From Tabrizicola sp. (lineage in GTDB: Bacteria > Pseudomonadota > Alphaproteobacteria > Rhodobacterales > Rhodobacteraceae): DNA of 64,000 nucleotides. Shown here in pieces: positions 1 to 64,000 of this stretch. The translations under genes and the position numbers were made by a program. How positions within the stretch are numbered: the stretch's first letter is position 1; the number at the start of each line of letters is the position of its first letter. The notes beneath the pieces were generated by a model. It did no database searches. It was not told the DNA's origin and worked only from the letters and a program-made list of their open reading frames with translations. The DNA lies in NCBI RefSeq assembly GCF_016793705.1, contig NZ_JAEULO010000066.1:62001-126000 (forward strand). Reading direction: 5' to 3'.

Positions 1-3000
1 CCACCCTCGCTGCCCGGATCACCCGCCTCCTCTCCGAGATGGCCGCGCATCCCGAGGCCGACCTCGCGGACCTCAGCCCGCTGTCCCAGGCCGAAACACA
101 GGTCTACGCGGGCGCCTTGCATGCCACCGCACGGGACTACGACCGCAGCCTGACCATCCCCGCGGCAATCCTTGCGCAGGCCCGGCGGACCCCCGATGCC
201 GTGGCGGTGATCGCGGGCGAGACGAAGCTCACCTACGCCGACCTCGCCACCCGCGCCGCCCGGATCGCGAACACGCTTCGCAGCATGAACGTCGGCAAGG
301 GAACTCTCGTCGGCCTCGCCTGCCGCCGCTCGACCGACATGGTCGCGGGCGCGCTTGGCATCCAGCTGGCGGGCGCGGCCTATGTCCCGATGGACCCGGC
401 CTACCCCGCCGACCGGCTCGCGCTTTATGCCGAAGATTCCGGCTGCCCCGTCATTCTCACCGAAAGCGCGGTGGCCGAGGCCCTGCCGCAAGGCCCCGCG
501 CACCTCATCCTCGACACCGACCCGCGCCTTGCCGAAGCCGCCACAACCCCGCCGACCGGCCCGACCGCCGAAGACCCGGCCTATGTGATCTACACCTCCG
601 GCTCCACCGGCAGGCCGAAGGGTGTCGTCGTCACCCACCGCAACGCACTGAATTTCTTCGCGGGCATGGACGACGTGCTCGGCACCGACGCGGGCACCTG
701 GCTTGCCGTCACCTCGCTTTCCTTCGACATCTCGGTGCTGGAGCTGTTCTGGACCCTCACCAACGGCTTCACCGTTGTCCTCGCCGACGATGCCGCGCGG
801 GTGCGTCCCTCGGGCGGCGGCAATCCCGGCGTCTCCACGCGGGGGATGGAGTTCTCGGTCTACTACTGGGGCAACGACGACCTGCCCGGCCCCGCGAAAT
901 ACGAGCTTCTCCTCGAAGGCGCGAAATTCGCCGACCAGAACGGCTTCTGCGCCGTCTGGACGCCCGAGCGTCACTTCCACGCCTTCGGCGGCCCCTACCC
1001 CAACCCCTCCGTCACCGGCGCAGCGGCGGCGGCGATCACGAAGAATATCGGTGTGCGCGCGGGCAGCATCGTGGCGCCGCTGCACCATCCCGCCCGCATC
1101 GCCGAGGAATGGGCGATCATCGACAACCTGACCAACGGGCGCGCCGGGATGGCCTTCGCCTCCGGCTGGCAGCCGGACGATTTCGTCCTCCGCCCCGAGA
1201 ACACGCCCCCCGCCAACCGGCAGGCGCTGTTCGATGCGCTCGACCAAGTCCGCCGCCTCTGGCGCGGCGAGGCGGTGGAGTTCCCGAGGAAGGACGGGAC
1301 TCCCTTTGCCGTGAAGACCCAGCCCCGCCCGGTCTCGAAGGAAGTCCAGGCCTGGGTGACGACCGCCGGAAACCCGGAAACCTGGCGCGATGCGGGGAAG
1401 GCGGGGGCCAATGTGCTGACCCACCTCCTCGGCCAGTCCATCGCGGAAGTGGCCGACAAGGTGAAGCTCTACCGCGCGGCATTGGCCGAGGCCGGGCATG
1501 ACCCCAAGCGCCACAAGGTCACGCTGATGCTGCACACCTATCTGGCGGCGGAGCGTGAGACCGCGCGGGAAGTGGCGCGCGAGCCGATGAAGAACTACCT
1601 CCGCTCGGCGGCGGCCCTGATCAAGCAATACGCCTGGGCCTTCCCCGCCTTCAAGAAGCCGCAGGGCGTGGCGAACCCGATGGACATCGACCTCGGCTCG
1701 CTGGCCCCGGATGAGCTGGAGGCGATCCTCGACTTCGCCTTCCTGCGCTACTTCGACGATTCGGGCCTGTTCGGCACCGTGGAAGACGCCGTGAAACGGG
1801 TCGAGGAGTTGAAGGCCATCGACATCGACGAGGTCGCCTGCCTGATCGACTACGGCATCCCGACCGCCGTGGTGCTGGACGGCCTGAAGCCGGTGGCCGA
1901 GGTCCTGCGGCTGACCAATGCCGGGGCTGGCGCGGACGAGACGATGGCAGGCCTGATCCAGCGCCACGGCGTCACGCATCTGCAATGCACCCCCTCGATG
2001 GCCCGGATGCTGGCCGAGGACGACGGCGCCCGCGCTGCCCTCAACGGCCTGACGCGGATGCTGGTCGGCGGCGAGGCCCTGACGGGGCGGCTCGCGGGCG
2101 ATCTCGCCAGCCTCATCGGCACCCCGATCCTGAATATGTATGGTCCGACCGAGACGACGATCTGGTCCTCGGTCGAGACGACGACCGGCGCGGAGGGCGT
2201 GGTCAACATCGGTCAACCCATTGCCAACACGTCGCTTTATGTGCTGGATGACGCGCAGGCCCCGGTCGCCGACGGCCAACCCGGCGAGCTTTGGATCGGC
2301 GGCGAGGGTGTGGCGCAAGGCTATTTCCAGCGCCCCGACCTGACCGCCGACCGCTTCCGCCCCGACCCGTTCGCGGGCGCCGGACGGATGTACCGAACCG
2401 GCGATCTGGTGCGCAAACGCGCCGACGGCAAGCTCGACTACCTCGGCCGCGCTGACTTCCAGGTCAAGATTCGCGGCCACCGGATCGAGCTGGGCGAGAT
2501 CGAGACGGCACTGGAAGCCGCCCCCGGCATCCGGCAGGCGGTGGTCATCGCGCGCGAAGACCAGCCGGGCGACGTGCGCCTCGTGGCCTATGTCACCGCC
2601 GACGGGCCGGTCGACGAACCGGCGCTCAAGGCCCACCTCGCGGTGCATCTGCCCGAGGTCATGGTCCCCGCCCATATCGTCAGACTCGACGCCATGCCCT
2701 TGACGCCGAACGGCAAGGTCGACCGCAAGGCGCTGCCCGCCCCCTTCGCCGCCACCCCGGTCGCGGCGAAGCCGGTCGCTCTGGAAGGCGGGATCGAGGA
2801 GACCATCGCCGCCGTCTGGGCTCGCGTCCTTGGCGTGCCGCAGGTCGGGCGGTCGGACAACTTCTTCACCCTTGGCGGCCATTCGCTTCTGGCGGTGCAG
2901 GCGCATCGCGAGATGAAGGTGGCGCTGAACTCCGACCGGCTGGCGATCACCGACATCTTCCGCTTCCCCGTCGTCTCGGCGCTGGCCGCCCATCTGGGCA

Positions 3001-3134
3001 AGTCGCTGCCTGCCACCGCGTCGGCCCCCGCCGCTGCGCCCACTCCGGCCGCAGAAAGCGCAGCCGACAGCCGGATGGACGCGATGGCCCGGCGCCGGGC
3101 GATGCGCGAGGCGCGGGAGAAGGCGCTGGGATGA
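1..3134 (+). CDS. Nonribosomal peptide synthetase, C-terminal part: adenylation domain split by a luciferase-like monooxygenase, plus carrier domain (5' truncated)
   Basis: The reading frame is open from base 3, so the gene continues left of the window. The first residues (TLAARITRLLSEM...) look like the tail of a condensation domain. Counting from the ATG at 39, the adenylation domain has core motif A3 (YTSGSTGRPKG) near residue 185, A4 (FDISVLE) near 229, A5 (NMYGPTE) near 699, A8 (QVKIRGHRIELGE) near 808 and A10 (NGKVDRKAL) near 891. A carrier domain follows, with GGHS and phosphopantetheine serine 949. Residues about 260-630, between A4 and A5, are a complete FMN-dependent luciferase-like monooxygenase domain of the MupA/Atu3671 type. 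The enzyme should therefore activate, oxidise and tether an amino acid; substrate and product cannot be read from sequence. There is no thioesterase after the carrier. The next gene overlaps by 4 bp. Confidence 0.9.
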   Translation, partial: TLAARITRLLSEMAAHPEADLADLSPLSQAETQVYAGALHATARDYDRSLTIPAAILAQARRTPDAVAVIAGETKLTYADLATRAARIANTLRSMNVGKGTLVGLACRRSTDMVAGALGIQLAGAAYVPMDPAYPADRLALYAEDSGCPVILTESAVAEALPQGPAHLILDTDPRLAEAATTPPTGPTAEDPAYVIYTSGSTGRPKGVVVTHRNALNFFAGMDDVLGTDAGTWLAVTSLSFDISVLELFWTLTNGFTVVLADDAARVRPSGGGNPGVSTRGMEFSVYYWGNDDLPGPAKYELLLEGAKFADQNGFCAVWTPERHFHAFGGPYPNPSVTGAAAAAITKNIGVRAGSIVAPLHHPARIAEEWAIIDNLTNGRAGMAFASGWQPDDFVLRPENTPPANRQALFDALDQVRRLWRGEAVEFPRKDGTPFAVKTQPRPVSKEVQAWVTTAGNPETWRDAGKAGANVLTHLLGQSIAEVADKVKLYRAALAEAGHDPKRHKVTLMLHTYLAAERETAREVAREPMKNYLRSAAALIKQYAWAFPAFKKPQGVANPMDIDLGSLAPDELEAILDFAFLRYFDDSGLFGTVEDAVKRVEELKAIDIDEVACLIDYGIPTAVVLDGLKPVAEVLRLTNAGAGADETMAGLIQRHGVTHLQCTPSMARMLAEDDGARAALNGLTRMLVGGEALTGRLAGDLASLIGTPILNMYGPTETTIWSSVETTTGAEGVVNIGQPIANTSLYVLDDAQAPVADGQPGELWIGGEGVAQGYFQRPDLTADRFRPDPFAGAGRMYRTGDLVRKRADGKLDYLGRADFQVKIRGHRIELGEIETALEAAPGIRQAVVIAREDQPGDVRLVAYVTADGPVDEPALKAHLAVHLPEVMVPAHIVRLDAMPLTPNGKVDRKALPAPFAATPVAAKPVALEGGIEETIAAVWARVLGVPQVGRSDNFFTLGGHSLLAVQAHREMKVALNSDRLAITDIFRFPVVSALAAHLGKSLPATASAPAAAPTPAAESAADSRMDAMARRRAMREAREKALG

Positions 3135-3778
3135 CTGCCGCGACCCCGGCGGTCGAGACGGCGCTCCGCGCGCTCTTCCCTGCCGGGGTCGCTGTAGCCG
3201 CCGAAGCCATCGCCCCGGCCAGTGCTGCCCAGCTCTGGCCCGAGGAACAGTCGGCGATGGCAGGCGCCGTGCCTTCCCGTCTGGCCGAGTTCGCCGCCGG
3301 ACGTACCGCCGCCCGGCGGGCACTGGTCCAGCTTGGCCAGCCCCTCCAGCCCCTGCCGATGGCCCCCGACCGCGCCGCGATCTGGCCGGCGGGGGTCTCC
3401 GGCTCCATCGCCCATGCCGCGGGCTTCGCCATCGCGGTGGCCCGGCATGGCCCCGCGCTTGGTGTCGACATCGAGGACGACACCGCCATCCCCTCCGACC
3501 TCTGGCCCATTCTCTGCGGGCCGGACGAATTGCAGCGGCTGGCCCGCGGCACCGGCCATCAGGTCAAGCGCCTCTTCTGCGCCAAGGAAGCCGTCTTCAA
3601 GGCGCAAGCCCCGGGCAGTCGCGCCATGTTCGGCCATGAAATCCTGTCTGTCACCCTTGCCGGGAACCAGTTCGATGCCCAGTTCCTTGACCATGCCGGG
3701 GCATTCCGGGCCGGACAGATCGTCCGGGGCCGGATCGCCATGGTGCACGGTCTGGTACTGGCAGGGGTGGCGGTGTGA
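3131..3778 (+). CDS. 4'-phosphopantetheinyl transferase (Sfp/EntD superfamily)
   Basis: This 215-residue protein should transfer phosphopantetheine from CoA to the carrier-domain serine of the preceding synthetase. The two superfamily signatures are present: GVDIEDD around residues 111-117, with the Mg-binding Asp113, and the KEAVFK block at 152-157 (FCAKEAVFKA). The EntD-like N-terminal stretch (GRTAARRAL) is also visible. Its start overlaps the synthetase stop (ATGA), and its stop overlaps the next start, so the three genes are one translationally coupled unit. A dedicated activating enzyme beside the synthetase supports a functional secondary-metabolite locus. Family assignment is firm; specificity for this synthetase is inferred from position. 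Confidence 0.88.
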   Translation: MTAATPAVETALRALFPAGVAVAAEAIAPASAAQLWPEEQSAMAGAVPSRLAEFAAGRTAARRALVQLGQPLQPLPMAPDRAAIWPAGVSGSIAHAAGFAIAVARHGPALGVDIEDDTAIPSDLWPILCGPDELQRLARGTGHQVKRLFCAKEAVFKAQAPGSRAMFGHEILSVTLAGNQFDAQFLDHAGAFRAGQIVRGRIAMVHGLVLAGVAV

Positions 3779-4722
3779 CAGTGACGCGGCGGTCGGCCCT
3801 TCTTGCAGGACTTGCGGCGCTGGTCGGCGGGGGCGGGCTCTACGCGCTCCTCCGCTCGCCCTCCGCCGCCTCGGTCCGCGCGCGGCTTGCGGCGACGCAA
3901 CCTGCGCCGACCGGCCCGCTTTCGGTCTTCCACCTCGGCCACAGCCTCGTCAACCGCGACATGCCGGCGATGCTGGCCCAACTCGCCCCCGCCGGGCACC
4001 GCTACGACAGCCAGCTCGGCTGGGGCACCACGCTCCAGGCGCATTGGGGTGACGCGCCGGTCAGCGGCTTCGAGACGGAGAACGCCCACCCCCGCTTCCG
4101 CCCCGCGCACGAGGCGGTGGCCAGCGGCGACTACGATGCCATCGTCCTGACCGAGATGGTCGAGATTCGCGCCTCGATCCGCTGGTACGACAGCCCGGAA
4201 TACCTTGCCCGCTGGGCCGAAAAGGCCCGCGCCGCGCGGCCCGACGTGCGGCTCTACCTCTATGAGACCTGGCATCCGCTGGACGACCCCGAGGGCTGGC
4301 TGACCCGGATCGACCTCGACCACGAACGCTACTGGCTCAGGCAGGTGCTGGGACCGGCCCTGCGCAAGCTGCCGAAGGACACGCCGATCCACCTGATCCC
4401 GGCGGGTCCGGTGCTTGCCACCTTCGTCCGCGAGGTCGAGGGCCGGGGCGGCCTCGGCAATGTGCGCGACCGCACGGACCTTTTCGCCCGCACCGAGGAT
4501 GGCGGGCTGGACGTTATCCACCTCAACGATATCGGCAACTACCTCGTCGCCCTGGTGCATTTCGCCGTGCTCTACCACGCCTCGCCCGTCGGCCTGCCCC
4601 ATGCCCTGAGCCGGGCCGACGGCAGCCCCGCCACGCCCCCCGATCCCGATACCGCGCTGCTCATGCAAGAGATGACGACCCGGGTCGTCGACAGGCTGGG
4701 GCTGTCCGGCATCCGCACCTGA
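3775..4722 (+). CDS. Exported SGNH/GDSL-like hydrolase
   Basis: This 315-residue protein begins with a twin-arginine-like signal (TRRSALLAGLAALVGGGG), so it is probably exported or anchored. Residues 55-58 read GHSL, in the position of the GDSL nucleophile block, and a DVIHLND block at about 246-252 matches the block V Asp/His pair. A triad of Ser57, Asp246 and His249 is therefore plausible. SGNH enzymes cleave or transfer acyl or acetyl esters. It overlaps the phosphopantetheinyl transferase gene by 4 bp and may tailor or hydrolyse the peptide product, or belong to the neighbouring polysaccharide genes. The family match is divergent and no substrate is suggested. Confidence 0.6.
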   Translation: MTVTRRSALLAGLAALVGGGGLYALLRSPSAASVRARLAATQPAPTGPLSVFHLGHSLVNRDMPAMLAQLAPAGHRYDSQLGWGTTLQAHWGDAPVSGFETENAHPRFRPAHEAVASGDYDAIVLTEMVEIRASIRWYDSPEYLARWAEKARAARPDVRLYLYETWHPLDDPEGWLTRIDLDHERYWLRQVLGPALRKLPKDTPIHLIPAGPVLATFVREVEGRGGLGNVRDRTDLFARTEDGGLDVIHLNDIGNYLVALVHFAVLYHASPVGLPHALSRADGSPATPPDPDTALLMQEMTTRVVDRLGLSGIRT

Positions 4723-4889
4723 TGTGGCAATTCGGCCACCGCGCCCGCCAATCAGGCTACCGGCGCCCGACCGACCCCGATTCGGCCCGCATGGGGGTGC
4801 ATTTCCTCTTTCCGAACCGGCGCGAGACAAATACTCTTGCGAAGATGCAGTCGTGTCCCGTTTTGACCGGACGCTAGGGAGTATTTTCG

Positions 4890-5498
4890 ATGACCATCCT
4901 TCGCCGCCTGGCCGCGATCCTCTTTCTTCTTCCGCTTCTGGCGGCCCCGTCCTGGGCCCAGGATTACCGCGTCCGTCCGGGCGATGTGCTCCAGATCGAG
5001 GTCCTCGAGGATTCGACCCTGAACCGCACCGCGATCGTGCTGCCCGACGGCCAGATTTCGCTGCCGCTCGCCGGATCGGTGCGCGCCGCCGGTCGCAGCC
5101 TTGCGCAGGTCCAGGCCGACCTCGCCAGCCGCCTGGCGCCGAACTTCGCCACCGCGCCGACCGTTTATGTGACGCTCAGTGCACTGGCGGAACGCACGCC
5201 CGCCGCCCCCGCCGCACCGCGTCTGACCGACATCTACGTCCTTGGCGCCGCGAACACACCCGGCAAGGTCGAGGTCAAGCCGGGCGCCACGCTGCTTCAG
5301 GCGCTGGCCCAGGCCGGTGGGGTGACGCCGTTCGCGGCGAAGAAGCGCATCCAGTTGCGCCGGGTCGACAAGTCGGGCGTCGAGAAAGTCTACAAGTTCG
5401 ACCTTGACGCCATCGAACGCGGCGAAGCCGGTGCCGGCGCGACCCGTCTGATGTCCGGCGACGTGATTGTCATTCCGCAGCGCAAACTGTTCGAGTGA
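4890..5498 (+). CDS. Outer-membrane polysaccharide export (OPX) protein, short periplasmic type
   Basis: The 202-residue product has a Sec signal peptide (about residues 1-23, ending SWA-Q). It is followed by a polysaccharide-export domain (YRVRPGDVLQIEVLED, then LPDGQISLPLAG) and one SLBB-type repeat (VLGAANTPGKVEVKPG...) around 115-165. There is no lipobox cysteine, and no long C-terminal helix of the kind that forms the outer-membrane pore in Wza. It therefore looks like the fully periplasmic class of OPX protein that needs a separate barrel, and a barrel protein is encoded 6 bp downstream. The start is supported by AGGGAG eight bases before the ATG. No co-polymerase/tyrosine kinase (Wzc) gene is in the window. 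Confidence 0.87.
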   Translation: MTILRRLAAILFLLPLLAAPSWAQDYRVRPGDVLQIEVLEDSTLNRTAIVLPDGQISLPLAGSVRAAGRSLAQVQADLASRLAPNFATAPTVYVTLSALAERTPAAPAAPRLTDIYVLGAANTPGKVEVKPGATLLQALAQAGGVTPFAAKKRIQLRRVDKSGVEKVYKFDLDAIERGEAGAGATRLMSGDVIVIPQRKLFE

Positions 5499-5504
5499 TC
5501 TGCC

Positions 5505-6839
5505 ATGCGCCAGTCTGGCCTCGCCCTGGGCGGTTTCTGTGCCGTCTGCGCCGCCCTGTCATCCTCTGCCGCACTGGCACAGGACGGCGGGATGCGGATC
5601 ATCTTCGGGCTGGAGAACCGGCTGGAATTCTCGCGCAATGACCGGCTGTCGGTTCCGGCGACCGGCAGCAACATCAGCAATGCGACGCGGCTCTCCTTCG
5701 GCCTGATCAGCAACCGCGAGATCGACCAGCTGGAATTCTCGGCCTCGGGAGCGCTCATCGCCGAGAACGGAACCGACGGTCCGGGAACCGAGTTCACCTT
5801 CGGCGAGGAGGAGGTCACGCTCAGCTACCACCGCGAGGTTCCGGCAGCGGTGTTCGACCTGCGCGCAAGCTACCGCCATGACGATGTCGACGAGTTCGAC
5901 GACGATCTTGCCGGCTTCGATGAAACCGGCACCCGTACCGATTCCCGGATGGAAGCCAGGCTGGAAACCGGCCGCACCTCGTCGATCGGTTTCGCCCTGG
6001 GCGCGGCCTATCAGGCGACCGACTACCAGGACACCACCGACCCGGATCTTGAGGACAGCACCGAAGCCAGTGCCGATCTGGCGGTGATCCTTCATGCCTC
6101 GGAAATCGCCACCGGGCGGATCGGCTTGCGCTACAGCCGGGTCGAGGAAGAGGATGCGGCCGACACCCGCACCGATACGCTGACCACTTATGCGGGGCTC
6201 GACTATTCCCTGAGCGAGCGGCTCGATCTGTCTGCCGAGATCGGCTATGTCGAAAGCGAAACCGAGGAATTCGGCGTGATCGACCGGACGACCGGCCCTG
6301 AACTCAGCCTCGGCCTGACATACGACATGCCGGTGGGTAGTGCTCTCGCCCTGCTTCGCATCACCACTGACGACGATGAGGGCCAGCGCGAAACCTTCGA
6401 GATCGGGCGCGACCTGGAAACCCCCACCGCGACGATTTCCGCCCGGCTCGGCGTCACCCATGCCGACGAGGCCGGAACCGACCTGATCGGCCGTCTCCGG
6501 GTCGACCGTACTCTGCCCGACGGCACGCTGGGCCTGGTCCTGGAACGCCGCACGAGTTACGACGACGAGCCGGTGCTCAACTCGCTGGCCGCGCTGAGCT
6601 GGACCAAGTCGGTGAACGAGCTGTCCTCGATCTCGTTCGGCCTGACCTACGAACAAAGCGACGCCGCGAGCGAGCGGATCGAGCAGGTCTCCTTCGGTGC
6701 AAGCTACCATCGCGAGTTGACGGCGGACTGGAATCTGGACACGGGCGTGGGTTACCGGGTGCGCAATGACGCGGACGGTCACGCGGAATCCCCGACACTG
6801 TTCGTCTCGCTCAGCCGGGACTTCGAGTTCCGGCCCTGA
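5505..6839 (+). CDS. Outer-membrane beta-barrel protein paired with the OPX protein
   Basis: This 444-residue protein has a Sec signal (cleavage after AALA-Q near 25). The body is built of alternating hydrophobic/polar strands separated by acidic turns rich in D, E, T and S. It ends LSRDFEFRP, with aromatic residues near the C-terminus as in barrel proteins. No catalytic motif is visible. It begins six bases after the OPX stop, and a strong terminator follows it, so the pair forms the end of a transcription unit. The likely role is the outer-membrane channel through which the polymer leaves the cell. It resembles the generic putative porin/BBP2 families; the channel role is inferred from the partner. 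Confidence 0.7.
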   Translation: MRQSGLALGGFCAVCAALSSSAALAQDGGMRIIFGLENRLEFSRNDRLSVPATGSNISNATRLSFGLISNREIDQLEFSASGALIAENGTDGPGTEFTFGEEEVTLSYHREVPAAVFDLRASYRHDDVDEFDDDLAGFDETGTRTDSRMEARLETGRTSSIGFALGAAYQATDYQDTTDPDLEDSTEASADLAVILHASEIATGRIGLRYSRVEEEDAADTRTDTLTTYAGLDYSLSERLDLSAEIGYVESETEEFGVIDRTTGPELSLGLTYDMPVGSALALLRITTDDDEGQRETFEIGRDLETPTATISARLGVTHADEAGTDLIGRLRVDRTLPDGTLGLVLERRTSYDDEPVLNSLAALSWTKSVNELSSISFGLTYEQSDAASERIEQVSFGASYHRELTADWNLDTGVGYRVRNDADGHAESPTLFVSLSRDFEFRP

Positions 6840-6854
6840 TCCGGTGATATCAAT

Positions 6855-6881
6855 GGCGGCCGGTGAACCCGGTCGCCTTTT
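6855..6881 (+). terminator. Rho-independent terminator after the OPX/barrel genes
   Basis: A 9-bp stem (GGCGGCCGG against CCGGTCGCC, one G-U pair) encloses a TGAAC loop and is followed directly by TTTT. It lies 15 bp after the barrel stop codon and just before the convergent glycosyltransferase stop. Confidence 0.75.
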
Positions 6882-6884
6882 CCA

Positions 6885-7856
6885 TCAGGCTTTTTTCCCG
6901 CCGCCGAACACCTGCCGCAGCGCATGACCGGTCAGGTCGCGCAGGAAATGCGGCGGTCCGCCGGTGGTGACACCGCGCTGGACCACCCGGCGCGCTTGCC
7001 GGATCATCGCGCCGGCCAGATAGGCCAGCGTGACGCCGATCGCCCGCCCCGTGCCCCCCGCCTTGCGGTAGTACAGCCATCTGCTGTCGAACCAGTAGCC
7101 CGGCACCCGCGTCCAGGCCTTCATTCCCGTCGAGACCGAGCCGATATGCTCCACCCGGCTTTCGCGCACATAATGCGTCGGCCATCCCGCCTCTGCGGCC
7201 CGGCGACAAAGGTCGGTTTCCTCGAAATACAGGAAGAAGGCCTCGTCGAAGGTTCCGACCGAGCGCACCACCCCCTCGCGGATCATCAGGCTGGCCCCGG
7301 CAAGCCAGTCGACCTGCCCGCTGGTTTCGGGCAGGGCCATCCGAACGGTCCGCTTCGCCAGCAACCGGCTGACCGGCCCGGTCAGCGCCGCCGCCTCGAA
7401 CTCGGAGGCCGCCGAAGGGAAGCGGAAACAGGTCGAATGCGGATCGCCGTCGGGGCCGTGGATGTAGCTGCCCGCCAGGCCGACCTTCGGATGCCGCTCC
7501 AGATACTCCATGAGAAGGCGAATCGCATCCGGCGCCGGGAAGGCGTCCGAATTCAGAATGTAGATGTAATCCGGTCGCACGCCCCCCGGCAGGCCTAGCC
7601 GGATGCCGATATTGTTGCCGGCCCCGAAGCCGCCGTTCCGGCCCGACTGGACCACCCGAAACCGGGGCCGGTCCCGCAGGGCCTCGCTCATCCGCTCGAA
7701 GGACCCGTCGCCCGAATCGTTGTCGACCACCACGATCCCGCCCGCGATCCCCTCCATCGCGCGCTCGGCCGCATCGGCCGACTTCAGCGTCATCTCGGCA
7801 GTGCGCCAGTTCAGGATCACCGTCAGCACGGTGGGATTGCGGTCCGCGCCGGTCAT
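6885..7856 (-). CDS. Family 2 glycosyltransferase (rhamnosyltransferase-like)
   Basis: A 323-residue GT-A fold enzyme of the WbbL/rhamnosyltransferase kind. It shows VILNWRTAE near the N-terminus, VVVDNDSGDGS at 42-52, the nucleotide-sugar-binding NSD at 102-104 and an EETD catalytic-base region near 212-215. The C-terminal region is weakly hydrophobic (TLAYLAGAMIRQ). It should add one sugar to a lipid-linked repeat unit at the cytoplasmic membrane. The ATG overlaps the stop of the upstream WecG-type gene (ATGA), so the two are coupled. A longer open frame extends upstream but only mirrors the WecG gene in another frame. The donor sugar is unknown. Confidence 0.88.
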   Translation of the reverse strand: MTGADRNPTVLTVILNWRTAEMTLKSADAAERAMEGIAGGIVVVDNDSGDGSFERMSEALRDRPRFRVVQSGRNGGFGAGNNIGIRLGLPGGVRPDYIYILNSDAFPAPDAIRLLMEYLERHPKVGLAGSYIHGPDGDPHSTCFRFPSAASEFEAAALTGPVSRLLAKRTVRMALPETSGQVDWLAGASLMIREGVVRSVGTFDEAFFLYFEETDLCRRAAEAGWPTHYVRESRVEHIGSVSTGMKAWTRVPGYWFDSRWLYYRKAGGTGRAIGVTLAYLAGAMIRQARRVVQRGVTTGGPPHFLRDLTGHALRQVFGGGKKA

Positions 7857-8626
7857 TTCCGCCCCGCCCGTGCCGCCAGCGCCTGCCCGGCCAGCGAGGG
7901 CATGACCAGCGCGCAATCCAGATAGCGCCGGGCCAGGCGGCGCGGGTTGGTCAGCATCCGCCACAGCCACTCCATCGCGATCTTCCGCACCCAGACCGGC
8001 GCGCGGGTCTGGTGGCCCGCGATGAAATCCAGCCCCGCCCCGATCGACAGGAACCCCAGTTCCGGGTGCCGCGCCAGCCCGCGGGCGGCTAGGCGCTCCT
8101 GCTTCGGCGCCCCTAGCGCCAAGAGGCAGATCCGCGCGCCCGAACCCGCGACCTGATCCAGAGCCGCATCCGCCGCCGCGCCGTCGGGGTCGAAGCCATA
8201 GGGCGGCGCAAGGCAGGCCGCGACCTCCAGCCCCGGATTGGCGGCCTTCAACCGCTCTGCCGCCAGCTCCAGCACCGGCTCGGTCGAGCCAAGAAAGGCC
8301 ACTGGCGTGCCCAGCCGCGCCGCCAGCGCCGCCACCGGCGCGATCAGCTCCGACCCCGGCACCAGGCTCACCGGCCGTCCGGCCAGCCGCGACATCCAGA
8401 CGATCGGATTGCCGTCGGCGACCACATGGCTGTGCGCCCGGTAGGCCCGCAGGAAGGCCGGATCGCGCCGCATCTTCACCACATGGTCCAGGTTCAGCGT
8501 GGCGATGGCAAAGCCCTTCCCCGCGCGCAGACACGCCTCGACATCGGCCAGAAGCGCGGCTTCGGTCGGGAAGTTGACCACGGAAAGCGCATCGAACGCC
8601 GCAGCCGGGGGACTGTCACCCACCAT
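7853..8626 (-). CDS. WecG/TagA/CpsF-family glycosyltransferase (GT26)
   Basis: The 257-residue product shows the family hallmarks in order: TLNLDH at 43-48, ADGNPIVW at 70-77 with the conserved Asp, and GAPKQE at 172-177. Family members transfer N-acetylmannosaminuronate, N-acetylmannosamine or glucose to a lipid-linked sugar, usually as an early step of repeat-unit assembly. The ATG start has GGAGGA five bases upstream, which is why a longer frame starting further out was not used. It forms a two-gene minus-strand unit with the downstream GT2 gene and is divergent from another GT2 gene. Confidence 0.9.
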   Translation of the reverse strand: MVGDSPPAAAFDALSVVNFPTEAALLADVEACLRAGKGFAIATLNLDHVVKMRRDPAFLRAYRAHSHVVADGNPIVWMSRLAGRPVSLVPGSELIAPVAALAARLGTPVAFLGSTEPVLELAAERLKAANPGLEVAACLAPPYGFDPDGAAADAALDQVAGSGARICLLALGAPKQERLAARGLARHPELGFLSIGAGLDFIAGHQTRAPVWVRKIAMEWLWRMLTNPRRLARRYLDCALVMPSLAGQALAARAGRK

Positions 8627-8639
8627 CAATGTCCTCCGC

Positions 8640-8685
8640 CTTTCTCTCGTCACAACTGTCTGGCACAGGGCCAGACTGACAGGCG
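8640..8685. promoter_or_regulatory. Intergenic inverted repeat between divergent glycosyltransferase genes
   Basis: The 119-bp gap between the WecG-type gene and the next GT2 gene contains GTCTGG and CCAGAC arms about 7 bp apart. This could be an operator or a small hairpin. I could not place a convincing -35/-10 pair for either direction. Confidence 0.3.
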
Positions 8686-8745
8686 ATTGTTCATTCGCCG
8701 TCAAGCAGATAGTCTCGTCTTTACTGGGTCCAACAGGGTTTTTTC

Positions 8746-9693
8746 GTGGCATTGGCGCGGAAGTCTTTCGGAAATCCGCCGGATCAGCCGGTTTGTGCAC
8801 CGATGCTGTCCATCGTCGTGCCGACCTTCCGGCGCGAGGCCTACCTGCCGCCTCTGTTCGCCGCTGTGGGGGAACAGGTGGCGGCTCTGCCTGATCCCGT
8901 TGAACTGCTGTTGGTCGACAATTCCCCGGAAGCCTCGGCCAAGGGCGTCCCCGCACCCGGTTTCGTCCGTTACCTCCACGAACCCCGCACCGGCGTGGCC
9001 CATGCCCGCAACCGGGGCGTGGCCGAGGCGCGGGGAAGCCATGTCATCTTCCTCGACGATGATGAACTTCCCGCCCCCGGCTGGCTTGCCGCCTTCGCCG
9101 CCGTTGCCCACCGGGGTGCCCGCGCCGCATTCGGCGCCGTCGAGCCGCGCTTCGAATCCTCGCCTCCCCCCGCCCTCCTCACACCCCTCGACCGCATCTT
9201 CAGCCGCCGCCTGCCCGCCGCCATCGGCGCCGAGGTGCAATCGCTCCGCGCCTATCTCGGCTCGGGCAATTCGATGTTCGCCCGGACAACTCTGGCCCTG
9301 GTCGACCCGCCCTTCGACACATCGTTCAATGCGGGCGGCGAGGATGTCTGGCTTTTCCGCCAACTCGACGACACCCACCGCATCCCGATGATCTGGTGCC
9401 CCGAGGCCTTGGTCCACGAACTCGTCCCGCCCCGCCGCGCGACGATGGATTTCCTGCGGCAGCGGCGGTTCAGCGACGGCCAGCTGCGCTGCCTGGTGGA
9501 AAGCGATGCCGGGGGCCTGCGCGCCCTGGCACGCGTCGCGCTCTGGATGGCGGTCGGCGCGGCGCAGCTGGTGATCTTCGGCCTGGCGGCGATCGTGACC
9601 CGGCCCTTCTCCGAACCCCGCTCGGTCCGCCTCCAGCTGGCCGCAGTCGGGGGGGCCGGCAAGCTTCTCTGGTGGCGACGGCGCAAGGAATGA
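8746..9693 (+). CDS. Family 2 glycosyltransferase with C-terminal membrane helix
   Basis: A GT2 enzyme of 315 residues from the GTG at 8746 (AGGG upstream), or 296 from the ATG at 8803. The second start would give the classic beginning MLSIVVPTFRRE. The nucleotide-sugar site appears as LLLVDNSPE and FLDDDELPAPGW (DDD at 104-106). GGEDVWLF near 205 matches the catalytic acidic region. A hydrophobic segment (about 255-280) probably ties it to the inner membrane. The stop overlaps the next gene region (GGAATGACC), so the two are co-transcribed. It should extend the exopolysaccharide repeat unit; specificity is not readable. Confidence 0.87.
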   Translation: MALARKSFGNPPDQPVCAPMLSIVVPTFRREAYLPPLFAAVGEQVAALPDPVELLLVDNSPEASAKGVPAPGFVRYLHEPRTGVAHARNRGVAEARGSHVIFLDDDELPAPGWLAAFAAVAHRGARAAFGAVEPRFESSPPPALLTPLDRIFSRRLPAAIGAEVQSLRAYLGSGNSMFARTTLALVDPPFDTSFNAGGEDVWLFRQLDDTHRIPMIWCPEALVHELVPPRRATMDFLRQRRFSDGQLRCLVESDAGGLRALARVALWMAVGAAQLVIFGLAAIVTRPFSEPRSVRLQLAAVGGAGKLLWWRRRKE

Positions 9694-9695
9694 CC

Positions 9696-10928
9696 ATGGA
9701 CAACGGCCCCATCGCCTATCTGACCGGCGACTATCCCAAGGTCTCGCACACCTTCATCCTGCGCGAGGTCGAGGCGGTCCGCGCCAGCGGTGTCCGGGTC
9801 CTCACCTGCTCGATCCGCCAGCCGCCGGAGGCAGAGTTCAAGGGCCAGGAGGAACTCCGCGCCCGGTCCGAGACCTTCTACGTCAAGACGGCGGCGAAGA
9901 ACCCGGCCCGGCTTCTGGCCGCGCATGGCCGGGCGATCCTGCGCAGTCCCGGCACCTGGGCCAGGACGCTCGCGCTGGCCGTCCGGATGCGCGCACCCGG
10001 CCTCAAGGCTTTGATCTGGCAGCTCTTCTACTTCCTCGAAGCCGGGGTTCTGGCCGACCACCTGCGCCGCAACCACGCCCGCCACCTGCACAACCATTTC
10101 GGCAATTCCAGCTGTTCGGTCGCCGTCCTTGCCGCCGAACTGGCGGGCATCCCCTTCAGCTTCACCGAGCACGGCCCCGCCATCTTCTTCGAGGTCGACC
10201 GCTGGGCCCTGCCGGAAAAGATCGCTCGCGCCGCCTTCGTGGTGGCAATCACCCATTTCTGCCGCTCGCAACTGATGCTGTTCTCCAGGCCGGAACACTG
10301 GAGCAAGATCACCATCGTCCATTGCGGCGTCGATCCTGCCGCCTACCGCCGTGACCCCGGCGGCAATGGCAAGCGCGTGGCCTTCGTCGGCAGGCTCGAC
10401 CCGGTGAAGGGTGCGCTGCTCCTGGTCGAGGCGATGGCCACCGTCCTGAAAGCCCACCCCGATGCACAGCTCACCCTTGCCGGCGATGGCCCCGCCCGCA
10501 CCGGGGCCGAGGCGAGGGCCAAGGAGCTTAGGATCGACAGAGCAGTCCGTTTCGCAGGCTTCATGACCCAGGGCCAGGTCGCCGACCTTCTGGCGAATTC
10601 CGACATGCTGGTGCTCCCCTCCTTCGCCGAAGGCCTGCCCGTCGTCTACATGGAGGCGCTGGCCTCCCGCATCCCGGTCGTCGCCAGCCGCGTCGCAGGG
10701 GTGCAGGAACTGGTCGAGGATGGCGTCACCGGCTACACCGTGCCGCCCGGCGATGTGGCGACGTTGGCCGACCGGATGATCCGGCTGATGGATGATCCCG
10801 CCACCGCCCGGACAATGGGCGAGGCCGGGCGCAAGGCGGTCGAAGCCGGGTTCGACATCCGGGCCGAGGGTGCCCGGCTGGCAGAAATCTTCACGAAGGG
10901 CGGACCGGGCGGGCGGCTCCGGCTCTGA
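9696..10928 (+). CDS. Family 4 glycosyltransferase (WcaL/colanic-acid type)
   Basis: This 410-residue retaining GT-B enzyme starts YLTGDYPKVSHTFILREV, typical of the WcaL/AmsK-like group. It has an HLHNHFG segment in the N-terminal lobe and, in the C-terminal lobe, VGRLDPVKG, AGDGPART and the donor-binding E-x7-E motif (E312 to E320 in EGLPVVYME). The ATG at 9696 lies six bases after AAGGA. The ATG at 9690 overlaps the previous stop and is the alternative. It follows the GT2 gene in one operon and should add a hexose to the growing lipid-linked oligosaccharide. Confidence 0.9.
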   Translation: MDNGPIAYLTGDYPKVSHTFILREVEAVRASGVRVLTCSIRQPPEAEFKGQEELRARSETFYVKTAAKNPARLLAAHGRAILRSPGTWARTLALAVRMRAPGLKALIWQLFYFLEAGVLADHLRRNHARHLHNHFGNSSCSVAVLAAELAGIPFSFTEHGPAIFFEVDRWALPEKIARAAFVVAITHFCRSQLMLFSRPEHWSKITIVHCGVDPAAYRRDPGGNGKRVAFVGRLDPVKGALLLVEAMATVLKAHPDAQLTLAGDGPARTGAEARAKELRIDRAVRFAGFMTQGQVADLLANSDMLVLPSFAEGLPVVYMEALASRIPVVASRVAGVQELVEDGVTGYTVPPGDVATLADRMIRLMDDPATARTMGEAGRKAVEAGFDIRAEGARLAEIFTKGGPGGRLRL

Positions 10929-10934
10929 TTCCGG

Positions 10935-11855
10935 TCAGCTGTCCGCGAAGCGGACCGGCTTCACTTCGGGCAAGGCCGCCAGCAGGGCGGCTTCCAACCC
11001 GTCCAGGAACTCGAACCGCTTGCGATACATCGACCGCTTGTTCGGCTTGATCGTGGCTTCGTCGCGCCGCTCGGGCGACATCGGCAGCTCGAAGAAATCG
11101 GCACCGATCGCCACCCCGCCCCGGTCGGCCCAGATCCCGTCATAATCCTGCGTGCTGCTCTTGCCCCCGCCGAAATAGGCGTGCCGGTGGTGCCGCGCCG
11201 CGTCGCTGACCCCGTAAAGCCGGGCTACGCCGATCTGGCGCAACAGCATCTTCAGCGCTTCGAGCAGGAAGTCGCGCGGGCGCAAGCCGTGCAGGACCTT
11301 GGTCAGCGTGCGATAGGTTTCCAGCATGTCGTCGCGGTTCCGGCCCTGGATGCCGCCGATCCAGGCGGTCAGCTGGCCGTCGGGCTCGCGCCGCAGCGAG
11401 AAGGCGATGGAAAAGGCGCGGAAACTGTCGATGAACAGGTTCAGCACCAGCCCGCCTTCGCGCAGGAACCAGATCGGTTGATCCAGCACCAGCCGCAGTC
11501 CCGGCACGACCTCGCCCAGGTCGACCAGCACCAGCCGCTCCTCGCAGTCGAAGGGAAAGGGCGGGCCAAGCGTGTCGATCACCGTGTAATGCGCGATGAT
11601 ACGGGCCAGGCGCTCCTCCGCCTCGAACGAGGCCGAGAGGTAGGGCCAGAGCAGCGCGCCGATCAGTTCGGGCCGCTGGCGCATGATGCGCTCCAGCGCC
11701 GTGCCCGGCGGCGGCGCCAGCAGGGCTTGCGTCAGCGGATAGGCGCGCAGACCCGCCAAAACCATCCGGCCCTGCCGGGCAAGCGCAGAAGGCCCGTTGC
11801 CGGGAAAGGTGCGCCGCGCAGCCGATACCAGGGCCGACCGTCCCGTCAGGGCCAT
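10935..11855 (-). CDS. VirK/YbjX family protein (DUF535)
   Basis: The 306-residue product matches the VirK/YbjX (DUF535) family. It has an N-terminal region with FEAEERLARIIAHY, a central FIGGIQG-like block (WIGGIQGRN), a GVSDAARHHRHAYF block and a C-terminal SYDxxW-like block (DYDGIWADRGG). The FELPM and KRSMYRKR segments near the end also fit. Members are linked to envelope stress resistance and virulence in enterobacteria, but no biochemical activity is established. It is encoded on the minus strand, 15 bp downstream of a GT2 gene, so it probably belongs to the polysaccharide locus. No signal peptide is evident. Confidence 0.8.
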   Translation of the reverse strand: MALTGRSALVSAARRTFPGNGPSALARQGRMVLAGLRAYPLTQALLAPPPGTALERIMRQRPELIGALLWPYLSASFEAEERLARIIAHYTVIDTLGPPFPFDCEERLVLVDLGEVVPGLRLVLDQPIWFLREGGLVLNLFIDSFRAFSIAFSLRREPDGQLTAWIGGIQGRNRDDMLETYRTLTKVLHGLRPRDFLLEALKMLLRQIGVARLYGVSDAARHHRHAYFGGGKSSTQDYDGIWADRGGVAIGADFFELPMSPERRDEATIKPNKRSMYRKRFEFLDGLEAALLAALPEVKPVRFADS

Positions 11856-11870
11856 GTGCTCAGGTCTCCG

Positions 11871-12842
11871 TCACTTGTATTCGATCAGCGCCGCACGACG
11901 GTGCAAGAGCCGGTTCAGCCAGAATTGCACGACACCCATGGCTTCGGGAAGTTTTCCCAGCGTCAGGAAGAAGGCGCGCTCCAGACCAAGCCGCCGCCGA
12001 AGCCGCAGCACCTGCGCCGGATAGGCCGCGAAGACCAGCGCCGCCCAGGGGGTGAAGATCATGCCCAGAAGGCCCGCCAGCGGCAGGCCAAGCCCCCAGA
12101 GCAGCGCCCGCCGGGTTTCGGCAACCCAGTGGAACTCCGGCGCCGTGCCATGCATCGCCGCCCCTTCGGCAAAGGCGAATCCCGCCCGCCGCGTGCGCTT
12201 CCACCATTGCCCGATCCGCTGCATCGCCGCGTCGTGCAGCGTCATCTCAGCGTCCAGCCGCCAGACCTGCCATCCGGCCCGGCGCAGGCGCAGGCAAAGC
12301 TCCGGCTCCTCACCCGCGATCAACGCCGGGTCGTAGCCGCCGACCTGCCGCACCGCCGCACTGCGCATCAGCGCATCGCCGCCGCAGGCCTTTGCCTCGC
12401 CCGGAGGCGTATCCCATTCGGCATCGCAAAGCCGGTTCCAGACCGAGGCCTCGGGATGCATCTCACGCCGCCTGCCGCAGACGACGGCGACCTTGGGATG
12501 CGCGACCAGATAGGCCCGCGCCACCGGCAGCCAGCCCGGCTGCACCCGGCAATCGCCGTCGACGAACTGCACGTACTCGGGCGCGCCTGCCTCCATCAGC
12601 CGCGCAAAGCCCGCATTGCGCGCCCGCGCCGCAGTGAAGGGCACCGTCCCGTCCAGCTGAACCACCACCGCCCCGGCCGCAGTCGCCGCGGCCACGCTGC
12701 CGTCAGTCGAACCGGAATCGACATAGACCAGGGGGCGCGCGCCCAGGGCAAGCGACTCGAGGCAGGCCACCAGCCTTGCACCTTCGTTGCGGCCGATGAC
12801 CACCGCGCCAAGGCTGCCCGCCGCCAAATCCTGCTGTGTCAA
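11871..12842 (-). CDS. Family 2 glycosyltransferase with C-terminal membrane helices
   Basis: A GT2 enzyme beginning LGAVVIGRNEG, then VYVDSGSTDGS, FVDGDCRVQPGW (the DxD-like site) and GEEPELCLRLRRAGW. It ends with two or three hydrophobic segments (LLWGLGLPLAGLLGM, then FTPWAALVFAAYPA). The TTG at 12842, preceded by GGAAGCGCGGA, gives 323 residues and fits the family N-terminus. The in-frame ATG at 12962 would add 40 residues without homology-like features. It should work at the inner membrane in repeat-unit synthesis. It is upstream of the VirK/YbjX gene and divergent from the polymerase gene. Confidence 0.83.
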   Translation of the reverse strand: MTQQDLAAGSLGAVVIGRNEGARLVACLESLALGARPLVYVDSGSTDGSVAAATAAGAVVVQLDGTVPFTAARARNAGFARLMEAGAPEYVQFVDGDCRVQPGWLPVARAYLVAHPKVAVVCGRRREMHPEASVWNRLCDAEWDTPPGEAKACGGDALMRSAAVRQVGGYDPALIAGEEPELCLRLRRAGWQVWRLDAEMTLHDAAMQRIGQWWKRTRRAGFAFAEGAAMHGTAPEFHWVAETRRALLWGLGLPLAGLLGMIFTPWAALVFAAYPAQVLRLRRRLGLERAFFLTLGKLPEAMGVVQFWLNRLLHRRAALIEYK

Positions 12843-13021
12843 TCCGCGCTTCCAAATTTCCGATCCATGCCCTTGCAAAAAAGCACAGATTCCGCCGGCC
12901 TCCAAGGGAAAGCGGGACCGGACCTTGGCACAATCCGGACGGATCGTGCACGGGGAATGCATTTTCCTCGACCGCCGAACCCGCTACAACCGGATCAGCC
13001 CCTTTCCGCAAGGCCGTCGGT

Positions 13022-14524
13022 ATGCCGAACATCATTGCCTATCTGGCGCTTTTCATCTGGCCCATCGTCGCCATCCTGCTGTTCCGACTCCTGCCGCTCC
13101 AGAAGGCCCTGGTCTGGACGATCATCGGCGGCTACCTGCTGTTGCCTACCGCCACCTACATCAAGTTCCCGATGGTGCCGCCCATCGACAAGACCACGGT
13201 GACAAGCGTTCCGGCGCTGATCCTTTGCCTGCTGATGGCGCCGCGACAGCTGCCGAACCCGGCACCCCTGGCGCGAACCGGGCGGCATGTCTTCTTGCTG
13301 CTGTTCCTGGTCGTGATCACCTCGCCGGTGCTGACCGTGCTGCAAAACACCGAGCCGGTGATCAATGGCCGCGTCTTCATCCCCGGCCTGCGCCTGTACG
13401 ACGCGATGAGCCTGATCTCGGAGCTTCTGGTGTCGCTCATCCCGCTCTGGCTTGGTCTGCGCTACCTGAACTCGCGCGACGGGCTGCGCACCATCCTTCA
13501 GGTGCTGGCGATCGGCGGCCTGGCCTACACCATCCCGGTCCTTTTCGAGGTGCGCTTCAGCCCACAGCTGCACACCTGGATCTATGGCTTCTTTCCGCAC
13601 AGCTTCCTGCAACACATCCGCGAGGACGGCTTCCGACCGGTGGTCTTCCTGTCGCACGGGCTGCTGGTCGGCATCTATCTCTGCATCGCGTCTCTCGCCG
13701 CCGCCACGCTCTTCCGCGAGGCCCGGCGAGAGGGGCGCCCGGCAGTCTGGTGGTTCCTGTCGACGGTCTGGCTTCTGGGGGTGCTGTCCGTGTCGAAGAA
13801 CTTCGGCGCGATGACCATCGCCCTGGTGCTGACGGCGGCGGTCCTCCTGCTCGGACGCCGACCGCAACTTATCATCGGGCTGGCGATCGCGACCGTGGTC
13901 ATATTCTACCCGATCCTGCGCGGAGCGGGCTGGATTCCGGTCGATGCCGTTTACGAATACGTCCAGTCGATCAATCCCGACCGCGCCGACTCGCTGAAGT
14001 ACCGGCTGGACAACGAAGACGCCGTGCTGGCCCGCGCCAGCGAAAAGCCGCTGCTCGGCTGGGGAAGCTGGGGGCGCGAACTCATCTACGATCCCGGCAC
14101 CGGCAGGTTGCTCAGCATCGTCGACGGCATCTGGGTGCGCGTGATTGGCAGCTTTGGCTGGATCGGCTACATCGGCCGCTTCGGACTCTTGACCGCGCCG
14201 ATCCTGCTCTTCGCCCTCAGACGCCGGTCGGTGGGCGATTCCTTCCTTCCCATCGGGCTGATCATCACGCTCGGCGCCACCTTGATCGACCTCCTGCCGA
14301 ATTCGGGGCTGGTCAACTATGTCTGGCTCATGGCCGGTGCCGTGGCAGGCCATGCTCTGTGGTGGCGGGACCCTGACACGGAAGCGGCGGCCCAGGGCGA
14401 CCCTGCCGGGCAGGTCGCGACGCAGCCCTTTGCCGCCCCGCCCCGCCCCGCCTGGCTGATGCCTGACACCGGACCGACGGGCAGGCGCGTCCCCCGCCCG
14501 CATGACACGAGCCGTCGCCGCTGA
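13022..14524 (+). CDS. O-antigen polymerase/ligase-like multi-spanning membrane protein
   Basis: The 500-residue protein has about ten to twelve hydrophobic segments, beginning IIAYLALFIWPIVAILLF, with a long loop in the middle (about 185-215) and a soluble Pro-rich C-tail. This topology is that of Wzy polymerases and WaaL-type ligases (Wzy_C superfamily). A segment near 345 (EKPLLGWGSWGREL) resembles the G-x-G-W-G stretch often seen in that superfamily. It should join undecaprenyl-linked repeat units in the periplasm. The ATG has AAGG eight bases upstream. It stands alone on the plus strand between minus-strand genes. Confidence 0.75.
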   Translation: MPNIIAYLALFIWPIVAILLFRLLPLQKALVWTIIGGYLLLPTATYIKFPMVPPIDKTTVTSVPALILCLLMAPRQLPNPAPLARTGRHVFLLLFLVVITSPVLTVLQNTEPVINGRVFIPGLRLYDAMSLISELLVSLIPLWLGLRYLNSRDGLRTILQVLAIGGLAYTIPVLFEVRFSPQLHTWIYGFFPHSFLQHIREDGFRPVVFLSHGLLVGIYLCIASLAAATLFREARREGRPAVWWFLSTVWLLGVLSVSKNFGAMTIALVLTAAVLLLGRRPQLIIGLAIATVVIFYPILRGAGWIPVDAVYEYVQSINPDRADSLKYRLDNEDAVLARASEKPLLGWGSWGRELIYDPGTGRLLSIVDGIWVRVIGSFGWIGYIGRFGLLTAPILLFALRRRSVGDSFLPIGLIITLGATLIDLLPNSGLVNYVWLMAGAVAGHALWWRDPDTEAAAQGDPAGQVATQPFAAPPRPAWLMPDTGPTGRRVPRPHDTSRRR

Positions 14525-14531
14525 TCCTGCG

Positions 14532-16355
14532 TCAGCCGACCTCGGTCGCCGCGGCATCGGACCCGCCGCTGACCATGCGGCGGAACGCTTCGCTCGTGGC
14601 CAGAAGCGCGTCATAGCTGCCCTGCGCCTGCAACTGGCCGCGTTCCATCAGGAAGATCGTGTCGCAGCTCTGCACCGTGGACAGCCGGTGGGCGATCAGG
14701 ATGATCGTCTTGTCTGCCCGGATGCGCTGCACCGCCTCCATCACCTCGCGCTCGGTGACATTGTCCAGCGCCGAGGTCGCCTCGTCCATGATCAGCAGCG
14801 TCGGATCGCGATACATGGCGCGGGCGATGCCGATGCGCTGGCGCTGCCCGCCCGAAAGCCGCACGCCGCGCTCGCCCACCCGGGTGTCATAGCCCGCCGG
14901 CAGGTCCGACAGGATGAAATCATGCAGCGCCGCCACTCTTGCCGCCCGTTCGACAGCCATCCTGTCGATCTCGGCCCTGGGCACGCCAAAGGCGATGTTG
15001 GCGGCGATGGTGTCGTCGGTCAGGAAGATGGTCTGCGGCACATAGGCAATCGACGCCTGCCACGACCGCATGTTTTCCGCCGTCAACGCCGTACCATCCA
15101 CCCTGATCGCGCCCGCATCCGGCGCAAGGAGGCCCAGGATCAGGTCGACCAGCGTCGTCTTGCCCGCGCCGGTGCCCCCGACGATGCCGACCGTGGTCCG
15201 CGCCGGGATGGCGAGATCGACGTCATGCAGCGTCGGCCGGTCCGCACTGTCATAGGCGAAACTCACCGCTTCAAGCGCAAGCTCGCGCTCCAGCCGCATC
15301 GGAGGCGATTGCGGCACCGGGGCCGGCAGCGGTCGCGGGCTTGCGGCGAAATCGGCGACGATGGCATCCAGCACCGGCCCGGCGCTGCGAATGGTGACCA
15401 GCCCGAAATATATCTGCTGCAACGATGGCAAGAGCCGCATCGTGGCGAGCGCGATCACCCCCAGCGTCGGGACGATCTCGGTCATGTTGCCGCCGTTGCG
15501 GAACAATAGCAGCAGGATCAGCGAAACCAGCGTGCCGAAGGTGATCGCTTCCAGCACGAAGCGCGGCATTTCGGCGACCAGCCCCATCCGCGTCATCGCC
15601 CTCGCGGACCTGTAGGCCTCGACAGAATAGCTTTGGACATAGACCTCCTCCAGGCCCATGACCTTCACATCCTTGATCCCTCCGGTCGCCTCCTTGGTGA
15701 CCAGATAGCGGGCCTCCAGCGCCTCTTTCATGTCATTGCCGACACGCACCATCTGGCCACGGACACGAAGGTAGATCAGCGCATAGACCAGCCCAAGCAC
15801 GCCGCCGCAAAACAGCGTCACCAGCGGGTCGACCATCAAGAGGAAGCCCAGGATCGAGATGGCCAGGATGCTGTTCGACACCAGGCGCAGGCTGGGGGTG
15901 ATCACGCGCACGACCAGCCCGTCGACTTCGCTCAGCACGTTCTTTTCCAGTTCGGCGCTGTTGTGCTTCAGGAACCAGGGATAGGGGTGCCTCAGATACG
16001 CCGCCAGCAGGCGGGTCGAAATGGTATAACCCCGCATCATCGAGTAGCGGGTGATCGCATTGGTGCCCGCCGCCTTGATGGCAAGGCCGATGATGACGAC
16101 GCCCAGCACACCCAGCGCAAGCGCAACCTGGAACCCGAAGGTGCTGGTGAAACCAAGCCGGTTGTAGACGAAGGACAGCGCAGACACCGTCTGGATCTTT
16201 TCGGGTGCCGAAATGACGTTCAGCAGCATCAGGACCGCCGAAAAGCCAGTGATCTCGGCGGCGGCGACCAAGAGCATGATGACAGCCAGCCACCAGAAAT
16301 TCCGCCGCTCACGGGCATCGAGCAATGCGAACAGCTTTCGGTAGGTCGTGATCAC
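14532..16355 (-). CDS. ABC transporter, fused permease/ATPase (PglK/MsbA-like exporter)
   Basis: This 607-residue half-transporter has six hydrophobic segments in the first 330 residues, then an ATPase domain. Walker A (GGTGAGKTT) is near 391-399, the LSGGQRQR signature near 498 and the Walker B/D-loop (LLIMDEATSALD) near 520. In a glycan locus without a visible Wzx flippase, it most likely flips lipid-linked oligosaccharides, as PglK does in Campylobacter. Export of another lipid is the alternative. The start is GTG with GAGGA six bases upstream. Confidence 0.85.
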   Translation of the reverse strand: MITTYRKLFALLDARERRNFWWLAVIMLLVAAAEITGFSAVLMLLNVISAPEKIQTVSALSFVYNRLGFTSTFGFQVALALGVLGVVIIGLAIKAAGTNAITRYSMMRGYTISTRLLAAYLRHPYPWFLKHNSAELEKNVLSEVDGLVVRVITPSLRLVSNSILAISILGFLLMVDPLVTLFCGGVLGLVYALIYLRVRGQMVRVGNDMKEALEARYLVTKEATGGIKDVKVMGLEEVYVQSYSVEAYRSARAMTRMGLVAEMPRFVLEAITFGTLVSLILLLLFRNGGNMTEIVPTLGVIALATMRLLPSLQQIYFGLVTIRSAGPVLDAIVADFAASPRPLPAPVPQSPPMRLERELALEAVSFAYDSADRPTLHDVDLAIPARTTVGIVGGTGAGKTTLVDLILGLLAPDAGAIRVDGTALTAENMRSWQASIAYVPQTIFLTDDTIAANIAFGVPRAEIDRMAVERAARVAALHDFILSDLPAGYDTRVGERGVRLSGGQRQRIGIARAMYRDPTLLIMDEATSALDNVTEREVMEAVQRIRADKTIILIAHRLSTVQSCDTIFLMERGQLQAQGSYDALLATSEAFRRMVSGGSDAAATEVG

Positions 16356-16781
16356 TTGCCGTCCTCACACTCTGCGACCGCCGCACCTTGCTGCTGCGGC
16401 ATGACAAAAGAAAGGCATTCCAACGCTGCAACCGGACTGGCAGACCACTCCCTGCCCGTCCGACAGTCGCTCAACAGGGTCACGGCCCGCCATGACCTCG
16501 GACCCGATCCAGCGCCTGAAGCCGAGGCGCGATTGCCATGAACTGAACCCCATTTCAACGGGTTATGCCGAATTCGCTCCCGGGCCGGCGCCGCAACCAC
16601 CCCGAAGTGCGCGGAATCCACGTCATATCTCTTCAAGGTTGCAATCTGCGATACCGTTCCCATGATCTGTCCGCGCTCTCGCACGCCACTTCATGAAACG
16701 CAGATTCACCAAAACGCGGCCACAATCTTGCCACGCTATGCGAGCAGCCTGATCATGTTCTTCGCGTGGGGGTTGAAGCAC
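16356..16781. other. Intergenic region between the ABC exporter and the small membrane protein
   Basis: No convincing gene. It is less GC-rich than the flanking genes and serves two divergent starts. A short GCCGC/GCGGC inverted repeat lies in the leader of the ABC gene. An in-frame extension of the following small protein to 16662 is open but lacks a ribosome-binding site and similarity to its paralogue. Confidence 0.4.
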
Positions 16782-16985
16782 ATGGTCGCAGGTCTGGTTC
16801 TTGTTTCCGCGGCGGTCGGGATGGTGGCAATGGCCGCAGCCTTCCTCCTCTCGGTCCCGGTCTGGGTCGCTCTGCTCGGCTATCCGGTCGTGTGCAGCCT
16901 GACGCTCCTTCTCGCGGCAACGGTCTCCGGCCTCCGTGCAACCCAGCCTGCGCAGGCGGTGCAGATGCTGCACCCGCAGGCCTGA
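16782..16985 (+). CDS. Small two-helix membrane protein, copy 1
   Basis: A 67-residue protein with two predicted membrane helices (GLVLVSAAVGMVAMAAAFLL and VWVALLGYPVVCSLTLLLA) and a short polar tail. I do not recognise the family. The ATG at 16782 is chosen because it is preceded by GGGGG about nine bases upstream, and because the N-terminus then aligns with the second copy 200 bp downstream (M-x-x-GLVL at both). An ATG at 16755 is an alternative start. It sits inside the polysaccharide locus, between the exporter and the priming transferase. A role in polymer export or regulation would be a guess. Confidence 0.55.
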   Translation: MVAGLVLVSAAVGMVAMAAAFLLSVPVWVALLGYPVVCSLTLLLAATVSGLRATQPAQAVQMLHPQA

Positions 16986-17191
16986 CCGCTGGCCGCAATC
17001 GGCTTTCCGGGCGGGGCCTTGCTGGATTGACGTCGGTCCATCGGCCAAGTTTCGCCGGAACTGATCGGAAAGACACACCACCGGACTTGCGCTCACTGTT
17101 CCATCTCGACGCACTGCCCCACGCGACCTAAGCTATCGGCCTTGCGGGGTCGGGATTTCCAGAATGGATGGCTCCGACCGGGGAGACGGGG

Positions 17192-17446
17192 ATGGCATTG
17201 GGGCTGGTACTGATCGCGATGCTTGGCGCCACCGGCGTCACCGCAACGCTTTTTGTCTACGGCTACCCGCTCTGGATCGTTGTGCTGGCCTATCCGCTGA
17301 CCGGCAGCGTCATCCTGCTTCCCGGCGTGGCACTGTTCGGCTGGATCAGGCAGCATCCGCCTGCCGCGGGGCCGGATGGGCTGCTTACTTCCCGGTCGCC
17401 CGCAGCACCACATTCACAGTCGCCAGCAGGATCTTCAAATCCCTGA
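17192..17446 (+). CDS. Small two-helix membrane protein, copy 2 (paralogue of copy 1)
   Basis: An 84-residue protein whose first 52 residues align with copy 1 almost without gaps: GLVL near the start, then a P-[VL]-W-[VI]-x-x-L-x-YP motif joining the helices and a closing G-x-[LI]-R. The ATG at 17192 follows GGGAG at six bases. The C-terminal tail (rich in P, S, A) runs 62 bp into the 3' end of the convergent sugar transferase gene. That tail is less certain, and the ancestral stop may have been lost. Function unknown. Confidence 0.5.
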   Translation: MALGLVLIAMLGATGVTATLFVYGYPLWIVVLAYPLTGSVILLPGVALFGWIRQHPPAAGPDGLLTSRSPAAPHSQSPAGSSNP

Positions 17447-18077
17447 AGAACGACAGGTTGCGCTCGTAATCCGCGTCGAATTCGGCGCGCTGCGCGAAGG
17501 TCGACCCGTTGCGATCCGAAATCTGCCAGGTTCCGGTCAGGCCGGGGCGCAGCGCATAATAGGCATTGCCGGGATAAAGCTCCTGCTGGTCGACGAGCAT
17601 CGGGCGCGGGCCGACCAGGCTCATGTCGCCGACCAGCACGTTCCAGAGCTGCGGCAACTCGTCCAACGAACTTTTGCGCAGGAACTGGCCGAACTCGGTG
17701 ATCCGCGGATCGCGCGACAGTTTCTGGTAGGCGTCCCATTCCCGCCGTGCGGCATCGTCCCGCCGCAGATAGTCCTGGAGCCGGGCCTCGGCATCGGGGA
17801 CCATGGTGCGCAGCTTCCAAAGCCGGAACGTGCGGCCACCAAGCCCCACCCGATCCTGCGTGAAAAACGGAGAATGGCCGGTCACCTTCAGCACCAGGAC
17901 CAGCACAAGCACCACCGGCACAACGAAAGGCAGCGCCATCAGCACGAAGCCGACATCCATCCAACGCTTCAGCGTTCTGCGGTAAAGCGGTTCCTTCCGC
18001 GTGCGGACCCAGCCCTTGCTGACGGTCACAGACGGCCGCTCGAAATCGTGCTCGTCTATTCCAGAACGAACGTCCAT
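17385..18077 (-). CDS. Undecaprenyl-phosphate sugar-phosphate transferase (ExoY/WbaP-type priming enzyme)
   Basis: This 230-residue monotopic membrane enzyme starts repeat-unit synthesis by moving a sugar-1-phosphate onto undecaprenyl phosphate. One hydrophobic hairpin (WMDVGFVLMALPFVVPVVLV) is followed by the family blocks PFFTQDRVGLGGRTF, LWKLRTM, a LRKSSLDELPQLWNVL block with the catalytic Asp-Glu, the VGPRP motif and RPGLTGTWQ. It has the short ExoY form, without the extra N-terminal helices of WcaJ or WbaP. The start at 18077 has GGAGG eight bases upstream. A frame open to 18173 is less likely. Confidence 0.93.
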   Translation of the reverse strand: MDVRSGIDEHDFERPSVTVSKGWVRTRKEPLYRRTLKRWMDVGFVLMALPFVVPVVLVLVLVLKVTGHSPFFTQDRVGLGGRTFRLWKLRTMVPDAEARLQDYLRRDDAARREWDAYQKLSRDPRITEFGQFLRKSSLDELPQLWNVLVGDMSLVGPRPMLVDQQELYPGNAYYALRPGLTGTWQISDRNGSTFAQRAEFDADYERNLSFFRDLKILLATVNVVLRATGK

Positions 18078-18625
18078 CTGCAACGCCTCCGCAGGGGTGC
18101 CAATCGCTAAGCGAAATCTTCCCGACCCGGCCTCAATCCGCCGAGCCGTTTCAAAACATCGCACTCGCCACACTACACTTCACACTGTCTCTCTACCATC
18201 CGCCGGACCCTGCCGCAATGTGCCGCTAGGTAACAAAACCCGCAGAAAGTGGTTACTTCTCATTGGGTTACACGCTATGGTTGTATCTCGGAGAGCATCC
18301 ATGAACAGAGGATTGCGCGCGGTTTTTCCGACGCCCGGCACCGCTCGCGCTTGCCGCGAAAAGGCTGCCATATCATTGCCATGATTTTCTTCGTTTTTTA
18401 CCCAGTTCTTCAGAAATGCTTTCCCAGCCGCCCGCTCCGGGACTGTCCGCAAGGCCAAGAACCCGGAACGCGGCCACTCATTCCTGACACGAAATTATGC
18501 GGAATCTCGAAACGGTGAATTTTCCGTTAAAGGGAACCGTGCACCACATTCTCCCGGCTCCTGGCGCCCAACCCGGTCGGTCCCGGGGCCGGAAGTCGGA
18601 GCGGAGTCGATTCGCTCCCGCTTCC
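18078..18625. other. Long regulatory/non-coding region upstream of the priming transferase
   Basis: About 550 bp without a gene I can support, and noticeably richer in A+T than its surroundings. It contains an AACGG/CCGTT inverted repeat near 18513-18530 and A/T-rich tracts around 18230-18290 and 18380-18410. A possible 27-codon frame starts at 18301 with GGAGA upstream, but it has no recognisable features. The region must hold the promoter of the priming transferase and is a good place for exopolysaccharide control. Confidence 0.5.
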
Positions 18626-19207
18626 TCAGCCCGCCAGGACAGCCCGTCGCCGATGCGCGGCGACGATGGCGACCAGCGTCGGACCGGGCAGTTCCAGCAG
18701 CCAGTTGACCCTGATTCCCATCGCCCAGGTGCCGATCAGCCCGTCGACGTCATGGAAGCTCGCCGCGCGGATCAGCACGAAGCCGCTGACGAAGCCGATC
18801 CCCAGAAGCGCCGGCCAGACCCGGCCCAGGATTCCGCGCAAGAGCAGCGCCAGCAGGCCGATCGCCAGCACCGCCGCGACGGCGACCGCCAGGATGAAGC
18901 CGCGCTGCACCGCCTCGCGCATGTCGTACCAGCCCATCAGCCGCGCGTTGCAGCGGCCGATCGTGGTGAACAGCGTTTGCAGGTCCAGTTGCTTGTTGAT
19001 CGCAAGGAAGAACAGCAGCAGCGACAGGATGCGCCAGAAGGTCCGCTCGCGCCGCGCGTCCGGCTCCGGCCCGTCCATCGCCTTCGTCGCCCGCGCGGCA
19101 AGGATCGCCGCAGCCAGATAGACCAGCACCGTGACCCAGCCCATCGCGCTGTTGTCGCCCAGGCCCGGGCTCCACTGGCTGAAGGCGCATTTCAGCGTGG
19201 TGATCAT
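18626..19207 (-). CDS. Integral membrane protein of unknown function
   Basis: A 193-residue protein with about four hydrophobic segments (GWVTVLVYLAAAILAAR, then TFWRILSLLLFFLAIN, LAVAVAAVLAIGLLALLL and VWPALLGIGFVSGFVLIR). It has a conserved-looking NKQLDLQTLFTTIGR loop after the second. I do not recognise a functional family. The ATG at 19207 follows GGAGG. It lies 27 bp downstream of manC on the same strand and is probably co-transcribed with it. Confidence 0.65.
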   Translation of the reverse strand: MITTLKCAFSQWSPGLGDNSAMGWVTVLVYLAAAILAARATKAMDGPEPDARRERTFWRILSLLLFFLAINKQLDLQTLFTTIGRCNARLMGWYDMREAVQRGFILAVAVAAVLAIGLLALLLRGILGRVWPALLGIGFVSGFVLIRAASFHDVDGLIGTWAMGIRVNWLLELPGPTLVAIVAAHRRRAVLAG

Positions 19208-19234
19208 CCGGGCCTCCCGACCCACACAGCCGCC

Positions 19235-20671
19235 TCAGCGCGCGCCGCCCGTCTCGTCGCCGCGGGCATAGATGTCTTCGTAGCGGATGATGTCGTCCTC
19301 GCCCAGATAGGCGCCGGTCTGTACCTCGATCAAGACCACCGGCACCTTGCCCGGATTGGCCAGCCGATGCACCGCACCCAACGGCACATAGACCGACTGG
19401 TTCTCGCTCAGCAGCTTCACCTCGTCGCCCACAGTCACTTGCGCCGTTCCAGACACGACGATCCAGTGTTCCGCCCGGTGGATGTGGCTTTGCAGGCTCA
19501 GCGCCCCACCCGGCTTGACCACGATCCGCTTCACCTGGAAGCGGTCGGCCAGGGCCAGCGTCTCGAACCAGCCCCAAGGCCGGTGATCCCGCGGGAATAC
19601 CTCCGCCTGCCGGATCGAGCGGGCCTTGAGCTGCGCCACCGCCGTCTTCACATCCTGCGCGCGCGACCGGTCCGCGACCAGAACCGCATCGGGCATCGCC
19701 ACCACCACAAGGTCCTGCAAGCCGATTCCCACGACATGCTGGCCCTCGACCTCCGACCTGATCAGGCTGCCCTCGCAGTCGACGGCCGTCACCGCGCCCT
19801 GCGCCACCGTCCCGCCGCCGTTCTCGCGCCAGACCGCGTTCCAGTCGCCCAGGTCGGACCAGGCCGTGCCCAGCGGAACGACCTCGATGTTCGCCGCCTT
19901 TTCCATCACCGCAAAGTCGATGGAGATGTCGCGGACCCCGGACCAGGGCCCCTCGGCCAGCCGCAGGAAGTCCAGATCGGCCCGCGCCCCGGATACCGCC
20001 TCGCTGACCGGGTCGATCAGGTCAGCCGCGTGCTCGGCGAACGCCGCCAGCAGCGTGCGGGCCGAGACGAGGAAGATCCCGGCATTCCACAGGTAGCGCC
20101 CCTCGGCCAGCATCGCCTCGGCCTTGTCGAATGGCGGCTTTTCCACGAAGCGCTGCACCTTCTGCGCCGCGCCATCGACCGGCGCCGATCCCAGCTCGAT
20201 CCAGCCATAGCCGGTTTCCGGACGGTCGGGGCGGACGCCGAAGGTCACGATCTGCCCCGCCACCGCGCGCGGCATCCCCGCCGCCACCGCCGCACGGAAA
20301 GCGTCGATATCCGGGATCGCATGGTCGGTCGGCATGACCAGCAGCAGGGCATCCGGATCGCGTTCCGCCAGGTGCAGCGCCGCCGCGAGGATCGCCGGCC
20401 CGGTGTTGCGTGCCGCCGGTTCGATCATGATTGCGGCGGGCGCAATACCTTCCGCCGCCAGTTGCTCGGCCACGATGAAGCGGAAGTCGGAATTGGTGAT
20501 CACCAGCGGGCTGGCCACCCCCGACGCGCCCAGCATCCGGCTGGCCGCCGCCTGGAACAGCGTGCCCTGCCCGGCCAGCGGCACGAACTGCTTCGGAAAG
20601 CTCTTGCGCGACACCGGCCAAAGCCGCGTGCCCGACCCGCCACAGAGAAGAACCGGAAAGATCTCGGGCAT
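19235..20671 (-). CDS. manC: Mannose-1-phosphate guanylyltransferase / mannose-6-phosphate isomerase
   Basis: A 478-residue bifunctional enzyme of the ManC/CpsB/AlgA type. It makes GDP-mannose for the polysaccharide, possibly also isomerising fructose-6-phosphate. The nucleotidyltransferase signature GGSGTRLWP begins near residue 11, followed by FPKQF. FVEKP is near 180, and the C-terminal cupin (about 340-478) has RPWGWFE, GGALSLQSHIHRAEHW and the VPLGAVHRLAN block with metal-binding His residues. The ATG at 20671 gives the standard N-terminus; a TTG 18 bp upstream is less likely. The presence of manC argues for mannose or a GDP-mannose-derived sugar in the polymer. Confidence 0.95.
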   Translation of the reverse strand: MPEIFPVLLCGGSGTRLWPVSRKSFPKQFVPLAGQGTLFQAAASRMLGASGVASPLVITNSDFRFIVAEQLAAEGIAPAAIMIEPAARNTGPAILAAALHLAERDPDALLLVMPTDHAIPDIDAFRAAVAAGMPRAVAGQIVTFGVRPDRPETGYGWIELGSAPVDGAAQKVQRFVEKPPFDKAEAMLAEGRYLWNAGIFLVSARTLLAAFAEHAADLIDPVSEAVSGARADLDFLRLAEGPWSGVRDISIDFAVMEKAANIEVVPLGTAWSDLGDWNAVWRENGGGTVAQGAVTAVDCEGSLIRSEVEGQHVVGIGLQDLVVVAMPDAVLVADRSRAQDVKTAVAQLKARSIRQAEVFPRDHRPWGWFETLALADRFQVKRIVVKPGGALSLQSHIHRAEHWIVVSGTAQVTVGDEVKLLSENQSVYVPLGAVHRLANPGKVPVVLIEVQTGAYLGEDDIIRYEDIYARGDETGGAR

Positions 20672-20911
20672 GACCTGAAAGAACTCCAATTTTCGCCCGG
20701 CAACGCCATCCCGGGCCGTTCAGAATGTCTTGCGGTAAGTCTGGGCCATATCAAGACCAGAATCTGACCAAAGGGGATAAGCCTTTGTCCCGCGATTGCA
20801 ACGGGGGGATTCCCGCGCCCCGCCCTATTGCGACATCCGGCTGCCCCGCGCACCCCCGCTTCTGCCGACAGTTGCACCCCGAACCGCCTTTCCCTTCCGC
20901 CCCCCACGTCC

Positions 20912-20917
20912 TATAAC
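20912..20917 (+). promoter_or_regulatory. Probable -10 element of hisB
   Basis: TATAAC lies 25 bp before the hisB start and matches TATAAT at five of six positions. No good -35 is seen at 16-18 bp. The 270-bp gap here is shared with the divergent manC gene. Confidence 0.4.
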
Positions 20918-20941
20918 GCCCGCGTCATCAGGGAAACGCCC

Positions 20942-21529
20942 ATGCGCCAGGCCACCGTCACCCGCACCACCGCCGAGACCGCGATCTCGGTCACTGTCAA
21001 CCTCGATGGCACCGGCCGCCACGACTGCCAGACCGGCGTCGGTTTCTTCGATCACATGCTGGACCAGCTGGCCCGCCACAGCCTGATCGACCTCACAGTC
21101 CGCGCCAAGGGTGACCTCCACATCGACGACCACCATACGGTCGAGGACACCGGCATCGCGATCGGCCAGGCCTTGACACAGGCCCTCGGCGACAAGCGCG
21201 GCATCCGCCGCTACGGCCATTTCCGCCTCGCCATGGACGACGCCCAGATCGCCACCGCGCTGGACCTCTCCGCGCGGCCCTACCTGATCTGGACGGTCGA
21301 TTTCCCGACACCCAAGATCGGCAGCTTCGACACCGAACTCGTCCGCGAATTCTTCCAGGCGCTTTCCACCCACGGCGGCATCACGCTTCACGTCGACAGG
21401 CTCCACGGCCTAAACAGCCACCACATCGCCGAGGCCGCGTTCAAATCCGTCGCGCGCGCCTTGCGGCAGGCGGTGGAGCCCGACCCCCGCCTCGGCGACG
21501 CGCTCCCCTCCACCAAAGGCGCGCTCTAG
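20942..21529 (+). CDS. hisB: Imidazoleglycerol-phosphate dehydratase
   Basis: The 195-residue enzyme removes water from imidazoleglycerol phosphate in histidine synthesis. The metal-binding motifs of the family are all visible: [15 protein letters not shown], then [15 protein letters not shown], and HGGITLH with [13 protein letters not shown]. The length is that of the monofunctional enzyme, without the phosphatase domain of enteric HisB. The ATG is chosen over open frame upstream because homologues begin at this point. hisH follows after 69 bp. Confidence 0.97.
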
Positions 21530-21530
21530 C

Positions 21531-21564
21531 CTTTCATACTGGCCCAAATATCCCCGCCGGAGGC
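21531..21564. repeat. Intergenic repeat element, copy 1
   Basis: This element starts CTTTCA and ends CCAAATATCCCCGCCGGAGGC. It matches the element at 45209-45243, with only the spacer between CTTTCA and GCCC differing. Its inverse contains GCCTCCGGCGGGGATATTTGG, which I recall as a frequent intergenic sequence in Rhodobacterales. It begins right after the hisB stop. Confidence 0.6.
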
Positions 21565-21598
21565 TCCCGCCCTCTCCGCCCGCGCACCGGACAAAGCC

Positions 21599-22237
21599 AT
21601 GCTCACCGCCCTCGTCGACTACGATTCCGGCAACCTCCACTCCGCCGAGAAAGCCTTCCAGCGCATGACGACAGAGGTCGGCGGCGGTGACATCCTCGTC
21701 ACCTCCAAGCCCGACGACATCGCCCGCGCCGACCGCATCGTGCTCCCCGGCGACGGCGCCTTCCCCGCCTGCCGCGCTGCACTCGGGTCCTACGGCGGCC
21801 TCTTCGAGGCCATCGAAGAGGCCGTCATCCGGAAAGCCCGACCCTTCCTGGGCATCTGCGTGGGCATGCAGATGCTCGCCACCCGCGGCCACGAATACCG
21901 CCCGACCGAAGGCTTCGGCTGGATCCCCGGTGAGGTAGTGAAGATCGAACCCGAAGACCCCGGCCTGAAAGTCCCGCACATGGGCTGGAACGACCTGATC
22001 GTGGAACAGGCCCACCCGGTGCTGGACGGCATCGCCACCGGCGACCACGCCTATTTCGTCCACTCCTGGCACTTTCGGCCTGCCGACCCTGCGCACCGCC
22101 TCGCCTTCTGCGACTACGGCGGCCCGATCACCGCCATCGTCGGCCGGGACAACATCCTCGGCACCCAGTTCCACCCCGAGAAAAGCCAGGCCCCCGGCCT
22201 CCGCCTGATCGCCAATTTCCTGCGCTGGAAACCCTAG
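21599..22237 (+). CDS. hisH: Imidazole glycerol phosphate synthase, glutamine amidotransferase subunit
   Basis: The 212-residue class I glutaminase supplies ammonia to HisF. The triad is complete: Cys87 in FLGICVGMQML, and His192 and Glu194 in QFHPEKSQ. The GWxPG and KVPHMGWN blocks typical of HisH are present. Its partner HisF is encoded 4.3 kb away, past unrelated genes. The stop overlaps the convergent VOC gene by 4 bp. Confidence 0.97.
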   Translation: MLTALVDYDSGNLHSAEKAFQRMTTEVGGGDILVTSKPDDIARADRIVLPGDGAFPACRAALGSYGGLFEAIEEAVIRKARPFLGICVGMQMLATRGHEYRPTEGFGWIPGEVVKIEPEDPGLKVPHMGWNDLIVEQAHPVLDGIATGDHAYFVHSWHFRPADPAHRLAFCDYGGPITAIVGRDNILGTQFHPEKSQAPGLRLIANFLRWKP

Positions 22238-22638
22238 TCCCAGAGCCGCGGCTCGGCGAATTCCACCGAATTGCCCGCCGGATCGCGGACATACAGCGAC
22301 CGCGCCCCGTTCGGCCAGTCGAACTCGGCCTCCGCCGCCACCCCGGCCACCACCAGCCGCTCACGCCAGTCCGCGATCTCCGCGCGTGAGGCCGCAAAGC
22401 ACACATGCCCCGCCCCCCGCGCACCATGCACCGGCACCGGCAGCGCGGGATTGGCCGAAGACACCTCGGTCGCCTCTGGGTCGAAGACCAGCAGCACCCC
22501 CGCCCCTACGCGAAAGAACACATGCCGCCCCGGCACCTCGGCAATCACCGGCAGGTCCAGCAGCCCGCCATAAAACGCCTTCGCCGCCGCCAGATCGGTC
22601 GCATAGATCGCCGTCTCAAGGATCGCACCGGGTCGCAT
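22234..22638 (-). CDS. VOC-superfamily (glyoxalase/dioxygenase-like) protein
   Basis: A 134-residue protein with the paired beta-alpha-beta-beta-beta units of the vicinal oxygen chelate fold: AIYATDLAAAKAFYGGLLDLPV at the start and SLYVRDPAGNSVEFAEPRLW at the end. The usual metal ligands (a His or Glu in each module) are only partly evident, with GHVCF in the centre and E in VEFAEP. The enzyme activity is unknown. The ATG at 22638 has AGGA upstream. It lies 31 bp downstream of the EamA transporter gene on the same strand. Confidence 0.8.
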   Translation of the reverse strand: MRPGAILETAIYATDLAAAKAFYGGLLDLPVIAEVPGRHVFFRVGAGVLLVFDPEATEVSSANPALPVPVHGARGAGHVCFAASRAEIADWRERLVVAGVAAEAEFDWPNGARSLYVRDPAGNSVEFAEPRLWD

Positions 22639-22669
22639 ACCGCCATCCTGCGCCTGCACCCCCTCCCGG

Positions 22670-23545
22670 TCAACGCCGCCGGAAGAGCCGCCCGTCAATC
22701 ACCGCCAGCCCCGCCAGGATCAGCCCCAGCCCTGCCAGCTGCCGCGCCTCCAGCCGCTCGCCCAGGACCAGCCAGCCTAGGCCCGCCGCCGAGATCGGGA
22801 TCAGGAAGGTCACCAGCGACACCGCCGTCGCCCCCGCCTCAGCCAGGATGCGGAAGAAGATCAGGTAAGCCAGCGCCGAGGACAGGCTCGCCAGCCCCAC
22901 CACCGCCATGACCGGCTCCCAGCCCGGCCAGCCCAGCGCCCAGGGCCGGTCCGCCAGCAGCCAGACCGGCAGCATCAGCGCCGAGCTTGCCGTCACCTGC
23001 CCGAAGGCCGTGGCCAACGGCGAAAGCCCCGCCGCGCGGAACCGCCGCCCCCAGACGCTCGCCACTGCATAGCTGAAGGCCGCCCCCAGGCAGGCGACCA
23101 GCGCCCAGCGCGTGCCCGCCATGCCACCATCCGCCAACATTGCCAGAACGCCCGCGAAGCCCAGCACCACGCCCAAGCCCCGCGCCGGGGCCAGCTTCTC
23201 GTCCGCCGTCGCCCAATGCGCCACCAGCACCGTGAAGACCGGCGTCATCGCATTCAGCACACTCGCCAGCGCCCCGGTGATCTGCCCCTGCGCCAGCACG
23301 AACAGCGTGAAGGGCACCGCGTTGTTCAAAAGTCCCATCACCAAGAGCGCAGGCCACATCTCCCTCGGCGGCAGCGCTGCCCCCGTCGCCCGCACCACGC
23401 CCCACAGGATCAGCGCCGCCAGCCCCACCCGACCCCAGACCACGGTCAGCGCGGGCAGCCCGGCCAGTGCCAGCTCGTTGAACAGAAACGACCCGCCCCA
23501 CAGAAGGGACAGGGTCCAGAGCAAAAGCCAGTCACTGCCGCGCAT
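22670..23545 (-). CDS. EamA/DMT-superfamily transporter
   Basis: A 291-residue inner-membrane protein with ten hydrophobic segments in two EamA repeats (LLWGGSFLFNELAL in the first, LASLSSALAYLIFFRILAEAGA in the second). It ends with a short basic tail (DGRLFRRR). DMT members usually export amino acids or other small metabolites. The ATG at 23545 has GGAGG six bases upstream. Substrate not predictable. Confidence 0.88.
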   Translation of the reverse strand: MRGSDWLLLWTLSLLWGGSFLFNELALAGLPALTVVWGRVGLAALILWGVVRATGAALPPREMWPALLVMGLLNNAVPFTLFVLAQGQITGALASVLNAMTPVFTVLVAHWATADEKLAPARGLGVVLGFAGVLAMLADGGMAGTRWALVACLGAAFSYAVASVWGRRFRAAGLSPLATAFGQVTASSALMLPVWLLADRPWALGWPGWEPVMAVVGLASLSSALAYLIFFRILAEAGATAVSLVTFLIPISAAGLGWLVLGERLEARQLAGLGLILAGLAVIDGRLFRRR

Positions 23546-23608
23546 CGCCACCCTCCTGCCCGCGCGACCCTGCCCCGGCGCGCAGCGAAAGACGACCCGA
23601 TAGTTGCG

Positions 23609-23998
23609 CTACTTCACCCGCTTCCAGGTGCCCCCGTCGCGGCAGATGCCCAGCACGCAGCCCCTGACCTTCAGGCTGTCGCCCGACAGCGTCATGTCGC
23701 CGTTGTAGGTCTTGTCGCGGTCCGGCGAATAGATCTGCCCGTCGTCATAAAGCCCGTCGGGATAGGCCACCATGTCCCAGACGATCTTGCGGCCGATATT
23801 GTCGCTCTCGCGCTCCTTGCCCGCGCTGTCGAAGGCCCTGATCAGCACGCCGCAGAACGCAGGCCCGCAGGGCTTGATCTGCACATGGCCGAAGTTGCCG
23901 TTGTCGTCCTTCTTGGTCTGCCAGACCCCCTCGACCGGATCGGCCCAGGCCGCCCCCGCCAACATCGCCAGCCCGGCGGCAAAAGCGAAAACCTTCAT
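23609..23998 (-). CDS. DUF2147 exported protein
   Basis: The 129-residue product has a Sec signal ([20 protein letters not shown]), followed by [21 protein letters not shown], a region matching DUF2147. Later come [22 protein letters not shown] and [16 protein letters not shown]. Four cysteines suggest two disulphides in the periplasm. No function is established for the family. It is a monocistronic-looking gene divergent from hisA. Confidence 0.82.
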
Positions 23999-24137
23999 CC
24001 TTGCGTCCTCCTCGCAATCTCCTCGGCCCGACTTTGCCCCAGCCGCGAATCCGATCAAGCGTGACGTCGGGTCGCTTCGCCCTCTTTCCATTCCGCGCCC
24101 CCCATGCCAAAGACCGCGCGACCCACGGAGCCTTCCA

Positions 24138-24857
24138 ATGATCCTCTACCCCGCCATCGACCTGAAGGACGGCCAATGCGTCCGCCTCCTGCGCGGCGAG
24201 ATGGCGGCGGCCACCGTCTTCGGCGACGACCCCGCCGCCCAGGCGCTGAAGTTCCAGGCGGCGGGCTGCGACTGGCTGCACCTCGTCGACCTGAACGGCG
24301 CCTTCGCCGGGCAACCGGTGAATGCCGCCGCCGTGGAAGCCATCCTGAAAGCCGTGAAGGTGCCGACTCAGCTCGGCGGCGGTATCCGAGACATGGCGAC
24401 CATCGCGATGTGGCTGGAAAAGGGCCTCGCCCGCGTCATCCTCGGCACCGTGGCCGTCGAAAACCCCGCCCTCGTGCGCGAGGCCGCGAAGGCCTTCCCC
24501 GGAAAGGTCGCCGTCGGCATCGACGCCCGCAAGGGCCGCGTGGCCACCAAGGGCTGGGCGACCGAAACCGACGTGATGGCCACCGACCTCGCCCGCAGCT
24601 TCCAGGATGACGGCGTCGCCGCGATCATCTACACCGACATCGACCGCGACGGCGCCATGCAGGGCCCGAACATTGAGGCGACCGAAGCCCTCGCCCGCGC
24701 GGTGTCGATCCCGGTCATCGCCTCGGGCGGGGTCTCGCGCATGGAGGACCTGATCGCGCTGCGCGACACCCGCGTCATCGCCGGGGCGATCTCCGGCCGC
24801 GCGCTCTATGACGGCGCGATCGACCTGACCGAGGCGCTGAAAGCCCTCAGGTCCTGA
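24138..24857 (+). CDS. hisA: Phosphoribosylformimino-5-aminoimidazole carboxamide ribotide isomerase
   Basis: The 239-residue TIM-barrel enzyme isomerises ProFAR in histidine synthesis. It begins [17 protein letters not shown] with the catalytic Asp8. The second catalytic Asp lies in the ATKGW/ETDV region, with [10 protein letters not shown] and the phosphate-binding IASGGVS near the C-terminus. GGGIRD marks the other phosphate site. It is separated from hisH by three minus-strand genes and from hisF by two genes. Confidence 0.97.
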
Positions 24858-24884
24858 CCCGGACGCTCCTCGTTCGGCTTCGCC

Positions 24885-24901
24885 TCCTCGTCGCGAGGAG
24901 A
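24885..24901 (+). terminator. Hairpin after hisA
   Basis: A perfect 7-bp stem (CTCCTCG against CGAGGAG) with a TCG loop, 27 bp after the hisA stop. There is no following T-run, so it may only slow or stabilise the message. Confidence 0.4.
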
Positions 24902-24933
24902 CGTGCGTCATCGACGAGCAGACGCGGCGATCT

Positions 24934-25854
24934 TCACTCCCAAGGCTGCGGCCCCTCCAGCGGAACCTGCCCGAAGACATTCTCCCGATGCCAGCGAAGG
25001 TTCTCCGGATGCCGCCGGTCGCGCGGGTCTGCGGGCAGACACAGCTTTCCGGACGCCACGATCAGACGATCCGAGACCTCGCGCGGCACCTTGTTGCGCG
25101 ACACCAGGATCGTCCAGTCGTCAGCCACCGAAAGAAGCCCCCGGTCGAACATCCAGTGCAGCGTTCCCGACAGGGCCAGCCCGTTGCGTACGGCATCGCT
25201 CCCCTGCCGCTCTACCGGCCGGATATGCGCCGCGTTGACCTCGGGTCGTCCGCCCCCGTTGCGCAACCGCAGGCCGGACATGGCGCAGCGATAGTCATAG
25301 GCCGTCCGAACCTTTCGCCGGAAGGCCACGTCGCGATAGGGGCGGCTCATCAACCGCTCGATCACCGGGCGCTCGAAAGGCGCAGTGGCCTCGTCGGCCT
25401 CAAATGGCACCCTGTCGTAACGTGTCGCTTCGATCTGCTCCAGATCGACAGGCAAGCCCCGCCGGACGATGGCCGCGAACTCCCCCTCGGGCAAACGGCG
25501 CACTGCCGATTGCTGCGCCCCGCCCGCCTTTGCCCCACCATCTGCTGCGGTCAGCGCAACCTCCCAGGGCTGCCCCGCAACCAACCGGGGCACCTCCTCG
25601 GTAAACTCCAGGTAGCTTTCCGGCTCGATCAAGGCGAGATACCTGCCATCGACGCCTGGCTTCGGTATCACCTGCGCGATCTTCGCCACAGCAAAGTATC
25701 CACGCGGCCCGGCCTTGACCGGCTCGTAATAGACCACCCAATCCCCCACACCCTCCTCCACCGCCTTCAGATAGGCGCGGGGAAAGTCGTATCGCTCGTC
25801 GGGCACATCCTCGTAGACCGAATCCGCCCGGTGCAGAAGAACCAGCTTGGTCAT
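24934..25854 (-). CDS. HNH endonuclease with PUA/EVE-like N-terminal domain (restriction-type)
   Basis: A 306-residue protein. The N-terminal 100 residues (KLVLLHRADSVYEDVPDERY, later GDWVVYYEPVKAGPRGYFAVAKI) look like a PUA/EVE-type domain. The C-terminal half has an HNH nuclease core: YDYRCAMSGLRL, then VNAAHIRPVERQGSD, RNGLALSGTLHWMFDRGLLSV. The conserved His of AAHIRP, the Asn of RNG and the His of TLHWMFD form the metal and catalytic set. Such fusions are found in modification-sensing restriction proteins. It sits alone on the minus strand between hisA and DUF2867, and no methylase is nearby. Confidence 0.75.
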   Translation of the reverse strand: MTKLVLLHRADSVYEDVPDERYDFPRAYLKAVEEGVGDWVVYYEPVKAGPRGYFAVAKIAQVIPKPGVDGRYLALIEPESYLEFTEEVPRLVAGQPWEVALTAADGGAKAGGAQQSAVRRLPEGEFAAIVRRGLPVDLEQIEATRYDRVPFEADEATAPFERPVIERLMSRPYRDVAFRRKVRTAYDYRCAMSGLRLRNGGGRPEVNAAHIRPVERQGSDAVRNGLALSGTLHWMFDRGLLSVADDWTILVSRNKVPREVSDRLIVASGKLCLPADPRDRRHPENLRWHRENVFGQVPLEGPQPWE

Positions 25855-26054
25855 GCCGCCAGGAAACCATGCGGGTGCAACCCCCGCAACCGCCACAGCG
25901 CCCCGCCTGTGACCCACGCCTGGGAGGGGTGGGGGGTGGGGGCAGCCCCGTCACGACACGGCGACGTCCTCCTCAAGGATGGATATCCCTTTCTGCCCCC
26001 CCGCGACCGAACGCCTCCTTGCCGACCCCGAAGCTTCGATTCACCCTCCCCCCC

Positions 26055-26492
26055 ATGATCCTTACCGACACCCTGCCCTCCGCCTCCTCCCTCTGGTCCC
26101 TGCACCAGCCCGGAGACTTCCTCGACTGCTACTCGGTCGCCTCCATCCTTTCCCCCCGCGAGGCCGCCACGCGCGGCCTCACCCTTCCCCCTTGGGCGCG
26201 CGGTCTCCTGGCGCTCCGGAATGCCATCGTCCACCCCTTCGGCCTCAAGACCGGCGAGCCCGGCCAGCCGCTCTTTCCGACTTGCCACGAAAGCGCGGAC
26301 GAGCTTGTCCTCGGCACCGATGACCGCCATCTCGATTTCCGGATCGGCGTCTTCCGTCAGGAGGGGCGCATCTACCTGTCGACCTGGGTTCGCCCGCACA
26401 ATCTCTGGGGCCGCGCCTATCTGGCCTGTGTCATGCCGTTTCACATCCTGATTTCGCGCGGGGCCGTGGCGCGGATGGACACAAGCGGTTAA
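26055..26492 (+). CDS. DUF2867 protein
   Basis: The 145-residue protein matches DUF2867: a GDFLDCYSV segment, LLALRNAIVHPFGLKTG, then VLGTDDRHLDFRIGVF and a C-terminal MPFHILISRGAVARM. Family members are found in diverse bacteria, sometimes fused to epimerases, and have no proven activity. It lies 92 bp ahead of hisF in the same direction and may share its transcript. Confidence 0.8.
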   Translation: MILTDTLPSASSLWSLHQPGDFLDCYSVASILSPREAATRGLTLPPWARGLLALRNAIVHPFGLKTGEPGQPLFPTCHESADELVLGTDDRHLDFRIGVFRQEGRIYLSTWVRPHNLWGRAYLACVMPFHILISRGAVARMDTSG

Positions 26493-26584
26493 CCATCGCA
26501 TTTCCAATCCGTTAACGACCACGATGGACACCCCGACCCTCGAACCCGCTTGCCTTTCCCGCCCCCGCACGGCATTCCTGCCCC

Positions 26585-27346
26585 ATGCTGAAGACCCGCA
26601 TCATCCCCTGCCTTGACGTGGCCGACGGCCGCGTGGTGAAGGGCGTCAACTTCGTCGACCTGGTCGACGCAGGCGACCCGGTGGAGGCTGCCAAGGCCTA
26701 CGATGCCGCAGGCGCTGACGAACTCTGCTTCCTCGACATCATGGCGACCGAGGACAACCGCGCCACGATGTACGACCTCGTGACCCGCACCGCCGAGCAG
26801 TGCTTCATGCCCCTCACCGTCGGCGGCGGCGTGCGGTCGCCCGAGGACGTGCGGAAACTCCTCCTCGCGGGCGCCGACAAGGTCAGCTTCAACTCCGCCG
26901 CCGTGGCCGACCCCGACGTCGTGGCCCGGGCCGCCGACCGCTTCGGCAGCCAGTGCATCGTCGTCGCCGTCGACGCGAAGACCGTTTCCCCCGGAAAATG
27001 GGAAATCTTCACCCACGGCGGCCGCCGCGCCACCGGGATCGATGCCGTCGACTTCGCCCGGACGGTGGCCGCCAAGGGGGCCGGAGAGATCCTGCTGACC
27101 AGCATGGACCGCGACGGCACGAAACAGGGGTTCAACATCCCCCTCACCCGCGCCATCGCCGATGCAGTCAGCATCCCGGTCATTGCCAGCGGCGGGGTCG
27201 GCACGCTCGATCACCTGGTCGAGGGCATCACCGAGGGCCATGCCAGCGCCGTCCTCGCCGCCTCGATCTTCCATTTCGGAACCTTCACCATAGGTCAGGC
27301 AAAGGCCCATATGGCCGCCGCCGGCATCCCCGTGAGGTTGTCATGA
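26585..27346 (+). CDS. hisF: Imidazole glycerol phosphate synthase, cyclase subunit
   Basis: The 253-residue TIM-barrel partner of HisH closes the imidazole ring and releases AICAR. It begins [23 protein letters not shown] with catalytic Asp11, has GGGVRS, and places the second Asp in [22 protein letters not shown] marks the phosphate site. Its TGA overlaps the hisE ATG. No clear ribosome-binding site precedes it. Two GTTAAC sextamers 23 bp apart lie in the 92-bp leader. Confidence 0.97.
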
Positions 27347-27648
27347 GCCTGGAAACCCTTGCCGCCACCATCGCCGCCCGCAAGGGGGCCGACCCGGAAA
27401 CCTCCTGGACCGCCAAGCTCCTTGCCAAAGGCCCAGAGAAATGCGCCGAGAAATTCGGGGAAGAGGCCATCGAGGCGATCATCGAGGCGGTCAAGGGCGA
27501 CCGCGCCCGGCTGACGTCAGAGGCGGCGGACGTGCTCTACCACCTCCTCGTCATGCTCGCCGCACGGGACGTGACGCTGGCGGATGTGGTCGCAGAACTG
27601 GACCGCCGCGAAGGCACGTCCGGGATCGAGGAAAAAGCCAAGCGCTGA
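27343..27648 (+). CDS. hisE: Phosphoribosyl-ATP diphosphatase
   Basis: The 101-residue MazG-like enzyme hydrolyses phosphoribosyl-ATP to phosphoribosyl-AMP. The metal-binding block [15 protein letters not shown] and the [14 protein letters not shown] block are intact. It overlaps hisF by 4 bp (ATGA). HisI is not fused to it and is not in the window. Confidence 0.95.
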
Positions 27649-27649
27649 C

Positions 27650-27694
27650 CAAATTTCTTACTCAAGAAATTTGTCAAAATCCTTGCTTAAGGAT
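27650..27694 (+). terminator. Tandem hairpins ending the hisF-hisE transcript
   Basis: Two consecutive hairpins follow the hisE stop. The first is CAAATTTCTT / AAGAAATTTG with an ACTC loop (27650-27673). The second is ATCCTT / AAGGAT with a GCTT loop (27679-27694). The first stem is AT-rich and perfect, so it can end transcription in either direction between hisE and the convergent CoA-binding gene. Confidence 0.6.
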
Positions 27695-27701
27695 CTCATT
27701 C

Positions 27702-28109
27702 TCAAAGCCCCAGCCGCGGGATCTCGATCGCCGGGCAGCGGTTCATCACCACCTGCACTCCCGCCGCCCGCGCCCGGGCCGCCGCCGCCTCGTCCATGAC
27801 GCCCAGCTGCATCCACACCACCTTCGCGCCCAGCCGCACCGCTTCGTCGGCCACCGCGCCCGCCTCTTCGCTCCGGCGGAAGATGTCGACCATGTCCACC
27901 GGCCCCGCTTCGGCCAGCGTCGCCACCACTCTCTCCCCCAGCGCCGCCTGCCCCGCCTGGCCCGGATTGACCGGGATCACCCGGTAGCCCCGCCGCTTCA
28001 GGAAGGCCGCGACCCCGTGGCTCGGGCGGTCGGGCTTCGGCGACCAGCCGACGACGGCGATGGTCTTCACGCGGGTCAGGATGTCACGGATCTCGGCATC
28101 GGTGGTCAT
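27702..28109 (-). CDS. CoA-binding (YccU-type) protein
   Basis: A 135-residue Rossmann-fold protein of the CoA-binding family. It shows TIAVVGWSPKPDRPSHGVAAFL, GYRVIPVNPGQ and VDMVDIFRRSEEAGAV, ending VQVVMNRCPAIEIPRL. The domain is the same as the N-terminus of succinyl-CoA synthetase alpha, but here it stands alone, and its physiological role is unknown. ATG at 28109; a longer open frame upstream is rejected for lack of family match. Confidence 0.88.
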   Translation of the reverse strand: MTTDAEIRDILTRVKTIAVVGWSPKPDRPSHGVAAFLKRRGYRVIPVNPGQAGQAALGERVVATLAEAGPVDMVDIFRRSEEAGAVADEAVRLGAKVVWMQLGVMDEAAAARARAAGVQVVMNRCPAIEIPRLGL

Positions 28110-28265
28110 GGTCACTCCCGAAAGAAAAAGGGCGCCCGGGTCAAGCCCGAACGCCCAGTCGCGGAACGAGGGACAGTGAAGAGAGTACGGGGTTCCGGTC
28201 CCGTGCCTCCTCATCATCATTTAGAAAGCCGGGGCTCCGGTTAAAGAGCTGTCGCAGAGTTGTGA

Positions 28266-29063
28266 TCACGAACGCAGCCCGGCCGTGGCCGCGTAAAGCG
28301 ACACGGCAGCGGCGTTTGAGACGTTGAGGCTGCCGAAGGCCCCGGCGAAGGGGATACGCGCGAGGATATCGCAGGTTTCCCGCGTCTTCTCGCGCAGGCC
28401 CGGCCCCTCGGCCCCCAGCACCAGCCCGATGGGCCGCCCCTTCGCGCCCATCACCGCTTCGGACAATGTGACCGGCGCCTCGCCGTCCAGGCCAACCAGG
28501 GTGAAGCCCATGTCCTTCAGCGTCTCCATCGCCTCGGCCAGGTTCGTCACGCGCAGATAGGGCTGCCGCTCCAGCGCGCCGCTGGCGGTCTTGGCAAGGG
28601 CCCCGGTTTCCGGCGCCGAATGGTGCTTCGGTGCGACGACCGCCCGCGCCCCGAACACTTCGGCCGAGCGCAGGATGGCCCCCACGTTGTGCGGGTCCGT
28701 CACCCGGTCGAGCAGGACCACCAGGGGCAGGCCCTCTCCGGCGGCGCAGATATCGGCGAACCGGCCCCAGTTCAGTGGCTTCACCTCGACCGCCGCACCC
28801 TGATGGACCGAGCCTTCGTCGATCGGCACGTCGAAGCGGCGCGGCTCCACCACCTCCGGGGTCATCCCCGAGGCCGCCACCGCCGCCTCCAGCTTGTCGA
28901 GCGCGTTCTTCGTCACGACCAGCCGCAGCTTCTCGCGCCGGGGGTTCGCCAGCGCGTCGCGCACCGCATGGAGCCCGAAAAGCCAGACGGTCTCCCGCGC
29001 CTCGCGCCTCTCGCCCCGCTCCTTCTCCACCACCCAGGCCGGTTTCTTGCCACCCGCCGCCAT
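28266..29063 (-). CDS. rlmB: 23S rRNA (guanosine-2'-O-)-methyltransferase RlmB / SpoU-family methyltransferase
   Basis: The 265-residue protein has the substrate-binding N-terminal domain (WLFGLHAVRDALANPRR) and the SPOUT methyltransferase domain. The latter shows LVVLLDRVTDPHNVGAILRSAE, then IGLVLGAEGPGLR and FGSLNVSNAAAVSLY; these three motifs form the knotted SAM site. RlmB methylates G2251 of 23S rRNA. The ATG at 29063 has AGAGG upstream. It is divergent from the tRNA-Tyr gene, with 135 bp between them. Confidence 0.9.
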   Translation of the reverse strand: MAAGGKKPAWVVEKERGERREARETVWLFGLHAVRDALANPRREKLRLVVTKNALDKLEAAVAASGMTPEVVEPRRFDVPIDEGSVHQGAAVEVKPLNWGRFADICAAGEGLPLVVLLDRVTDPHNVGAILRSAEVFGARAVVAPKHHSAPETGALAKTASGALERQPYLRVTNLAEAMETLKDMGFTLVGLDGEAPVTLSEAVMGAKGRPIGLVLGAEGPGLREKTRETCDILARIPFAGAFGSLNVSNAAAVSLYAATAGLRS

Positions 29064-29159
29064 CTGCCCTGACCTCTTTGAAAACCAGCCCGGACCTTTG
29101 CGCAGCCCCGGGCCCGGATGCAAGCCGAAAACTTCCCCGATCCACCCCCTGATCCACCC

Positions 29160-29188
29160 TTGACGCCCCCGGCCCCCTTGAGTAGACC
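29160..29188 (+). promoter_or_regulatory. Promoter of tRNA-Tyr
   Basis: TTGACG (29160-29165) and TAGACC (29183-29188) are 17 bp apart. The tRNA begins 10 bp after the -10 box, at the right distance for a short leader. Confidence 0.6.
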
Positions 29189-29198
29189 CACCCCCGGC

Positions 29199-29282
29199 GG
29201 GCGACGAGCTGCAAGGTGCGGCAGGGGACTGTAACTCCCCCGGGGCGACCCACGCCTGGTTCGATTCCAGGGTCGCCCACCA
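29199..29282 (+). tRNA. tRNA-Tyr (anticodon GTA)
   Basis: The acceptor stem GGGCGAC (29199-29205) pairs with GTCGCCC (29272-29278), and the discriminator A and encoded CCA follow. The D-stem is GCTG/CGGC. The anticodon stem is GGGGA/TCCCC around the loop CTGTAAC, giving anticodon GTA. The 14-nt variable arm with GGG/CCC pairing is the long class II form expected of bacterial tRNA-Tyr. The T-stem is CCTGG/CCAGG around TTCGATT. Confidence 0.95.
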
Positions 29283-29441
29283 TTTCAATGGTGATCAATG
29301 ACTTAGGCTGCAAGTCCCGCGGGTGGGTCACAATGCGTGCCTGCGATCTGCGTCGGCAGCTCGTCATTCGAGACCCTTGCCCCTTGCGAACACGCCGTCG
29401 GAATGCGACACCGCTGCAACCGCGCGTCCAGAGGGCCTGCC

Positions 29442-30233
29442 ATGTCCTTTTCCACTCAGTTCAGCCATGCCATCACCCGCCGTCCCTCGGTCTCCATCAT
29501 CCGGGGCCTGCGCGCGGTGGACACAGGCACCCCAGACCTCGCGCGGATGCTGGACCACCACGTGGCCTATGTCGCCACGCTGAAGGAAGCCGGCGCGACC
29601 GTCATCGAACTGCCGCCGCTCGACGCCTATCCAGACAGCGTCTTCGTCGAGGACACTGCCCTTTGCCTGCCGCAGGGCGCCGTCGTCATGCGGCCCGGCG
29701 CGCCCTCTCGCCTGGGTGAGGCCGCCGAAATGGCTCCGCACCTGCGCGCGCTTTACGGCCAGGTGGTCGAGATCACCGGCGCGGACAGCTTCATCGAGGG
29801 CGGCGACATCCTCGTCACCGAGCGGGAAATCCTCGTCGGCCGCTCCGCCCGCACCAATGCCGCGGGTATCGCCGAACTCACCCGCCTCGTCGCCCCTTGG
29901 GGCCACCGGGTCCGCGAGGTGATCACACCCCCCGGCGTCCTCCATTTCAAGACCGACTGCTCGCTGCTCGACGCCGATACCATCCTGTCGACGAAACGCC
30001 TCTCCGCCTCCGGCTGCTTTTCGGGCTACAAGGTCGTCGACGTGGCCGAGGGTGAGGAAGCCGCCGCCAACACCATCCGCTTCAACGACCTCGTCCTGAT
30101 GCCCGAGGGCTTCCCGAAGACCCGCGACGCCATCGCGGCAACGGGCTTCACGGTCCGCGAGATCGGCAATACCGAATGCGCGAAGATCGACGGCGGGATG
30201 TCCTGCCTCTCGCTGCGCTTCACGCCCGGATGA
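29442..30233 (+). CDS. ddaH: Dimethylarginine dimethylaminohydrolase (dimethylargininase) family protein
   Basis: The 263-residue pentein-fold enzyme should hydrolyse dimethylarginine (or arginine) to citrulline. Family features are FVEDTALCLPQGAVVMRPG, FIEGGDILVTE, the catalytic His in GVLHFKTDCSLL and the nucleophilic Cys in GGMSCLSLRF near the C-terminus. Its length fits DDAH rather than the longer arginine deiminase. GAGGG lies ahead of the ATG. The TGA overlaps the next start (ATGA). Confidence 0.85.
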   Translation: MSFSTQFSHAITRRPSVSIIRGLRAVDTGTPDLARMLDHHVAYVATLKEAGATVIELPPLDAYPDSVFVEDTALCLPQGAVVMRPGAPSRLGEAAEMAPHLRALYGQVVEITGADSFIEGGDILVTEREILVGRSARTNAAGIAELTRLVAPWGHRVREVITPPGVLHFKTDCSLLDADTILSTKRLSASGCFSGYKVVDVAEGEEAAANTIRFNDLVLMPEGFPKTRDAIAATGFTVREIGNTECAKIDGGMSCLSLRFTPG

Positions 30234-31204
30234 GCTTCAACCTCCTCGCCATTGCCCAGTCGGGGCGGCTGGAGCACGAGGCGATCCTCTTGGCCGCCTC
30301 GCTGCGCCTGTCGGACCCCGGCTTGCCCGGCATGCTCTTCATCGCCGAGCCGCAGCCGGGCCCGAAGTGGCGGGACGACCCCCGCATGTCGCAGCGCAGC
30401 CGCAAGGTGCTCGCCGACCTGGGCGCCACGGTCCTGCCCTTCGAGACCCGCGCCTTCGGCTCGGACTACCCGCATGGCAACAAGATCGAGGCGCTGGCGG
30501 CGCTGCCCGACCAACCCTTCCTCTTCCTCGACACCGACACGCTGATCACCGGACGCTTGAGCGAAATCCCCTTCGACTTCAGCAAGCCCTCCGCCTCGAT
30601 GCGGCGCGAGAACACCTGGCCCAAGGTCGAGCTTTACGGCCCCACCCTGACCCAGACCTGGAAATCGCTCTACGACCGCTTCGGGCTCGACTTCGACAGC
30701 TCGCTCGACCCCGCCCACCCCGAGGACTACTGGCAGCGCTACCTCTACTTCAACGCGGGCTGGTTCTTCCACCAAAGCCCCCGCGCCTTTGGCAATCGCT
30801 TCCTCGCCTGGGCGAAAGACATCCGCGACAACCCGCCCGCCGAACTGGTCTGCCAGGAACTTTACCCCTGGCTCGACCAGATCGCCCTGCCGCTCGTCAT
30901 CCACTCCTTCGGCGGCGGCCGACCCGGCCCCGGCCTCGCCCCTCTCGACGGCTCTGCCACCTGCCACTATCGCACGCTCCCCCTCCTCTACGCCCGCGAG
31001 AGCGACCGCGCCGTCGCGCTGCTGGAGAGCATCGCCGCCGACCCCGCCCTCCGACCGGCCTTGCGGCACTGGGGCGCCTTCAAGCGGATGGTGATCCAGG
31101 GCGAGGGCGCGAAAGCCCGCGCGCTTTTCGACCGCGCGAACCTTCCCCGCCGCGAGCAGGTGATCCGCAACACGCTCAAACGCGAAGGGCTCTGGGTCCG
31201 CTGA
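30230..31204 (+). CDS. Putative nucleotide-sugar-dependent glycosyltransferase (DxD protein)
   Basis: A 324-residue soluble protein with a GT-A-like layout. It has an N-terminal strand ending FNLLAIAQSG, a HGNKIEAL segment, and LFLDTDTLITG at about 98-108, whose DTD is a typical metal/nucleotide-sugar site. YFNAGWFFHQSP near 185 resembles the acceptor-site block of GT8-like enzymes. I cannot name the family. The 4-bp overlap with the dimethylargininase gene shows co-translation, but no metabolic link between the two is obvious. Confidence 0.6.
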   Translation: MSFNLLAIAQSGRLEHEAILLAASLRLSDPGLPGMLFIAEPQPGPKWRDDPRMSQRSRKVLADLGATVLPFETRAFGSDYPHGNKIEALAALPDQPFLFLDTDTLITGRLSEIPFDFSKPSASMRRENTWPKVELYGPTLTQTWKSLYDRFGLDFDSSLDPAHPEDYWQRYLYFNAGWFFHQSPRAFGNRFLAWAKDIRDNPPAELVCQELYPWLDQIALPLVIHSFGGGRPGPGLAPLDGSATCHYRTLPLLYARESDRAVALLESIAADPALRPALRHWGAFKRMVIQGEGAKARALFDRANLPRREQVIRNTLKREGLWVR

Positions 31205-31206
31205 CC

Positions 31207-31779
31207 TCAGCTGTCGGCAAAGCCGAGAACCGGTTCCAGCCGCTCCCAGCTTTCATCCATCGGCCATGCATCCGACAGCCAGGGCAAGGCAAAATGCCCG
31301 TATCGCAGCGACAGTTGCCGCTCGGCCTGTTCCTCATCTGCCCCGCTGATCGCGGCCAGATACAGCGCGACCGCCAGTCCGGTGCGATCCGACCCGCGGC
31401 GGCAATGGATCAGCAGCGGCTTCGGCATGTCCCGCATCAGCGCGATCAGTTGCGCCGCCTCCTCGGGCCCGATGGCGCGCGAGGAGGACATCGCGAAATC
31501 CGCATGGATGATCCCGTGATCGGCGCTGCGCGCGATCTCCTCGTCATACCACCCTTCTCCGGGGGCCGCCCCGCGCAGGTTCAGGATGCTCCGGACGCCC
31601 CGGCTTTCCCGGACGACCCCGATATCCGCGCCAGAAACCTGCGCCGAGCGGTAAAGCTCGCCCGCCAGCACTTCATGGAAGTTGCCGCCGAGATGCAGGC
31701 ACGCCAGGTAGCCCGCCAGTGCCGCCACAGCCGCGGCAAGGCCGACCCCAAGCCCTCGCATGATCCTGCCTGCCCGCAT
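31207..31779 (-). CDS. Membrane-anchored dual-specificity/tyrosine phosphatase
   Basis: A 190-residue protein with an N-terminal membrane helix (GLGVGLAAAVAALAGYLACL) and a phosphatase domain carrying the P-loop HCRRGSDRTG (Cys-x5-Arg). The upstream acid-loop region (HADFAMSSSRAIGPEEAAQL) is also in place. It probably dephosphorylates proteins or lipids on the periplasmic face. The start is uncertain: ATGs at 31851, 31779 and 31761 are in frame and none has a strong ribosome-binding site. A later one would leave the helix shorter. Confidence 0.8.
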   Translation of the reverse strand: MRAGRIMRGLGVGLAAAVAALAGYLACLHLGGNFHEVLAGELYRSAQVSGADIGVVRESRGVRSILNLRGAAPGEGWYDEEIARSADHGIIHADFAMSSSRAIGPEEAAQLIALMRDMPKPLLIHCRRGSDRTGLAVALYLAAISGADEEQAERQLSLRYGHFALPWLSDAWPMDESWERLEPVLGFADS

Positions 31780-31866
31780 CGCGCCGCCCCTGTGCCAAGG
31801 ACGTGCAGTTGCACTGCCACGGGCGCCCCGCGCAATAAGCGCCAGTAGCATGACGGGGACGATCAG

Positions 31867-32466
31867 CTAGATATCCATCACCACCACCGGCCAGAGCGAC
31901 AGGACCAGCAACCCCGCCATCCCCCAGTTGAACGCGCGCAGCCGCCCCGGGCGCTCCAGACAGCGTCGCACCGCCTGGCCCGCCCCGGCCCAGACCGAGA
32001 CCGAGGGCAGGTTGACCAGCGAGAACGCCCCCGCCACAGCGGCATAGGCCCAGACCGAGGGCTCGGCCACATAGGCCGAGACCGCGCCCAGTGCCATGGC
32101 CCAGGCCTTCGGATTCACCCACTGGAACGCCGCCGCTTGCAGGAAGGTCATCGGCCGCGCCTTGGCCCGCCCCTCGCCCGGAGCGGCGGAATGGGCGATC
32201 TTCCAGGCCAGCCACAGCATGTAGGCGACCGAGGCGATCTTCAGCGCCAGAAGCGCCGGCGGCCAGGCCCGGAATACGCCTGCCAGCCCCAGCCCCACCA
32301 GGAAGACCATCAGCGCATGGCCGACGGAGATCCCCAGCATGTGCGGCACGGTGCGGCGGAAACCGAAGTTCACCCCGCTGGCCAGGAGCATCATGTTGTT
32401 CGGCCCCGGCGTGACCGAGGTGACGAAGGCGAAGCCCAGGAGGGCGAGGAAAAGCTCGTAAGTCAT
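31867..32466 (-). CDS. LysE-family amino-acid exporter
   Basis: The 199-residue inner-membrane protein has six hydrophobic segments and the family signature SVTPGPNNMMLLASG near the N-terminus, plus FQWVNPKAW in the middle. LysE/RhtB proteins export amino acids or their derivatives. An Lrp-family regulator is encoded divergently, 73 bp away, which is the usual arrangement for control by the exported amino acid. Confidence 0.93.
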   Translation of the reverse strand: MTYELFLALLGFAFVTSVTPGPNNMMLLASGVNFGFRRTVPHMLGISVGHALMVFLVGLGLAGVFRAWPPALLALKIASVAYMLWLAWKIAHSAAPGEGRAKARPMTFLQAAAFQWVNPKAWAMALGAVSAYVAEPSVWAYAAVAGAFSLVNLPSVSVWAGAGQAVRRCLERPGRLRAFNWGMAGLLVLSLWPVVVMDI

Positions 32467-32501
32467 GCACGCAATTCTGCATCGCACTTGGGCAAGAAGG
32501 G

Positions 32502-32531
32502 TTGCAAATACGTCGCAGTTGCCGCTATTTT
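32502..32531 (+). promoter_or_regulatory. Possible promoter of the Lrp-family gene
   Basis: TTGCAA (32502-32507) and TATTTT (32526-32531) are 18 bp apart. The ATG is only 9 bp past the -10 box and has no ribosome-binding site, so a leaderless message is possible. The 73-bp gap must also hold the LysE promoter and the Lrp sites. Confidence 0.35.
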
Positions 32532-32539
32532 CGCAGTTA

Positions 32540-32992
32540 ATGAGCAAGTTGGACGACATCGACCACCGGATATTGCGCGAGCTGACCCGCGACGCCCGCC
32601 AGCCCAACCTTGCTCTCGCCGACCGGGTGGGCCTCTCGCCTTCGGCCTGCCTGCGCCGGGTGCAGGCGTTGGAGCGCACGGGCGTCATCAAGTCCTACCG
32701 CGCGGTCCTCGACCCGGCAAAGCTCGGCCTCGGCTTCGTGGCCTATGTCACCGTCGGCCTCGGCGCCCACACCAAGGCCGCGCAAGAGGCTTTCGAGCGT
32801 GCCGCCGCCCGGGCGCCCGAGGTCCGGGAATGCCACAACATCACCGGCACGGTGGAATACCTGTTGCGCGTCGAATGCGCCGATCTCGCTGCCTTCAAGC
32901 ACTGGCATACCGAGGTGCTGGGCACCCTGCCGCAGGTCCGCGCCATCACCACCTTCGTCGTCATGGGCAGCCCCAAGGACGACCGCGCCTGA
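32540..32992 (+). CDS. Lrp/AsnC-family transcriptional regulator
   Basis: The 150-residue protein has an N-terminal helix-turn-helix (LDDIDHRILRELTRDARQPN, LALADRVGLSPSACLRRVQALE) and the C-terminal RAM ligand-binding domain (GFVAYVTVGLG, then VRECHNITGTVEYLLRVE). It probably senses an amino acid and controls the divergent LysE exporter. Length and domain order are standard for the family. Confidence 0.93.
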   Translation: MSKLDDIDHRILRELTRDARQPNLALADRVGLSPSACLRRVQALERTGVIKSYRAVLDPAKLGLGFVAYVTVGLGAHTKAAQEAFERAAARAPEVRECHNITGTVEYLLRVECADLAAFKHWHTEVLGTLPQVRAITTFVVMGSPKDDRA

Positions 32993-33002
32993 CCCGGCTC
33001 CC

Positions 33003-34379
33003 TCAGGCCAGAACGCCGCTCTGCGGGCAATCCAGCCGCCAGCGCAGCCCCTCCGGCGCGAATTCCGTGGTCACGCGTCCGGAGGTCGTCGATTCCACCA
33101 TCATCGTCATGACCTTCCAGCCGAAGCCCCGCCGCAGCGGCTCGGAAACCCGCGGGCCGCGTTCCTCGATCCAGGACAGGCGGAAGCGGTCCTCCGCCCC
33201 CTCTTCTCCGGGCTCCAGCGACCAATCCAGCCTGATGCGCCCGGTCGGAGTGGACAGGGCGCCATACTTCGCGGCATTCGTCGCCAGCTCGTGCAGCGCC
33301 ATTCCCAGCGCCCGCGTGGCGACCGGCGACAGCGCGACCGGCGGGCCGGAGAGCGCCAGCCGGTCCTCGCCCTCGCAGAAGGGCTGCAGCTGCGACCGGA
33401 TCAGGGCCTCCAGCTCGACCGGACGCCAGCCGTTGCGCACCAGCAGGTCGTTCGACGCCGCCAGCCCGCGCACCCGCTCGCCGAACCGGGCAATGAAATC
33501 CGTCGCATCCTTGGCCGCCGTGTTGCGCGCGATGGCCTGGATCACGCCCAGCATGTTCTTCGACCGATGGTTGATCTCGTTGATGAGAAGCGTGGTCTGT
33601 TCCTGCTGCTGCTTGCGCGCGGACACGTCCTCGAACAGGATCGCCACCTGCTTGGGCTCGGTCGACTCCAGCCGGAAGGCATAGACCTCGAACCAGCGGC
33701 CCAGAAGCTCGGAATGGTTCTCGAAGCGGATCGGCTCGCCCGTCCGTGCGACGCCGCCATAGATTTCGTACCAGCTTTCTTCCAGCTCGGGCGCCGCCGT
33801 GCGCAGCCAATGGCCCATGATGGACTCCGGGAACCCCGTCTTGGTGAAGAAGCCAGGATTCGCCTCGATCACCCGATAGTCGCCGCGCCCCTCAGCCGCC
33901 TGAAGATCGAATTCGACGATGCAGAACCCCTGGTCGATCGCGTCGAACAGCTTGCGGTAGCGCTCCTCGCTTTCGCGCCAGCGCCGTTCCGAGACATAGT
34001 TCAGATGCGCCTCGTCTGTGACATCGACGTTTAAGCCGCGGATCACCAGCACCTTGCCGGCCGCGTCGCGTTCGATCGCGCCGCGGTCTAGGATCACGCG
34101 AACCGAACCGTCACGACGCAGGATGCGGAAGGTGTGGCTGTAGTGAGCCTTGCCCGACGCGAGATACTCAAGTGTTTCGTCCCTGATCCGCTGGCGATCC
34201 TCGGGATGAACAAGATTCTGAAACGCCTCGCCGGTCTGCGGCGCCTCGGCAAGGCCGTAAAGCCGAAGGAGGCCCGGAGACCAGATCAATTCCCCCGAAG
34301 GCCGCAATTCATAGGTCCCGATCTGCGCTCCCCAGACCAGGTCCGGCGCCTGATGAAGCATATCGGAGTTCAGCGTCAC
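33003..34379 (-). CDS. PAS-domain sensor histidine kinase, HWE/HisKA_2 class
   Basis: A 458-residue soluble kinase without membrane helices. An N-terminal PAS domain (about 15-115, with YELRPSGELIWSPGLLRLYG and FRILRRDGSVRVILDRG) is followed by a second PAS (about 135-255). The phospho-acceptor block is LLINEINHRSKNMLGVIQAIA, with the active His, and the ATPase domain carries ALHELATNAAKYGALS and GFGWKVMTMMVE. HWE kinases of this type serve light, oxygen and general stress signalling in alphaproteobacteria; the signal here is unknown. The GTG at 34379 has AGGAGG seven bases upstream; ATGs at 34397 and 34361 are alternatives. No response regulator is adjacent. Confidence 0.88.
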   Translation of the reverse strand: MTLNSDMLHQAPDLVWGAQIGTYELRPSGELIWSPGLLRLYGLAEAPQTGEAFQNLVHPEDRQRIRDETLEYLASGKAHYSHTFRILRRDGSVRVILDRGAIERDAAGKVLVIRGLNVDVTDEAHLNYVSERRWRESEERYRKLFDAIDQGFCIVEFDLQAAEGRGDYRVIEANPGFFTKTGFPESIMGHWLRTAAPELEESWYEIYGGVARTGEPIRFENHSELLGRWFEVYAFRLESTEPKQVAILFEDVSARKQQQEQTTLLINEINHRSKNMLGVIQAIARNTAAKDATDFIARFGERVRGLAASNDLLVRNGWRPVELEALIRSQLQPFCEGEDRLALSGPPVALSPVATRALGMALHELATNAAKYGALSTPTGRIRLDWSLEPGEEGAEDRFRLSWIEERGPRVSEPLRRGFGWKVMTMMVESTTSGRVTTEFAPEGLRWRLDCPQSGVLA

Positions 34380-34517
34380 CTCTGGCCCTCCTCGCATATC
34401 TTCACGTCCCGGATGAACGAAACAGGCGCACCTCGCGCTGTCAACATCGGCGGCGCGGCGGAACTCTTGACGTTCGGTGCCAATACGCGTCATGCCTGTC
34501 GCAAAAGGGGACATTGG

Positions 34518-34970
34518 ATGACCGTCTGCTTCACCACCGACCGGATGCTGCATTTCGGCGATTGCGACATCTCGGGCACCGCCTATTACCCGGCCTACCT
34601 GAACATCCTGAACGGCGTGGTCGAGGAATTCTGGGCCCATATCGGCTGGCCCTGGCACGAGATCATCTGGAACGAACGCTGGGGCACGCCCACGGTCCAC
34701 CTCTCCTGCGATTTCTCCAAGCCCTCCTTCTTCGGCGACACCCTGACCTTCCGCCTGTCGATCCTGAAGGTTGGCAAATCCTCGGTCCGCCTGCGCCACA
34801 CCATCCACTGCGGCGAAGAACACCGCTGGTCGGTCGAACAGGTGCTGGCGGCAAGCTGGCTCGACAAGCACACCTCGATGCCCTGGCCCGAGGCGGTGAA
34901 GGCCAAGCTCGAAAGCCTGATGGCCCCGCCCGAGCCCGACCGCCGGGCCGTCGGCGCCCCGCAGCCATGA
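34518..34970 (+). CDS. Hotdog-fold acyl-CoA thioesterase (4-hydroxybenzoyl-CoA type)
   Basis: The 150-residue protein has the family start FGDCDISGTAYYPAYLNILN, where the Asp and following residues form the hotdog active site. The PSFFGDTLTFRLSILKVGKSSV strand region also fits. It should hydrolyse an aromatic or acyl CoA thioester. AGGGG lies seven bases before the ATG. It overlaps the next regulator gene by 4 bp. Confidence 0.88.
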   Translation: MTVCFTTDRMLHFGDCDISGTAYYPAYLNILNGVVEEFWAHIGWPWHEIIWNERWGTPTVHLSCDFSKPSFFGDTLTFRLSILKVGKSSVRLRHTIHCGEEHRWSVEQVLAASWLDKHTSMPWPEAVKAKLESLMAPPEPDRRAVGAPQP

Positions 34971-35974
34971 CCGACAGCGCCCCCCTGATCCCGGCGGGCG
35001 CCGCCTATTTCCGCCCCGCCCGCGCCGATGCGCCGACCCGCGCCTTCGACTTCCTGATCTGCCCCTCCTTCACCCTCCTCGCCTTCGCCTCGGCGGTCGA
35101 GCCGCTGCGCATCGCCAACCAGCTCTCGCAACGCCCGCTCTACGCCTGGCGCACCGCCACTGCCGATGGCCAGCCCGTCACCTCGTCCTGCGGCCTTACC
35201 GTCCAGGTCGACGGCCCCCTCGCCACCCCCGCCCGCGACGCGACCCTCGTCGTCTGCGCCGGCAACCAGCCCGAAAAGGCGATCACCGCCCCCCTCGTCG
35301 CGGCCGTCCAGCGCCACCACCGCCATGGCGGCCCGGTCGCGGGCCTCTGCACCGGCCCCTTCGCCCTTGCGAAAGCGGGCCTCCTGACCAACCGCCGCTT
35401 CACGCTGCACTGGGAAAACCAGCCCGCCTTCCGCGAGATGTTTCCCACCCTTACCCCCGCCGAGACCAAGTTCGAGATCGACGATCGCATTCTCACCTGC
35501 GGCGGCGGTGCAGCGGCGACCGACCTGATGATCGACATCATCGCCCGCGACCAGGGCGAGGCTTTCGCCACCATGGTCCTCGACATGTGCCTGCGCCGCG
35601 TCGCCATCGGCCGCGACCCCGGCCAGCGCTCCTCACTCTCCGCCGTCGCCCAGCTGCGCAATCCCGGCCTCTCGGCCATGGTCGAGCTGATGAAGCGCCA
35701 CATCGAAGAGCCCCTGTCGATGGAGGACCTTTCCGCCCGCATCGGCTATTCCCGCCGCAACGTCGAACGCATCTTCCGCAAGGCGCTCGGCCAGCCCCCT
35801 GCGCGATTCTACCTCGACATGCGACTCGACCACGCCCGGAACCTCTTGTCGGGCACCGACCTCAGCCTCTCGGAAATCTCCGCCGCCTGCGGCTTCGCCA
35901 CGCGCTCGCATTTCTCCAAGGCCTTCACCGCCCGCTTCGGCACCGCGCCCAGCCGGCTGCACGCGCGCCTCTAG
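34967..35974 (+). CDS. GlxA-family AraC-type regulator (DJ-1/PfpI domain plus HTH)
   Basis: A 335-residue regulator with an N-terminal DJ-1/PfpI-like sensor domain (about 20-205; the nucleophile-elbow cysteine lies in GPVAGLCTGPFALAKAGL) and a C-terminal AraC helix-turn-helix pair. The HTH region shows MEDLSARIGYSRRNVERIFRKALG and then LSEISAACGFATRSHFSKAFTARFG. Relatives control carnitine, glycine-betaine or arginine catabolism. Its coupling to a thioesterase gene hints at a CoA-linked catabolic target elsewhere in the genome. It converges on the antiporter gene with a 4-bp overlap. Confidence 0.9.
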   Translation: MTDSAPLIPAGAAYFRPARADAPTRAFDFLICPSFTLLAFASAVEPLRIANQLSQRPLYAWRTATADGQPVTSSCGLTVQVDGPLATPARDATLVVCAGNQPEKAITAPLVAAVQRHHRHGGPVAGLCTGPFALAKAGLLTNRRFTLHWENQPAFREMFPTLTPAETKFEIDDRILTCGGGAAATDLMIDIIARDQGEAFATMVLDMCLRRVAIGRDPGQRSSLSAVAQLRNPGLSAMVELMKRHIEEPLSMEDLSARIGYSRRNVERIFRKALGQPPARFYLDMRLDHARNLLSGTDLSLSEISAACGFATRSHFSKAFTARFGTAPSRLHARL

Positions 35975-37725
35975 GTCCGCACCGTGTGCTCCGCGTTGCC
36001 GATGATCAGCCCGCGGCCCGAATAGATGTCGCCCGTCATCTGCAAGGCCAGCCGCTCGGCATCGCGCTTGCGGATGCCCTCGGCGATCTCCTCGATCTCC
36101 TCAGGCTCGACCCCCAGCACCTCCAGCGCCTCGCCGCCCAGCGCCAGCGCCGAATGGAAGACCTCGCGCATGTGGTGGTCGACGCCCTCCTTGATCAGCT
36201 CCAGCACATGCTGGCGGTCGAAGGCCCGCGCCAGGATGACCGCATTCGGGAACTCATCGCGCACCAGCTTCACGATCCGCGTGGTGATCTCCTGCTTGTC
36301 CGTCGCGATCACCACCGCCCGCGCCGTTGCCGCACCGGCAGCCTTCAGGATGTCCAGCCGGGTGCCGTCGCCGAACCAGACCTTGAAGCCGAAGGTTTCC
36401 GCCGCGCGGATCATCTCGGGGTCGTCGTCGATGATGTTGATCTCGCATTTCCGCGCCAGAAGCGGCTGGCAGGCGATCTGGCCAAAACGACCGAAGCCGA
36501 TGATCAGGACCTGTCCCGACAACCCGTCCGGTGCCTCGATCCCTTCGGTCGAAACCACCGCCGCCGGCTGAAAGCGGTCAAGCAGGACAACCAGCAGCGG
36601 TGTCAGCGCCATCGAGATGATGACGATCGCATTCAGGATCGCGTTGGCATCAAGATCCAGCAGGCCAAAGGCGACGGCAGAGGAATAGAGGACAAAGGCG
36701 AACTCGCCACCCTGCGCCATCAGCACCGTGCGCTCCAGCGCCTCGCGATGCCCCGCCTTGGTCAGCCGCGCGACCAGATAGATGATCGCGGCCTTCAGCC
36801 CCATCAGGGCCAGCACGCTCACCGCGATCAGCCGCCAGTTCGCAGCGATGATCGACAGGTCCAGCGCCATTCCGACCGCAAGGAAGAAGAGGCCAAGCAA
36901 GATGCCCCGGAACGGCTCCACATCGGCCTCAAGCTGGTGGCGGAAGCTCGATTCCGACAAGAGTACCCCCGCCAGGAACGCCCCCATCGCCGCCGACAGC
37001 CCGCCCACCTGCATCCAGAGCGCGGCTCCAAGAACCACCAGCAGCGCCGCCGCCGTCATCACCTCCCTCGCGCGGGAGGCGGCCAGAACCCGGAACATCG
37101 GGTTCAACAAGTAGCGCCCCGCCACGACCAGCGCCGCGATCGCCGCAAGACCGATGGCCACCCCCTGCAGCCGATCCAGCAGCGTCAGGTCCTCCCCCCC
37201 CGGCGCGAGGAAAGCGACCAGCGCCAGCAGGGGCACGATGGCCAGGTCCTCCATAAGCAGGATCGACACGATCCGTTGCCCTTTCGGGGCGGAAATGTCA
37301 TTCCGTTCCTGCAACATCTGCATGACAATGGCAGTCGAGGTCAGGGTGAACCCGGCCCCGGCAATCAGCGAGACCGCATAGGGATAGCCCAGCGCCACGC
37401 CGACCAGCCCCAGAAGCGCCACACAAAGCAGCACCTGCAACAGCCCCAACCCGAAGATGTCACGTCGCATCGCCCAAAGCTTCGACGGCTCCATCTCCAG
37501 CCCGATGATGAAGAGGAACATGACGACGCCCAGCTCGGCGACATGCAGGATCGCCATCGGGTCCGAGAAAAGTCCCAACCCGAACGGCCCGATCACGAGC
37601 CCAGCCGCCAGATAGCCCAGCACCGATCCCAGCCCGATCCGCTTGAAGACCGGCACCGCCACCACTGCCGCGCCCAGAAGCGTCACCACCGAAACCAGAT
37701 CGACGCCCGCGGATTCCGTTGCCAT
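35971..37725 (-). CDS. KefB/KefC-type monovalent cation:proton antiporter (CPA2) with TrkA-N domain
   Basis: A 584-residue protein. The first about 390 residues carry a dozen hydrophobic segments with the CPA2 blocks GSVLGYLAAGLVIGPFGLG, FLFIIGLEMEPSKLW and AGAGFTLTSTAIVMQ. A Rossmann TrkA-N domain follows (QVLIIGFGRFGQIACQPLLA, about 410-530). It should exchange K+ or Na+ for protons, gated by a nucleotide. Glutathione-gated Kef systems have a partner KefF/G; none is seen here. Confidence 0.9.
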   Translation of the reverse strand: MATESAGVDLVSVVTLLGAAVVAVPVFKRIGLGSVLGYLAAGLVIGPFGLGLFSDPMAILHVAELGVVMFLFIIGLEMEPSKLWAMRRDIFGLGLLQVLLCVALLGLVGVALGYPYAVSLIAGAGFTLTSTAIVMQMLQERNDISAPKGQRIVSILLMEDLAIVPLLALVAFLAPGGEDLTLLDRLQGVAIGLAAIAALVVAGRYLLNPMFRVLAASRAREVMTAAALLVVLGAALWMQVGGLSAAMGAFLAGVLLSESSFRHQLEADVEPFRGILLGLFFLAVGMALDLSIIAANWRLIAVSVLALMGLKAAIIYLVARLTKAGHREALERTVLMAQGGEFAFVLYSSAVAFGLLDLDANAILNAIVIISMALTPLLVVLLDRFQPAAVVSTEGIEAPDGLSGQVLIIGFGRFGQIACQPLLARKCEINIIDDDPEMIRAAETFGFKVWFGDGTRLDILKAAGAATARAVVIATDKQEITTRIVKLVRDEFPNAVILARAFDRQHVLELIKEGVDHHMREVFHSALALGGEALEVLGVEPEEIEEIAEGIRKRDAERLALQMTGDIYSGRGLIIGNAEHTVRT

Positions 37726-37821
37726 GCAGCACTCCTTCGCCAGAGGGCCAGAGTTGGCAGGTCAGACGGCAAGCGCAACTGGAAAACCATGTAGGTGCGC
37801 GACAACGGACCTTGAATCGCG

Positions 37822-38343
37822 CTAGCTCTCCTTGTCGAATTCAATACCGAACTCGCTTTCCCAGAAGTCACGCTTCGGAAGCGGTCTAAGTTTTGATGGG
37901 TCCGCTGCACACACAGCATGCGAAATCATGGCCATCGCCTGCGGTATCCTTGAAAGCCAGGCAAACATCTCCTGCAACTCGTCATAGGTCCTGCTCATGA
38001 TGCTGTCCTCGACGCGCCAACTCAGCGTCGCCGGAGCGCCTCCCGTTTCGGCCGATGCGCCGATCAAGCCGTGACAGATGCCATTTCTGACATCGAGTGA
38101 TTCCTGCATCTGTGTCCAAAGCCGTTCTGCCAACAAGGCTTCTTCGGGCCGCACCTCACGATCCTGCAGAAGCAATTTCTTCCAAACCTGCAGCGTCCCT
38201 CGTGCCCCAATGACCTTACTCAGACTCTCCGGGCCTCCGACCCTACCGATGATCTCGCGCGCTTCGTTCTCAATCCTTGCAAACAGAAACAGAAGGGAGG
38301 CCACGGTTCCACAAATGCGCTCGTACGTCACGGCGTCAGTCAT
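37822..38343 (-). CDS. Hypothetical protein with RX4H (HEPN-like) motif
   Basis: A 173-residue, mostly helical soluble protein that I cannot place in a named family. Residues near 88-96 read VRNGICHGL, giving the Arg-x4-His pattern of HEPN-type RNases and their inactive relatives. The flanking long helices (MQESLDVRN and TYDELQEMFAWLSRI) fit that fold. Base composition is clearly lower in GC than both neighbours, suggesting recent acquisition. It starts 5 bp after the VOC gene stop and would be translated with it. Neither an antitoxin nor a phage gene is adjacent. Confidence 0.5.
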   Translation of the reverse strand: MTDAVTYERICGTVASLLFLFARIENEAREIIGRVGGPESLSKVIGARGTLQVWKKLLLQDREVRPEEALLAERLWTQMQESLDVRNGICHGLIGASAETGGAPATLSWRVEDSIMSRTYDELQEMFAWLSRIPQAMAMISHAVCAADPSKLRPLPKRDFWESEFGIEFDKES

Positions 38344-38348
38344 ATCCC

Positions 38349-38762
38349 TCACCCCTCGAACACATTCTCCATCGCCGCGAACCCCTTCACCTCGATCGGG
38401 TTGCCGCTCGGATCGCGGAAGAACATCGTCCACTGCTCCCCCGGCTGGCCCTGGAAGCGCACCTGCGGCGGCAGGACGAAGACCACCCCCGCCGCCGTCA
38501 GCCGGTCGGCCAATGCCTGCCAGTCGGGCAGCAGCAGGACCAGCCCCAGATGCGGCATCGGCACCATGTGATCGCCCACCTTGCCGGTATTCGTGGTCCT
38601 GAACGGCTCGCCGAGATGCAGGCTGATCTGGTGCCCGAAGAAATCGAAATCCACCCAAGTCTCCGTGCTCCGCCCCTCGCGGCAGCCCAGCACTCCGCCA
38701 TAGAAGGCGCGGGCCTTGTCAAGGCTGGTGACATGATAGGCCAGATGGAAGGGGGTCAGCAT
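38349..38762 (-). CDS. VOC-superfamily (glyoxalase-like) protein
   Basis: The 137-residue protein starts FHLAYHVTSLDKARAFYGGVLGC and ends FFRDPSGNPIEVKGF, the two halves of a vicinal oxygen chelate domain. His8 or His10, a central His (HLGLVLL) and the Glu of IEVKGF could bind metal. The substrate is unknown. GGAG lies eight bases before the ATG. It leads the two-gene minus-strand unit with the RX4H protein. Confidence 0.85.
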   Translation of the reverse strand: MLTPFHLAYHVTSLDKARAFYGGVLGCREGRSTETWVDFDFFGHQISLHLGEPFRTTNTGKVGDHMVPMPHLGLVLLLPDWQALADRLTAAGVVFVLPPQVRFQGQPGEQWTMFFRDPSGNPIEVKGFAAMENVFEG

Positions 38763-38910
38763 TGGGCAGGCTCCGGGACAAACCGGGGCCGATCCAAGCA
38801 CGGAAGGGCCGGCGACCGCAACGATCCATCCTGTCCCGGTTGTGGTCAAAGATGAACATTTCCCTAACGCCCGCACGCAAGCCTTTGATATCCCTGCCAT
38901 CGTCGCGCTT

Positions 38911-38947
38911 GTCCACCGTGGACACGGTCCGACGCCCCCGCTATCCT
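38911..38947 (+). promoter_or_regulatory. Promoter of the mtnP operon with overlapping palindrome
   Basis: TGGACA (38919-38924) and TATCCT (38942-38947) are 17 bp apart, 26 bp before the mtnP start. A perfect palindrome GTCCAC-C-GTGGAC (38911-38923) covers the -35 box, so a repressor bound there would block the polymerase. Confidence 0.55.
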
Positions 38948-38972
38948 CTCCCCGGCCAACCAGGGGGACCCC

Positions 38973-39839
38973 ATGCAGACCATGCTCGGCGTGATCGGAG
39001 GATCGGGGGTCTACCAGATCGACGGCCTCGAAGGCGCAAGCTGGGTCCGGGTGAAGACCCCCTGGGGCAAGCCCTCGGACGAAGTGCTGGTGGGCCGCCT
39101 GAACGGCCTCCCCATGGCCTTCCTCCCCCGCCACGGACGCGGCCATGTCCACGACCCCGCCAGCGTCCCCTACCGGGCCAACATCGACGCCCTGAAGCGG
39201 CTCGGCTGCACCGACATTCTCGCCGTCTCGGCCGTCGGCAGCCTCCGCGAAGACTTCGCCCCCGGCGATTTCGTCGTCGTCGACCAGTACATCGACCGCA
39301 CCACCCAGAGGCCGCCTTCCTTCTTCGGCCCCGGCTGCGTCGCCCATGTCAGCCTCGCCGACCCGACCTGCCCCCGCCTCGGTGCGCTGGCCGCCCAGGC
39401 CGCCCGTGCCGAGGGCCTGACCGTTCATACCGGAGCCACCTACCTCTCGATGGAGGGTCCCCAGTTCTCCACCCGCGCCGAAAGCCGGATGTACCGCGCC
39501 TGGGGCGCCGACGTGATCGGCATGACCGGGATTTCCGAGGCCCGCCTCGCCCGCGAAGCCGAGCTGTGCTACGCCTCCCTCGCCATGGTGACGGACTACG
39601 ACTGCTGGCACGACAGCCACGGCGCGGTGGACGTGGCGCAGGTCATCGCCGTCGTCCACGCCAATGCCGCCGCCGCGCGCGGCCTCGTCGCCCGCCTGCC
39701 CGCGCTCCTGTCTCCCGACCGCGAACCATGCCCGCACGGCTGCGACCGCGCCCTCTCCCATGCGATCATGACCGCCCCCGACAAGCGCGACCCGGACCTC
39801 CTCGCCAAACTCGACGCCGTGGCGGGCCGGGTCCTGTAG
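38973..39839 (+). CDS. mtnP: S-methyl-5'-thioadenosine phosphorylase
   Basis: The 288-residue enzyme splits methylthioadenosine into adenine and methylthioribose-1-phosphate. It shows the phosphate-binding start GVIGGSGVYQIDGLE, FLPRHGRGH, VPYRANIDALKRLGCTDI, and the substrate block YLSMEGPQFSTRAES followed by DVIGMT. The length fits trimeric MTA phosphorylases. apt lies downstream in the same operon and would recycle the adenine it releases. Confidence 0.95.
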   Translation: MQTMLGVIGGSGVYQIDGLEGASWVRVKTPWGKPSDEVLVGRLNGLPMAFLPRHGRGHVHDPASVPYRANIDALKRLGCTDILAVSAVGSLREDFAPGDFVVVDQYIDRTTQRPPSFFGPGCVAHVSLADPTCPRLGALAAQAARAEGLTVHTGATYLSMEGPQFSTRAESRMYRAWGADVIGMTGISEARLAREAELCYASLAMVTDYDCWHDSHGAVDVAQVIAVVHANAAAARGLVARLPALLSPDREPCPHGCDRALSHAIMTAPDKRDPDLLAKLDAVAGRVL

Positions 39840-39843
39840 GCCC

Positions 39844-41088
39844 GTGCGGCGGGTCCTGATCCTCGGGGCCGACGGCTTCATCGGACGCCATCTCGCCTTC
39901 GGGCTGCGGGCGAAAGGCTGGTCGGTGACGGCCCAGGCCCGCAATCCCAAACGACTGCAGGCGATGGGCTTCCAAACCCTCCGCGCCGACCTGACCGACC
40001 CGGCGACGCATTCCCCCGCCTTCTGGTCCCCGCACCTGCCCCAGGGGACGGCTCTCGTCGACGCCGCAGGTCTCCTCGCCGGAACCGAACCCGCCTTCCG
40101 GGCCGTCCACCACGACGCGCCCCGCGCCGCCTTGCAGGCGCTGCGCGGTACCGCCCTCCTGATCTCTGCCGTCGGCACCGGGGCCGAGACCCCCTTCGCC
40201 CGCTGGCGCCGCGAAACCGAAGCGCTCTTCGCCGACCACTGCATCCTGCGCCCGGGGCTGGTCCTGGGCGAGACCTCCTACGGCGGCTCCTCCCTCCTCC
40301 GCGCACTCGCGGCGATGCCCTTCCGGCTTCCGGTGGTGGGCGACGGAGCGCAGCCCTTCAACCCGATCCACGCCGCCGATCTGGCCGAGGTGGTGGCCGA
40401 ATGCCTGGACATCCGCTTGCGGAGCACCTGGGATGTCGGCGGGCCGGAGGTCATCACCCAAGCCGACCTTGCGGCCCGATACCGCAGCTGGCTGGGCCTG
40501 GCGCCGGTACCGCCCCTGCACCTTTCCACGCCGACGGCCATGACGCTTGGGCATCTGGGCGACACCCTGCGGATCGGCCCGGTCTCGGCCACCGCCGTCG
40601 CCCAGCTTCAGGCCGGAGTCCTCGCCGACCCCGCGCCGCTCCTCGCCCGGCTGAAGACCCGCCCGCGCCCAGTCTCCGCCTTCCTCAACGCCCGCCCCGC
40701 CGGAACGCAAGACCTCTGGCAGGCCCGCCTCTACCTCCTGAAACCCCTCATCCGCCTGACCCTCGCCACCCTCTGGCTCGCCTCCGGCCTCCTCGGCCTG
40801 ACCTCTCCGGCAACTACCTTCGCCCCCGGCCTGGCCCTGCCCGACCCCCTCGCCATCGCCCTCGCCCGCGGGTTCGGCGCGCTCGACCTGGCCCTGGCTT
40901 TCGCCCTCCTGCGCAACTGGCGGCCCCGGCACATCGCGCTCGCCCAGATCGCCCTCGTCCTGGCCTACACGGCAGGCCTCACCCTTCTCGCCCCGGCGCT
41001 CTGGCTCGACCCCTACGGCGGGCTCCTGAAGAACCTGCCGATCCTCGCGCTGCTCTTCACCCATCTCGCCTTGGTGGAGGAGCGCTGA
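39844..41088 (+). CDS. NAD(P)-binding epimerase-like protein fused to a DoxX-like membrane domain
   Basis: A 414-residue fusion. The N-terminal Rossmann domain (about 1-290) starts RRVLILGADGFIGRHLAFGL with a GxxGxxG-type loop; the usual Tyr-x3-Lys pair of classical SDRs is not evident. The C-terminal 110 residues contain four hydrophobic segments (LTLATLWLASGLLGL, ALDLALAFALL, HIALAQIALVLAYTAGL, LPILALLFTHLALV), as in DoxX-like proteins. Start is GTG, four bases after mtnP. The stop overlaps the next start. The role is unknown; a membrane redox function is possible. Confidence 0.8.
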   Translation: MRRVLILGADGFIGRHLAFGLRAKGWSVTAQARNPKRLQAMGFQTLRADLTDPATHSPAFWSPHLPQGTALVDAAGLLAGTEPAFRAVHHDAPRAALQALRGTALLISAVGTGAETPFARWRRETEALFADHCILRPGLVLGETSYGGSSLLRALAAMPFRLPVVGDGAQPFNPIHAADLAEVVAECLDIRLRSTWDVGGPEVITQADLAARYRSWLGLAPVPPLHLSTPTAMTLGHLGDTLRIGPVSATAVAQLQAGVLADPAPLLARLKTRPRPVSAFLNARPAGTQDLWQARLYLLKPLIRLTLATLWLASGLLGLTSPATTFAPGLALPDPLAIALARGFGALDLALAFALLRNWRPRHIALAQIALVLAYTAGLTLLAPALWLDPYGGLLKNLPILALLFTHLALVEER

Positions 41089-41558
41089 TGGATCCCTTCC
41101 TGATCGCCAAGTGGCTGCACATCCTGTCCGCCACCGTCCTTTTCGGCACCGGCATCGGCACCGCCTTCCAGATGGTCTGGGCCATGCGCGGCGACCGGGC
41201 CGAGGTGGTCGCGGGCGTCGGCTCGGGCGTGGTCGCCGCCGACTGGCTCTTCACCCTCCCCGCCGGGCTCGCACAGCCTGCGACCGGCCTCTGGCTTGCC
41301 CACCTGACGGGGTGGAGCCTGACCGAGCCCTGGCTCCTCCTCACCTATGCGCTCTACCTGATCGCCCTTGCCGCCTGGCTGCCCGTCGTCGCCCTGCAAT
41401 ACCGCATCCGCGATCTTTGCCGCGCCGCCCCGCCCGGCCCGGTGCCGGCCGAAGCCCGCAGGCTTTACCGACTCTGGTTCCTCCTCGGCTGGCCCGGCTT
41501 CGGCGCGCTTGTCGCGATCCTCTGGCTGATGGTATCGAAACCCGTCGCGCTTTTCTGA
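41088..41558 (+). CDS. DUF2269 membrane protein
   Basis: The 156-residue protein has four hydrophobic segments and matches DUF2269: [22 protein letters not shown], a central [15 protein letters not shown] and a C-terminal [25 protein letters not shown]. It often sits beside epimerase/DoxX genes. The TGATG junction shows coupling to the upstream fusion gene. A joint membrane complex is plausible, but no activity is known. Confidence 0.85.
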
Positions 41559-41565
41559 GGACCCC

Positions 41566-42099
41566 ATGGCCAAGACCGTCAAGGACTATATCCGCACCAT
41601 CGTCGACTTCCCGCACGAGGGGATCCTGTTCCGCGACGTGACCACGCTTTTCGCCGATCCGCGCGGGTTCCGGATGTGCGTGGACCAGTTGCTCGCCCCC
41701 TATGCGGGCATGCGGATCGACAAGGTCGCGGGGCTGGAGGCGCGGGGCTTCATACTGGGCGGGGCGGTGGCGCACCAGTTGTCGACCGGCTTCGTGCCGA
41801 TCCGCAAGAAGGGCAAGCTGCCCGGCCAGACCATCGCCCAGGCCTACCAGCTGGAATACGGCGAGGCGGTGGTCGAGGTGCATGACGATGCGATGCAGCC
41901 GGGCGAGAAGGTGCTTCTGGTCGACGACCTCCTCGCCACCGGCGGCACGGCGGAAGCGGGCATCCGGTTGATCGAACGCCTCGGCGCCGAGGTGGTGGGC
42001 TGCGCCTTCGTGGTCGACCTGCCGGACCTTGGCGGTCGGAAGAAGCTGGAGAGACTGGGCATGGACGTCCATGCGCTTTGCGCGTTCGAGGGGCTGTGA
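41566..42099 (+). CDS. apt: Adenine phosphoribosyltransferase
   Basis: The 177-residue purine salvage enzyme makes AMP from adenine and PRPP. Its signatures are [37 protein letters not shown] and the PRPP-binding [17 protein letters not shown]. It is the last gene of the mtnP operon, so methylthioadenosine is converted to AMP by products of one transcript. Confidence 0.97.
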
Positions 42100-42120
42100 G
42101 GCTGAACCCGTTGGACCCAC

Positions 42121-42163
42121 GGAGTTTTCGAAAACTCCGGACCGATTTCTTAGAAGAAATCGG
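42121..42163. terminator. Two adjacent perfect palindromes after apt
   Basis: The first, 42121-42138, is GGAGTTTTCGAAAACTCC. The second, 42142-42163, has arms CCGATTTCTT / AAGAAATCGG with an AG centre. Both would form hairpins on either strand. The second shares its ATTTCTT/AAGAAAT core with the hisE terminator. Likely a bidirectional terminator for apt. Confidence 0.6.
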
Positions 42164-42229
42164 CACCGCGCGCGCATCGGGCGGCTTCCGTTAACCGTCC
42201 TGTAAGAGAATCACTCTACACCGGTCCTT

Positions 42230-42318
42230 GTCAGGGCTACCCACCCTGACCGCGCTGCTACCCACAGCGTGACCCACACACCCCCAAAGCACCCCGTCGC
42301 AGGTTTCCTGCGGCGGGG
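42230..42318. terminator. Further hairpins between apt and the FAD oxidase
   Basis: GTCAGGG / CCCTGAC (42230-42250) and a strong 12-bp stem CCCCGTCGCAGG / CCTGCGGCGGGG with a TTT loop (42292-42318, one G-U pair), followed by CTGTTTC. Together with the upstream palindromes, four hairpins lie between these convergent genes. Confidence 0.5.
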
Positions 42319-42340
42319 CTGTTTCACTCAGGCCACGCCC

Positions 42341-43750
42341 TCACCCCAGTACCGTCCCCGGATTCATGATCCCCGCCGGATCCAGCGCCGTCTTGATCGC
42401 CCGCATCGCCGCCAGTTTCCCCGGATCACCGTAGCGCGCAAGGTCGCCAACCTTCAGCCGCCCCACCCCATGCTCTGCCGCGACAGACCCGCCAAGGGCA
42501 TGCACCAGATCATGCACCGCCGTCTTCACGGCATCGCGCACGCCCTCATGCTCGCCCTTCGCATGACCCCGCGCCGGGAAGACATTCCAGTGCAGGTTGC
42601 CGTCGCCGAGATGCCCGAAGCAGTTCACCCGGAACTCCCCCAGCCCCACGATCGCCCCTGGCGCCTCGGCGATGAAGCCGGGGATGGCCGACAAGGGCAG
42701 CGAGATGTCATGGCTCGACACCGCCCCCACCTTGCGGTTCGCCAGCGGGATCGTCTCGCGCAGCGCCCAGAGCTGCGCCGCCTGCGCCTCCGAGGTGGCA
42801 ATCACCCCGTCCGCCACCAACCCGGCCTCGGCCCCCGCCTCGTATAGCCCCGCCATCACCGCTTCCGGCTCCAGTCCCGCGGGCAGTTCCAGCTCCACGA
42901 GCACCAGCCAGTCCGGCACCGGATCGAAGGGCGCGCGCAGATCGAAGCCGGTCTCGGCCAGGAAGTCGAAGCCCATCCGACTGATCAGCTCGAAGCCCGA
43001 GACGAGCCCCGCCGCCCGCTCGCCGCAGAGCGCCAGCAGGTCCAGCGCCGCCCCCGGAGACGGCACCGCCAGAAGCGCCACCACCCGCGCCGCAGGCAGC
43101 GGAAACAGCTTCAGGCTCGCCGCCGTGATCACGCCCAGCGTGCCTTCCGAGCCGATCAGCAGGTGGCGCAGGTCGTAGCCCGCATTGTCCTTCCGCAGCC
43201 GGGTCAAGCCGTTGAACACCGTCCCATCGGGCAAGACCGCCTCCAACCCCAGGCAGAGGTCGCGCGCATTGCCATAGCGCAGGACCGCCGTCCCCCCGGC
43301 ATTGGACGCGAGGTTGCCGCCGATCCGGCAACTCCCCTCCGACGCGAGCGACAGCGGGAACAGCCGCCCGACCTCTGCCGCACGGGCCTGCACCTCGGCC
43401 AGCACCATGCCCGCCTCGACCACCATCGCATTCTCCTCGGGCCAGAGTCCGCGCAGGGCCGCCATCCGCTCCAGCGACAACAAGAGCGGCGCGGGGCCAA
43501 AGGTCAGGGTCTGCCCGCCGACCAGCCCCGTCCCGCCGCTGACCGGCACCACCCCCACCCGCGCTTCGGCGCAGGCGCGGACCAGTGCCGCCACCTCCGC
43601 CGTGGTCCGGGGCCGGGCCAGCACCCCCGCCTGACCGATCCAGCGGCCGCGAGGTTCCTCCAGATGCCGGGGCTCGGGGGCCGAGAGCACCCCCTCGGGC
43701 ACCTGCCCGGCAAGGCGCGAGACGAAAGCAGGATCGCAGGGGTTCAGCAT
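42341..43750 (-). CDS. FAD-linked oxidase of the D-2-hydroxy-acid dehydrogenase family
   Basis: The 469-residue flavoprotein has the PCMH-type FAD domain (VVPVSGGTGLVGGQ near 75, SLASEGSCRIGGNLASNAGG near 130, LLIGSEGTLGVIT near 200). It ends with the FAD-oxidase C-terminal block NCFGHLGDGNLHWNVFP, then SVAAEHGVGRLK and ALDPAGIMNPGTVL. Relatives oxidise D-lactate, D-2-hydroxyglutarate or glycolate. The particular acid cannot be told by eye. The ATG at 43750 has GGAAGGAG upstream; another ATG lies 24 bp earlier. Confidence 0.9.
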   Translation of the reverse strand: MLNPCDPAFVSRLAGQVPEGVLSAPEPRHLEEPRGRWIGQAGVLARPRTTAEVAALVRACAEARVGVVPVSGGTGLVGGQTLTFGPAPLLLSLERMAALRGLWPEENAMVVEAGMVLAEVQARAAEVGRLFPLSLASEGSCRIGGNLASNAGGTAVLRYGNARDLCLGLEAVLPDGTVFNGLTRLRKDNAGYDLRHLLIGSEGTLGVITAASLKLFPLPAARVVALLAVPSPGAALDLLALCGERAAGLVSGFELISRMGFDFLAETGFDLRAPFDPVPDWLVLVELELPAGLEPEAVMAGLYEAGAEAGLVADGVIATSEAQAAQLWALRETIPLANRKVGAVSSHDISLPLSAIPGFIAEAPGAIVGLGEFRVNCFGHLGDGNLHWNVFPARGHAKGEHEGVRDAVKTAVHDLVHALGGSVAAEHGVGRLKVGDLARYGDPGKLAAMRAIKTALDPAGIMNPGTVLG

Positions 43751-43794
43751 CGGCGTCTCCTTCCCGCCCTTCATAGCAAGGCGGGCGGGAGAGG

Positions 43795-44595
43795 CTAGTC
43801 CAGCCAGGCCGGTTCCAGCACCATGATCGTCGGCTCGGAAGGCAGGTCGTGCAAGGAGAGCGCGATCTGCGCCCCGCCGGTCTCGACAACGGTGAACTCC
43901 GGCGCCATGTCGGCCAGGAAGGCACGCAAGCTTTCCCCGCTGAACCAGTGCATCGGGATGACGACGGACGACTTGAGCCGCCGCACCACCCCCGTCATAT
44001 CCTGAAGCCGCATCGTGTAGCCGCCATCCACCGGCACCATCACCACGTCCAGCCGCCCGATGGCGGCATATTGCTCTTCGCTCGGGATCTGGTGCAGGTG
44101 GCCGAGATGGCCGATGCAAAGACCGCCCGCCTCGAAGATGAAGATCGAGTTGCCGTCCTTCCGCGCGCCTTCCCCGAACGGCCCCCTCGTGTCGGTCGTC
44201 ACATTCCTGACCAGCATCGCGCCCAGCTCCAGCCGGTGTTCGGCGGGCCTGCCGCCGTCGGGCCAGCCCTTCAGCACATGCGGGATGCGCGGGTCGGGCG
44301 CGGCGGTCCAGTGCGAGCTGTGTGCGCTGTTCATCGTGACCACATCCGGCACGAGGTCCTGCGTGCCGAGGTAGCCGGTGTAGTCCGTCACCGCCACCGT
44401 GCCATCCGCCGTGACGATGGCAAAGCTTGCATGGTCCAGGTAGCGGATCAGGACGGAGTCCGGCTCCAGCCCGTCCTGCAGGGCCGCCGGGACTACCGAC
44501 GGCTCCGCTGCGGCGACCGCGATGCAATGCGAAGGGATCCGCTCCTGCCCCAGGGCAGGCGTCGCGATCAGGGCAAGGGCGGCAAGCAGGCGCAT
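43795..44595 (-). CDS. Exported MBL-fold (UlaG-like) protein with altered metal motif
   Basis: A 266-residue protein with a Sec signal (LLAALALIATPALG-Q). The body resembles UlaG-type metallo-hydrolases (SVLIRYLDHASFAIVT, GGLCIGHLGHLHQIPS, VVMVPVDGGYTM, VVIPMHWFSG). The classic HxHxDH stretch is replaced by NSAHSSHW, so one metal site is probably changed or lost. GHLGHLH and PMHW still offer ligands. It may be a hydrolase with a reduced site or a binding protein. Confidence 0.75.
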   Translation of the reverse strand: MRLLAALALIATPALGQERIPSHCIAVAAAEPSVVPAALQDGLEPDSVLIRYLDHASFAIVTADGTVAVTDYTGYLGTQDLVPDVVTMNSAHSSHWTAAPDPRIPHVLKGWPDGGRPAEHRLELGAMLVRNVTTDTRGPFGEGARKDGNSIFIFEAGGLCIGHLGHLHQIPSEEQYAAIGRLDVVMVPVDGGYTMRLQDMTGVVRRLKSSVVIPMHWFSGESLRAFLADMAPEFTVVETGGAQIALSLHDLPSEPTIMVLEPAWLD

Positions 44596-44659
44596 GGGAC
44601 ACCTCCGGGGCTGGCTGCAAGAGTAACCCGGATTGCCCCTCCGTCACGCGGCCCGACGA

Positions 44660-45190
44660 TCACGGCTGCGCGAGGGCCATCCCGTGCAGCGCGGCAAGCG
44701 TGTTCAGGTTCCGGGCCGTCATCGGGGCGGGCAGCAGCCGCGGCAGCCTCTCGGCCAGTTTCGAGGTGCCGACACCCCCCGGCGTGTGCAGCGTGAACCG
44801 CCGGGGGCCGATGTGCCAGGCATCCCCCGGCAGCGCCAGATCGCGCAAGGTGGCCTCGTCCGGCTCGGGCGTCTCGCGAAGGAAGAAGACATGGACAAAT
44901 TTCGGCGCGGCCCCGGCGAAGGGATGATCGGTCAGCGCTTCCGCAAGCTCCCGTGCCGACAGCACGAAGACGTCCCGCCTGAAGCCGAACCGCGCCTCGA
45001 CCGCATCCGCGATCGTCGCTTCCAGTCCAGGCGCGGCCAGATCACTGTCGAACACGGCATTCCCCGACTGGATATAGGTCTGCACACCGGACAGCCCCAT
45101 CCCCGCCAGCATGTCGCGGAACTCCGCCATCGGCAGCTTGCCCGCCCCCGCGACATTCACCCCGCGCAGAAGGGCGATCCGAATGGCCAT
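44660..45190 (-). CDS. DUF1697 protein
   Basis: The 176-residue protein matches DUF1697: MAIRIALLRGVNVAGAGKLP at the start, then YIQSGNAVFDSDL, and FVHVFFLRETP with FTLHTPGGVGTSKLAERL near the C-terminus. The family is widespread and uncharacterised. There is 135 bp to the upstream GNAT gene, with a strong hairpin between them. Confidence 0.9.
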   Translation of the reverse strand: MAIRIALLRGVNVAGAGKLPMAEFRDMLAGMGLSGVQTYIQSGNAVFDSDLAAPGLEATIADAVEARFGFRRDVFVLSARELAEALTDHPFAGAAPKFVHVFFLRETPEPDEATLRDLALPGDAWHIGPRRFTLHTPGGVGTSKLAERLPRLLPAPMTARNLNTLAALHGMALAQP

Positions 45191-45208
45191 TTCTTCCCCT
45201 CCTTTGCT

Positions 45209-45243
45209 CTTTCACATTTGCCCCAAATATCCCCGCCGGAGGC
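45209..45243. repeat. Intergenic repeat element, copy 2
   Basis: Same element as at 21531-21564: CTTTCA, a short variable spacer, then CCCAAATATCCCCGCCGGAGGC. It lies directly before a strong hairpin, upstream of the DUF1697 gene. Confidence 0.6.
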
Positions 45244-45251
45244 ATATCCGA

Positions 45252-45280
45252 GCGGCTTTGCGTCCTTCACGCAAAGCCGC
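45252..45280. terminator. Strong hairpin downstream of the GNAT gene
   Basis: A perfect 12-bp stem GCGGCTTTGCGT / ACGCAAAGCCGC with a CCTTC loop. It lies 46 bp past the GNAT stop in the minus direction and probably ends the thrC-M16-GNAT transcript, although no T-run follows. Confidence 0.55.
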
Positions 45281-45325
45281 GAGACAAAAGGCTCGCGCGC
45301 CAGCGCTCAATTCAACAGGCGCCGC

Positions 45326-45910
45326 TTATCCCACGTCCGTCCGGCCGCGCCGGTCGCCCCGCAGGTTGGCGTAAAGCACATGGTTGCGCCAGCGTCCGTT
45401 GATCTGAAGATAGCTCTGCGCCACGCCTTCATACTTGAAGCCGCATTTCTCCAGCACCCCGCGCGAGGGCAGGTTCTCGGGCAGGCAGGCCGCTTCCAGC
45501 CGCGACAGGTCCATCCGGGTGAAGGCGTGGTGGGTCAGCGCCAGGATCGCCTCGCGCATGTAGCCCTGCCGCGCGAAGGGTTCGCCGATCCAGTAGCCGA
45601 AGGTCCCGGTCTGCGCGGGCCCCCGACGGATGTTGTCCAGTGTCAGCGCGCCCAGGAGCTGCTGGTCCGCCCTCCGGATCAAGAGCATCGGCAGCGCCTG
45701 GCCCTGCGCCTCGGCCCTTTGCGCCCAGTAGACCCGGTTGGTGAAGGCACGGCGGCTCAGGTGGTCGGTCGACCAGACCGGCTCCCATTTCACCAGGAAG
45801 TCGGCCGAGGCCTCGCGCACCTCGGACCATTGCCGCCAGTCGCCATGTTCCGGCAGCCGCAGCGTCATCCGCTCGGTCTCGACCCGGATGCGGCGCTTCA
45901 GGCCCAGCAT
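45326..45910 (-). CDS. GNAT-family N-acetyltransferase (RimJ/RimL type)
   Basis: The 194-residue enzyme shows ETERMTLRLPEHGDWRQW at the start, then GTFGYWIGEPFARQGYMREAI, in which the R/Q-x-x-G/A acetyl-CoA loop lies, and RLEAACLPENLPSRGVLEKCGF. It resembles ribosomal-protein serine acetyltransferases. Its start overlaps the M16 peptidase stop, and it is the last gene of the run from thrC. Confidence 0.88.
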   Translation of the reverse strand: MLGLKRRIRVETERMTLRLPEHGDWRQWSEVREASADFLVKWEPVWSTDHLSRRAFTNRVYWAQRAEAQGQALPMLLIRRADQQLLGALTLDNIRRGPAQTGTFGYWIGEPFARQGYMREAILALTHHAFTRMDLSRLEAACLPENLPSRGVLEKCGFKYEGVAQSYLQINGRWRNHVLYANLRGDRRGRTDVG

Positions 45911-47166
45911 CAGGGAGTGAGCCCCCGCCGGACCTCGTCGATGCCGGGCGCTGCCGCGACCGGCCCGTAGACCGCCAGCGCCGCCTTCGCCGCCGTCAGC
46001 TCCGCCGCATAGCCGCGCACCGCAGCGGTATCCACCGCGTCGATCTTCGCGACCGCCTCGGCCACATCCGGCACCCGGCCCCAGATCGACAGCAGCCGCG
46101 CATTGCGTTCGGCGCGCGAGGACGGGCTTTCCAGCCCCATCAGCAGCCCCGCTCGCAGCTGCGCCCGCGCCCGTGCGACCTCGGCCTCGCTCATGTCCTC
46201 GGCGGCCCGCTTCAGCTCGTCCACTGTCAGCTGCGTCAACTCCCCGATCTCCGCCTCCGAGGTTCCGGCATAGATCGTCACCTGCCCGGTATCCTCATAG
46301 GCCGCCGACTGCGCATGGATCGAATAGCAGAGGCCCCGATCCTCGCGGATGCGCTGGAAAAGGCGGCTCGACATGCCGCCGCCCATCGCGGTGGCATAGA
46401 CCTGCGCAGTATAGACCTTGTCGTCGCGATAGCCCGGCGCCTCGAACGACAGCGCGAAATGCACCTGCTCCAGGTCCTTGACCTCGCGCCGCTCGCCGCC
46501 GACGAAGCGCGCGGGCTCCACCTTCGAGGCCCCCACCGGCTTCAACTCGCCGAAGATGCGCTCCGCCGCCGCGACCACCGCCGCATGGTCCACTCCGCCC
46601 GCCGCCGACAGGATCATCTGATCCGGCCCGTAGTGACTCGCGGTGAACCCCTCGAAATCCGCCTTGCGGAAGGCCGAGACCCGTTCTTCCGGCCCCAGGA
46701 TGGTGCGCCCGAAGCTCTGGCCCGGGTAGCTCACCTCGTGCAGCCAGTCGAAGATGATGTCGTCCGGCGTGTCCAGTGCCTGACCGATCTCCTGCAGGAT
46801 GACATGGCGCTCGGTCTCGATATCCGCCTTGCGGAACAGAGGGTTGAGCACGATGTCGGCGATCACGTCCAGCGCCATCAGCACATCGCCCGACAGCACC
46901 CGTGCGTAATAGGCCGTCATCTCGCGGCTGGTATAGGCGTTGATGTAGCCGCCCACATCCTCGATTTCCTCGGCGATGCGCAGCGCCGACCGCCGCCTCG
47001 TGCCCTTGAACGCCATGTGCTCCAGAAAATGCGCGATGCCGTTCTGCTGGGGCGTCTCGTGCCGCCCCCCGGCCTCGACCCAGAGACCGACGCTGGCCGA
47101 TTGCAGCCCCGGCATCGCCTCGGTGACGATGCGGAAGCCGTTCGGCAGGGTATGAAGCTTCTGCAT
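45910..47166 (-). CDS. M16-family processing peptidase (zinc protease)
   Basis: The 418-residue protein begins LPNGFRIVTEAMPGLQSASV and carries the inverted zinc motif HFLEH near 46-50, with the distal Glu in the ETERHVILQE region. The C-terminal half (FSLSFEAPGYRDDK-like FALSFEAPG, then SSRLFQRIREDRGLCYSI) completes the mitochondrial-processing-peptidase-like clam shell. It overlaps thrC by one base and the GNAT gene likewise. It probably degrades peptides; a physiological target is not known. Confidence 0.92.
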   Translation of the reverse strand: MQKLHTLPNGFRIVTEAMPGLQSASVGLWVEAGGRHETPQQNGIAHFLEHMAFKGTRRRSALRIAEEIEDVGGYINAYTSREMTAYYARVLSGDVLMALDVIADIVLNPLFRKADIETERHVILQEIGQALDTPDDIIFDWLHEVSYPGQSFGRTILGPEERVSAFRKADFEGFTASHYGPDQMILSAAGGVDHAAVVAAAERIFGELKPVGASKVEPARFVGGERREVKDLEQVHFALSFEAPGYRDDKVYTAQVYATAMGGGMSSRLFQRIREDRGLCYSIHAQSAAYEDTGQVTIYAGTSEAEIGELTQLTVDELKRAAEDMSEAEVARARAQLRAGLLMGLESPSSRAERNARLLSIWGRVPDVAEAVAKIDAVDTAAVRGYAAELTAAKAALAVYGPVAAAPGIDEVRRGLTP

Positions 47167-48551
47167 CAGTGACGGATCCTCTCGCGCACCAGCGCCTGCA
47201 AGGCCGCCAGATCGTTCGGCACCCGCGTCACCCGTTCCTTGCGCTGGAACAGGTCCGCCATATGCGGCGGCAGGCCGGGCCGGACCCCGGTCGCGCGCTC
47301 CACCGCATCGGGGAATTTCGCCGGATGCGCGGTGGCCAGCGTGATCATCGGCGCAAGGCCGACATGCTCCTCCGCCACCTTCACCCCCACGGCGCTGTGC
47401 GGGCACAGAAGCTCTCCCGTCGTCTTCCAGTGCCGCGCAATCACCTCCAGCGTTTCCTCCTCGGAACAACGGCCCGAAACGAAGCTCCCCCGGAGGCTCT
47501 CAATCGCCCCCTGGCTGATCCGGAACCCGCCGGTTTTCATCTCATCCATCAGGGCCGCCACCGCCGCGCCGTCGCGGCCATAGGCATCGAAAAGCGCCCG
47601 CTCGAAGTTCGAGGACACCTGAATGTCCATCGATGGGCTCATCGAGGGCTTGACCCCGTTCGTCCGGTAGTCACCCGAGCGCAAGGCCCGGTCGAGGATA
47701 TCGTTCTGGTTGGTCGCGATCACCAGCTGGTCGATGGGAAGGCCCATCTTCCGCGCGACATAGCCCGCGAAGATGTCGCCGAAATTGCCCGTCGGCACAG
47801 TGAAGCTGACCGCCCGGTGTGGCGCCCCCAGTGCAGTCGCCGCGTAGAAGTAATAGACCACCTGCGCCAGCACCCGCGCCCAGTTGATGCTGTTCACCCC
47901 CGCCAGCCGCACCCCGTCGCGGAAGACGAAGTCGTTGAACATCGCCTTGACCTGCGCCTGACAGTCGTCGAAGTCCCCTTCCATCGCCAGCGCATGCACG
48001 TTCGCTTCCGACGGCGTCGTCATCTGCCGCCGCTGAACCTCGCTGACCCGGCCATGCGGGAAGAGGATGAACACATCCACATTGGCGAGGCCCCGGAACG
48101 CCTCCATCGCCGCCGACCCGGTATCGCCCGATGTCGCGCCCACGATGGTGATCCGCTCCCCCGTCTTCGCCAAGGCCGCCTGCATCGTCTGGCCGATCAG
48201 CTGCATGGCGAAGTCCTTGAAGGCCAGCGTCGGCCCGTGGAACAGCTCCAGCAGGAAATGGTTCGACCCCAGCTGCACCATGGGTGCGCGGGCGGCGTGG
48301 TGGAAACCCTGATAGGCCCTGGCGATCAGGCCCTTGAACTCATCATCGCTGAAGAACCCGCCCAGATAGGGTCGCATCACCCGGAACGCGACTTCCTCGT
48401 AAGGCGCACCCGCCAGCGCCGCGATCTCGGCCTTCGTCATCACCGGCACGGTTTCCGGCACATAAAGACCGCCGTCGCGGGCAAGGCCCGTCATCATCGC
48501 CTCGCCGAAGCCAAGGACCGGGGCCGAACCACGGGTCGAGATATAGTTCAT
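47166..48551 (-). CDS. thrC: Threonine synthase
   Basis: The 461-residue PLP enzyme converts O-phosphohomoserine to threonine. It begins MNYISTRGSAPVLGFGEAMM with the group-2 N-terminus, and has the PLP lysine in HGPTLAFKDFAMQ, the phosphate loop GATSGDTGSAA, and VPTGNFGDIFAGY. Its length fits the longer class II enzymes of proteobacteria. It is downstream of surf1 by 10 bp, so the cta genes may be transcribed with it. Confidence 0.97.
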   Translation of the reverse strand: MNYISTRGSAPVLGFGEAMMTGLARDGGLYVPETVPVMTKAEIAALAGAPYEEVAFRVMRPYLGGFFSDDEFKGLIARAYQGFHHAARAPMVQLGSNHFLLELFHGPTLAFKDFAMQLIGQTMQAALAKTGERITIVGATSGDTGSAAMEAFRGLANVDVFILFPHGRVSEVQRRQMTTPSEANVHALAMEGDFDDCQAQVKAMFNDFVFRDGVRLAGVNSINWARVLAQVVYYFYAATALGAPHRAVSFTVPTGNFGDIFAGYVARKMGLPIDQLVIATNQNDILDRALRSGDYRTNGVKPSMSPSMDIQVSSNFERALFDAYGRDGAAVAALMDEMKTGGFRISQGAIESLRGSFVSGRCSEEETLEVIARHWKTTGELLCPHSAVGVKVAEEHVGLAPMITLATAHPAKFPDAVERATGVRPGLPPHMADLFQRKERVTRVPNDLAALQALVRERIRH

Positions 48552-48561
48552 CGGATCGCCT

Positions 48562-49230
48562 TCACACCTTCCGCGTCCTGATACGCCAGAGAAGAAAGAC
48601 TGTCATCCCCGCCCAGGTCGCCGCGAGGAGGAACCATTGGATCGCATAGCCCCAATGGTCGTTGGGTATACCCGATGTGTCGACCGGCATCGGCGTGATC
48701 CCGTCACCGGTTGGCTTGCTGGCGACAATCAGTGTCGGTTCCGTCCCCAGCTTCACGGCCATCGCCGGAACGTCGCGGGCGAACCACAGCCCGGTCTTTT
48801 CATCCGGCGGCGGGGTGGAACTGCTGGTGTCCTGCGGCCAGTGCAGGTTGCCCTCGACCTTCGCCTCATGCGGCGGGCGGGGCGTGGCGCGCGCCTCGTC
48901 GGCAATGAAGCCGCGCTGCACCATGATCCGGCGACCGTCCGGCAGGGCAAAGGCCTCGATCACCAGCACGCCGGGGCTGGCCCCGGTCTGTCCCGCCAGA
49001 ACCTCCAGATACTCGCCGGTGAACCGTCCTTCAGCAAAGACCGCCTGGAACTTGTGCGGCGCTTCCTCCGGAACGGCGGGCAAGGGGATCGGCGCATTGC
49101 CGATCCGGGCCTCGATCTCATCCAGATAGACTCGCTTTTCCTCCATCCGGCGCAGTTGCCAGAAGCCAAGACTCGTCAGGACGGCAACCCCGACAATGCC
49201 CATCAGGACCGGAAAGACGTAGCGACGCAT
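48562..49230 (-). CDS. SURF1-family cytochrome oxidase biogenesis protein
   Basis: The 222-residue protein has two membrane helices, one near the N-terminus (FPVLMGIVGVAVLTSLGFWQL) and one near the C-terminus (WGYAIQWFLLAATWAGMTVFLLW). Between them lies a periplasmic domain with the LGFWQLRRMEEKR and NDHWGYAIQWF signatures of SURF1. It helps insert heme a into subunit I. It lies downstream of ctaE. Confidence 0.92.
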   Translation of the reverse strand: MRRYVFPVLMGIVGVAVLTSLGFWQLRRMEEKRVYLDEIEARIGNAPIPLPAVPEEAPHKFQAVFAEGRFTGEYLEVLAGQTGASPGVLVIEAFALPDGRRIMVQRGFIADEARATPRPPHEAKVEGNLHWPQDTSSSTPPPDEKTGLWFARDVPAMAVKLGTEPTLIVASKPTGDGITPMPVDTSGIPNDHWGYAIQWFLLAATWAGMTVFLLWRIRTRKV

Positions 49231-49250
49231 GGGAAACCCCGGAAATGCAA

Positions 49251-49272
49251 GCGCAGGCCCGAAGGCCTGCGC
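49251..49272 (-). terminator. UUCG-loop hairpin between ctaE and surf1
   Basis: On the minus strand the RNA would form a 9-bp stem GCGCAGGCC / GGCCTGCGC closed by a TTCG tetraloop, which is unusually stable. No U-tract follows. It lies 25 bp after the ctaE stop and may lower expression of surf1 relative to ctaE or protect the 3' end. Confidence 0.6.
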
Positions 49273-49296
49273 AAAGATCGTGTCGGACGAAAGGGA

Positions 49297-50100
49297 TCAG
49301 CCCTGGCCCCAGACGTAGACGGCGGCGAACAGGAACAGCCAGACCACGTCGACGAAGTGCCAGTACCAGGCCGCCGCCTCGAAGCCGACATGCTGTTCGG
49401 GGGTGAAATGCCCCTTCAGCGCGCGGATCAGGCAGACGGTCAGGAAGATCGTCCCGATGATGACGTGGAAGCCGTGGAAGCCCGTCGCCATGAAGAACGA
49501 GGCGCCATAGATGTTGCCGGCGAAGCCGAAGGCCGCGTGGCTGTATTCGTAGGCCTGCAGGAGGGTGAAGATGAAGCCCAGCCCGATGGCGAGGATAAGC
49601 CCGTTCACCAGGTCCTTGCGGTTGTTCTCATGCACCAGCGCATGGTGCGCCCAGGTCGCGGCGCAACCCGACAGAAGCAGGATCAGCGTGTTGATGAAGG
49701 GCAGGTGCCAGGGGTCGAAGGTCTCGATCCCGGCGGGCGGCCAGACGCCGTCGACGGCCGGCGATTGCGGCCCCATCGGATACAGGCGGTGCTTGAAGAA
49801 GGTCCAGAACCAGGCCGAGAAGAACATGACCTCCGACATGATGAACAGGATGAAGCCGTAGCGCAGGCCCAGCCGCACGACCGGCGTATGATCCCCGGTC
49901 TGCCCCTCATGCACCACTTCCGACCACCAGGCGAACATGGTGTAGAGCACGCCCGCCAGCCCGACCAGCCCCATCCACGGGCCCGAGCCATGCATCCACA
50001 GGACCGAGCCGAACAGCATCACGAAGGCCGCGACGGCCCCGAACAGCGGCCAGATCGACGGCGCAAGGATGTGGTAATCGTGGTTCTTTGCGTGGGCCAT
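49297..50100 (-). CDS. ctaE: Cytochrome c oxidase subunit III
   Basis: The 267-residue integral membrane protein has seven hydrophobic segments and the family blocks [35 protein letters not shown] and [14 protein letters not shown], ending with [16 protein letters not shown]. The ATG at 50100 gives the usual start [10 protein letters not shown]. It is part of the aa3-type oxidase; subunit I (ctaD) is not in the window. Confidence 0.97.
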
Positions 50101-50153
50101 GGCCGGCGTTTCCCTCGTTGTCCTATCTCGGTTCACCGCAGCTGCGGCATGGA

Positions 50154-50747
50154 TCAGTTCACGGCTGCCGCAACGGGCGCGGCGGGTTGGTCAAGCGCTG
50201 CCTGTTCGTCCGGCAGCGGGGTCTGGTGGAAGGTATAGCTGAGCGTGATCTCATGCACAAACTTCCCGTCCGGGTCGTCGACGATGGCAGGGTCGACGAA
50301 GAAGCTGACCGGCATCTGCGCTGTCTCGCCCGGTTGCAGCACCTGTTCCGAGAAACAGAAGCAGTCGATCTTGGTGAAATAGCCGCCCGCCGTGTCAGGG
50401 AACACGTTGAAGCTTGCCGTGCCCGCGATCACCCGGTCGGTCGGGTTGTGCGCCTCGTAGAAGGCCAGCCCCGTCTCGCCGATGCGGATATCCATCGTGC
50501 GGACCTCCGGCTTGAAGCTCCAGGGCATGTTCTGGTCGACCGAGGCGTCGAAGCGGATCCTCACCGTCTGGTCAAGCACATCGCCCGGCGCGGCTTCGGC
50601 GCGTTGCGGCGTGCCGCCGTAACCCGTCACCGCGCAGAACCAGCTGTAGAACGGCACCGCCGCGAACGAGAGCGACCCCATGGTCAGCACCACGGCCACC
50701 AGTTGCACCAGCGTGCGGTTCTTGCCCGTAAGGCGCGGAAACATCAT
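50154..50747 (-). CDS. ctaG: Cytochrome c oxidase assembly protein (Cox11/CtaG)
   Basis: A 197-residue protein with one N-terminal membrane anchor ([22 protein letters not shown]) and a periplasmic copper-chaperone domain. The [12 protein letters not shown] cysteine and the copper-binding pair in CFCFSEQVL are present. It delivers copper to the CuB site of subunit I. Its start overlaps the small gene upstream by 4 bp. Confidence 0.95.
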
Positions 50748-50938
50748 GGCTGCGCCTCCTCCTGCGGGACAGAGGAGGGCTGGACCACATGGTCATAGCC
50801 CTGCATCGGATCGCCGCGCTTCACCTTGACCACGGTCAGCGCGAAGACCAGCGCGACGAAGGCCGCGAGCGTCAGGCCCACACCCAGGTTCCGGCTGAAC
50901 CGGCGCTTGTGAAGCTCGTGCTCGGGGCGGAAGCTCAT
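50744..50938 (-). CDS. Small single-helix protein of the cta operon
   Basis: A 64-residue protein with a charged N-terminus ([12 protein letters not shown]), one membrane helix ([20 protein letters not shown]) and a periplasmic tail. It overlaps ctaB (TGATG) and ctaG (ATGA), so it is certainly translated within the operon. Small ORFs in this position occur in related alphaproteobacterial cta loci. It is probably an assembly or accessory subunit, but the function is unknown. Confidence 0.85.
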
Positions 50939-51882
50939 CACCAGCCCCCCAGCCCCGCCGATTTCAGCGCCGCTTCCGCCAGGAAAGCCGCGAAATGCAG
51001 GAAGAGATACAAGAGCGAGAAGCGGAAGAAGGCCTTCTCGGCGGCATAGTTGTCGGCCTGGGCCATGACCTCGTCGCGCCGCCACAGCCGCACCGCGCCG
51101 ATGACGAAGCCCGCGTTCAGCACCACCGCCACCGCCAGCGTCAGCGGCCCGCCGACCTGCGTCACCGCCGCCCCCAGCGCCACCGGCACCAGCAGGATCG
51201 TATAGGCCAGGATATGCGCCCGCGTCGCCTTGCGGCCATGCGTCACCGTCAGCATCGGCACGCCCGCCGCGTGGTAGTCTTCCTTCATGAACAGCGCCAG
51301 CGCCCAGAAATGCGGCGGCGTCCACATGAAGATCAGCGCGAACATCAGGATCGCCTCGACCGAGACGCTTCCCGTCGCCGCCACCCAGCCGATCATCGGC
51401 GGAAAGGCCCCGGCCGCGCCGCCGATCACGATGTTCTGCGGGGTCGAGCGTTTGAGCCACATCGAATAGACGACGGCATAGAAGAAGATCGTGAAGGCCA
51501 GGAGTCCCGCCGCCGCAAGGTTGGTCGCGAGGCCCAGCATCACCACGCTGATCCCCGACAGGCCCAGTCCCACCGCCAGCGCCTCGCCCGCCTGAACGCG
51601 GCCCGCAGGCACCGGGCGCTTCGCCGTGCGCTTCATCACCGCGTCGATGTCGGCGTCCCACCACATATTCAGCGCGCCACTGGCCCCCGCGCCCAGCGCG
51701 ATGAACAGGATCGCCGAAAAGGCCTCGACCGGGTGCAGGCTGACCGGGGCCACCAGAAGCCCCACCAGTGCAGTGAACACCACCAGCGACATCACGCGCG
51801 GCTTCAGAAGCTGCACATAGTCGCCAAACCCCGGTTCATAGGGGGTGGCGGTCGCGCCCTGATATGCTGAGGTCTCGCTCAT
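50938..51882 (-). CDS. ctaB: Protoheme IX farnesyltransferase (heme O synthase)
   Basis: The 314-residue UbiA-type prenyltransferase has eight to nine hydrophobic segments. The first Asp-rich motif is [19 protein letters not shown]; the second loop carries [17 protein letters not shown]. It makes heme O from heme B, a step to heme A for the oxidase. It follows ctaC after 68 bp. Confidence 0.96.
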
Positions 51883-51950
51883 TCCGGTTCCGTTTCAGAC
51901 AGAGCGGGCCTGACGCATGGCCAAGCCCCACCCGAAAGCCTTGCCTCGCC

Positions 51951-52871
51951 TCAGTCGTTCGAGGCGACCTGGGTTCCGGCGGGCACCGCCACCGACGACA
52001 GCTGCACATCTCCCGCCTTGGCCTTGGTCAGCCATTCGGCATAGGCGGCTTCCGACACGACCTTCACCGTGATCGGCATGTAGGCGTGCATCTGACCGCA
52101 CAGTTCCGAGCACTGGCCGAAGTAGATTCCTTCCTTCTCCGCCTTGAACCACAGCCCGGCGGTGCGGCCCGGGACGGCATCCTGCATCACGCCGAAGGCG
52201 GGGATTTTCCAGGAATGGATCACGTCCACCGCCGTGACCTGCACCACGATGGTCTTGCCCACCGGCACCACCACTGCCGTGTCGGTCGCCAGCAGGAACT
52301 GCTCCTTGGTGTAGCCTGCCGCGGTCAGCTGCGCCTCGACATCGGGGGTCAGCATGTTGGTGCCGCCGGTCGCAGGCGAGCCGATCATGTAGCTGTCGAA
52401 GGAAATTCCCTCGTCGACGTATTCGTAGCTCCAGTACCACTGGTTGCCGGTGGCCTTGATGGTGACGTCGCCGACCGGGATCTCCTGCTGCTTGAACAGG
52501 ATCGGCAACGAGAAGGCACCGATGGTCACAAGGATCACGATCGGGATCAGCGTCCATGCCACTTCCAGCGGGCTGTTGTGGGTAAAGCGCGCCGGGGTCG
52601 GGTTCACACGGCGGTTGAACCGCACCATCACATAGATCAGCAGCGCCGTGACGAAGATCACGATGGCGGTGATGATGTAGAGGATCATGTGATCCAGCCA
52701 GTGAATGTCCTCGGCCAGTTCCGTCACGGCGGGCTGGAAGCCCACCGCGCCCGAGACCGGCTGGCCCACGATTTCCAAAGCTTGCTGCGCAAGGGCCTGC
52801 CCGGCCACCAGCGTGGCGACCGCCGCCGCGCTGACTCCGCTCATCACTGTCGAAAGACGCATCTGTCTCAT
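51951..52871 (-). CDS. ctaC: Cytochrome c oxidase subunit II
   Basis: The protein (306 residues from 52871) has a signal peptide ending GQALAQ and two membrane helices ([23 protein letters not shown] and [21 protein letters not shown]). The periplasmic cupredoxin domain has the CuA ligands in [12 protein letters not shown] and [15 protein letters not shown]. The aromatic QWYWSYEY electron-entry patch is present. An ATG 9 bp further in is an alternative start, and the frame is open to 52952. It heads the minus-strand oxidase operon. Confidence 0.95.
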
Positions 52872-53037
52872 CCCGTTCACGTCGCGGCTTGCCGCCGCTG
52901 TCCAGGGATACTGCCGAAAGGTCAGAATCCCGCTGTTTCCCATGGCCCTCAAACCATATTAGCTTGACCGCGACAAGCAAAACCGTAGCGGCGAATCCGC
53001 GCCCTCGGCCACCCGCTCGGCGCAAGGAAGACGACCC

Positions 53038-53847
53038 GTGGCCTTCATCAAGCTGACCCTCGTCACCTTCGGCCTTCTCTACGCCGTGGCGCTGTCGGGC
53101 ATGTACACCTTCCAGCGCGATCTCCAGTATTTCCCCACCCGCCGCGACCCGGCGCCCGAAGCTCTCGGCCTGAGCGGTGTCGCCCGGGTCGCGCTGGCCA
53201 CGCCCGATGGCGAAACCCTCGTCCTGTGGACCAGTCCGGCGCAGGGAGACCGGCCCGTGATCCTGTTCCTGCACGGAAACGCGGGCGAGATCGCCGACCG
53301 CGCCGACCGTCTCGCCTTCTACCAGTCGCGGGGCTATGGCACTGCCTTCCTGTCCTGGCGCGGCTACGGCGGCTCGACCGGCCGACCCTCGGAAGCCGGT
53401 CTCCTGACCGACGCAAAGGCCGTCTACGATCACCTCCGGGCGCAAGGCGTCCCGCCCGACCGCATCGTCCTCGTCGGCGAAAGCCTCGGCACCGGCCCGG
53501 CCGTGATCACCGCCGCCGCCAACCCCGTCGCCGCCGTGATCCTCGAGGCCCCCTATTCCGCCGCCGTCGACATCGCTCGTCGCGCCTATCCCTGGGCACC
53601 GGTCGGCCTCCTGATGAAGGACCAGTACCGCTCGCGCGACCACATCGCCGCGATCAGCGCGCCGCTCCTCATCCTGCATGGAGAGCGGGACCGGGTGATC
53701 CCGCAGGGGTTCGGCAAGCGCCTCTTCGATCTCGCGCAGGACCCCAAGACCTTCCTCTCCCTTGGCCCGGTCGGACATGACGCGCTGTTCAGCCCGGCGA
53801 CATGGGAGAAGGAAGCGGATTTCATCGACCGGATGGTCGCTCCTTGA
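53038..53847 (+). CDS. Membrane-anchored alpha/beta hydrolase
   Basis: The 269-residue protein has an N-terminal hydrophobic helix (LTLVTFGLLYAVALSGMY) and an alpha/beta hydrolase domain of the ABHD13/Bem46 kind. The oxyanion region is VILFLHGNAGEIADR, the nucleophile elbow is VGESLGTGPAV (Ser in GESLG), the acid lies in LLILHGERDRVIP and the His in LGPVGHDALF. Start is GTG with AAGGAAG upstream. The substrate is unknown. Confidence 0.88.
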   Translation: MAFIKLTLVTFGLLYAVALSGMYTFQRDLQYFPTRRDPAPEALGLSGVARVALATPDGETLVLWTSPAQGDRPVILFLHGNAGEIADRADRLAFYQSRGYGTAFLSWRGYGGSTGRPSEAGLLTDAKAVYDHLRAQGVPPDRIVLVGESLGTGPAVITAAANPVAAVILEAPYSAAVDIARRAYPWAPVGLLMKDQYRSRDHIAAISAPLLILHGERDRVIPQGFGKRLFDLAQDPKTFLSLGPVGHDALFSPATWEKEADFIDRMVAP

Positions 53848-53904
53848 CCCTTCTCGCGCCGCGGCCCATCTCTGGCGCTGACAAAAGGACCGAAAGCCCC
53901 CCAG

Positions 53905-55326
53905 ATGACAGAAGCTCCCTTCCGCCCCTTCGACACCCATCTCGACGAGACCGCCGCGCTTTCCACCCTGCGCGAGGCGACCGCCGGGGCCGATGACGGC
54001 GAGCTGTTCCTGGAAAGACGCCGCGCCGAAAGCATCGTCCTTGACGACGGGCGCATCCGGCAGGCGACCTATGACGCAAGCCAAGGCTTCGGCCTGCGCG
54101 CCGTCCGGGGCGAGGTCGCGGGTTACGCGCATTCGACCGAGATCACCGAAACCGCGCTCCGCCGCGCCGCCGAAACCGCCCGCCTTGCCGTGGGCGCTGG
54201 CGGCGGCACCCTCGCCCCACCCCCGCGCGGCACCAACACCCGGCTTTACCACGCCGACGACCCGATGGCCGACGCCGCCTTCCCGGTGAAGATCGATCTC
54301 CTGCGCGAAATCGACGCCCATGCCCGCGCGCTTGACCCGCGCGTGGTGCAGGTCTCGGCCACGCTCTCCGCCAGCCTGCAAGAGGTGGAGATCCTCCGCC
54401 CCGAAGGCACGCGGCTTGCCGACATCCGCCCGATGGCCCGCCTGAACGTCAGCGTGATGATCGAGGAGAACGGCCGCCGCGAACAGGGTGGTATGGGCAA
54501 GGGCGGACGACACGGGCTGGCCGAACTCATGTCGCCGGAAACCTGGAAACCGATGATCGCCGAAGCCCTGCGCATCGCGCAGGTCAATCTCGGCGCGGTC
54601 GACGCCCCCGCAGGCGTGATGGACGTGGTCCTGGGCCCCGGCTGGCCCGGCATCCTCTTGCACGAGGCCATCGGGCACGGGTTGGAAGGTGATTTCAACC
54701 GCAAGGAAACCTCGGCCTTTGCCGGACTGATGGGGAAACAGATCGCCTCAAAAGGCGTGACTGTCCTTGATGACGGAACAATTCCGGGCCGACGCGGCTC
54801 GATCTCCATCGACGACGAAGGCACGCCCTCGGGCAAGAATGTGCTGATCGAGGACGGCGTGCTGACAGGCTACATGCAGGACCGGCAGAACGCCCGGCTG
54901 ATGGGCGTCGCCCCAACCGGCAACGGGCGGCGAGAAAGCTTTGCCCATATCCCGATGCCCCGGATGACCAACACCTACATGCTCGCGGGCCAGGACGACC
55001 CCGCCGGGATCGTGGCCTCTCTCAAGGACGGCATCTACGCGGTGGGCTTCGGCGGCGGGCAGGTCGACATCACCTCCGGCAAGTTCGTGTTCTCCTGCAC
55101 CGAGGCCTACCGGGTCCGGAACGGCGTGGTGGGCGAGGCGGTGAAGGGCGCAACCCTGATCGGCGACGGCGCCACCGCGCTGAAAGGCATCCGCGCCATC
55201 GGCAACGACCTCCAGCTCGACCCGGGTATCGGCAACTGCGGCAAGGCCGGGCAATGGGTGCCGGTGGGGGTGGGCCAGCCCACCCTTCTGATCGGCGGGC
55301 TCACGATCGGAGGCCAGGGTGGATGA
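53905..55326 (+). CDS. tldD: Metalloprotease TldD
   Basis: The 473-residue TldD/PmbA-family protein carries the zinc motif HEAIGHGLEGD (His-x3-His) near 253-263 and a C-terminal GNCGKAGQWVPVGVGQP block with the third ligand region. TldD works with TldE (PmbA) to cleave peptides, for example in leader-peptide processing of ribosomally made antibiotics and in CcdA degradation. tldE is not in the window. Confidence 0.95.
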   Translation: MTEAPFRPFDTHLDETAALSTLREATAGADDGELFLERRRAESIVLDDGRIRQATYDASQGFGLRAVRGEVAGYAHSTEITETALRRAAETARLAVGAGGGTLAPPPRGTNTRLYHADDPMADAAFPVKIDLLREIDAHARALDPRVVQVSATLSASLQEVEILRPEGTRLADIRPMARLNVSVMIEENGRREQGGMGKGGRHGLAELMSPETWKPMIAEALRIAQVNLGAVDAPAGVMDVVLGPGWPGILLHEAIGHGLEGDFNRKETSAFAGLMGKQIASKGVTVLDDGTIPGRRGSISIDDEGTPSGKNVLIEDGVLTGYMQDRQNARLMGVAPTGNGRRESFAHIPMPRMTNTYMLAGQDDPAGIVASLKDGIYAVGFGGGQVDITSGKFVFSCTEAYRVRNGVVGEAVKGATLIGDGATALKGIRAIGNDLQLDPGIGNCGKAGQWVPVGVGQPTLLIGGLTIGGQGG

Positions 55327-55333
55327 GGGCGGC

Positions 55334-55684
55334 ATGACCACGCGATTCGAGGCGGAACGGCGGCGCGTCACGGCGTTCTTCGGCGCCCTGACCGGGATTT
55401 TCCTGCTGCTGCTGGGCGGTTCGACCGTGTTCTTCCACTATCAGGAAGGCTGGACCTGGATCGACTCCTGGTTCTTCACCGTCACCACGGTATCGACAGT
55501 CGGCTACGGCAATCTCGTCCCGGCAACCGACCTTGGCAAGCTCGTGACGACCGGGCTGATCTTCTGCGGCATCGGCCTTTTCGGCCTTGCCGCCACGCAG
55601 ATCGCGCACAATCTGGTCACCCGTCGCGAAAACCGGCAGCGGGACGCCTCGCGACGGAAGGGACCCGAAAGCGACCAGGGCTGA
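55334..55684 (+). CDS. Two-helix potassium channel
   Basis: The 116-residue protein has two membrane helices flanking a pore loop. The selectivity filter is TVSTVGYGN (TVGYG), the hallmark of K+ channels. Helix 1 is GALTGIFLLLLGGSTVFF and helix 2 is LVTTGLIFCGIGLFGLAATQI. No cyclic-nucleotide or RCK domain is attached; the basic tail is short. ATG at 55334 with GAGGG upstream, eight bases after tldD. Confidence 0.88.
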   Translation: MTTRFEAERRRVTAFFGALTGIFLLLLGGSTVFFHYQEGWTWIDSWFFTVTTVSTVGYGNLVPATDLGKLVTTGLIFCGIGLFGLAATQIAHNLVTRRENRQRDASRRKGPESDQG

Positions 55685-55816
55685 CTCCCGGCCACGTCAG
55701 GCCCAGGATCGCAAGCCCCGAGCACGCGCTTTGGCCGACCCAATCGCCGCATGGTCCGGGCGCCAGGCCATACTTGGTGCTTCACCGGCCCAGCAGGGGA
55801 CCGTCGAAGCAATCAC

Positions 55817-58117
55817 CTACCGCCCGAATTTGCCTTTCAGCGCGTCCGCGAACGCATTTCCCCCGCCCTGGGGCCCGGACTGCATCGGCCCCCGGACCGG
55901 CTTCGCGGGCGCACCCCCCCGCTCCTTCGCCTGGTCCCTAGCGCTCGCCCCGCCGTCCGATTTCATCGTCAACCCGATCCGCTTGCGGCTCACGTCTACC
56001 TCCACCACCCGGACCTTCACCACATCCCCGGCCTTCACCACCGCATGCGGGTCCTTCACGAAGGTGTCCGACAGCTGGCTCACATGCACCAGCCCGTCCT
56101 GATGGACGCCAATGTCCACGAAGGCCCCGAAGGCCGCCACGTTCGTCACCGTGCCTTCCAGCACCATCCCGGGCTTGAGGTCGGTGATCTCGTCCACCCC
56201 ATCCGTGAAGGTCGCCGTCTTGAAGCTGGGCCGGGGATCGCGCCCCGGCTTTTCCAGCTCGGCCAGGATGTCCTTCACCGTCGGCAACCCGAACCGTTCG
56301 TCCACGAAAGCCGCGGGGTCCAGTCGCTTCAACGTTGCTCCGTCCCCCATCAGGCTGCGAATGTCCCGCCCGCAGGCCGCAGTGATTTTCCGCGCCACGT
56401 CATAGGCTTCCGGGTGAACCGACGAGGCATCCAGCGGTTCCTTCCCTCCGGTGATCCGCAGGAACCCCGCCGCCTGCTCGAAGGCCTTCGGCCCCAGCCG
56501 CGCGACCTTCAGCAATTCCTTCCGCGTGGCAAAGGGCCCATTGGCATCGCGATGCGCCACGATGGCCTCGGCCAGCCCCGGCCCCACCCCCGACACCCGC
56601 GCCAACAGCGGCGCCGAGGCGGTGTTCAGGTCCACCCCCACCCCGTTCACAGCATCTTCCACCACCGCGTCCAGCGATTTCGCGAGGCGATGCTGGTCCA
56701 CGTCATGCTGGTATTGCCCGACGCCGATCGCCTTCGGCTCGATCTTCACCAGTTCCGCCAGCGGGTCCTGCAAGCGCCGGGCAATCGAGACCGCCCCCCG
56801 CAGCGACACGTCCAGTTCCGGAAACTCTCGCGCCGCCAGTTCGCTGGCCGAATAGACCGAGGCCCCGGCTTCCGACACCACAACCTTCACCGGCTTCTCC
56901 CCACCCGAAGGCAACAGCGCCAGCAAATCCGCCACCAGCTTCTCGGTCTCCCGGCTCGCCGTCCCGTTGCCGATGGCGATCAGCTTAACCCCATGCTGCC
57001 CGATCAGCCGGGCAATCGCCACCTGCGCGCCTTTGAGGTCCATCCTCGGCTGGAACGGATAGACAGTATCCGTCGCCACCAGCTTGCCCGTCGCATCCAC
57101 CACCGCGACTTTCACGCCGGTCCGAATGCCGGGATCGAGGCCCATCGTCGCCTTGCCCCCCGCCGGGGCCGCCAAGAGCAAATCCTTCAGGTTCCGCGCG
57201 AAGACCCGGATCGCCTCGGCCTCCGCCGCCTCGCGCAGTTCCGCCATCAGGTCCAGCGTCAGCGAGGTCTTCAGCTTCACCCGCCAGGCCCAGGCCGCCG
57301 CCTCGCGCAGCCACTTGTCCCCCGGCCCCTGCCCGCCGGCCCCCACAGCCGCGCCACAGGCCCGCTCCGCTGGGCTCTCGCCCCGAGGCGCCTCGGCGTC
57401 GATCTCCAGATCCAGCACCAGCACCTCCTCGTTCCGCCCCCGGAACATCGCCAGCGCCCGGTGACTTGGCACCCGCGAGAACTCCTCAGAATGCGCGAAG
57501 TAATCCGAGAACTTCGCCCCCGCCGCCTCTTTCCCGGCAACCACCTTCGCCGACAGCTTCCCCACCTTCCGCATGTGGTCCCGAAGCCGCCCCAGCAGCG
57601 CGGCATCCTCGCTCAACCCCTCGGCCAGGATGTCGCGCGCGCCCTCCAGCGCAGCCTTGGCATCCGGAAAGCCTTCGGACAGGAAGCCGCCCGCCAGCGC
57701 CAGCGGGTCCGCCGACCGATCCGCGACAATCGCGTCATAAAGCCCCTGCAACCCCGCCTCGCGGGCGATCATCGCCTTGGTCCGGCGCTTGGGCTTGTAG
57801 GGCAGGTAGATGTCTTCCAGCTCCGCCTTCGTCCCCGCCCCGGCAATCGCCTTGGCCAGCGCCTCGGTCATCTTCCCCTGCTCGGTGATCGAGGCGACGA
57901 TCGCCCCCCGCCGCGCCTCCAGCTCGCGCAGGTAGCCCAGACGTTCCTCCAGCTTGCGCAGCTGGGTATCGTCCAGCCCGCCCGTCACCTCCTTGCGGTA
58001 GCGCGCGATGAAGGGCACCGTCGCGCCGCCGTCCAGAAGCTCCACCGCAGAGGTCACTTGCGCGGGGGTCGCCCCGATCTCGGTGGCGATCAGGCGGGGG
58101 ATCAGGGTCAGGCTCAT
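55817..58117 (-). CDS. tex: Tex-type transcription accessory / RNA-binding protein
   Basis: The 766-residue protein has the Tex layout. The N-terminal helical region ends [17 protein letters not shown], the YqgF-like RNase H domain shows [17 protein letters not shown] near 330, the helix-hairpin-helix segment contains [20 protein letters not shown], and the S1 domain ([29 protein letters not shown]) is near 650. It ends in a basic Gly-rich tail. Tex binds RNA and associates with the transcription apparatus. ATG at 58117 with GAGG six bases upstream. Confidence 0.96.
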
Positions 58118-58177
58118 GCGAATCCTCGTCACTCGGGGCGGGCACCTTAGCCGCGCCCCCCGACCGGGGAAACCCCG

Positions 58178-59827
58178 TCAGGGATCGAACCGCCAGACCC
58201 GCAGTGCCTGGTCCTTGATCCGGCCCCGCAGGTCGTCGCCCCACCACCAGAGCCCGGCCATCACCGCCAGAACCACCGCCGCCCAGGGCCAGATGTCGCA
58301 GTAAAGCGCCAGCAGCGGGCGGGGGTCGAGGCTGACCGCCGACCACCAGCCGGAAGCGATGCCCTTCAGGCCCGGCCAAAGCCCGCGCAGGCCCACACGG
58401 TCCAGCGCAGGCCCCAGCGGCAGGGCCACCAGCAGCACCGCGAAGCAGATCAGCGCCCGGTTCGCCCCGATCCGCCAGCCGATCAACCGATGCGCCCGCC
58501 GATCAGGCTCCGGTTCCGGATGCATCGGCGCCGGGCCGCAGCTGTCATGGCTGGACGGCACATCGCAGACGCTGGGGGCTCCTGGCAGAAGCAGCGGCGC
58601 ATAGCCGTCCGCCCCGGTCCGGATCTTCTGCAGCACCGAGCGGTGCAGCACCGGCGCGCCCCTGCCGTTCTCGGCCTGCCCTGGCTTCGGCCGCGGGGCA
58701 TAGCGGTAGCTCGCCGCCAGCCCCGCCCGGGAATCATGGATCAGCGCCCGGGGATAGCGCCGCGCGTCGAACGCCTCCCGCGCGCCGGGGGCAAAGCGCA
58801 GCCCCTCCTCGCCCGCAGCCTCCATGATCCACAACAGCGGGTCCGTCGCCACCGCGTCGTCGGGATAGCCCCCGCCCACGTCGGAATGCATCCCCGCAAA
58901 CCAGGTCTCGCGCACCAGCGTCGGCGCCTCCGGCGTTCCCGCATCGGTCTGGTCGAACTGCAACGGATGAAAGGTCTTCCGCTCGTCATCCAGCGCCAGC
59001 ACATGATCGGCCCGGGCGACGATCTTCGCGCAGACCCGGTTGCGGAAGATGATCGGCCAGATCAGCCAGCTCCACAGCTCGCGCAGGCCGACGAAGGGGA
59101 AGCCATAAGCCTCCACCGTGTCGAAAAGGCCCATGTAGCGGATGCCCACCTTGCCGCCGTCCTCGCCCTCCGGCGCATCCTCCCCCAGCGCCGGACGCCG
59201 CTCCACCGGCCGCGCTGCCAGCACCTCGGCATGGGTCGGCTGGCGGAACAGCCGCCGCTTCGCGCTGATCGTCCGGTCCCGCAGCCAGCGCAGCGCACCG
59301 ATCCAGGGCGCCATCCTCAGCCTGCCGTCCTGCATCAGCGGTGCGGTCTTCTCGCGATAGGCCTCCCAGGCCCGCATCGCGTTCCGCTTCATCTCGGCAT
59401 CCGTCACCGGCCGCTCGCCGACCATGAGAGGCATCAGCCCCTGCCAGCGGACCATCCCCGCCAGCGTCCTGACCGTGAAGGCCCCGCGTGAAAAGCCGAA
59501 GAGATAGATCTCGTCCCCCGGCTCCCAGTTCCAGCAGAGGAAGCGGTACAGCTTGCGGACGTTCGAGGGCACGCCGATCCCCGTCGCCCCATCGATCAGC
59601 CGCAGCACCCGGTTGCCCGAGGTTCCGACCCCCGGAATATAGCGCGCCAACTGCAACTCGGCCGGGGTCACCCCGGACTTCTCGGTCTTGTCCAGCGCGG
59701 AATACAACCGCCAGACATTCGACTCCTGCATGGCAAAGCTGCTGCCGGTGCCATCGGCGAAGATGACGATCTTCTTGCCCCGCCAGGGGGGCGTGATCGG
59801 GGGCGGGGCTGCGGTGTCTTCGGACAT
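58178..59827 (-). CDS. DUF2235 hydrolase with two C-terminal membrane helices
   Basis: A 549-residue protein. The N-terminal domain matches DUF2235 (Tle1-like alpha/beta hydrolase): KKIVIFADGTGSSF near 20, the nucleophile elbow FGFSRGAFTVR near 110 (Ser in GFSRG) and WFAGMHSDVGGGYPDD near 310, with the acid/His region. Two hydrophobic segments lie near the C-terminus (ICFAVLLVALPLGPALD and IWPWAAVVLAVMAGLWWW). Related domains are phospholipase effectors of type VI secretion, but here the anchor and the lack of a VgrG or immunity gene speak for a housekeeping membrane lipase. GGAGG precedes the ATG. Confidence 0.85.
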   Translation of the reverse strand: MSEDTAAPPPITPPWRGKKIVIFADGTGSSFAMQESNVWRLYSALDKTEKSGVTPAELQLARYIPGVGTSGNRVLRLIDGATGIGVPSNVRKLYRFLCWNWEPGDEIYLFGFSRGAFTVRTLAGMVRWQGLMPLMVGERPVTDAEMKRNAMRAWEAYREKTAPLMQDGRLRMAPWIGALRWLRDRTISAKRRLFRQPTHAEVLAARPVERRPALGEDAPEGEDGGKVGIRYMGLFDTVEAYGFPFVGLRELWSWLIWPIIFRNRVCAKIVARADHVLALDDERKTFHPLQFDQTDAGTPEAPTLVRETWFAGMHSDVGGGYPDDAVATDPLLWIMEAAGEEGLRFAPGAREAFDARRYPRALIHDSRAGLAASYRYAPRPKPGQAENGRGAPVLHRSVLQKIRTGADGYAPLLLPGAPSVCDVPSSHDSCGPAPMHPEPEPDRRAHRLIGWRIGANRALICFAVLLVALPLGPALDRVGLRGLWPGLKGIASGWWSAVSLDPRPLLALYCDIWPWAAVVLAVMAGLWWWGDDLRGRIKDQALRVWRFDP

Positions 59828-59974
59828 GACATTCCTCCAATCCGGAACGCGAAAGCTGAAATCACTTGGGGCCGTCAGGCCGGCGCAATGGTCGAAGCAT
59901 GGCACAAAGCCGCTCCGGCGCAAGTAAGGAGCAAGACACTGGATACCGCTTTGCAGACCTTCATCATCCGGTCC

Positions 59975-59990
59975 TGATTGACGCACCTCA
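59975..59990 (+). promoter_or_regulatory. LacI-type operator in the regulator's own promoter
   Basis: TGATTGACGCACCTCA matches the operator at 61144-61159 at 13 of 16 positions. It covers the -35 box of the regulator gene, so it should allow autorepression. Confidence 0.5.
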
Positions 59991-60006
59991 TATTCCGTCG
60001 AATAGT
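59978..60006 (+). promoter_or_regulatory. Promoter of the LacI-family gene
   Basis: TTGACG (59978-59983), 17-bp spacer, AATAGT (60001-60006), 28 bp ahead of the TTG start codon. The -35 is inside the operator-like sequence. Confidence 0.55.
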
Positions 60007-60033
60007 CGCGACGGGAAGCGCTGGAGTTCGAGT

Positions 60034-61101
60034 TTGCGGCCGACAGTAACCGACATTGCCCGCGAAGCAGGTGTCAGCCTTGCCACGGTGGACCGGGTGC
60101 TGAACGCGCGACCCGGGGTGCGCGAGAAGACGATCCTGGCGGTCAACGAAGCCATTGCCAGGCTTGGCTATGTCCGCGATCTGACGGCGGCAAACCTGGC
60201 GCGGGGACGGTCCTACCGCGTCGCGGTCATTCTGCCGGATTCGGAAAGCCAGTTCATCCAGTCGCTGGCCGACGCGTTGATCGAGGCGGGTTCGGTGGCC
60301 GCAACCAGCCGAATCGAGCTGCGTCTGCACCGCTTTCCCGCCGAGGACCCGCATCAGCTGGCAGCTCTGCTGGCTTCCCTGCCGGAGAGCGACTATGTGG
60401 GCGTCGCGCTGATGGCCCAGGAAACGCCTGTCCTTCGGGATGCGGTCCGGTTGCTGCGGTCCAAGGGCATTCCGGTGGTGGCGCTCGTCTCTAACCTGCC
60501 GAATGCGGCCTGCGACCATTTCGTCGGCATCGACAACTGTGCGGCAGGCCGGACCGCCGGCGTCCTCATGGGCCGGTTCCTGGGCGGGGGACCCGGTCAG
60601 GTGATGGTTCTGGGCCAGTCCCTTCTGGCGCGCGACATGGTGGACCGTCGCCGCGGTTTCGACGAGGTGATGCTGCGCGACTTTCCCGGGCTGGATGTGC
60701 TGCCCTCGCTGGAAACCCACGGCTCTGGCCGCACCCTGCGCGACGTGGTGACCCGGCGTCTGGCCAACTCACCGCAGGTGCGGGGCATCTACGCCATGGG
60801 CGACGGGCACCGGGCCCTGACGCAACTGATTGACGAATATGGGCTTTCCGGTCGCATCACTGTGATCTGCCACGAACTTACCGCCCATGTCCGGACCGCC
60901 CTGGAGCAGGGTACGGTCACCGCCGTCATCACCCAGAACCTCGGGCACCTTGCACGCAGCACGCTGCGGGTCCTGCGGGCCAAGGCCGACAACCTGCCGC
61001 TGGACGAGGGGCAGGAGCAGATCCGCATCGAGATCGTCCTGCGCGAGAATCTGCCTCCCCAGTCCGATTCGCACCGCTCCAGCGCCGAAACTGCTGCCTG
61101 A
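60034..61101 (+). CDS. LacI-family transcriptional regulator of the adjacent sugar transporter
   Basis: The 355-residue regulator has an N-terminal LacI helix-turn-helix (VTDIAREAGVSLATVDRVLN, with the usual hinge ARLGYVRD) and a periplasmic-binding-like effector domain. The latter contains VAVILPDSESQF, GIDNCAAGRTAG and VMVLGQSL, ending VITQNLGHLA. The start is a TTG with GGAG seven bases before it, giving MRPTVTDIA. Upstream ATGs would add 56 residues encoded by the promoter itself. It probably binds the operators at 59975 and 61144; the inducer is likely the transported sugar. Confidence 0.9.
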   Translation: MRPTVTDIAREAGVSLATVDRVLNARPGVREKTILAVNEAIARLGYVRDLTAANLARGRSYRVAVILPDSESQFIQSLADALIEAGSVAATSRIELRLHRFPAEDPHQLAALLASLPESDYVGVALMAQETPVLRDAVRLLRSKGIPVVALVSNLPNAACDHFVGIDNCAAGRTAGVLMGRFLGGGPGQVMVLGQSLLARDMVDRRRGFDEVMLRDFPGLDVLPSLETHGSGRTLRDVVTRRLANSPQVRGIYAMGDGHRALTQLIDEYGLSGRITVICHELTAHVRTALEQGTVTAVITQNLGHLARSTLRVLRAKADNLPLDEGQEQIRIEIVLRENLPPQSDSHRSSAETAA

Positions 61102-61143
61102 CCTCTCGCTTCAAGCGCTTTGGAAGGAAGCTGCGCCAGGAAA

Positions 61144-61159
61144 TGAGGTACGCACCTCA
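61144..61159 (+). promoter_or_regulatory. LacI-type operator upstream of the sugar ABC operon
   Basis: TGAGGT-ACGC-ACCTCA: perfect 6-bp arms and a central C-G pair, as expected for a LacI-family site. It lies 7 bp upstream of the -35 box of the transporter promoter. Confidence 0.6.
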
Positions 61160-61166
61160 AAAATGC

Positions 61167-61195
61167 TTTACAGGCCCGTCGTCCCTGCCTATCGT
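61167..61195 (+). promoter_or_regulatory. Promoter of the sugar ABC transporter operon
   Basis: TTTACA (61167-61172), a 17-bp spacer and TATCGT (61190-61195). The gene starts at 61259 with GGGAGG upstream, so the leader is about 55 bases. Confidence 0.55.
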
Positions 61196-61258
61196 CTGAC
61201 AAATCACAGAAGGTCCGGCATCCCGCACGGACACGTCACATCTCACCGGGAGGATTGC

Positions 61259-62581
61259 ATGAAACGGACAACTTTCGCCGCATCCGCGGCTGTTGCGCTG
61301 GTCTGGGCAGCCCAGGCGCAGGCACAAGGCAGTGAACTGACCCTCTGCTGGGCGGCATGGGACCCGGCGAATGCGCTCGTCGAACTCTCGAAGGATTTCG
61401 AGGCCCAGTCCGGCACCAAGATGAACTTCGAATTCGTGCCCTGGCCCAATTTCGCCGACCGGATGCTCAACGAACTCAACTCCGGCGGCCAGCTCTGCGA
61501 CCTGATGATCGGCGACAGCCAGTGGATCGGCGGTGCTGCCGAAAACGGCTGGTACGTCAAGCTGAACGACTTCTTCGCCGCCGAGGGCATCTCGATGGAT
61601 GCTTTCGTCCCCGCCACCGTGACCGGCTATTCGGAATGGCCGAAGAACACCCCGAACTACTGGTCGCTGCCCGCCTTCGGCGACGTGGTCGGCTGGACCT
61701 ACCGCAAGGACTGGTTCGAGCGGCCAGAAATCCAGACCGCCTTCAAGGAGAAATACGGCCGCGACCTGACGCCCCCCGCCACCTTCGCGGAGCTGAAGGA
61801 CGTCGCCGAATTCTTCCAGGGCCGCGACATCGATGGCAAGACGGTCTACGGTGCCTCGATCTACACGGAACGCGGCTCGGAAGGCATCACGATGGGGGCG
61901 ATGGACGTCCTCTATTCCTTCGGCTTCAAGTACGACAACCCCGACAAGCCCTATGAGATGGAAGGTTTCGTCAACTCCGACGGCGCGGTCGCGGGGCTGG
62001 AATTCTACAAGTCGCTTTACGATTGCTGCGTCGCCCCGGGCACGTCCAACACCTACATGGGCGAAGGCATCGACGCCTACAAATCGGGGCAGGTCGCGCT
62101 CCAGATGAACTTCGCCTTCACCTGGCCGGGCTTCGAGACCGATCCCAACGTCGGCGGCGGCAAGACCGGCTATCTGGTGAACCCCGCCGGCCCCGGCGGC
62201 GAACGCTTCGCCCAGCTGGGCGGACAGGGCATCAGCGTCGTCGCCAACACCGACAACATGGACGGCGCGCTGGCCTATATCAAATGGTTCGCCCAGAAGG
62301 ACGTGCAGGAAAAATGGTGGTCGATGGGCGGCTTCTCCTGCCTGCGCGCCGTGGTCGAGGACCCGGCCTTCGCCACCAGCCAGCCCTATGCGCAGACCTT
62401 CCTCGACTCGATGGCGATCGTGAAGGACTTCTGGGCCGAGCCCTCCTATGCCTCGCTGCTCCAGGCCTCGCAGGCGCGGTTCCACGATTATGTGGTCGCC
62501 GGCAACGGCACCGCGAAAGAGGCGCTGGATGGTCTGATCGCCGACTGGACCGAGGTTTTCGAGGACGAAGGCAAGCTCTGA
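61259..62581 (+). CDS. Carbohydrate ABC transporter, periplasmic solute-binding protein
   Basis: The 440-residue family 1 binding protein has a signal peptide (cleavage near AQAQA-QG). A mature start with LTLCWAAWDPANALVELSKDFEAQSG leads into the typical clamshell (YWSLPAFGDVVGWTYRKDWF near 140 and LQMNFAFTWPGF near 285). It should capture a sugar or polyol in the periplasm. A strong ribosome-binding site (GGGAGG) precedes the ATG. The substrate cannot be named with confidence. Confidence 0.93.
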   Translation: MKRTTFAASAAVALVWAAQAQAQGSELTLCWAAWDPANALVELSKDFEAQSGTKMNFEFVPWPNFADRMLNELNSGGQLCDLMIGDSQWIGGAAENGWYVKLNDFFAAEGISMDAFVPATVTGYSEWPKNTPNYWSLPAFGDVVGWTYRKDWFERPEIQTAFKEKYGRDLTPPATFAELKDVAEFFQGRDIDGKTVYGASIYTERGSEGITMGAMDVLYSFGFKYDNPDKPYEMEGFVNSDGAVAGLEFYKSLYDCCVAPGTSNTYMGEGIDAYKSGQVALQMNFAFTWPGFETDPNVGGGKTGYLVNPAGPGGERFAQLGGQGISVVANTDNMDGALAYIKWFAQKDVQEKWWSMGGFSCLRAVVEDPAFATSQPYAQTFLDSMAIVKDFWAEPSYASLLQASQARFHDYVVAGNGTAKEALDGLIADWTEVFEDEGKL

Positions 62582-62596
62582 CCCCGCCTCTCCTCC

Positions 62597-62693
62597 GGCC
62601 CCGGACCCGCTCCGGGGCCTCCTCCAGAGAACCTGCAAATCTGCGCTCCCTTCCTGCGGGAAGGGGGTAAGGTGAAGGGGCCAACGCCCCTTC
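62597..62693 (+). terminator. Three successive hairpins between the binding-protein and permease genes
   Basis: Stem 1 (62597-62619) is GGCCCCGGA / TCCGGGGCC. Stem 2 (62648-62665) is CCCTTCC / GGAAGGG with a TGCG loop. Stem 3 (62674-62693) is GAAGGGGC / GCCCCTTC with a CAAC loop. All are perfect and lack a T-run. They probably stabilise the upstream message and reduce transcription into the permeases, as hairpins do between malE and malF. Confidence 0.6.
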
Positions 62694-62714
62694 CCCCGCC
62701 CACGGGATCACCGC

Positions 62715-63659
62715 ATGCCAAACCCCATCGACATCGCCGCCACCGCCACGCCGCCGAGCCTCGCGCGCAAGGTCCGCGGCCTGTCCGACCGCACCATCGC
62801 CTGGATCTTCGTCGCCCCCACGATCTTCCTTCTGCTGGCGATCAATATCTTCCCGCTGATCTGGACGATCCGGCTCTCCTTCACCAACTACGCCGCGAAC
62901 AAGCCGAATGCCGAGGTGAAATGGGTCGGCCTGCGCAACTACACCCGCATCCTCACCGACGAGGATATCTGGTCGCACATGACCACGACGGCGCATTTCC
63001 TGATCTGGACCATCGTGTTGCAGGTCATCATCGGCTTCACCCTCGCCTGGCTGATCAACCGCAAGTTCAAGGGCAACGACCTGCTGACCACGCTGATCGT
63101 GGTGCCGATGATGCTGTCGCCCGCCGTGGTCGGCAACTTCTGGACCTTTCTCTACCAACCGCAGATCGGCGTCGTGAACTACATCGTCGAATTCTTCACC
63201 GGCATCCCCGCCAACAGCTTCTCGATGCTCGGCCCCGGTGGCCTCGCCCCCTGGTCGATCATCATCGTCGACACCTGGATGTGGACGCCCTTCGTCATGC
63301 TGATCTGCCTCGCGGGCCTGCGCTCGATCCCCGACTACATCTACGAGGCCGCCGAGGTCGACCGCGCCTCCAGATGGCGGCAGTTCTGGACCATCACCGT
63401 GCCGATGGTGCTCCCCTTCCTGATGCTCGCCGTCCTGTTCCGCGGCATCGAGAACTTCAAGATGTTCGACATGGTCAACCTCCTGACCGGCGGCGGGCCG
63501 GGCAGCGAGACGCTCCTCACCTCCATCGACCTCAAGCGCGAAGCCTTCGAGAAATGGCGCACCGGCTATTCCAGCGCCTACGCGATCATCCTCTTCGTCA
63601 CCGTCTTCGGCCTGGCGTCGATCTACGTCAAGGCGCTGAACAAAGTGAAGGAGCGTTGA
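62715..63659 (+). CDS. Carbohydrate ABC transporter permease (MalF-like)
   Basis: The 314-residue inner-membrane subunit has six hydrophobic segments (IAWIFVAPTIFLLLAINIFPL first). The EAA-loop reads YEAAEVDRASRWRQFWTITVPM, which contacts the ATPase. It starts 133 bp after the binding protein. The next permease begins one base after its stop. Confidence 0.95.
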   Translation: MPNPIDIAATATPPSLARKVRGLSDRTIAWIFVAPTIFLLLAINIFPLIWTIRLSFTNYAANKPNAEVKWVGLRNYTRILTDEDIWSHMTTTAHFLIWTIVLQVIIGFTLAWLINRKFKGNDLLTTLIVVPMMLSPAVVGNFWTFLYQPQIGVVNYIVEFFTGIPANSFSMLGPGGLAPWSIIIVDTWMWTPFVMLICLAGLRSIPDYIYEAAEVDRASRWRQFWTITVPMVLPFLMLAVLFRGIENFKMFDMVNLLTGGGPGSETLLTSIDLKREAFEKWRTGYSSAYAIILFVTVFGLASIYVKALNKVKER

Positions 63660-63660
63660 G

Positions 63661-64000
63661 ATGAGCGCCCATGCCATCACCGAACCCTCGAAGGCCTCGA
63701 AATGGGCCGCGGGCCTCCTGGTCACGCTCTACACGATCATTACCCTGCTGCCCCTGGTCTGGATCATCTCCACCAGCTTCAAGACCGGGCCGGACTCGAT
63801 CAGCTACCCGCCGAAGGTGTTCTTCGAGCCGACGGTCGAGGGCTACGTCAACCTCTTCACCACCCGCACCCGCCCTGCCGTGTCGGAACTGGAATCCCTC
63901 CCCCCGCCGCAAGGCCTGATGGAGGAGATCGCCCGCCGCCAGGGCACCATCATCACCGGCCCCAGCCGCTTCGGCGAGCGCTTCCTGAACTCGGTGATCA
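63661..64000 (+). CDS. Carbohydrate ABC transporter permease (MalG-like), 3' truncated
   Basis: The first 113 residues are in the window. A cytoplasmic start (MSAHAITEPSKASKWA) is followed by the first membrane helix (LLVTLYTIITLLPLVWIIST) and SFKTGPDSI, the usual MalG-type sequence. An unusually long loop (about 60 residues, TRTRPAVSELESLPPPQGLMEE) precedes the next conserved FLNSVI. AAGGAG lies seven bases before the ATG. The gene runs past the right edge; the ATPase should follow. Confidence 0.93.
   Translation, partial: MSAHAITEPSKASKWAAGLLVTLYTIITLLPLVWIISTSFKTGPDSISYPPKVFFEPTVEGYVNLFTTRTRPAVSELESLPPPQGLMEEIARRQGTIITGPSRFGERFLNSVI

What the first reader, a model, noticed from the sequence alone, without database searches (positions are those of the whole stretch)
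1..3134. NRPS adenylation domain interrupted by a luciferase-like monooxygenase
The sequence shows core motifs A3-A4, then about 370 residues of an FMN-dependent luciferase-like domain (from MEFSVYYWG near residue 270 to about 630), then A5-A10 and a carrier domain. Interrupted A domains are known, and LLM domains of the MupA/Atu3671 type are known in NRPS/PKS loci, but what this one oxidises is unclear. The insertion lies between A4 and A5, close to the substrate pocket, so oxidation could occur on the bound aminoacyl group. The product is unknown.
Basis: partly seen in the sequence, partly recalled or inferred. Interest (0 to 1): 0.7.

Follow-up and report, generated by a model that had tools for sequence, protein, structure and literature searches.

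The report
Oxidising glycine synthetase in polysaccharide loci
A bacterial enzyme that appears to activate, formylate and oxidise glycine on a carrier arm is paired with a small polyketide synthase and sits inside slime-polysaccharide gene clusters of many bacteria, hinting that an assembly-line product is made as part of a polysaccharide pathway.

Summary
In detail: window 3-3134 is the 3' part of an NRPS gene whose adenylation (A) domain is split between motifs A4 and A5 by a MupA/Atu3671-type luciferase-like monooxygenase (LLM; TIGR04020, 468.7 bits). The whole (1509 aa, starting 1.4 kb before the window) is formyltransferase - C-terminal half of a condensation domain - A(LLM)A - carrier - conserved basic tail. 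An A4-A5 monooxygenase insertion is known from myxothiazol/melithiazol, where it alpha-hydroxylates glycine. Here the specificity residues are nearly invariant (DILQ[MLF]GMIWK, glycine-type by recall).

New is the setting. The protein is paired with a KS-AT-KR-DH-ACP-TE polyketide synthase (79 of 80 relatives), usually with a GT2 glycosyltransferase and a phosphopantetheinyl transferase, inside exopolysaccharide (EPS) loci: 67 of 68 relatives of at least 20 kb had two or more EPS-type hits. Two other formyl-type loci had none. A family sample found it in 106 of 295 genomes. Of six A4-A5 modules without a formyltransferase, five had no EPS-type hit.

Best reading: an initiation module makes carrier-bound N-formyl-alpha-hydroxyglycine (or a breakdown product), the PKS extends it once, and the product serves the polysaccharide pathway. 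Chemistry and EPS role are inferred.

The parts
3..3134 (+). 3' two thirds (residues 467-1509) of the F-C(half)-A-LLM-A-T synthetase; the gene starts 1.4 kb before the window (C33:60605)
3..117 (+). end of the C-terminal half of a condensation domain (residues about 313-505; most of it lies before the window)
   Evidence: HHalign probability 97.2, E 4.5e-11 against C domains of other NRPSs, only the part after HHxxxDG; no Pfam Condensation match
132..803 (+). A domain, first part, motifs up to A4 (YTSGSTG, SFDISVLELF)
837..1913 (+). luciferase-like monooxygenase insert (TIGR04020 MupA/Atu3671 family)
   Evidence: (PuwE 6ket E 1.8e-100)
1914..2759 (+). A domain, second part, A5 (NMYGPTE) to A10 (PNGKVDRK)
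2802..2996 (+). peptidyl carrier domain (GGHSL)
3072..3131 (+). conserved basic C-terminal tail (RMDAMARRRAMR...), docking-like
   Evidence: loose pattern, set after seeing the sequences, in 79 of 79 close proteins incl. own, 32 of 48 further LLM-NRPS loci, 1 of 669 other ORFs
3131..3778 (+). Sfp/EntD-type 4'-phosphopantetheinyl transferase, overlaps the end of the NRPS gene by 4 bases
   Evidence: next to the NRPS in 73 of 80 relatives
3775..4722 (+). SGNH/GDSL-like protein of unknown role (GHSL motif by eye; no Pfam or NCBIfam match)
   Evidence: relatives in 34 of 80 loci
4890..5498 (+). Wza-like exopolysaccharide export protein (Poly_export over cut-off; TIGR03027 below cut-off)
5505..6839 (+). 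weak match to a PEP-CTERM-system outer-membrane protein (TIGR03016, below cut-off)
6885..7856 (-). GT2 glycosyltransferase; in 63 of 80 relatives its homologue lies between PKS and NRPS
7853..8626 (-). WecG/TagA/CpsF glycosyltransferase
9690..10928 (+). GT4 glycosyltransferase
12836..14524 (+). O-antigen ligase/polymerase-like protein (Wzy_C, below cut-off)

Best explanation
The gene encodes a stand-alone NRPS initiation module. Its A domain loads glycine onto its own carrier. The fused formyltransferase formylates the amine. The LLM, set in the A4-A5 loop, hydroxylates the alpha carbon with FMNH2 and O2. The loaded unit (N-formyl-alpha-hydroxyglycyl, or glyoxylyl if the carbinolamide collapses) passes to the adjacent KS-AT-KR-DH-ACP-TE polyketide synthase, which adds one C2 unit, reduces and dehydrates it and releases or transfers it. 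The neighbouring PPTase primes both carriers. The product is used in the surrounding exopolysaccharide pathway, most likely as an acyl decoration. Shown here: domain content, one continuous A domain, conserved motifs, loss of the catalytic half of the C domain, the conserved gene set and the EPS setting. Inferred: glycine, formylation, site of hydroxylation, order NRPS before PKS, one extension, and use on a polysaccharide.
For: Domains and insert. Specificity residues DILQ[MLF]GMIWK in 77 of 79 aligned proteins, the other two differing by an X and by I to V; DILQ.GM[IV]WK in 24 of 27 further LLM-NRPSs. Formyltransferase: Pfam hits, NFH and D129 invariant in 46 aligned rows, model pLDDT 96.2 with Fmt and ArnA as best folds. 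Half C domain without HHxxxDG: no condensation site is left, so the module should start a chain. The TE sits on the PKS, so the chain should end there; KR Tyr, DH His and Asp, ACP Ser and TE Ser are kept in 94 of 94 aligned PKSs, TE His in 91 with 3 gaps (the PKS rows were picked by their KS motif plus an AT or TE motif, so KS, AT and in part TE are kept by selection). Conserved basic tail after the carrier. Pairing: PKS 79 of 80, PPTase 73 of 80, GT2 between PKS and NRPS 63 of 80. EPS setting: 67 of 68 loci of at least 20 kb with two or more EPS-type hits; annotated polysaccharide genes around the cluster in Ruegeria, Paracoccus, Aminobacter, Deinococcus, Shinella, Parasedimentitalea. Precedent for glycine alpha-hydroxylation by an a4-a5 insert: PMC10204066, PMC11342130 (passages).
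Against: No product is known and no biochemistry was done. Two formyl-type loci lack EPS-type genes and sit beside NRPS/PKS genes: Aliiroseovarius L128 and G307/L140. One relative (L136) pairs the same kind of PKS with a full C domain and an A domain that carries both the LLM and a methyltransferase, with no formyltransferase, so formylation is not part of every version. In 5 of 20 sampled family members only one EPS-type hit was found in 20 kb. The tail pattern is absent from the Hyphomicrobiales and Deinococcus loci tested except L136, whose order is not known. The KR-before-DH order of the PKS is unusual by recall, and the PKS could be iterative.
Confidence: 0.5

Rival explanations
1. Myxothiazol-like cleavage: the LLM hydroxylates glycine only to break it, leaving a glyoxylyl-S-carrier starter (plus ammonia or formamide) that the PKS turns into a small aldehyde acid such as 4-oxobut-2-enoate, used to acylate or cross-link the polysaccharide.
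For: Same insertion site as in the myxothiazol and melithiazol modules, where the hydroxylated glycine breaks down and leaves glyoxylate on the carrier (PMC11342130, PMC10204066, passages).
Against: A conserved formyltransferase would be pointless if the nitrogen were discarded. In solanimycin B the carbinolamide survives (PMC10204066, passage).
Confidence: 0.2
2. The LLM oxidises the nitrogen rather than carbon: N-hydroxyglycyl-S-carrier is then formylated to an N-formyl-N-hydroxyglycyl (hadacidin-type) hydroxamate starter, giving a metal-binding product.
For: A formyltransferase and an oxygenase acting on the same glycine would yield exactly this unit; formylation of hydroxylamines in hydroxamate siderophores is recalled. 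Not excluded by any search.
Against: The reactions reported or proposed for LLMs of this kind in the passages seen are not N-hydroxylations but mostly carbon hydroxylations: PuwE 2-hydroxylation (PMC4219810), glycine alpha carbon, palmerolide and others (PMC8739492).
Confidence: 0.12
3. The PKS-NRPS makes an ordinary diffusible or glycosylated small molecule; polysaccharide loci are only a favoured landing site for it.
For: Two formyl-type loci lie outside EPS loci. Five of six A4-A5 modules without a formyltransferase (L131, L132, L133, L135, L138) had no EPS-type hit. EPS loci are variable regions (general knowledge).
Against: The GT2 gene lies between PKS and NRPS in 63 of 80 loci, and the link recurs in Rhodobacterales, Hyphomicrobiales, Hydrogenophaga and Deinococcus with differently built EPS loci.
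Confidence: 0.25
4. The PKS works iteratively and makes a lipid or polyene anchor for the polysaccharide, with the glycine-derived unit as starter or cap.
For: The PKS has KR and DH but no ER match and a single ACP; a PKS-like enzyme in capsule synthesis (RkpA) is recalled.
Against: The domain set fits a single extension equally well, and no similarity to such systems was tested.
Confidence: 0.1

Closest known systems
Glycine modules of myxothiazol and melithiazol biosynthesis (MtaG, MelG by recall)
   Same: Flavin monooxygenase domain inserted between a4 and a5 of a glycine A domain (PMC10204066, PMC11342130, passages)
   Different: Those act on a chain brought from upstream and release it by cleaving glycine; this one has a formyltransferase plus half a C domain, no TE of its own, and looks like a starter in an EPS locus
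LgrA initiation module (linear gramicidin)
   Same: Formyltransferase in front of A-T, initiation of a chain (recalled); best PDB sequence match overall
   Different: No LLM insert and no half C domain (recalled); here the A domain looks glycine-type
PuwE OX domain (puwainaphycin; PDB 6ket)
   Same: Closest solved LLM: E 1.8e-100, 44% identity, TMt 0.89
   Different: Sits between PKS and NRPS modules and is proposed to take part in making a 3-amino-2-hydroxy fatty acyl chain, not to act on glycine (PMC4219810, passages)
SolF (solanimycin)
   Same: Flavin monooxygenase domain in an A domain predicted to use glycine, alpha-hydroxyglycine retained in solanimycin B
   Different: Inserted between a8 and a9 (PMC10204066, passage)
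XrtA/PEP-CTERM-type exopolysaccharide loci
   Same: Tyrosine kinase, chain-length determinant, ATPase and export protein of that kind next to the cluster
   Different: All four below the curated cut-offs

Membership tests
TIGR04020 MupA/Atu3671 LLM subfamily | Score over the curated cut-off across the model | tested here: met
   468.7 vs 244.45 bits, model 1-340 of 341
Interrupted A domain, A4-A5 (myxothiazol) type | Insert between motifs A4 and A5 of one continuous A domain | tested here: met
   A4 at 706, A5 at 1177, LLM between; excised halves align end to end
Interrupted A domain, A4-A5 (myxothiazol) type | Glycine-specific A domain | tested here: inconclusive
   residues DILQLGMIWK; that such a code means glycine is recalled, and a literature look-up of a near code found nothing; the best PDB A-domain match is the second A domain of LgrA, a glycine module by recall
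Interrupted A domain, A4-A5 (myxothiazol) type | Alpha-hydroxylation of carrier-bound glycine | not testable with these tools
   needs biochemistry
Myxothiazol-type terminating module | Working C domain upstream and a releasing TE in the same protein (features by recall; passages name the TE step) | tested here: not met
   only the C-terminal half of a C domain, no TE match
Formylating initiation module (LgrA type) | Formyltransferase with N-x-H...D residues, fused to A-T, no working C domain | tested here: met
   NFH and D129 invariant in 46 rows, Fmt/ArnA fold, half C domain only
Formylating initiation module (LgrA type) | Formylates its own aminoacyl-S-carrier | not testable with these tools
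   needs biochemistry
XrtA/PEP-CTERM exopolysaccharide system | TIGR03007/03015/03018/03027 members over cut-off | tested here: not met
   159.4 of 278.85, 249.6 of 324.5, 107.8 of 230.65, 108.3 of 180 bits; relatives, not members
XrtA/PEP-CTERM exopolysaccharide system | Exosortase gene in the locus | not tested
   not searched in the window genome; xrtD is annotated near the Ruegeria conchae cluster

The most novel reading that the evidence does not exclude
A whole class of bacterial exopolysaccharides carries a substituent built by a two-protein assembly line from N-formylated, oxidised glycine plus one polyketide extension. Depending on where the LLM puts the oxygen it is an N-acyl carbinolamide or aldehyde that can cross-link the matrix, or a hadacidin-type hydroxamate that binds metal. 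This would join modular PKS-NRPS chemistry to polysaccharide modification.
Probability: 0.3. Interest if true: 0.85.

Novelty: new variant of a known kind. Interest (0 to 1): 0.62.

Why it matters
The LLM-interrupted glycine A domain is a known kind. Its fusion to a formyltransferase standing where the catalytic half of a condensation domain would be, and its recurrent pairing with a one-module PKS and a glycosyltransferase in EPS loci, were not found in print by the searches made here (open-access library only). A family sample found it in 106 of 295 genomes, so it may matter for the surfaces of an abundant bacterial family, and it offers a compact system for studying how LLM domains oxidise carrier-bound glycine.

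Tried and rejected
Chance or mis-assembly: rejected, since 78 of 80 relatives have full-length proteins of 1487-1577 aa and the other two (L018, L030) end at a contig end. Two separate A domains: rejected. LLM as a decayed passenger: unlikely, since many LLM columns are invariant in 46 rows. A hidden full C domain: rejected, as only the part after HHxxxDG aligns; the controls LLM vs C and remnant vs LLM gave probabilities 0.2 and 0.7. Stand-alone TIGR04020 LLM elsewhere in this genome (L145) as a relevant duplicate: it lies beside an AMP-binding-like gene, has no EPS-type hit, and falls outside the formyl-type group. The strict tail pattern was found in only 55 of 79 proteins; the looser pattern, chosen after looking at the misses, gave 79 of 79, so it is descriptive only. 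A literature check of a near glycine code returned nothing; some searches listed mostly unrelated papers. Prior notices of such genes: PMC4062626 names Inhi_1972 (PKS) and Inhi_1974 (NRPS) of Phaeobacter inhibens (passages), and PMC8273931 reports by antiSMASH a hybrid PKS/NRPS cluster without known product on plasmid pCP157_02 of Paracoccus marcusii (passages), the plasmid that holds L122; whether either is this operon was not checked.
Full report
What is there. The window begins inside a gene. The open frame 3-3134 (+) runs off the left edge; the whole gene runs from G000:C33:60605 and encodes 1509 aa. Pfam and NCBIfam give, in order, Formyl_trans_N (60-165), Formyl_trans_C (196-274), AMP-binding first part (523-731), Bac_luciferase/TIGR04020 (749-1099), AMP-binding second part (from 1109), AMP-binding_C and PP-binding. 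With the LLM left out, the A domain aligns end to end with solved A domains. The AlphaFold model of the window part (mean pLDDT 82.9, pTM 0.56, so the relative placement of domains is not reliable) matches complete A domains, though with large rmsd, and for the insert the PuwE monooxygenase domain 6ket.

The model of this region, made for the relative L011, has mean pLDDT 96.2, and its best folds are methionyl-tRNA formyltransferase and the ArnA formyltransferase domain. N91, F92, H93 and D129 (N, H and D being catalytic in this fold by recall) are invariant in 46 aligned rows. Residues of about 313-505 align to the C-terminal half of condensation domains (HHalign probability 97.2, E 4.5e-11), without the half that carries HHxxxDG; two control comparisons gave probabilities under 1. 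So the protein looks like a C-A(LLM)-T elongation module in which a formyltransferase has taken the place of the catalytic half of the C domain. In Paracoccus and Deinococcus the formyltransferase is a separate gene next to the LLM-NRPS. A relative from another family (L136) has a full Condensation domain, the LLM at the same site, and in addition a methyltransferase inside the A domain's C-terminal part, so a twice interrupted A domain, beside a PKS with the same KS-AT-KR-DH-ACP-TE set: there the glycine nitrogen would be acylated or methylated instead of formylated.

Substrate. The ten specificity positions read DILQLGMIWK in the window protein. Of 79 aligned proteins, 77 read DILQ[MLF]GMIWK, one has an X and one has V for I. 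Of 27 further LLM-interrupted NRPSs, including types without formyltransferase from Streptomyces, Nostoc and Burkholderia glumae, 24 read DILQ.GM[IV]WK (two loci of the intended set, L138 and L142, were not picked up by the script). The meaning glycine is recalled. The literature states that the monooxygenase of the myxothiazol and melithiazol clusters lies between a4 and a5 and hydroxylates the alpha carbon of glycine (PMC10204066 and PMC11342130, passages). Inserted methylases act after loading (PMC11355689, passage); I take the same for the LLM.

Partner genes. Directly upstream lies a 2108-aa PKS: KS-AT-KR-DH-ACP-TE. KR Tyr, DH His and Asp, ACP Ser and TE Ser are kept in 94 of 94 aligned PKSs and TE His in 91, with 3 gaps; these rows were picked by KS and AT or TE motifs, so only KR, DH and ACP are unselected. 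Downstream are a PPTase and an SGNH-like protein. In the best 80 of 511 relatives found in genome contigs the PKS is present in 79, the PPTase follows in 73, and a GT2 glycosyltransferase lies between PKS and NRPS in 63; in the window the GT2 homologue lies downstream instead. After the carrier, a variable linker ends in a basic tail matching a loose pattern in 79 of 79 close proteins, 32 of 48 further loci (some without formyltransferase) and 1 of 669 other ORFs. I read it as a docking element towards the PKS; this is inference.

Polysaccharide setting. The neighbours in and just before the window are a chain-length determinant, tyrosine kinase and ATPase of the XrtA kind (below curated cut-offs), a Wza-like protein, glycosyltransferases, a weak Wzy-like match and an MsbA/PglK-like transporter. 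Of the 80 relatives, 68 loci are at least 20 kb long; 67 of these have two or more EPS-type tblastn hits. Polysaccharide genes are annotated around the cluster in Ruegeria, Paracoccus, Aminobacter, Deinococcus, Shinella and Parasedimentitalea; all six of these loci supplied part of the EPS query set, so their own counts are not independent. Two formyl-type loci had no EPS-type hit (L128, L140). Two more, L141 and L142, and the methyltransferase type L136 had one each in 20 kb, with several such hits in the flanking stretches (L155, L157-L159; L156 had none). Ten other LLM loci (L131-L135, L137, L138, L143-L145; five of them A4-A5 modules without formyltransferase, the rest stand-alone or PKS-linked LLMs) and two 20-kb stretches of the window's far part had none. 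A sample of the family found the N-terminal region in 106 of 295 genomes. Of these 106, I chose 20 by hand, spread down the ranking: 20 of 20 have NRPS and PKS, 19 have the GT2 between them, 19 have a PPTase hit, and 15 have two or more EPS-type hits counting that GT2.

History. In an LLM tree of 49 rows the formyl-type domains group together (94/89, just short of the tool's strong mark; L127 belongs here although the script's label says otherwise, its formyltransferase motif being shown), with the main EPS group at 100/100. The two Hydrogenophaga rows fall inside the Rhodobacterales, which suggests horizontal transfer. Several non-formyl branches are long and their places unsure.

Mechanism. 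I propose: glycine is loaded, formylated and alpha-hydroxylated on the carrier, then extended once by the PKS and released or transferred by its TE, for use in the polysaccharide pathway. The order of formylation and hydroxylation, the fate of the carbinolamide (kept, or collapsed to glyoxylyl), and the final use are not shown. Rivals are myxothiazol-like cleavage, nitrogen hydroxylation giving a hadacidin-type hydroxamate, an ordinary diffusible product, and a lipid anchor.

Verdict. As an interrupted A domain it is a known kind; the formyltransferase/half-C architecture and the conserved EPS setting make it a new variant. No paper describing that combination was seen in eight searches of the open-access library. 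I read listings, and passages only of eight papers (PMC8739492, PMC11355689, PMC11342130, PMC10204066, PMC8273931, PMC9396620, PMC4219810, PMC4062626).

Noticed in passing
L145:7951-9168 (G000:C28): The same genome has a stand-alone TIGR04020 LLM (451.2 bits) next to an AMP-binding-like gene; a stand-alone LLM in G197 (L143) is also next to one, while in G130 (L144) the AMP-binding-like gene is some 8 kb away.
   Followed up: partly
L136:7041-12620 (G335): An A domain that looks interrupted twice, by an LLM between A4 and A5 and by a methyltransferase in its C-terminal part, with a full C domain and the same kind of PKS beside it; sugar-nucleotide genes lie upstream in L155.
   Followed up: partly
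L131 (Streptomyces sp. NBC_01343 plasmid): An LLM-interrupted NRPS is followed by a flavin reductase gene and lies near LysW/LysX-type genes; the reductase may supply the LLM with reduced flavin.
   Followed up: no
L128 and L140: Formyl-type LLM-NRPS next to large NRPS/PKS genes without EPS-type genes, in L128 beside nitrous oxide reductase genes: the module also serves other pathways.
   Followed up: partly
window 3775-4722: SGNH-like protein without a Pfam or NCBIfam match, with relatives in 34 of 80 loci; could be an esterase or acyltransferase of the pathway.
   Followed up: no
L041 and L047 (Hydrogenophaga); also L037, L042-L044, L049: The operon occurs in a betaproteobacterial genus; the two rows put in the LLM tree nest inside the Rhodobacterales, pointing to horizontal transfer.
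   Followed up: partly
window 10935-11855: DUF535 protein in the EPS locus; a DUF535 gene also lies near the Shinella cluster (L125), but only 1 of 80 loci had a relative in range.
   Followed up: no
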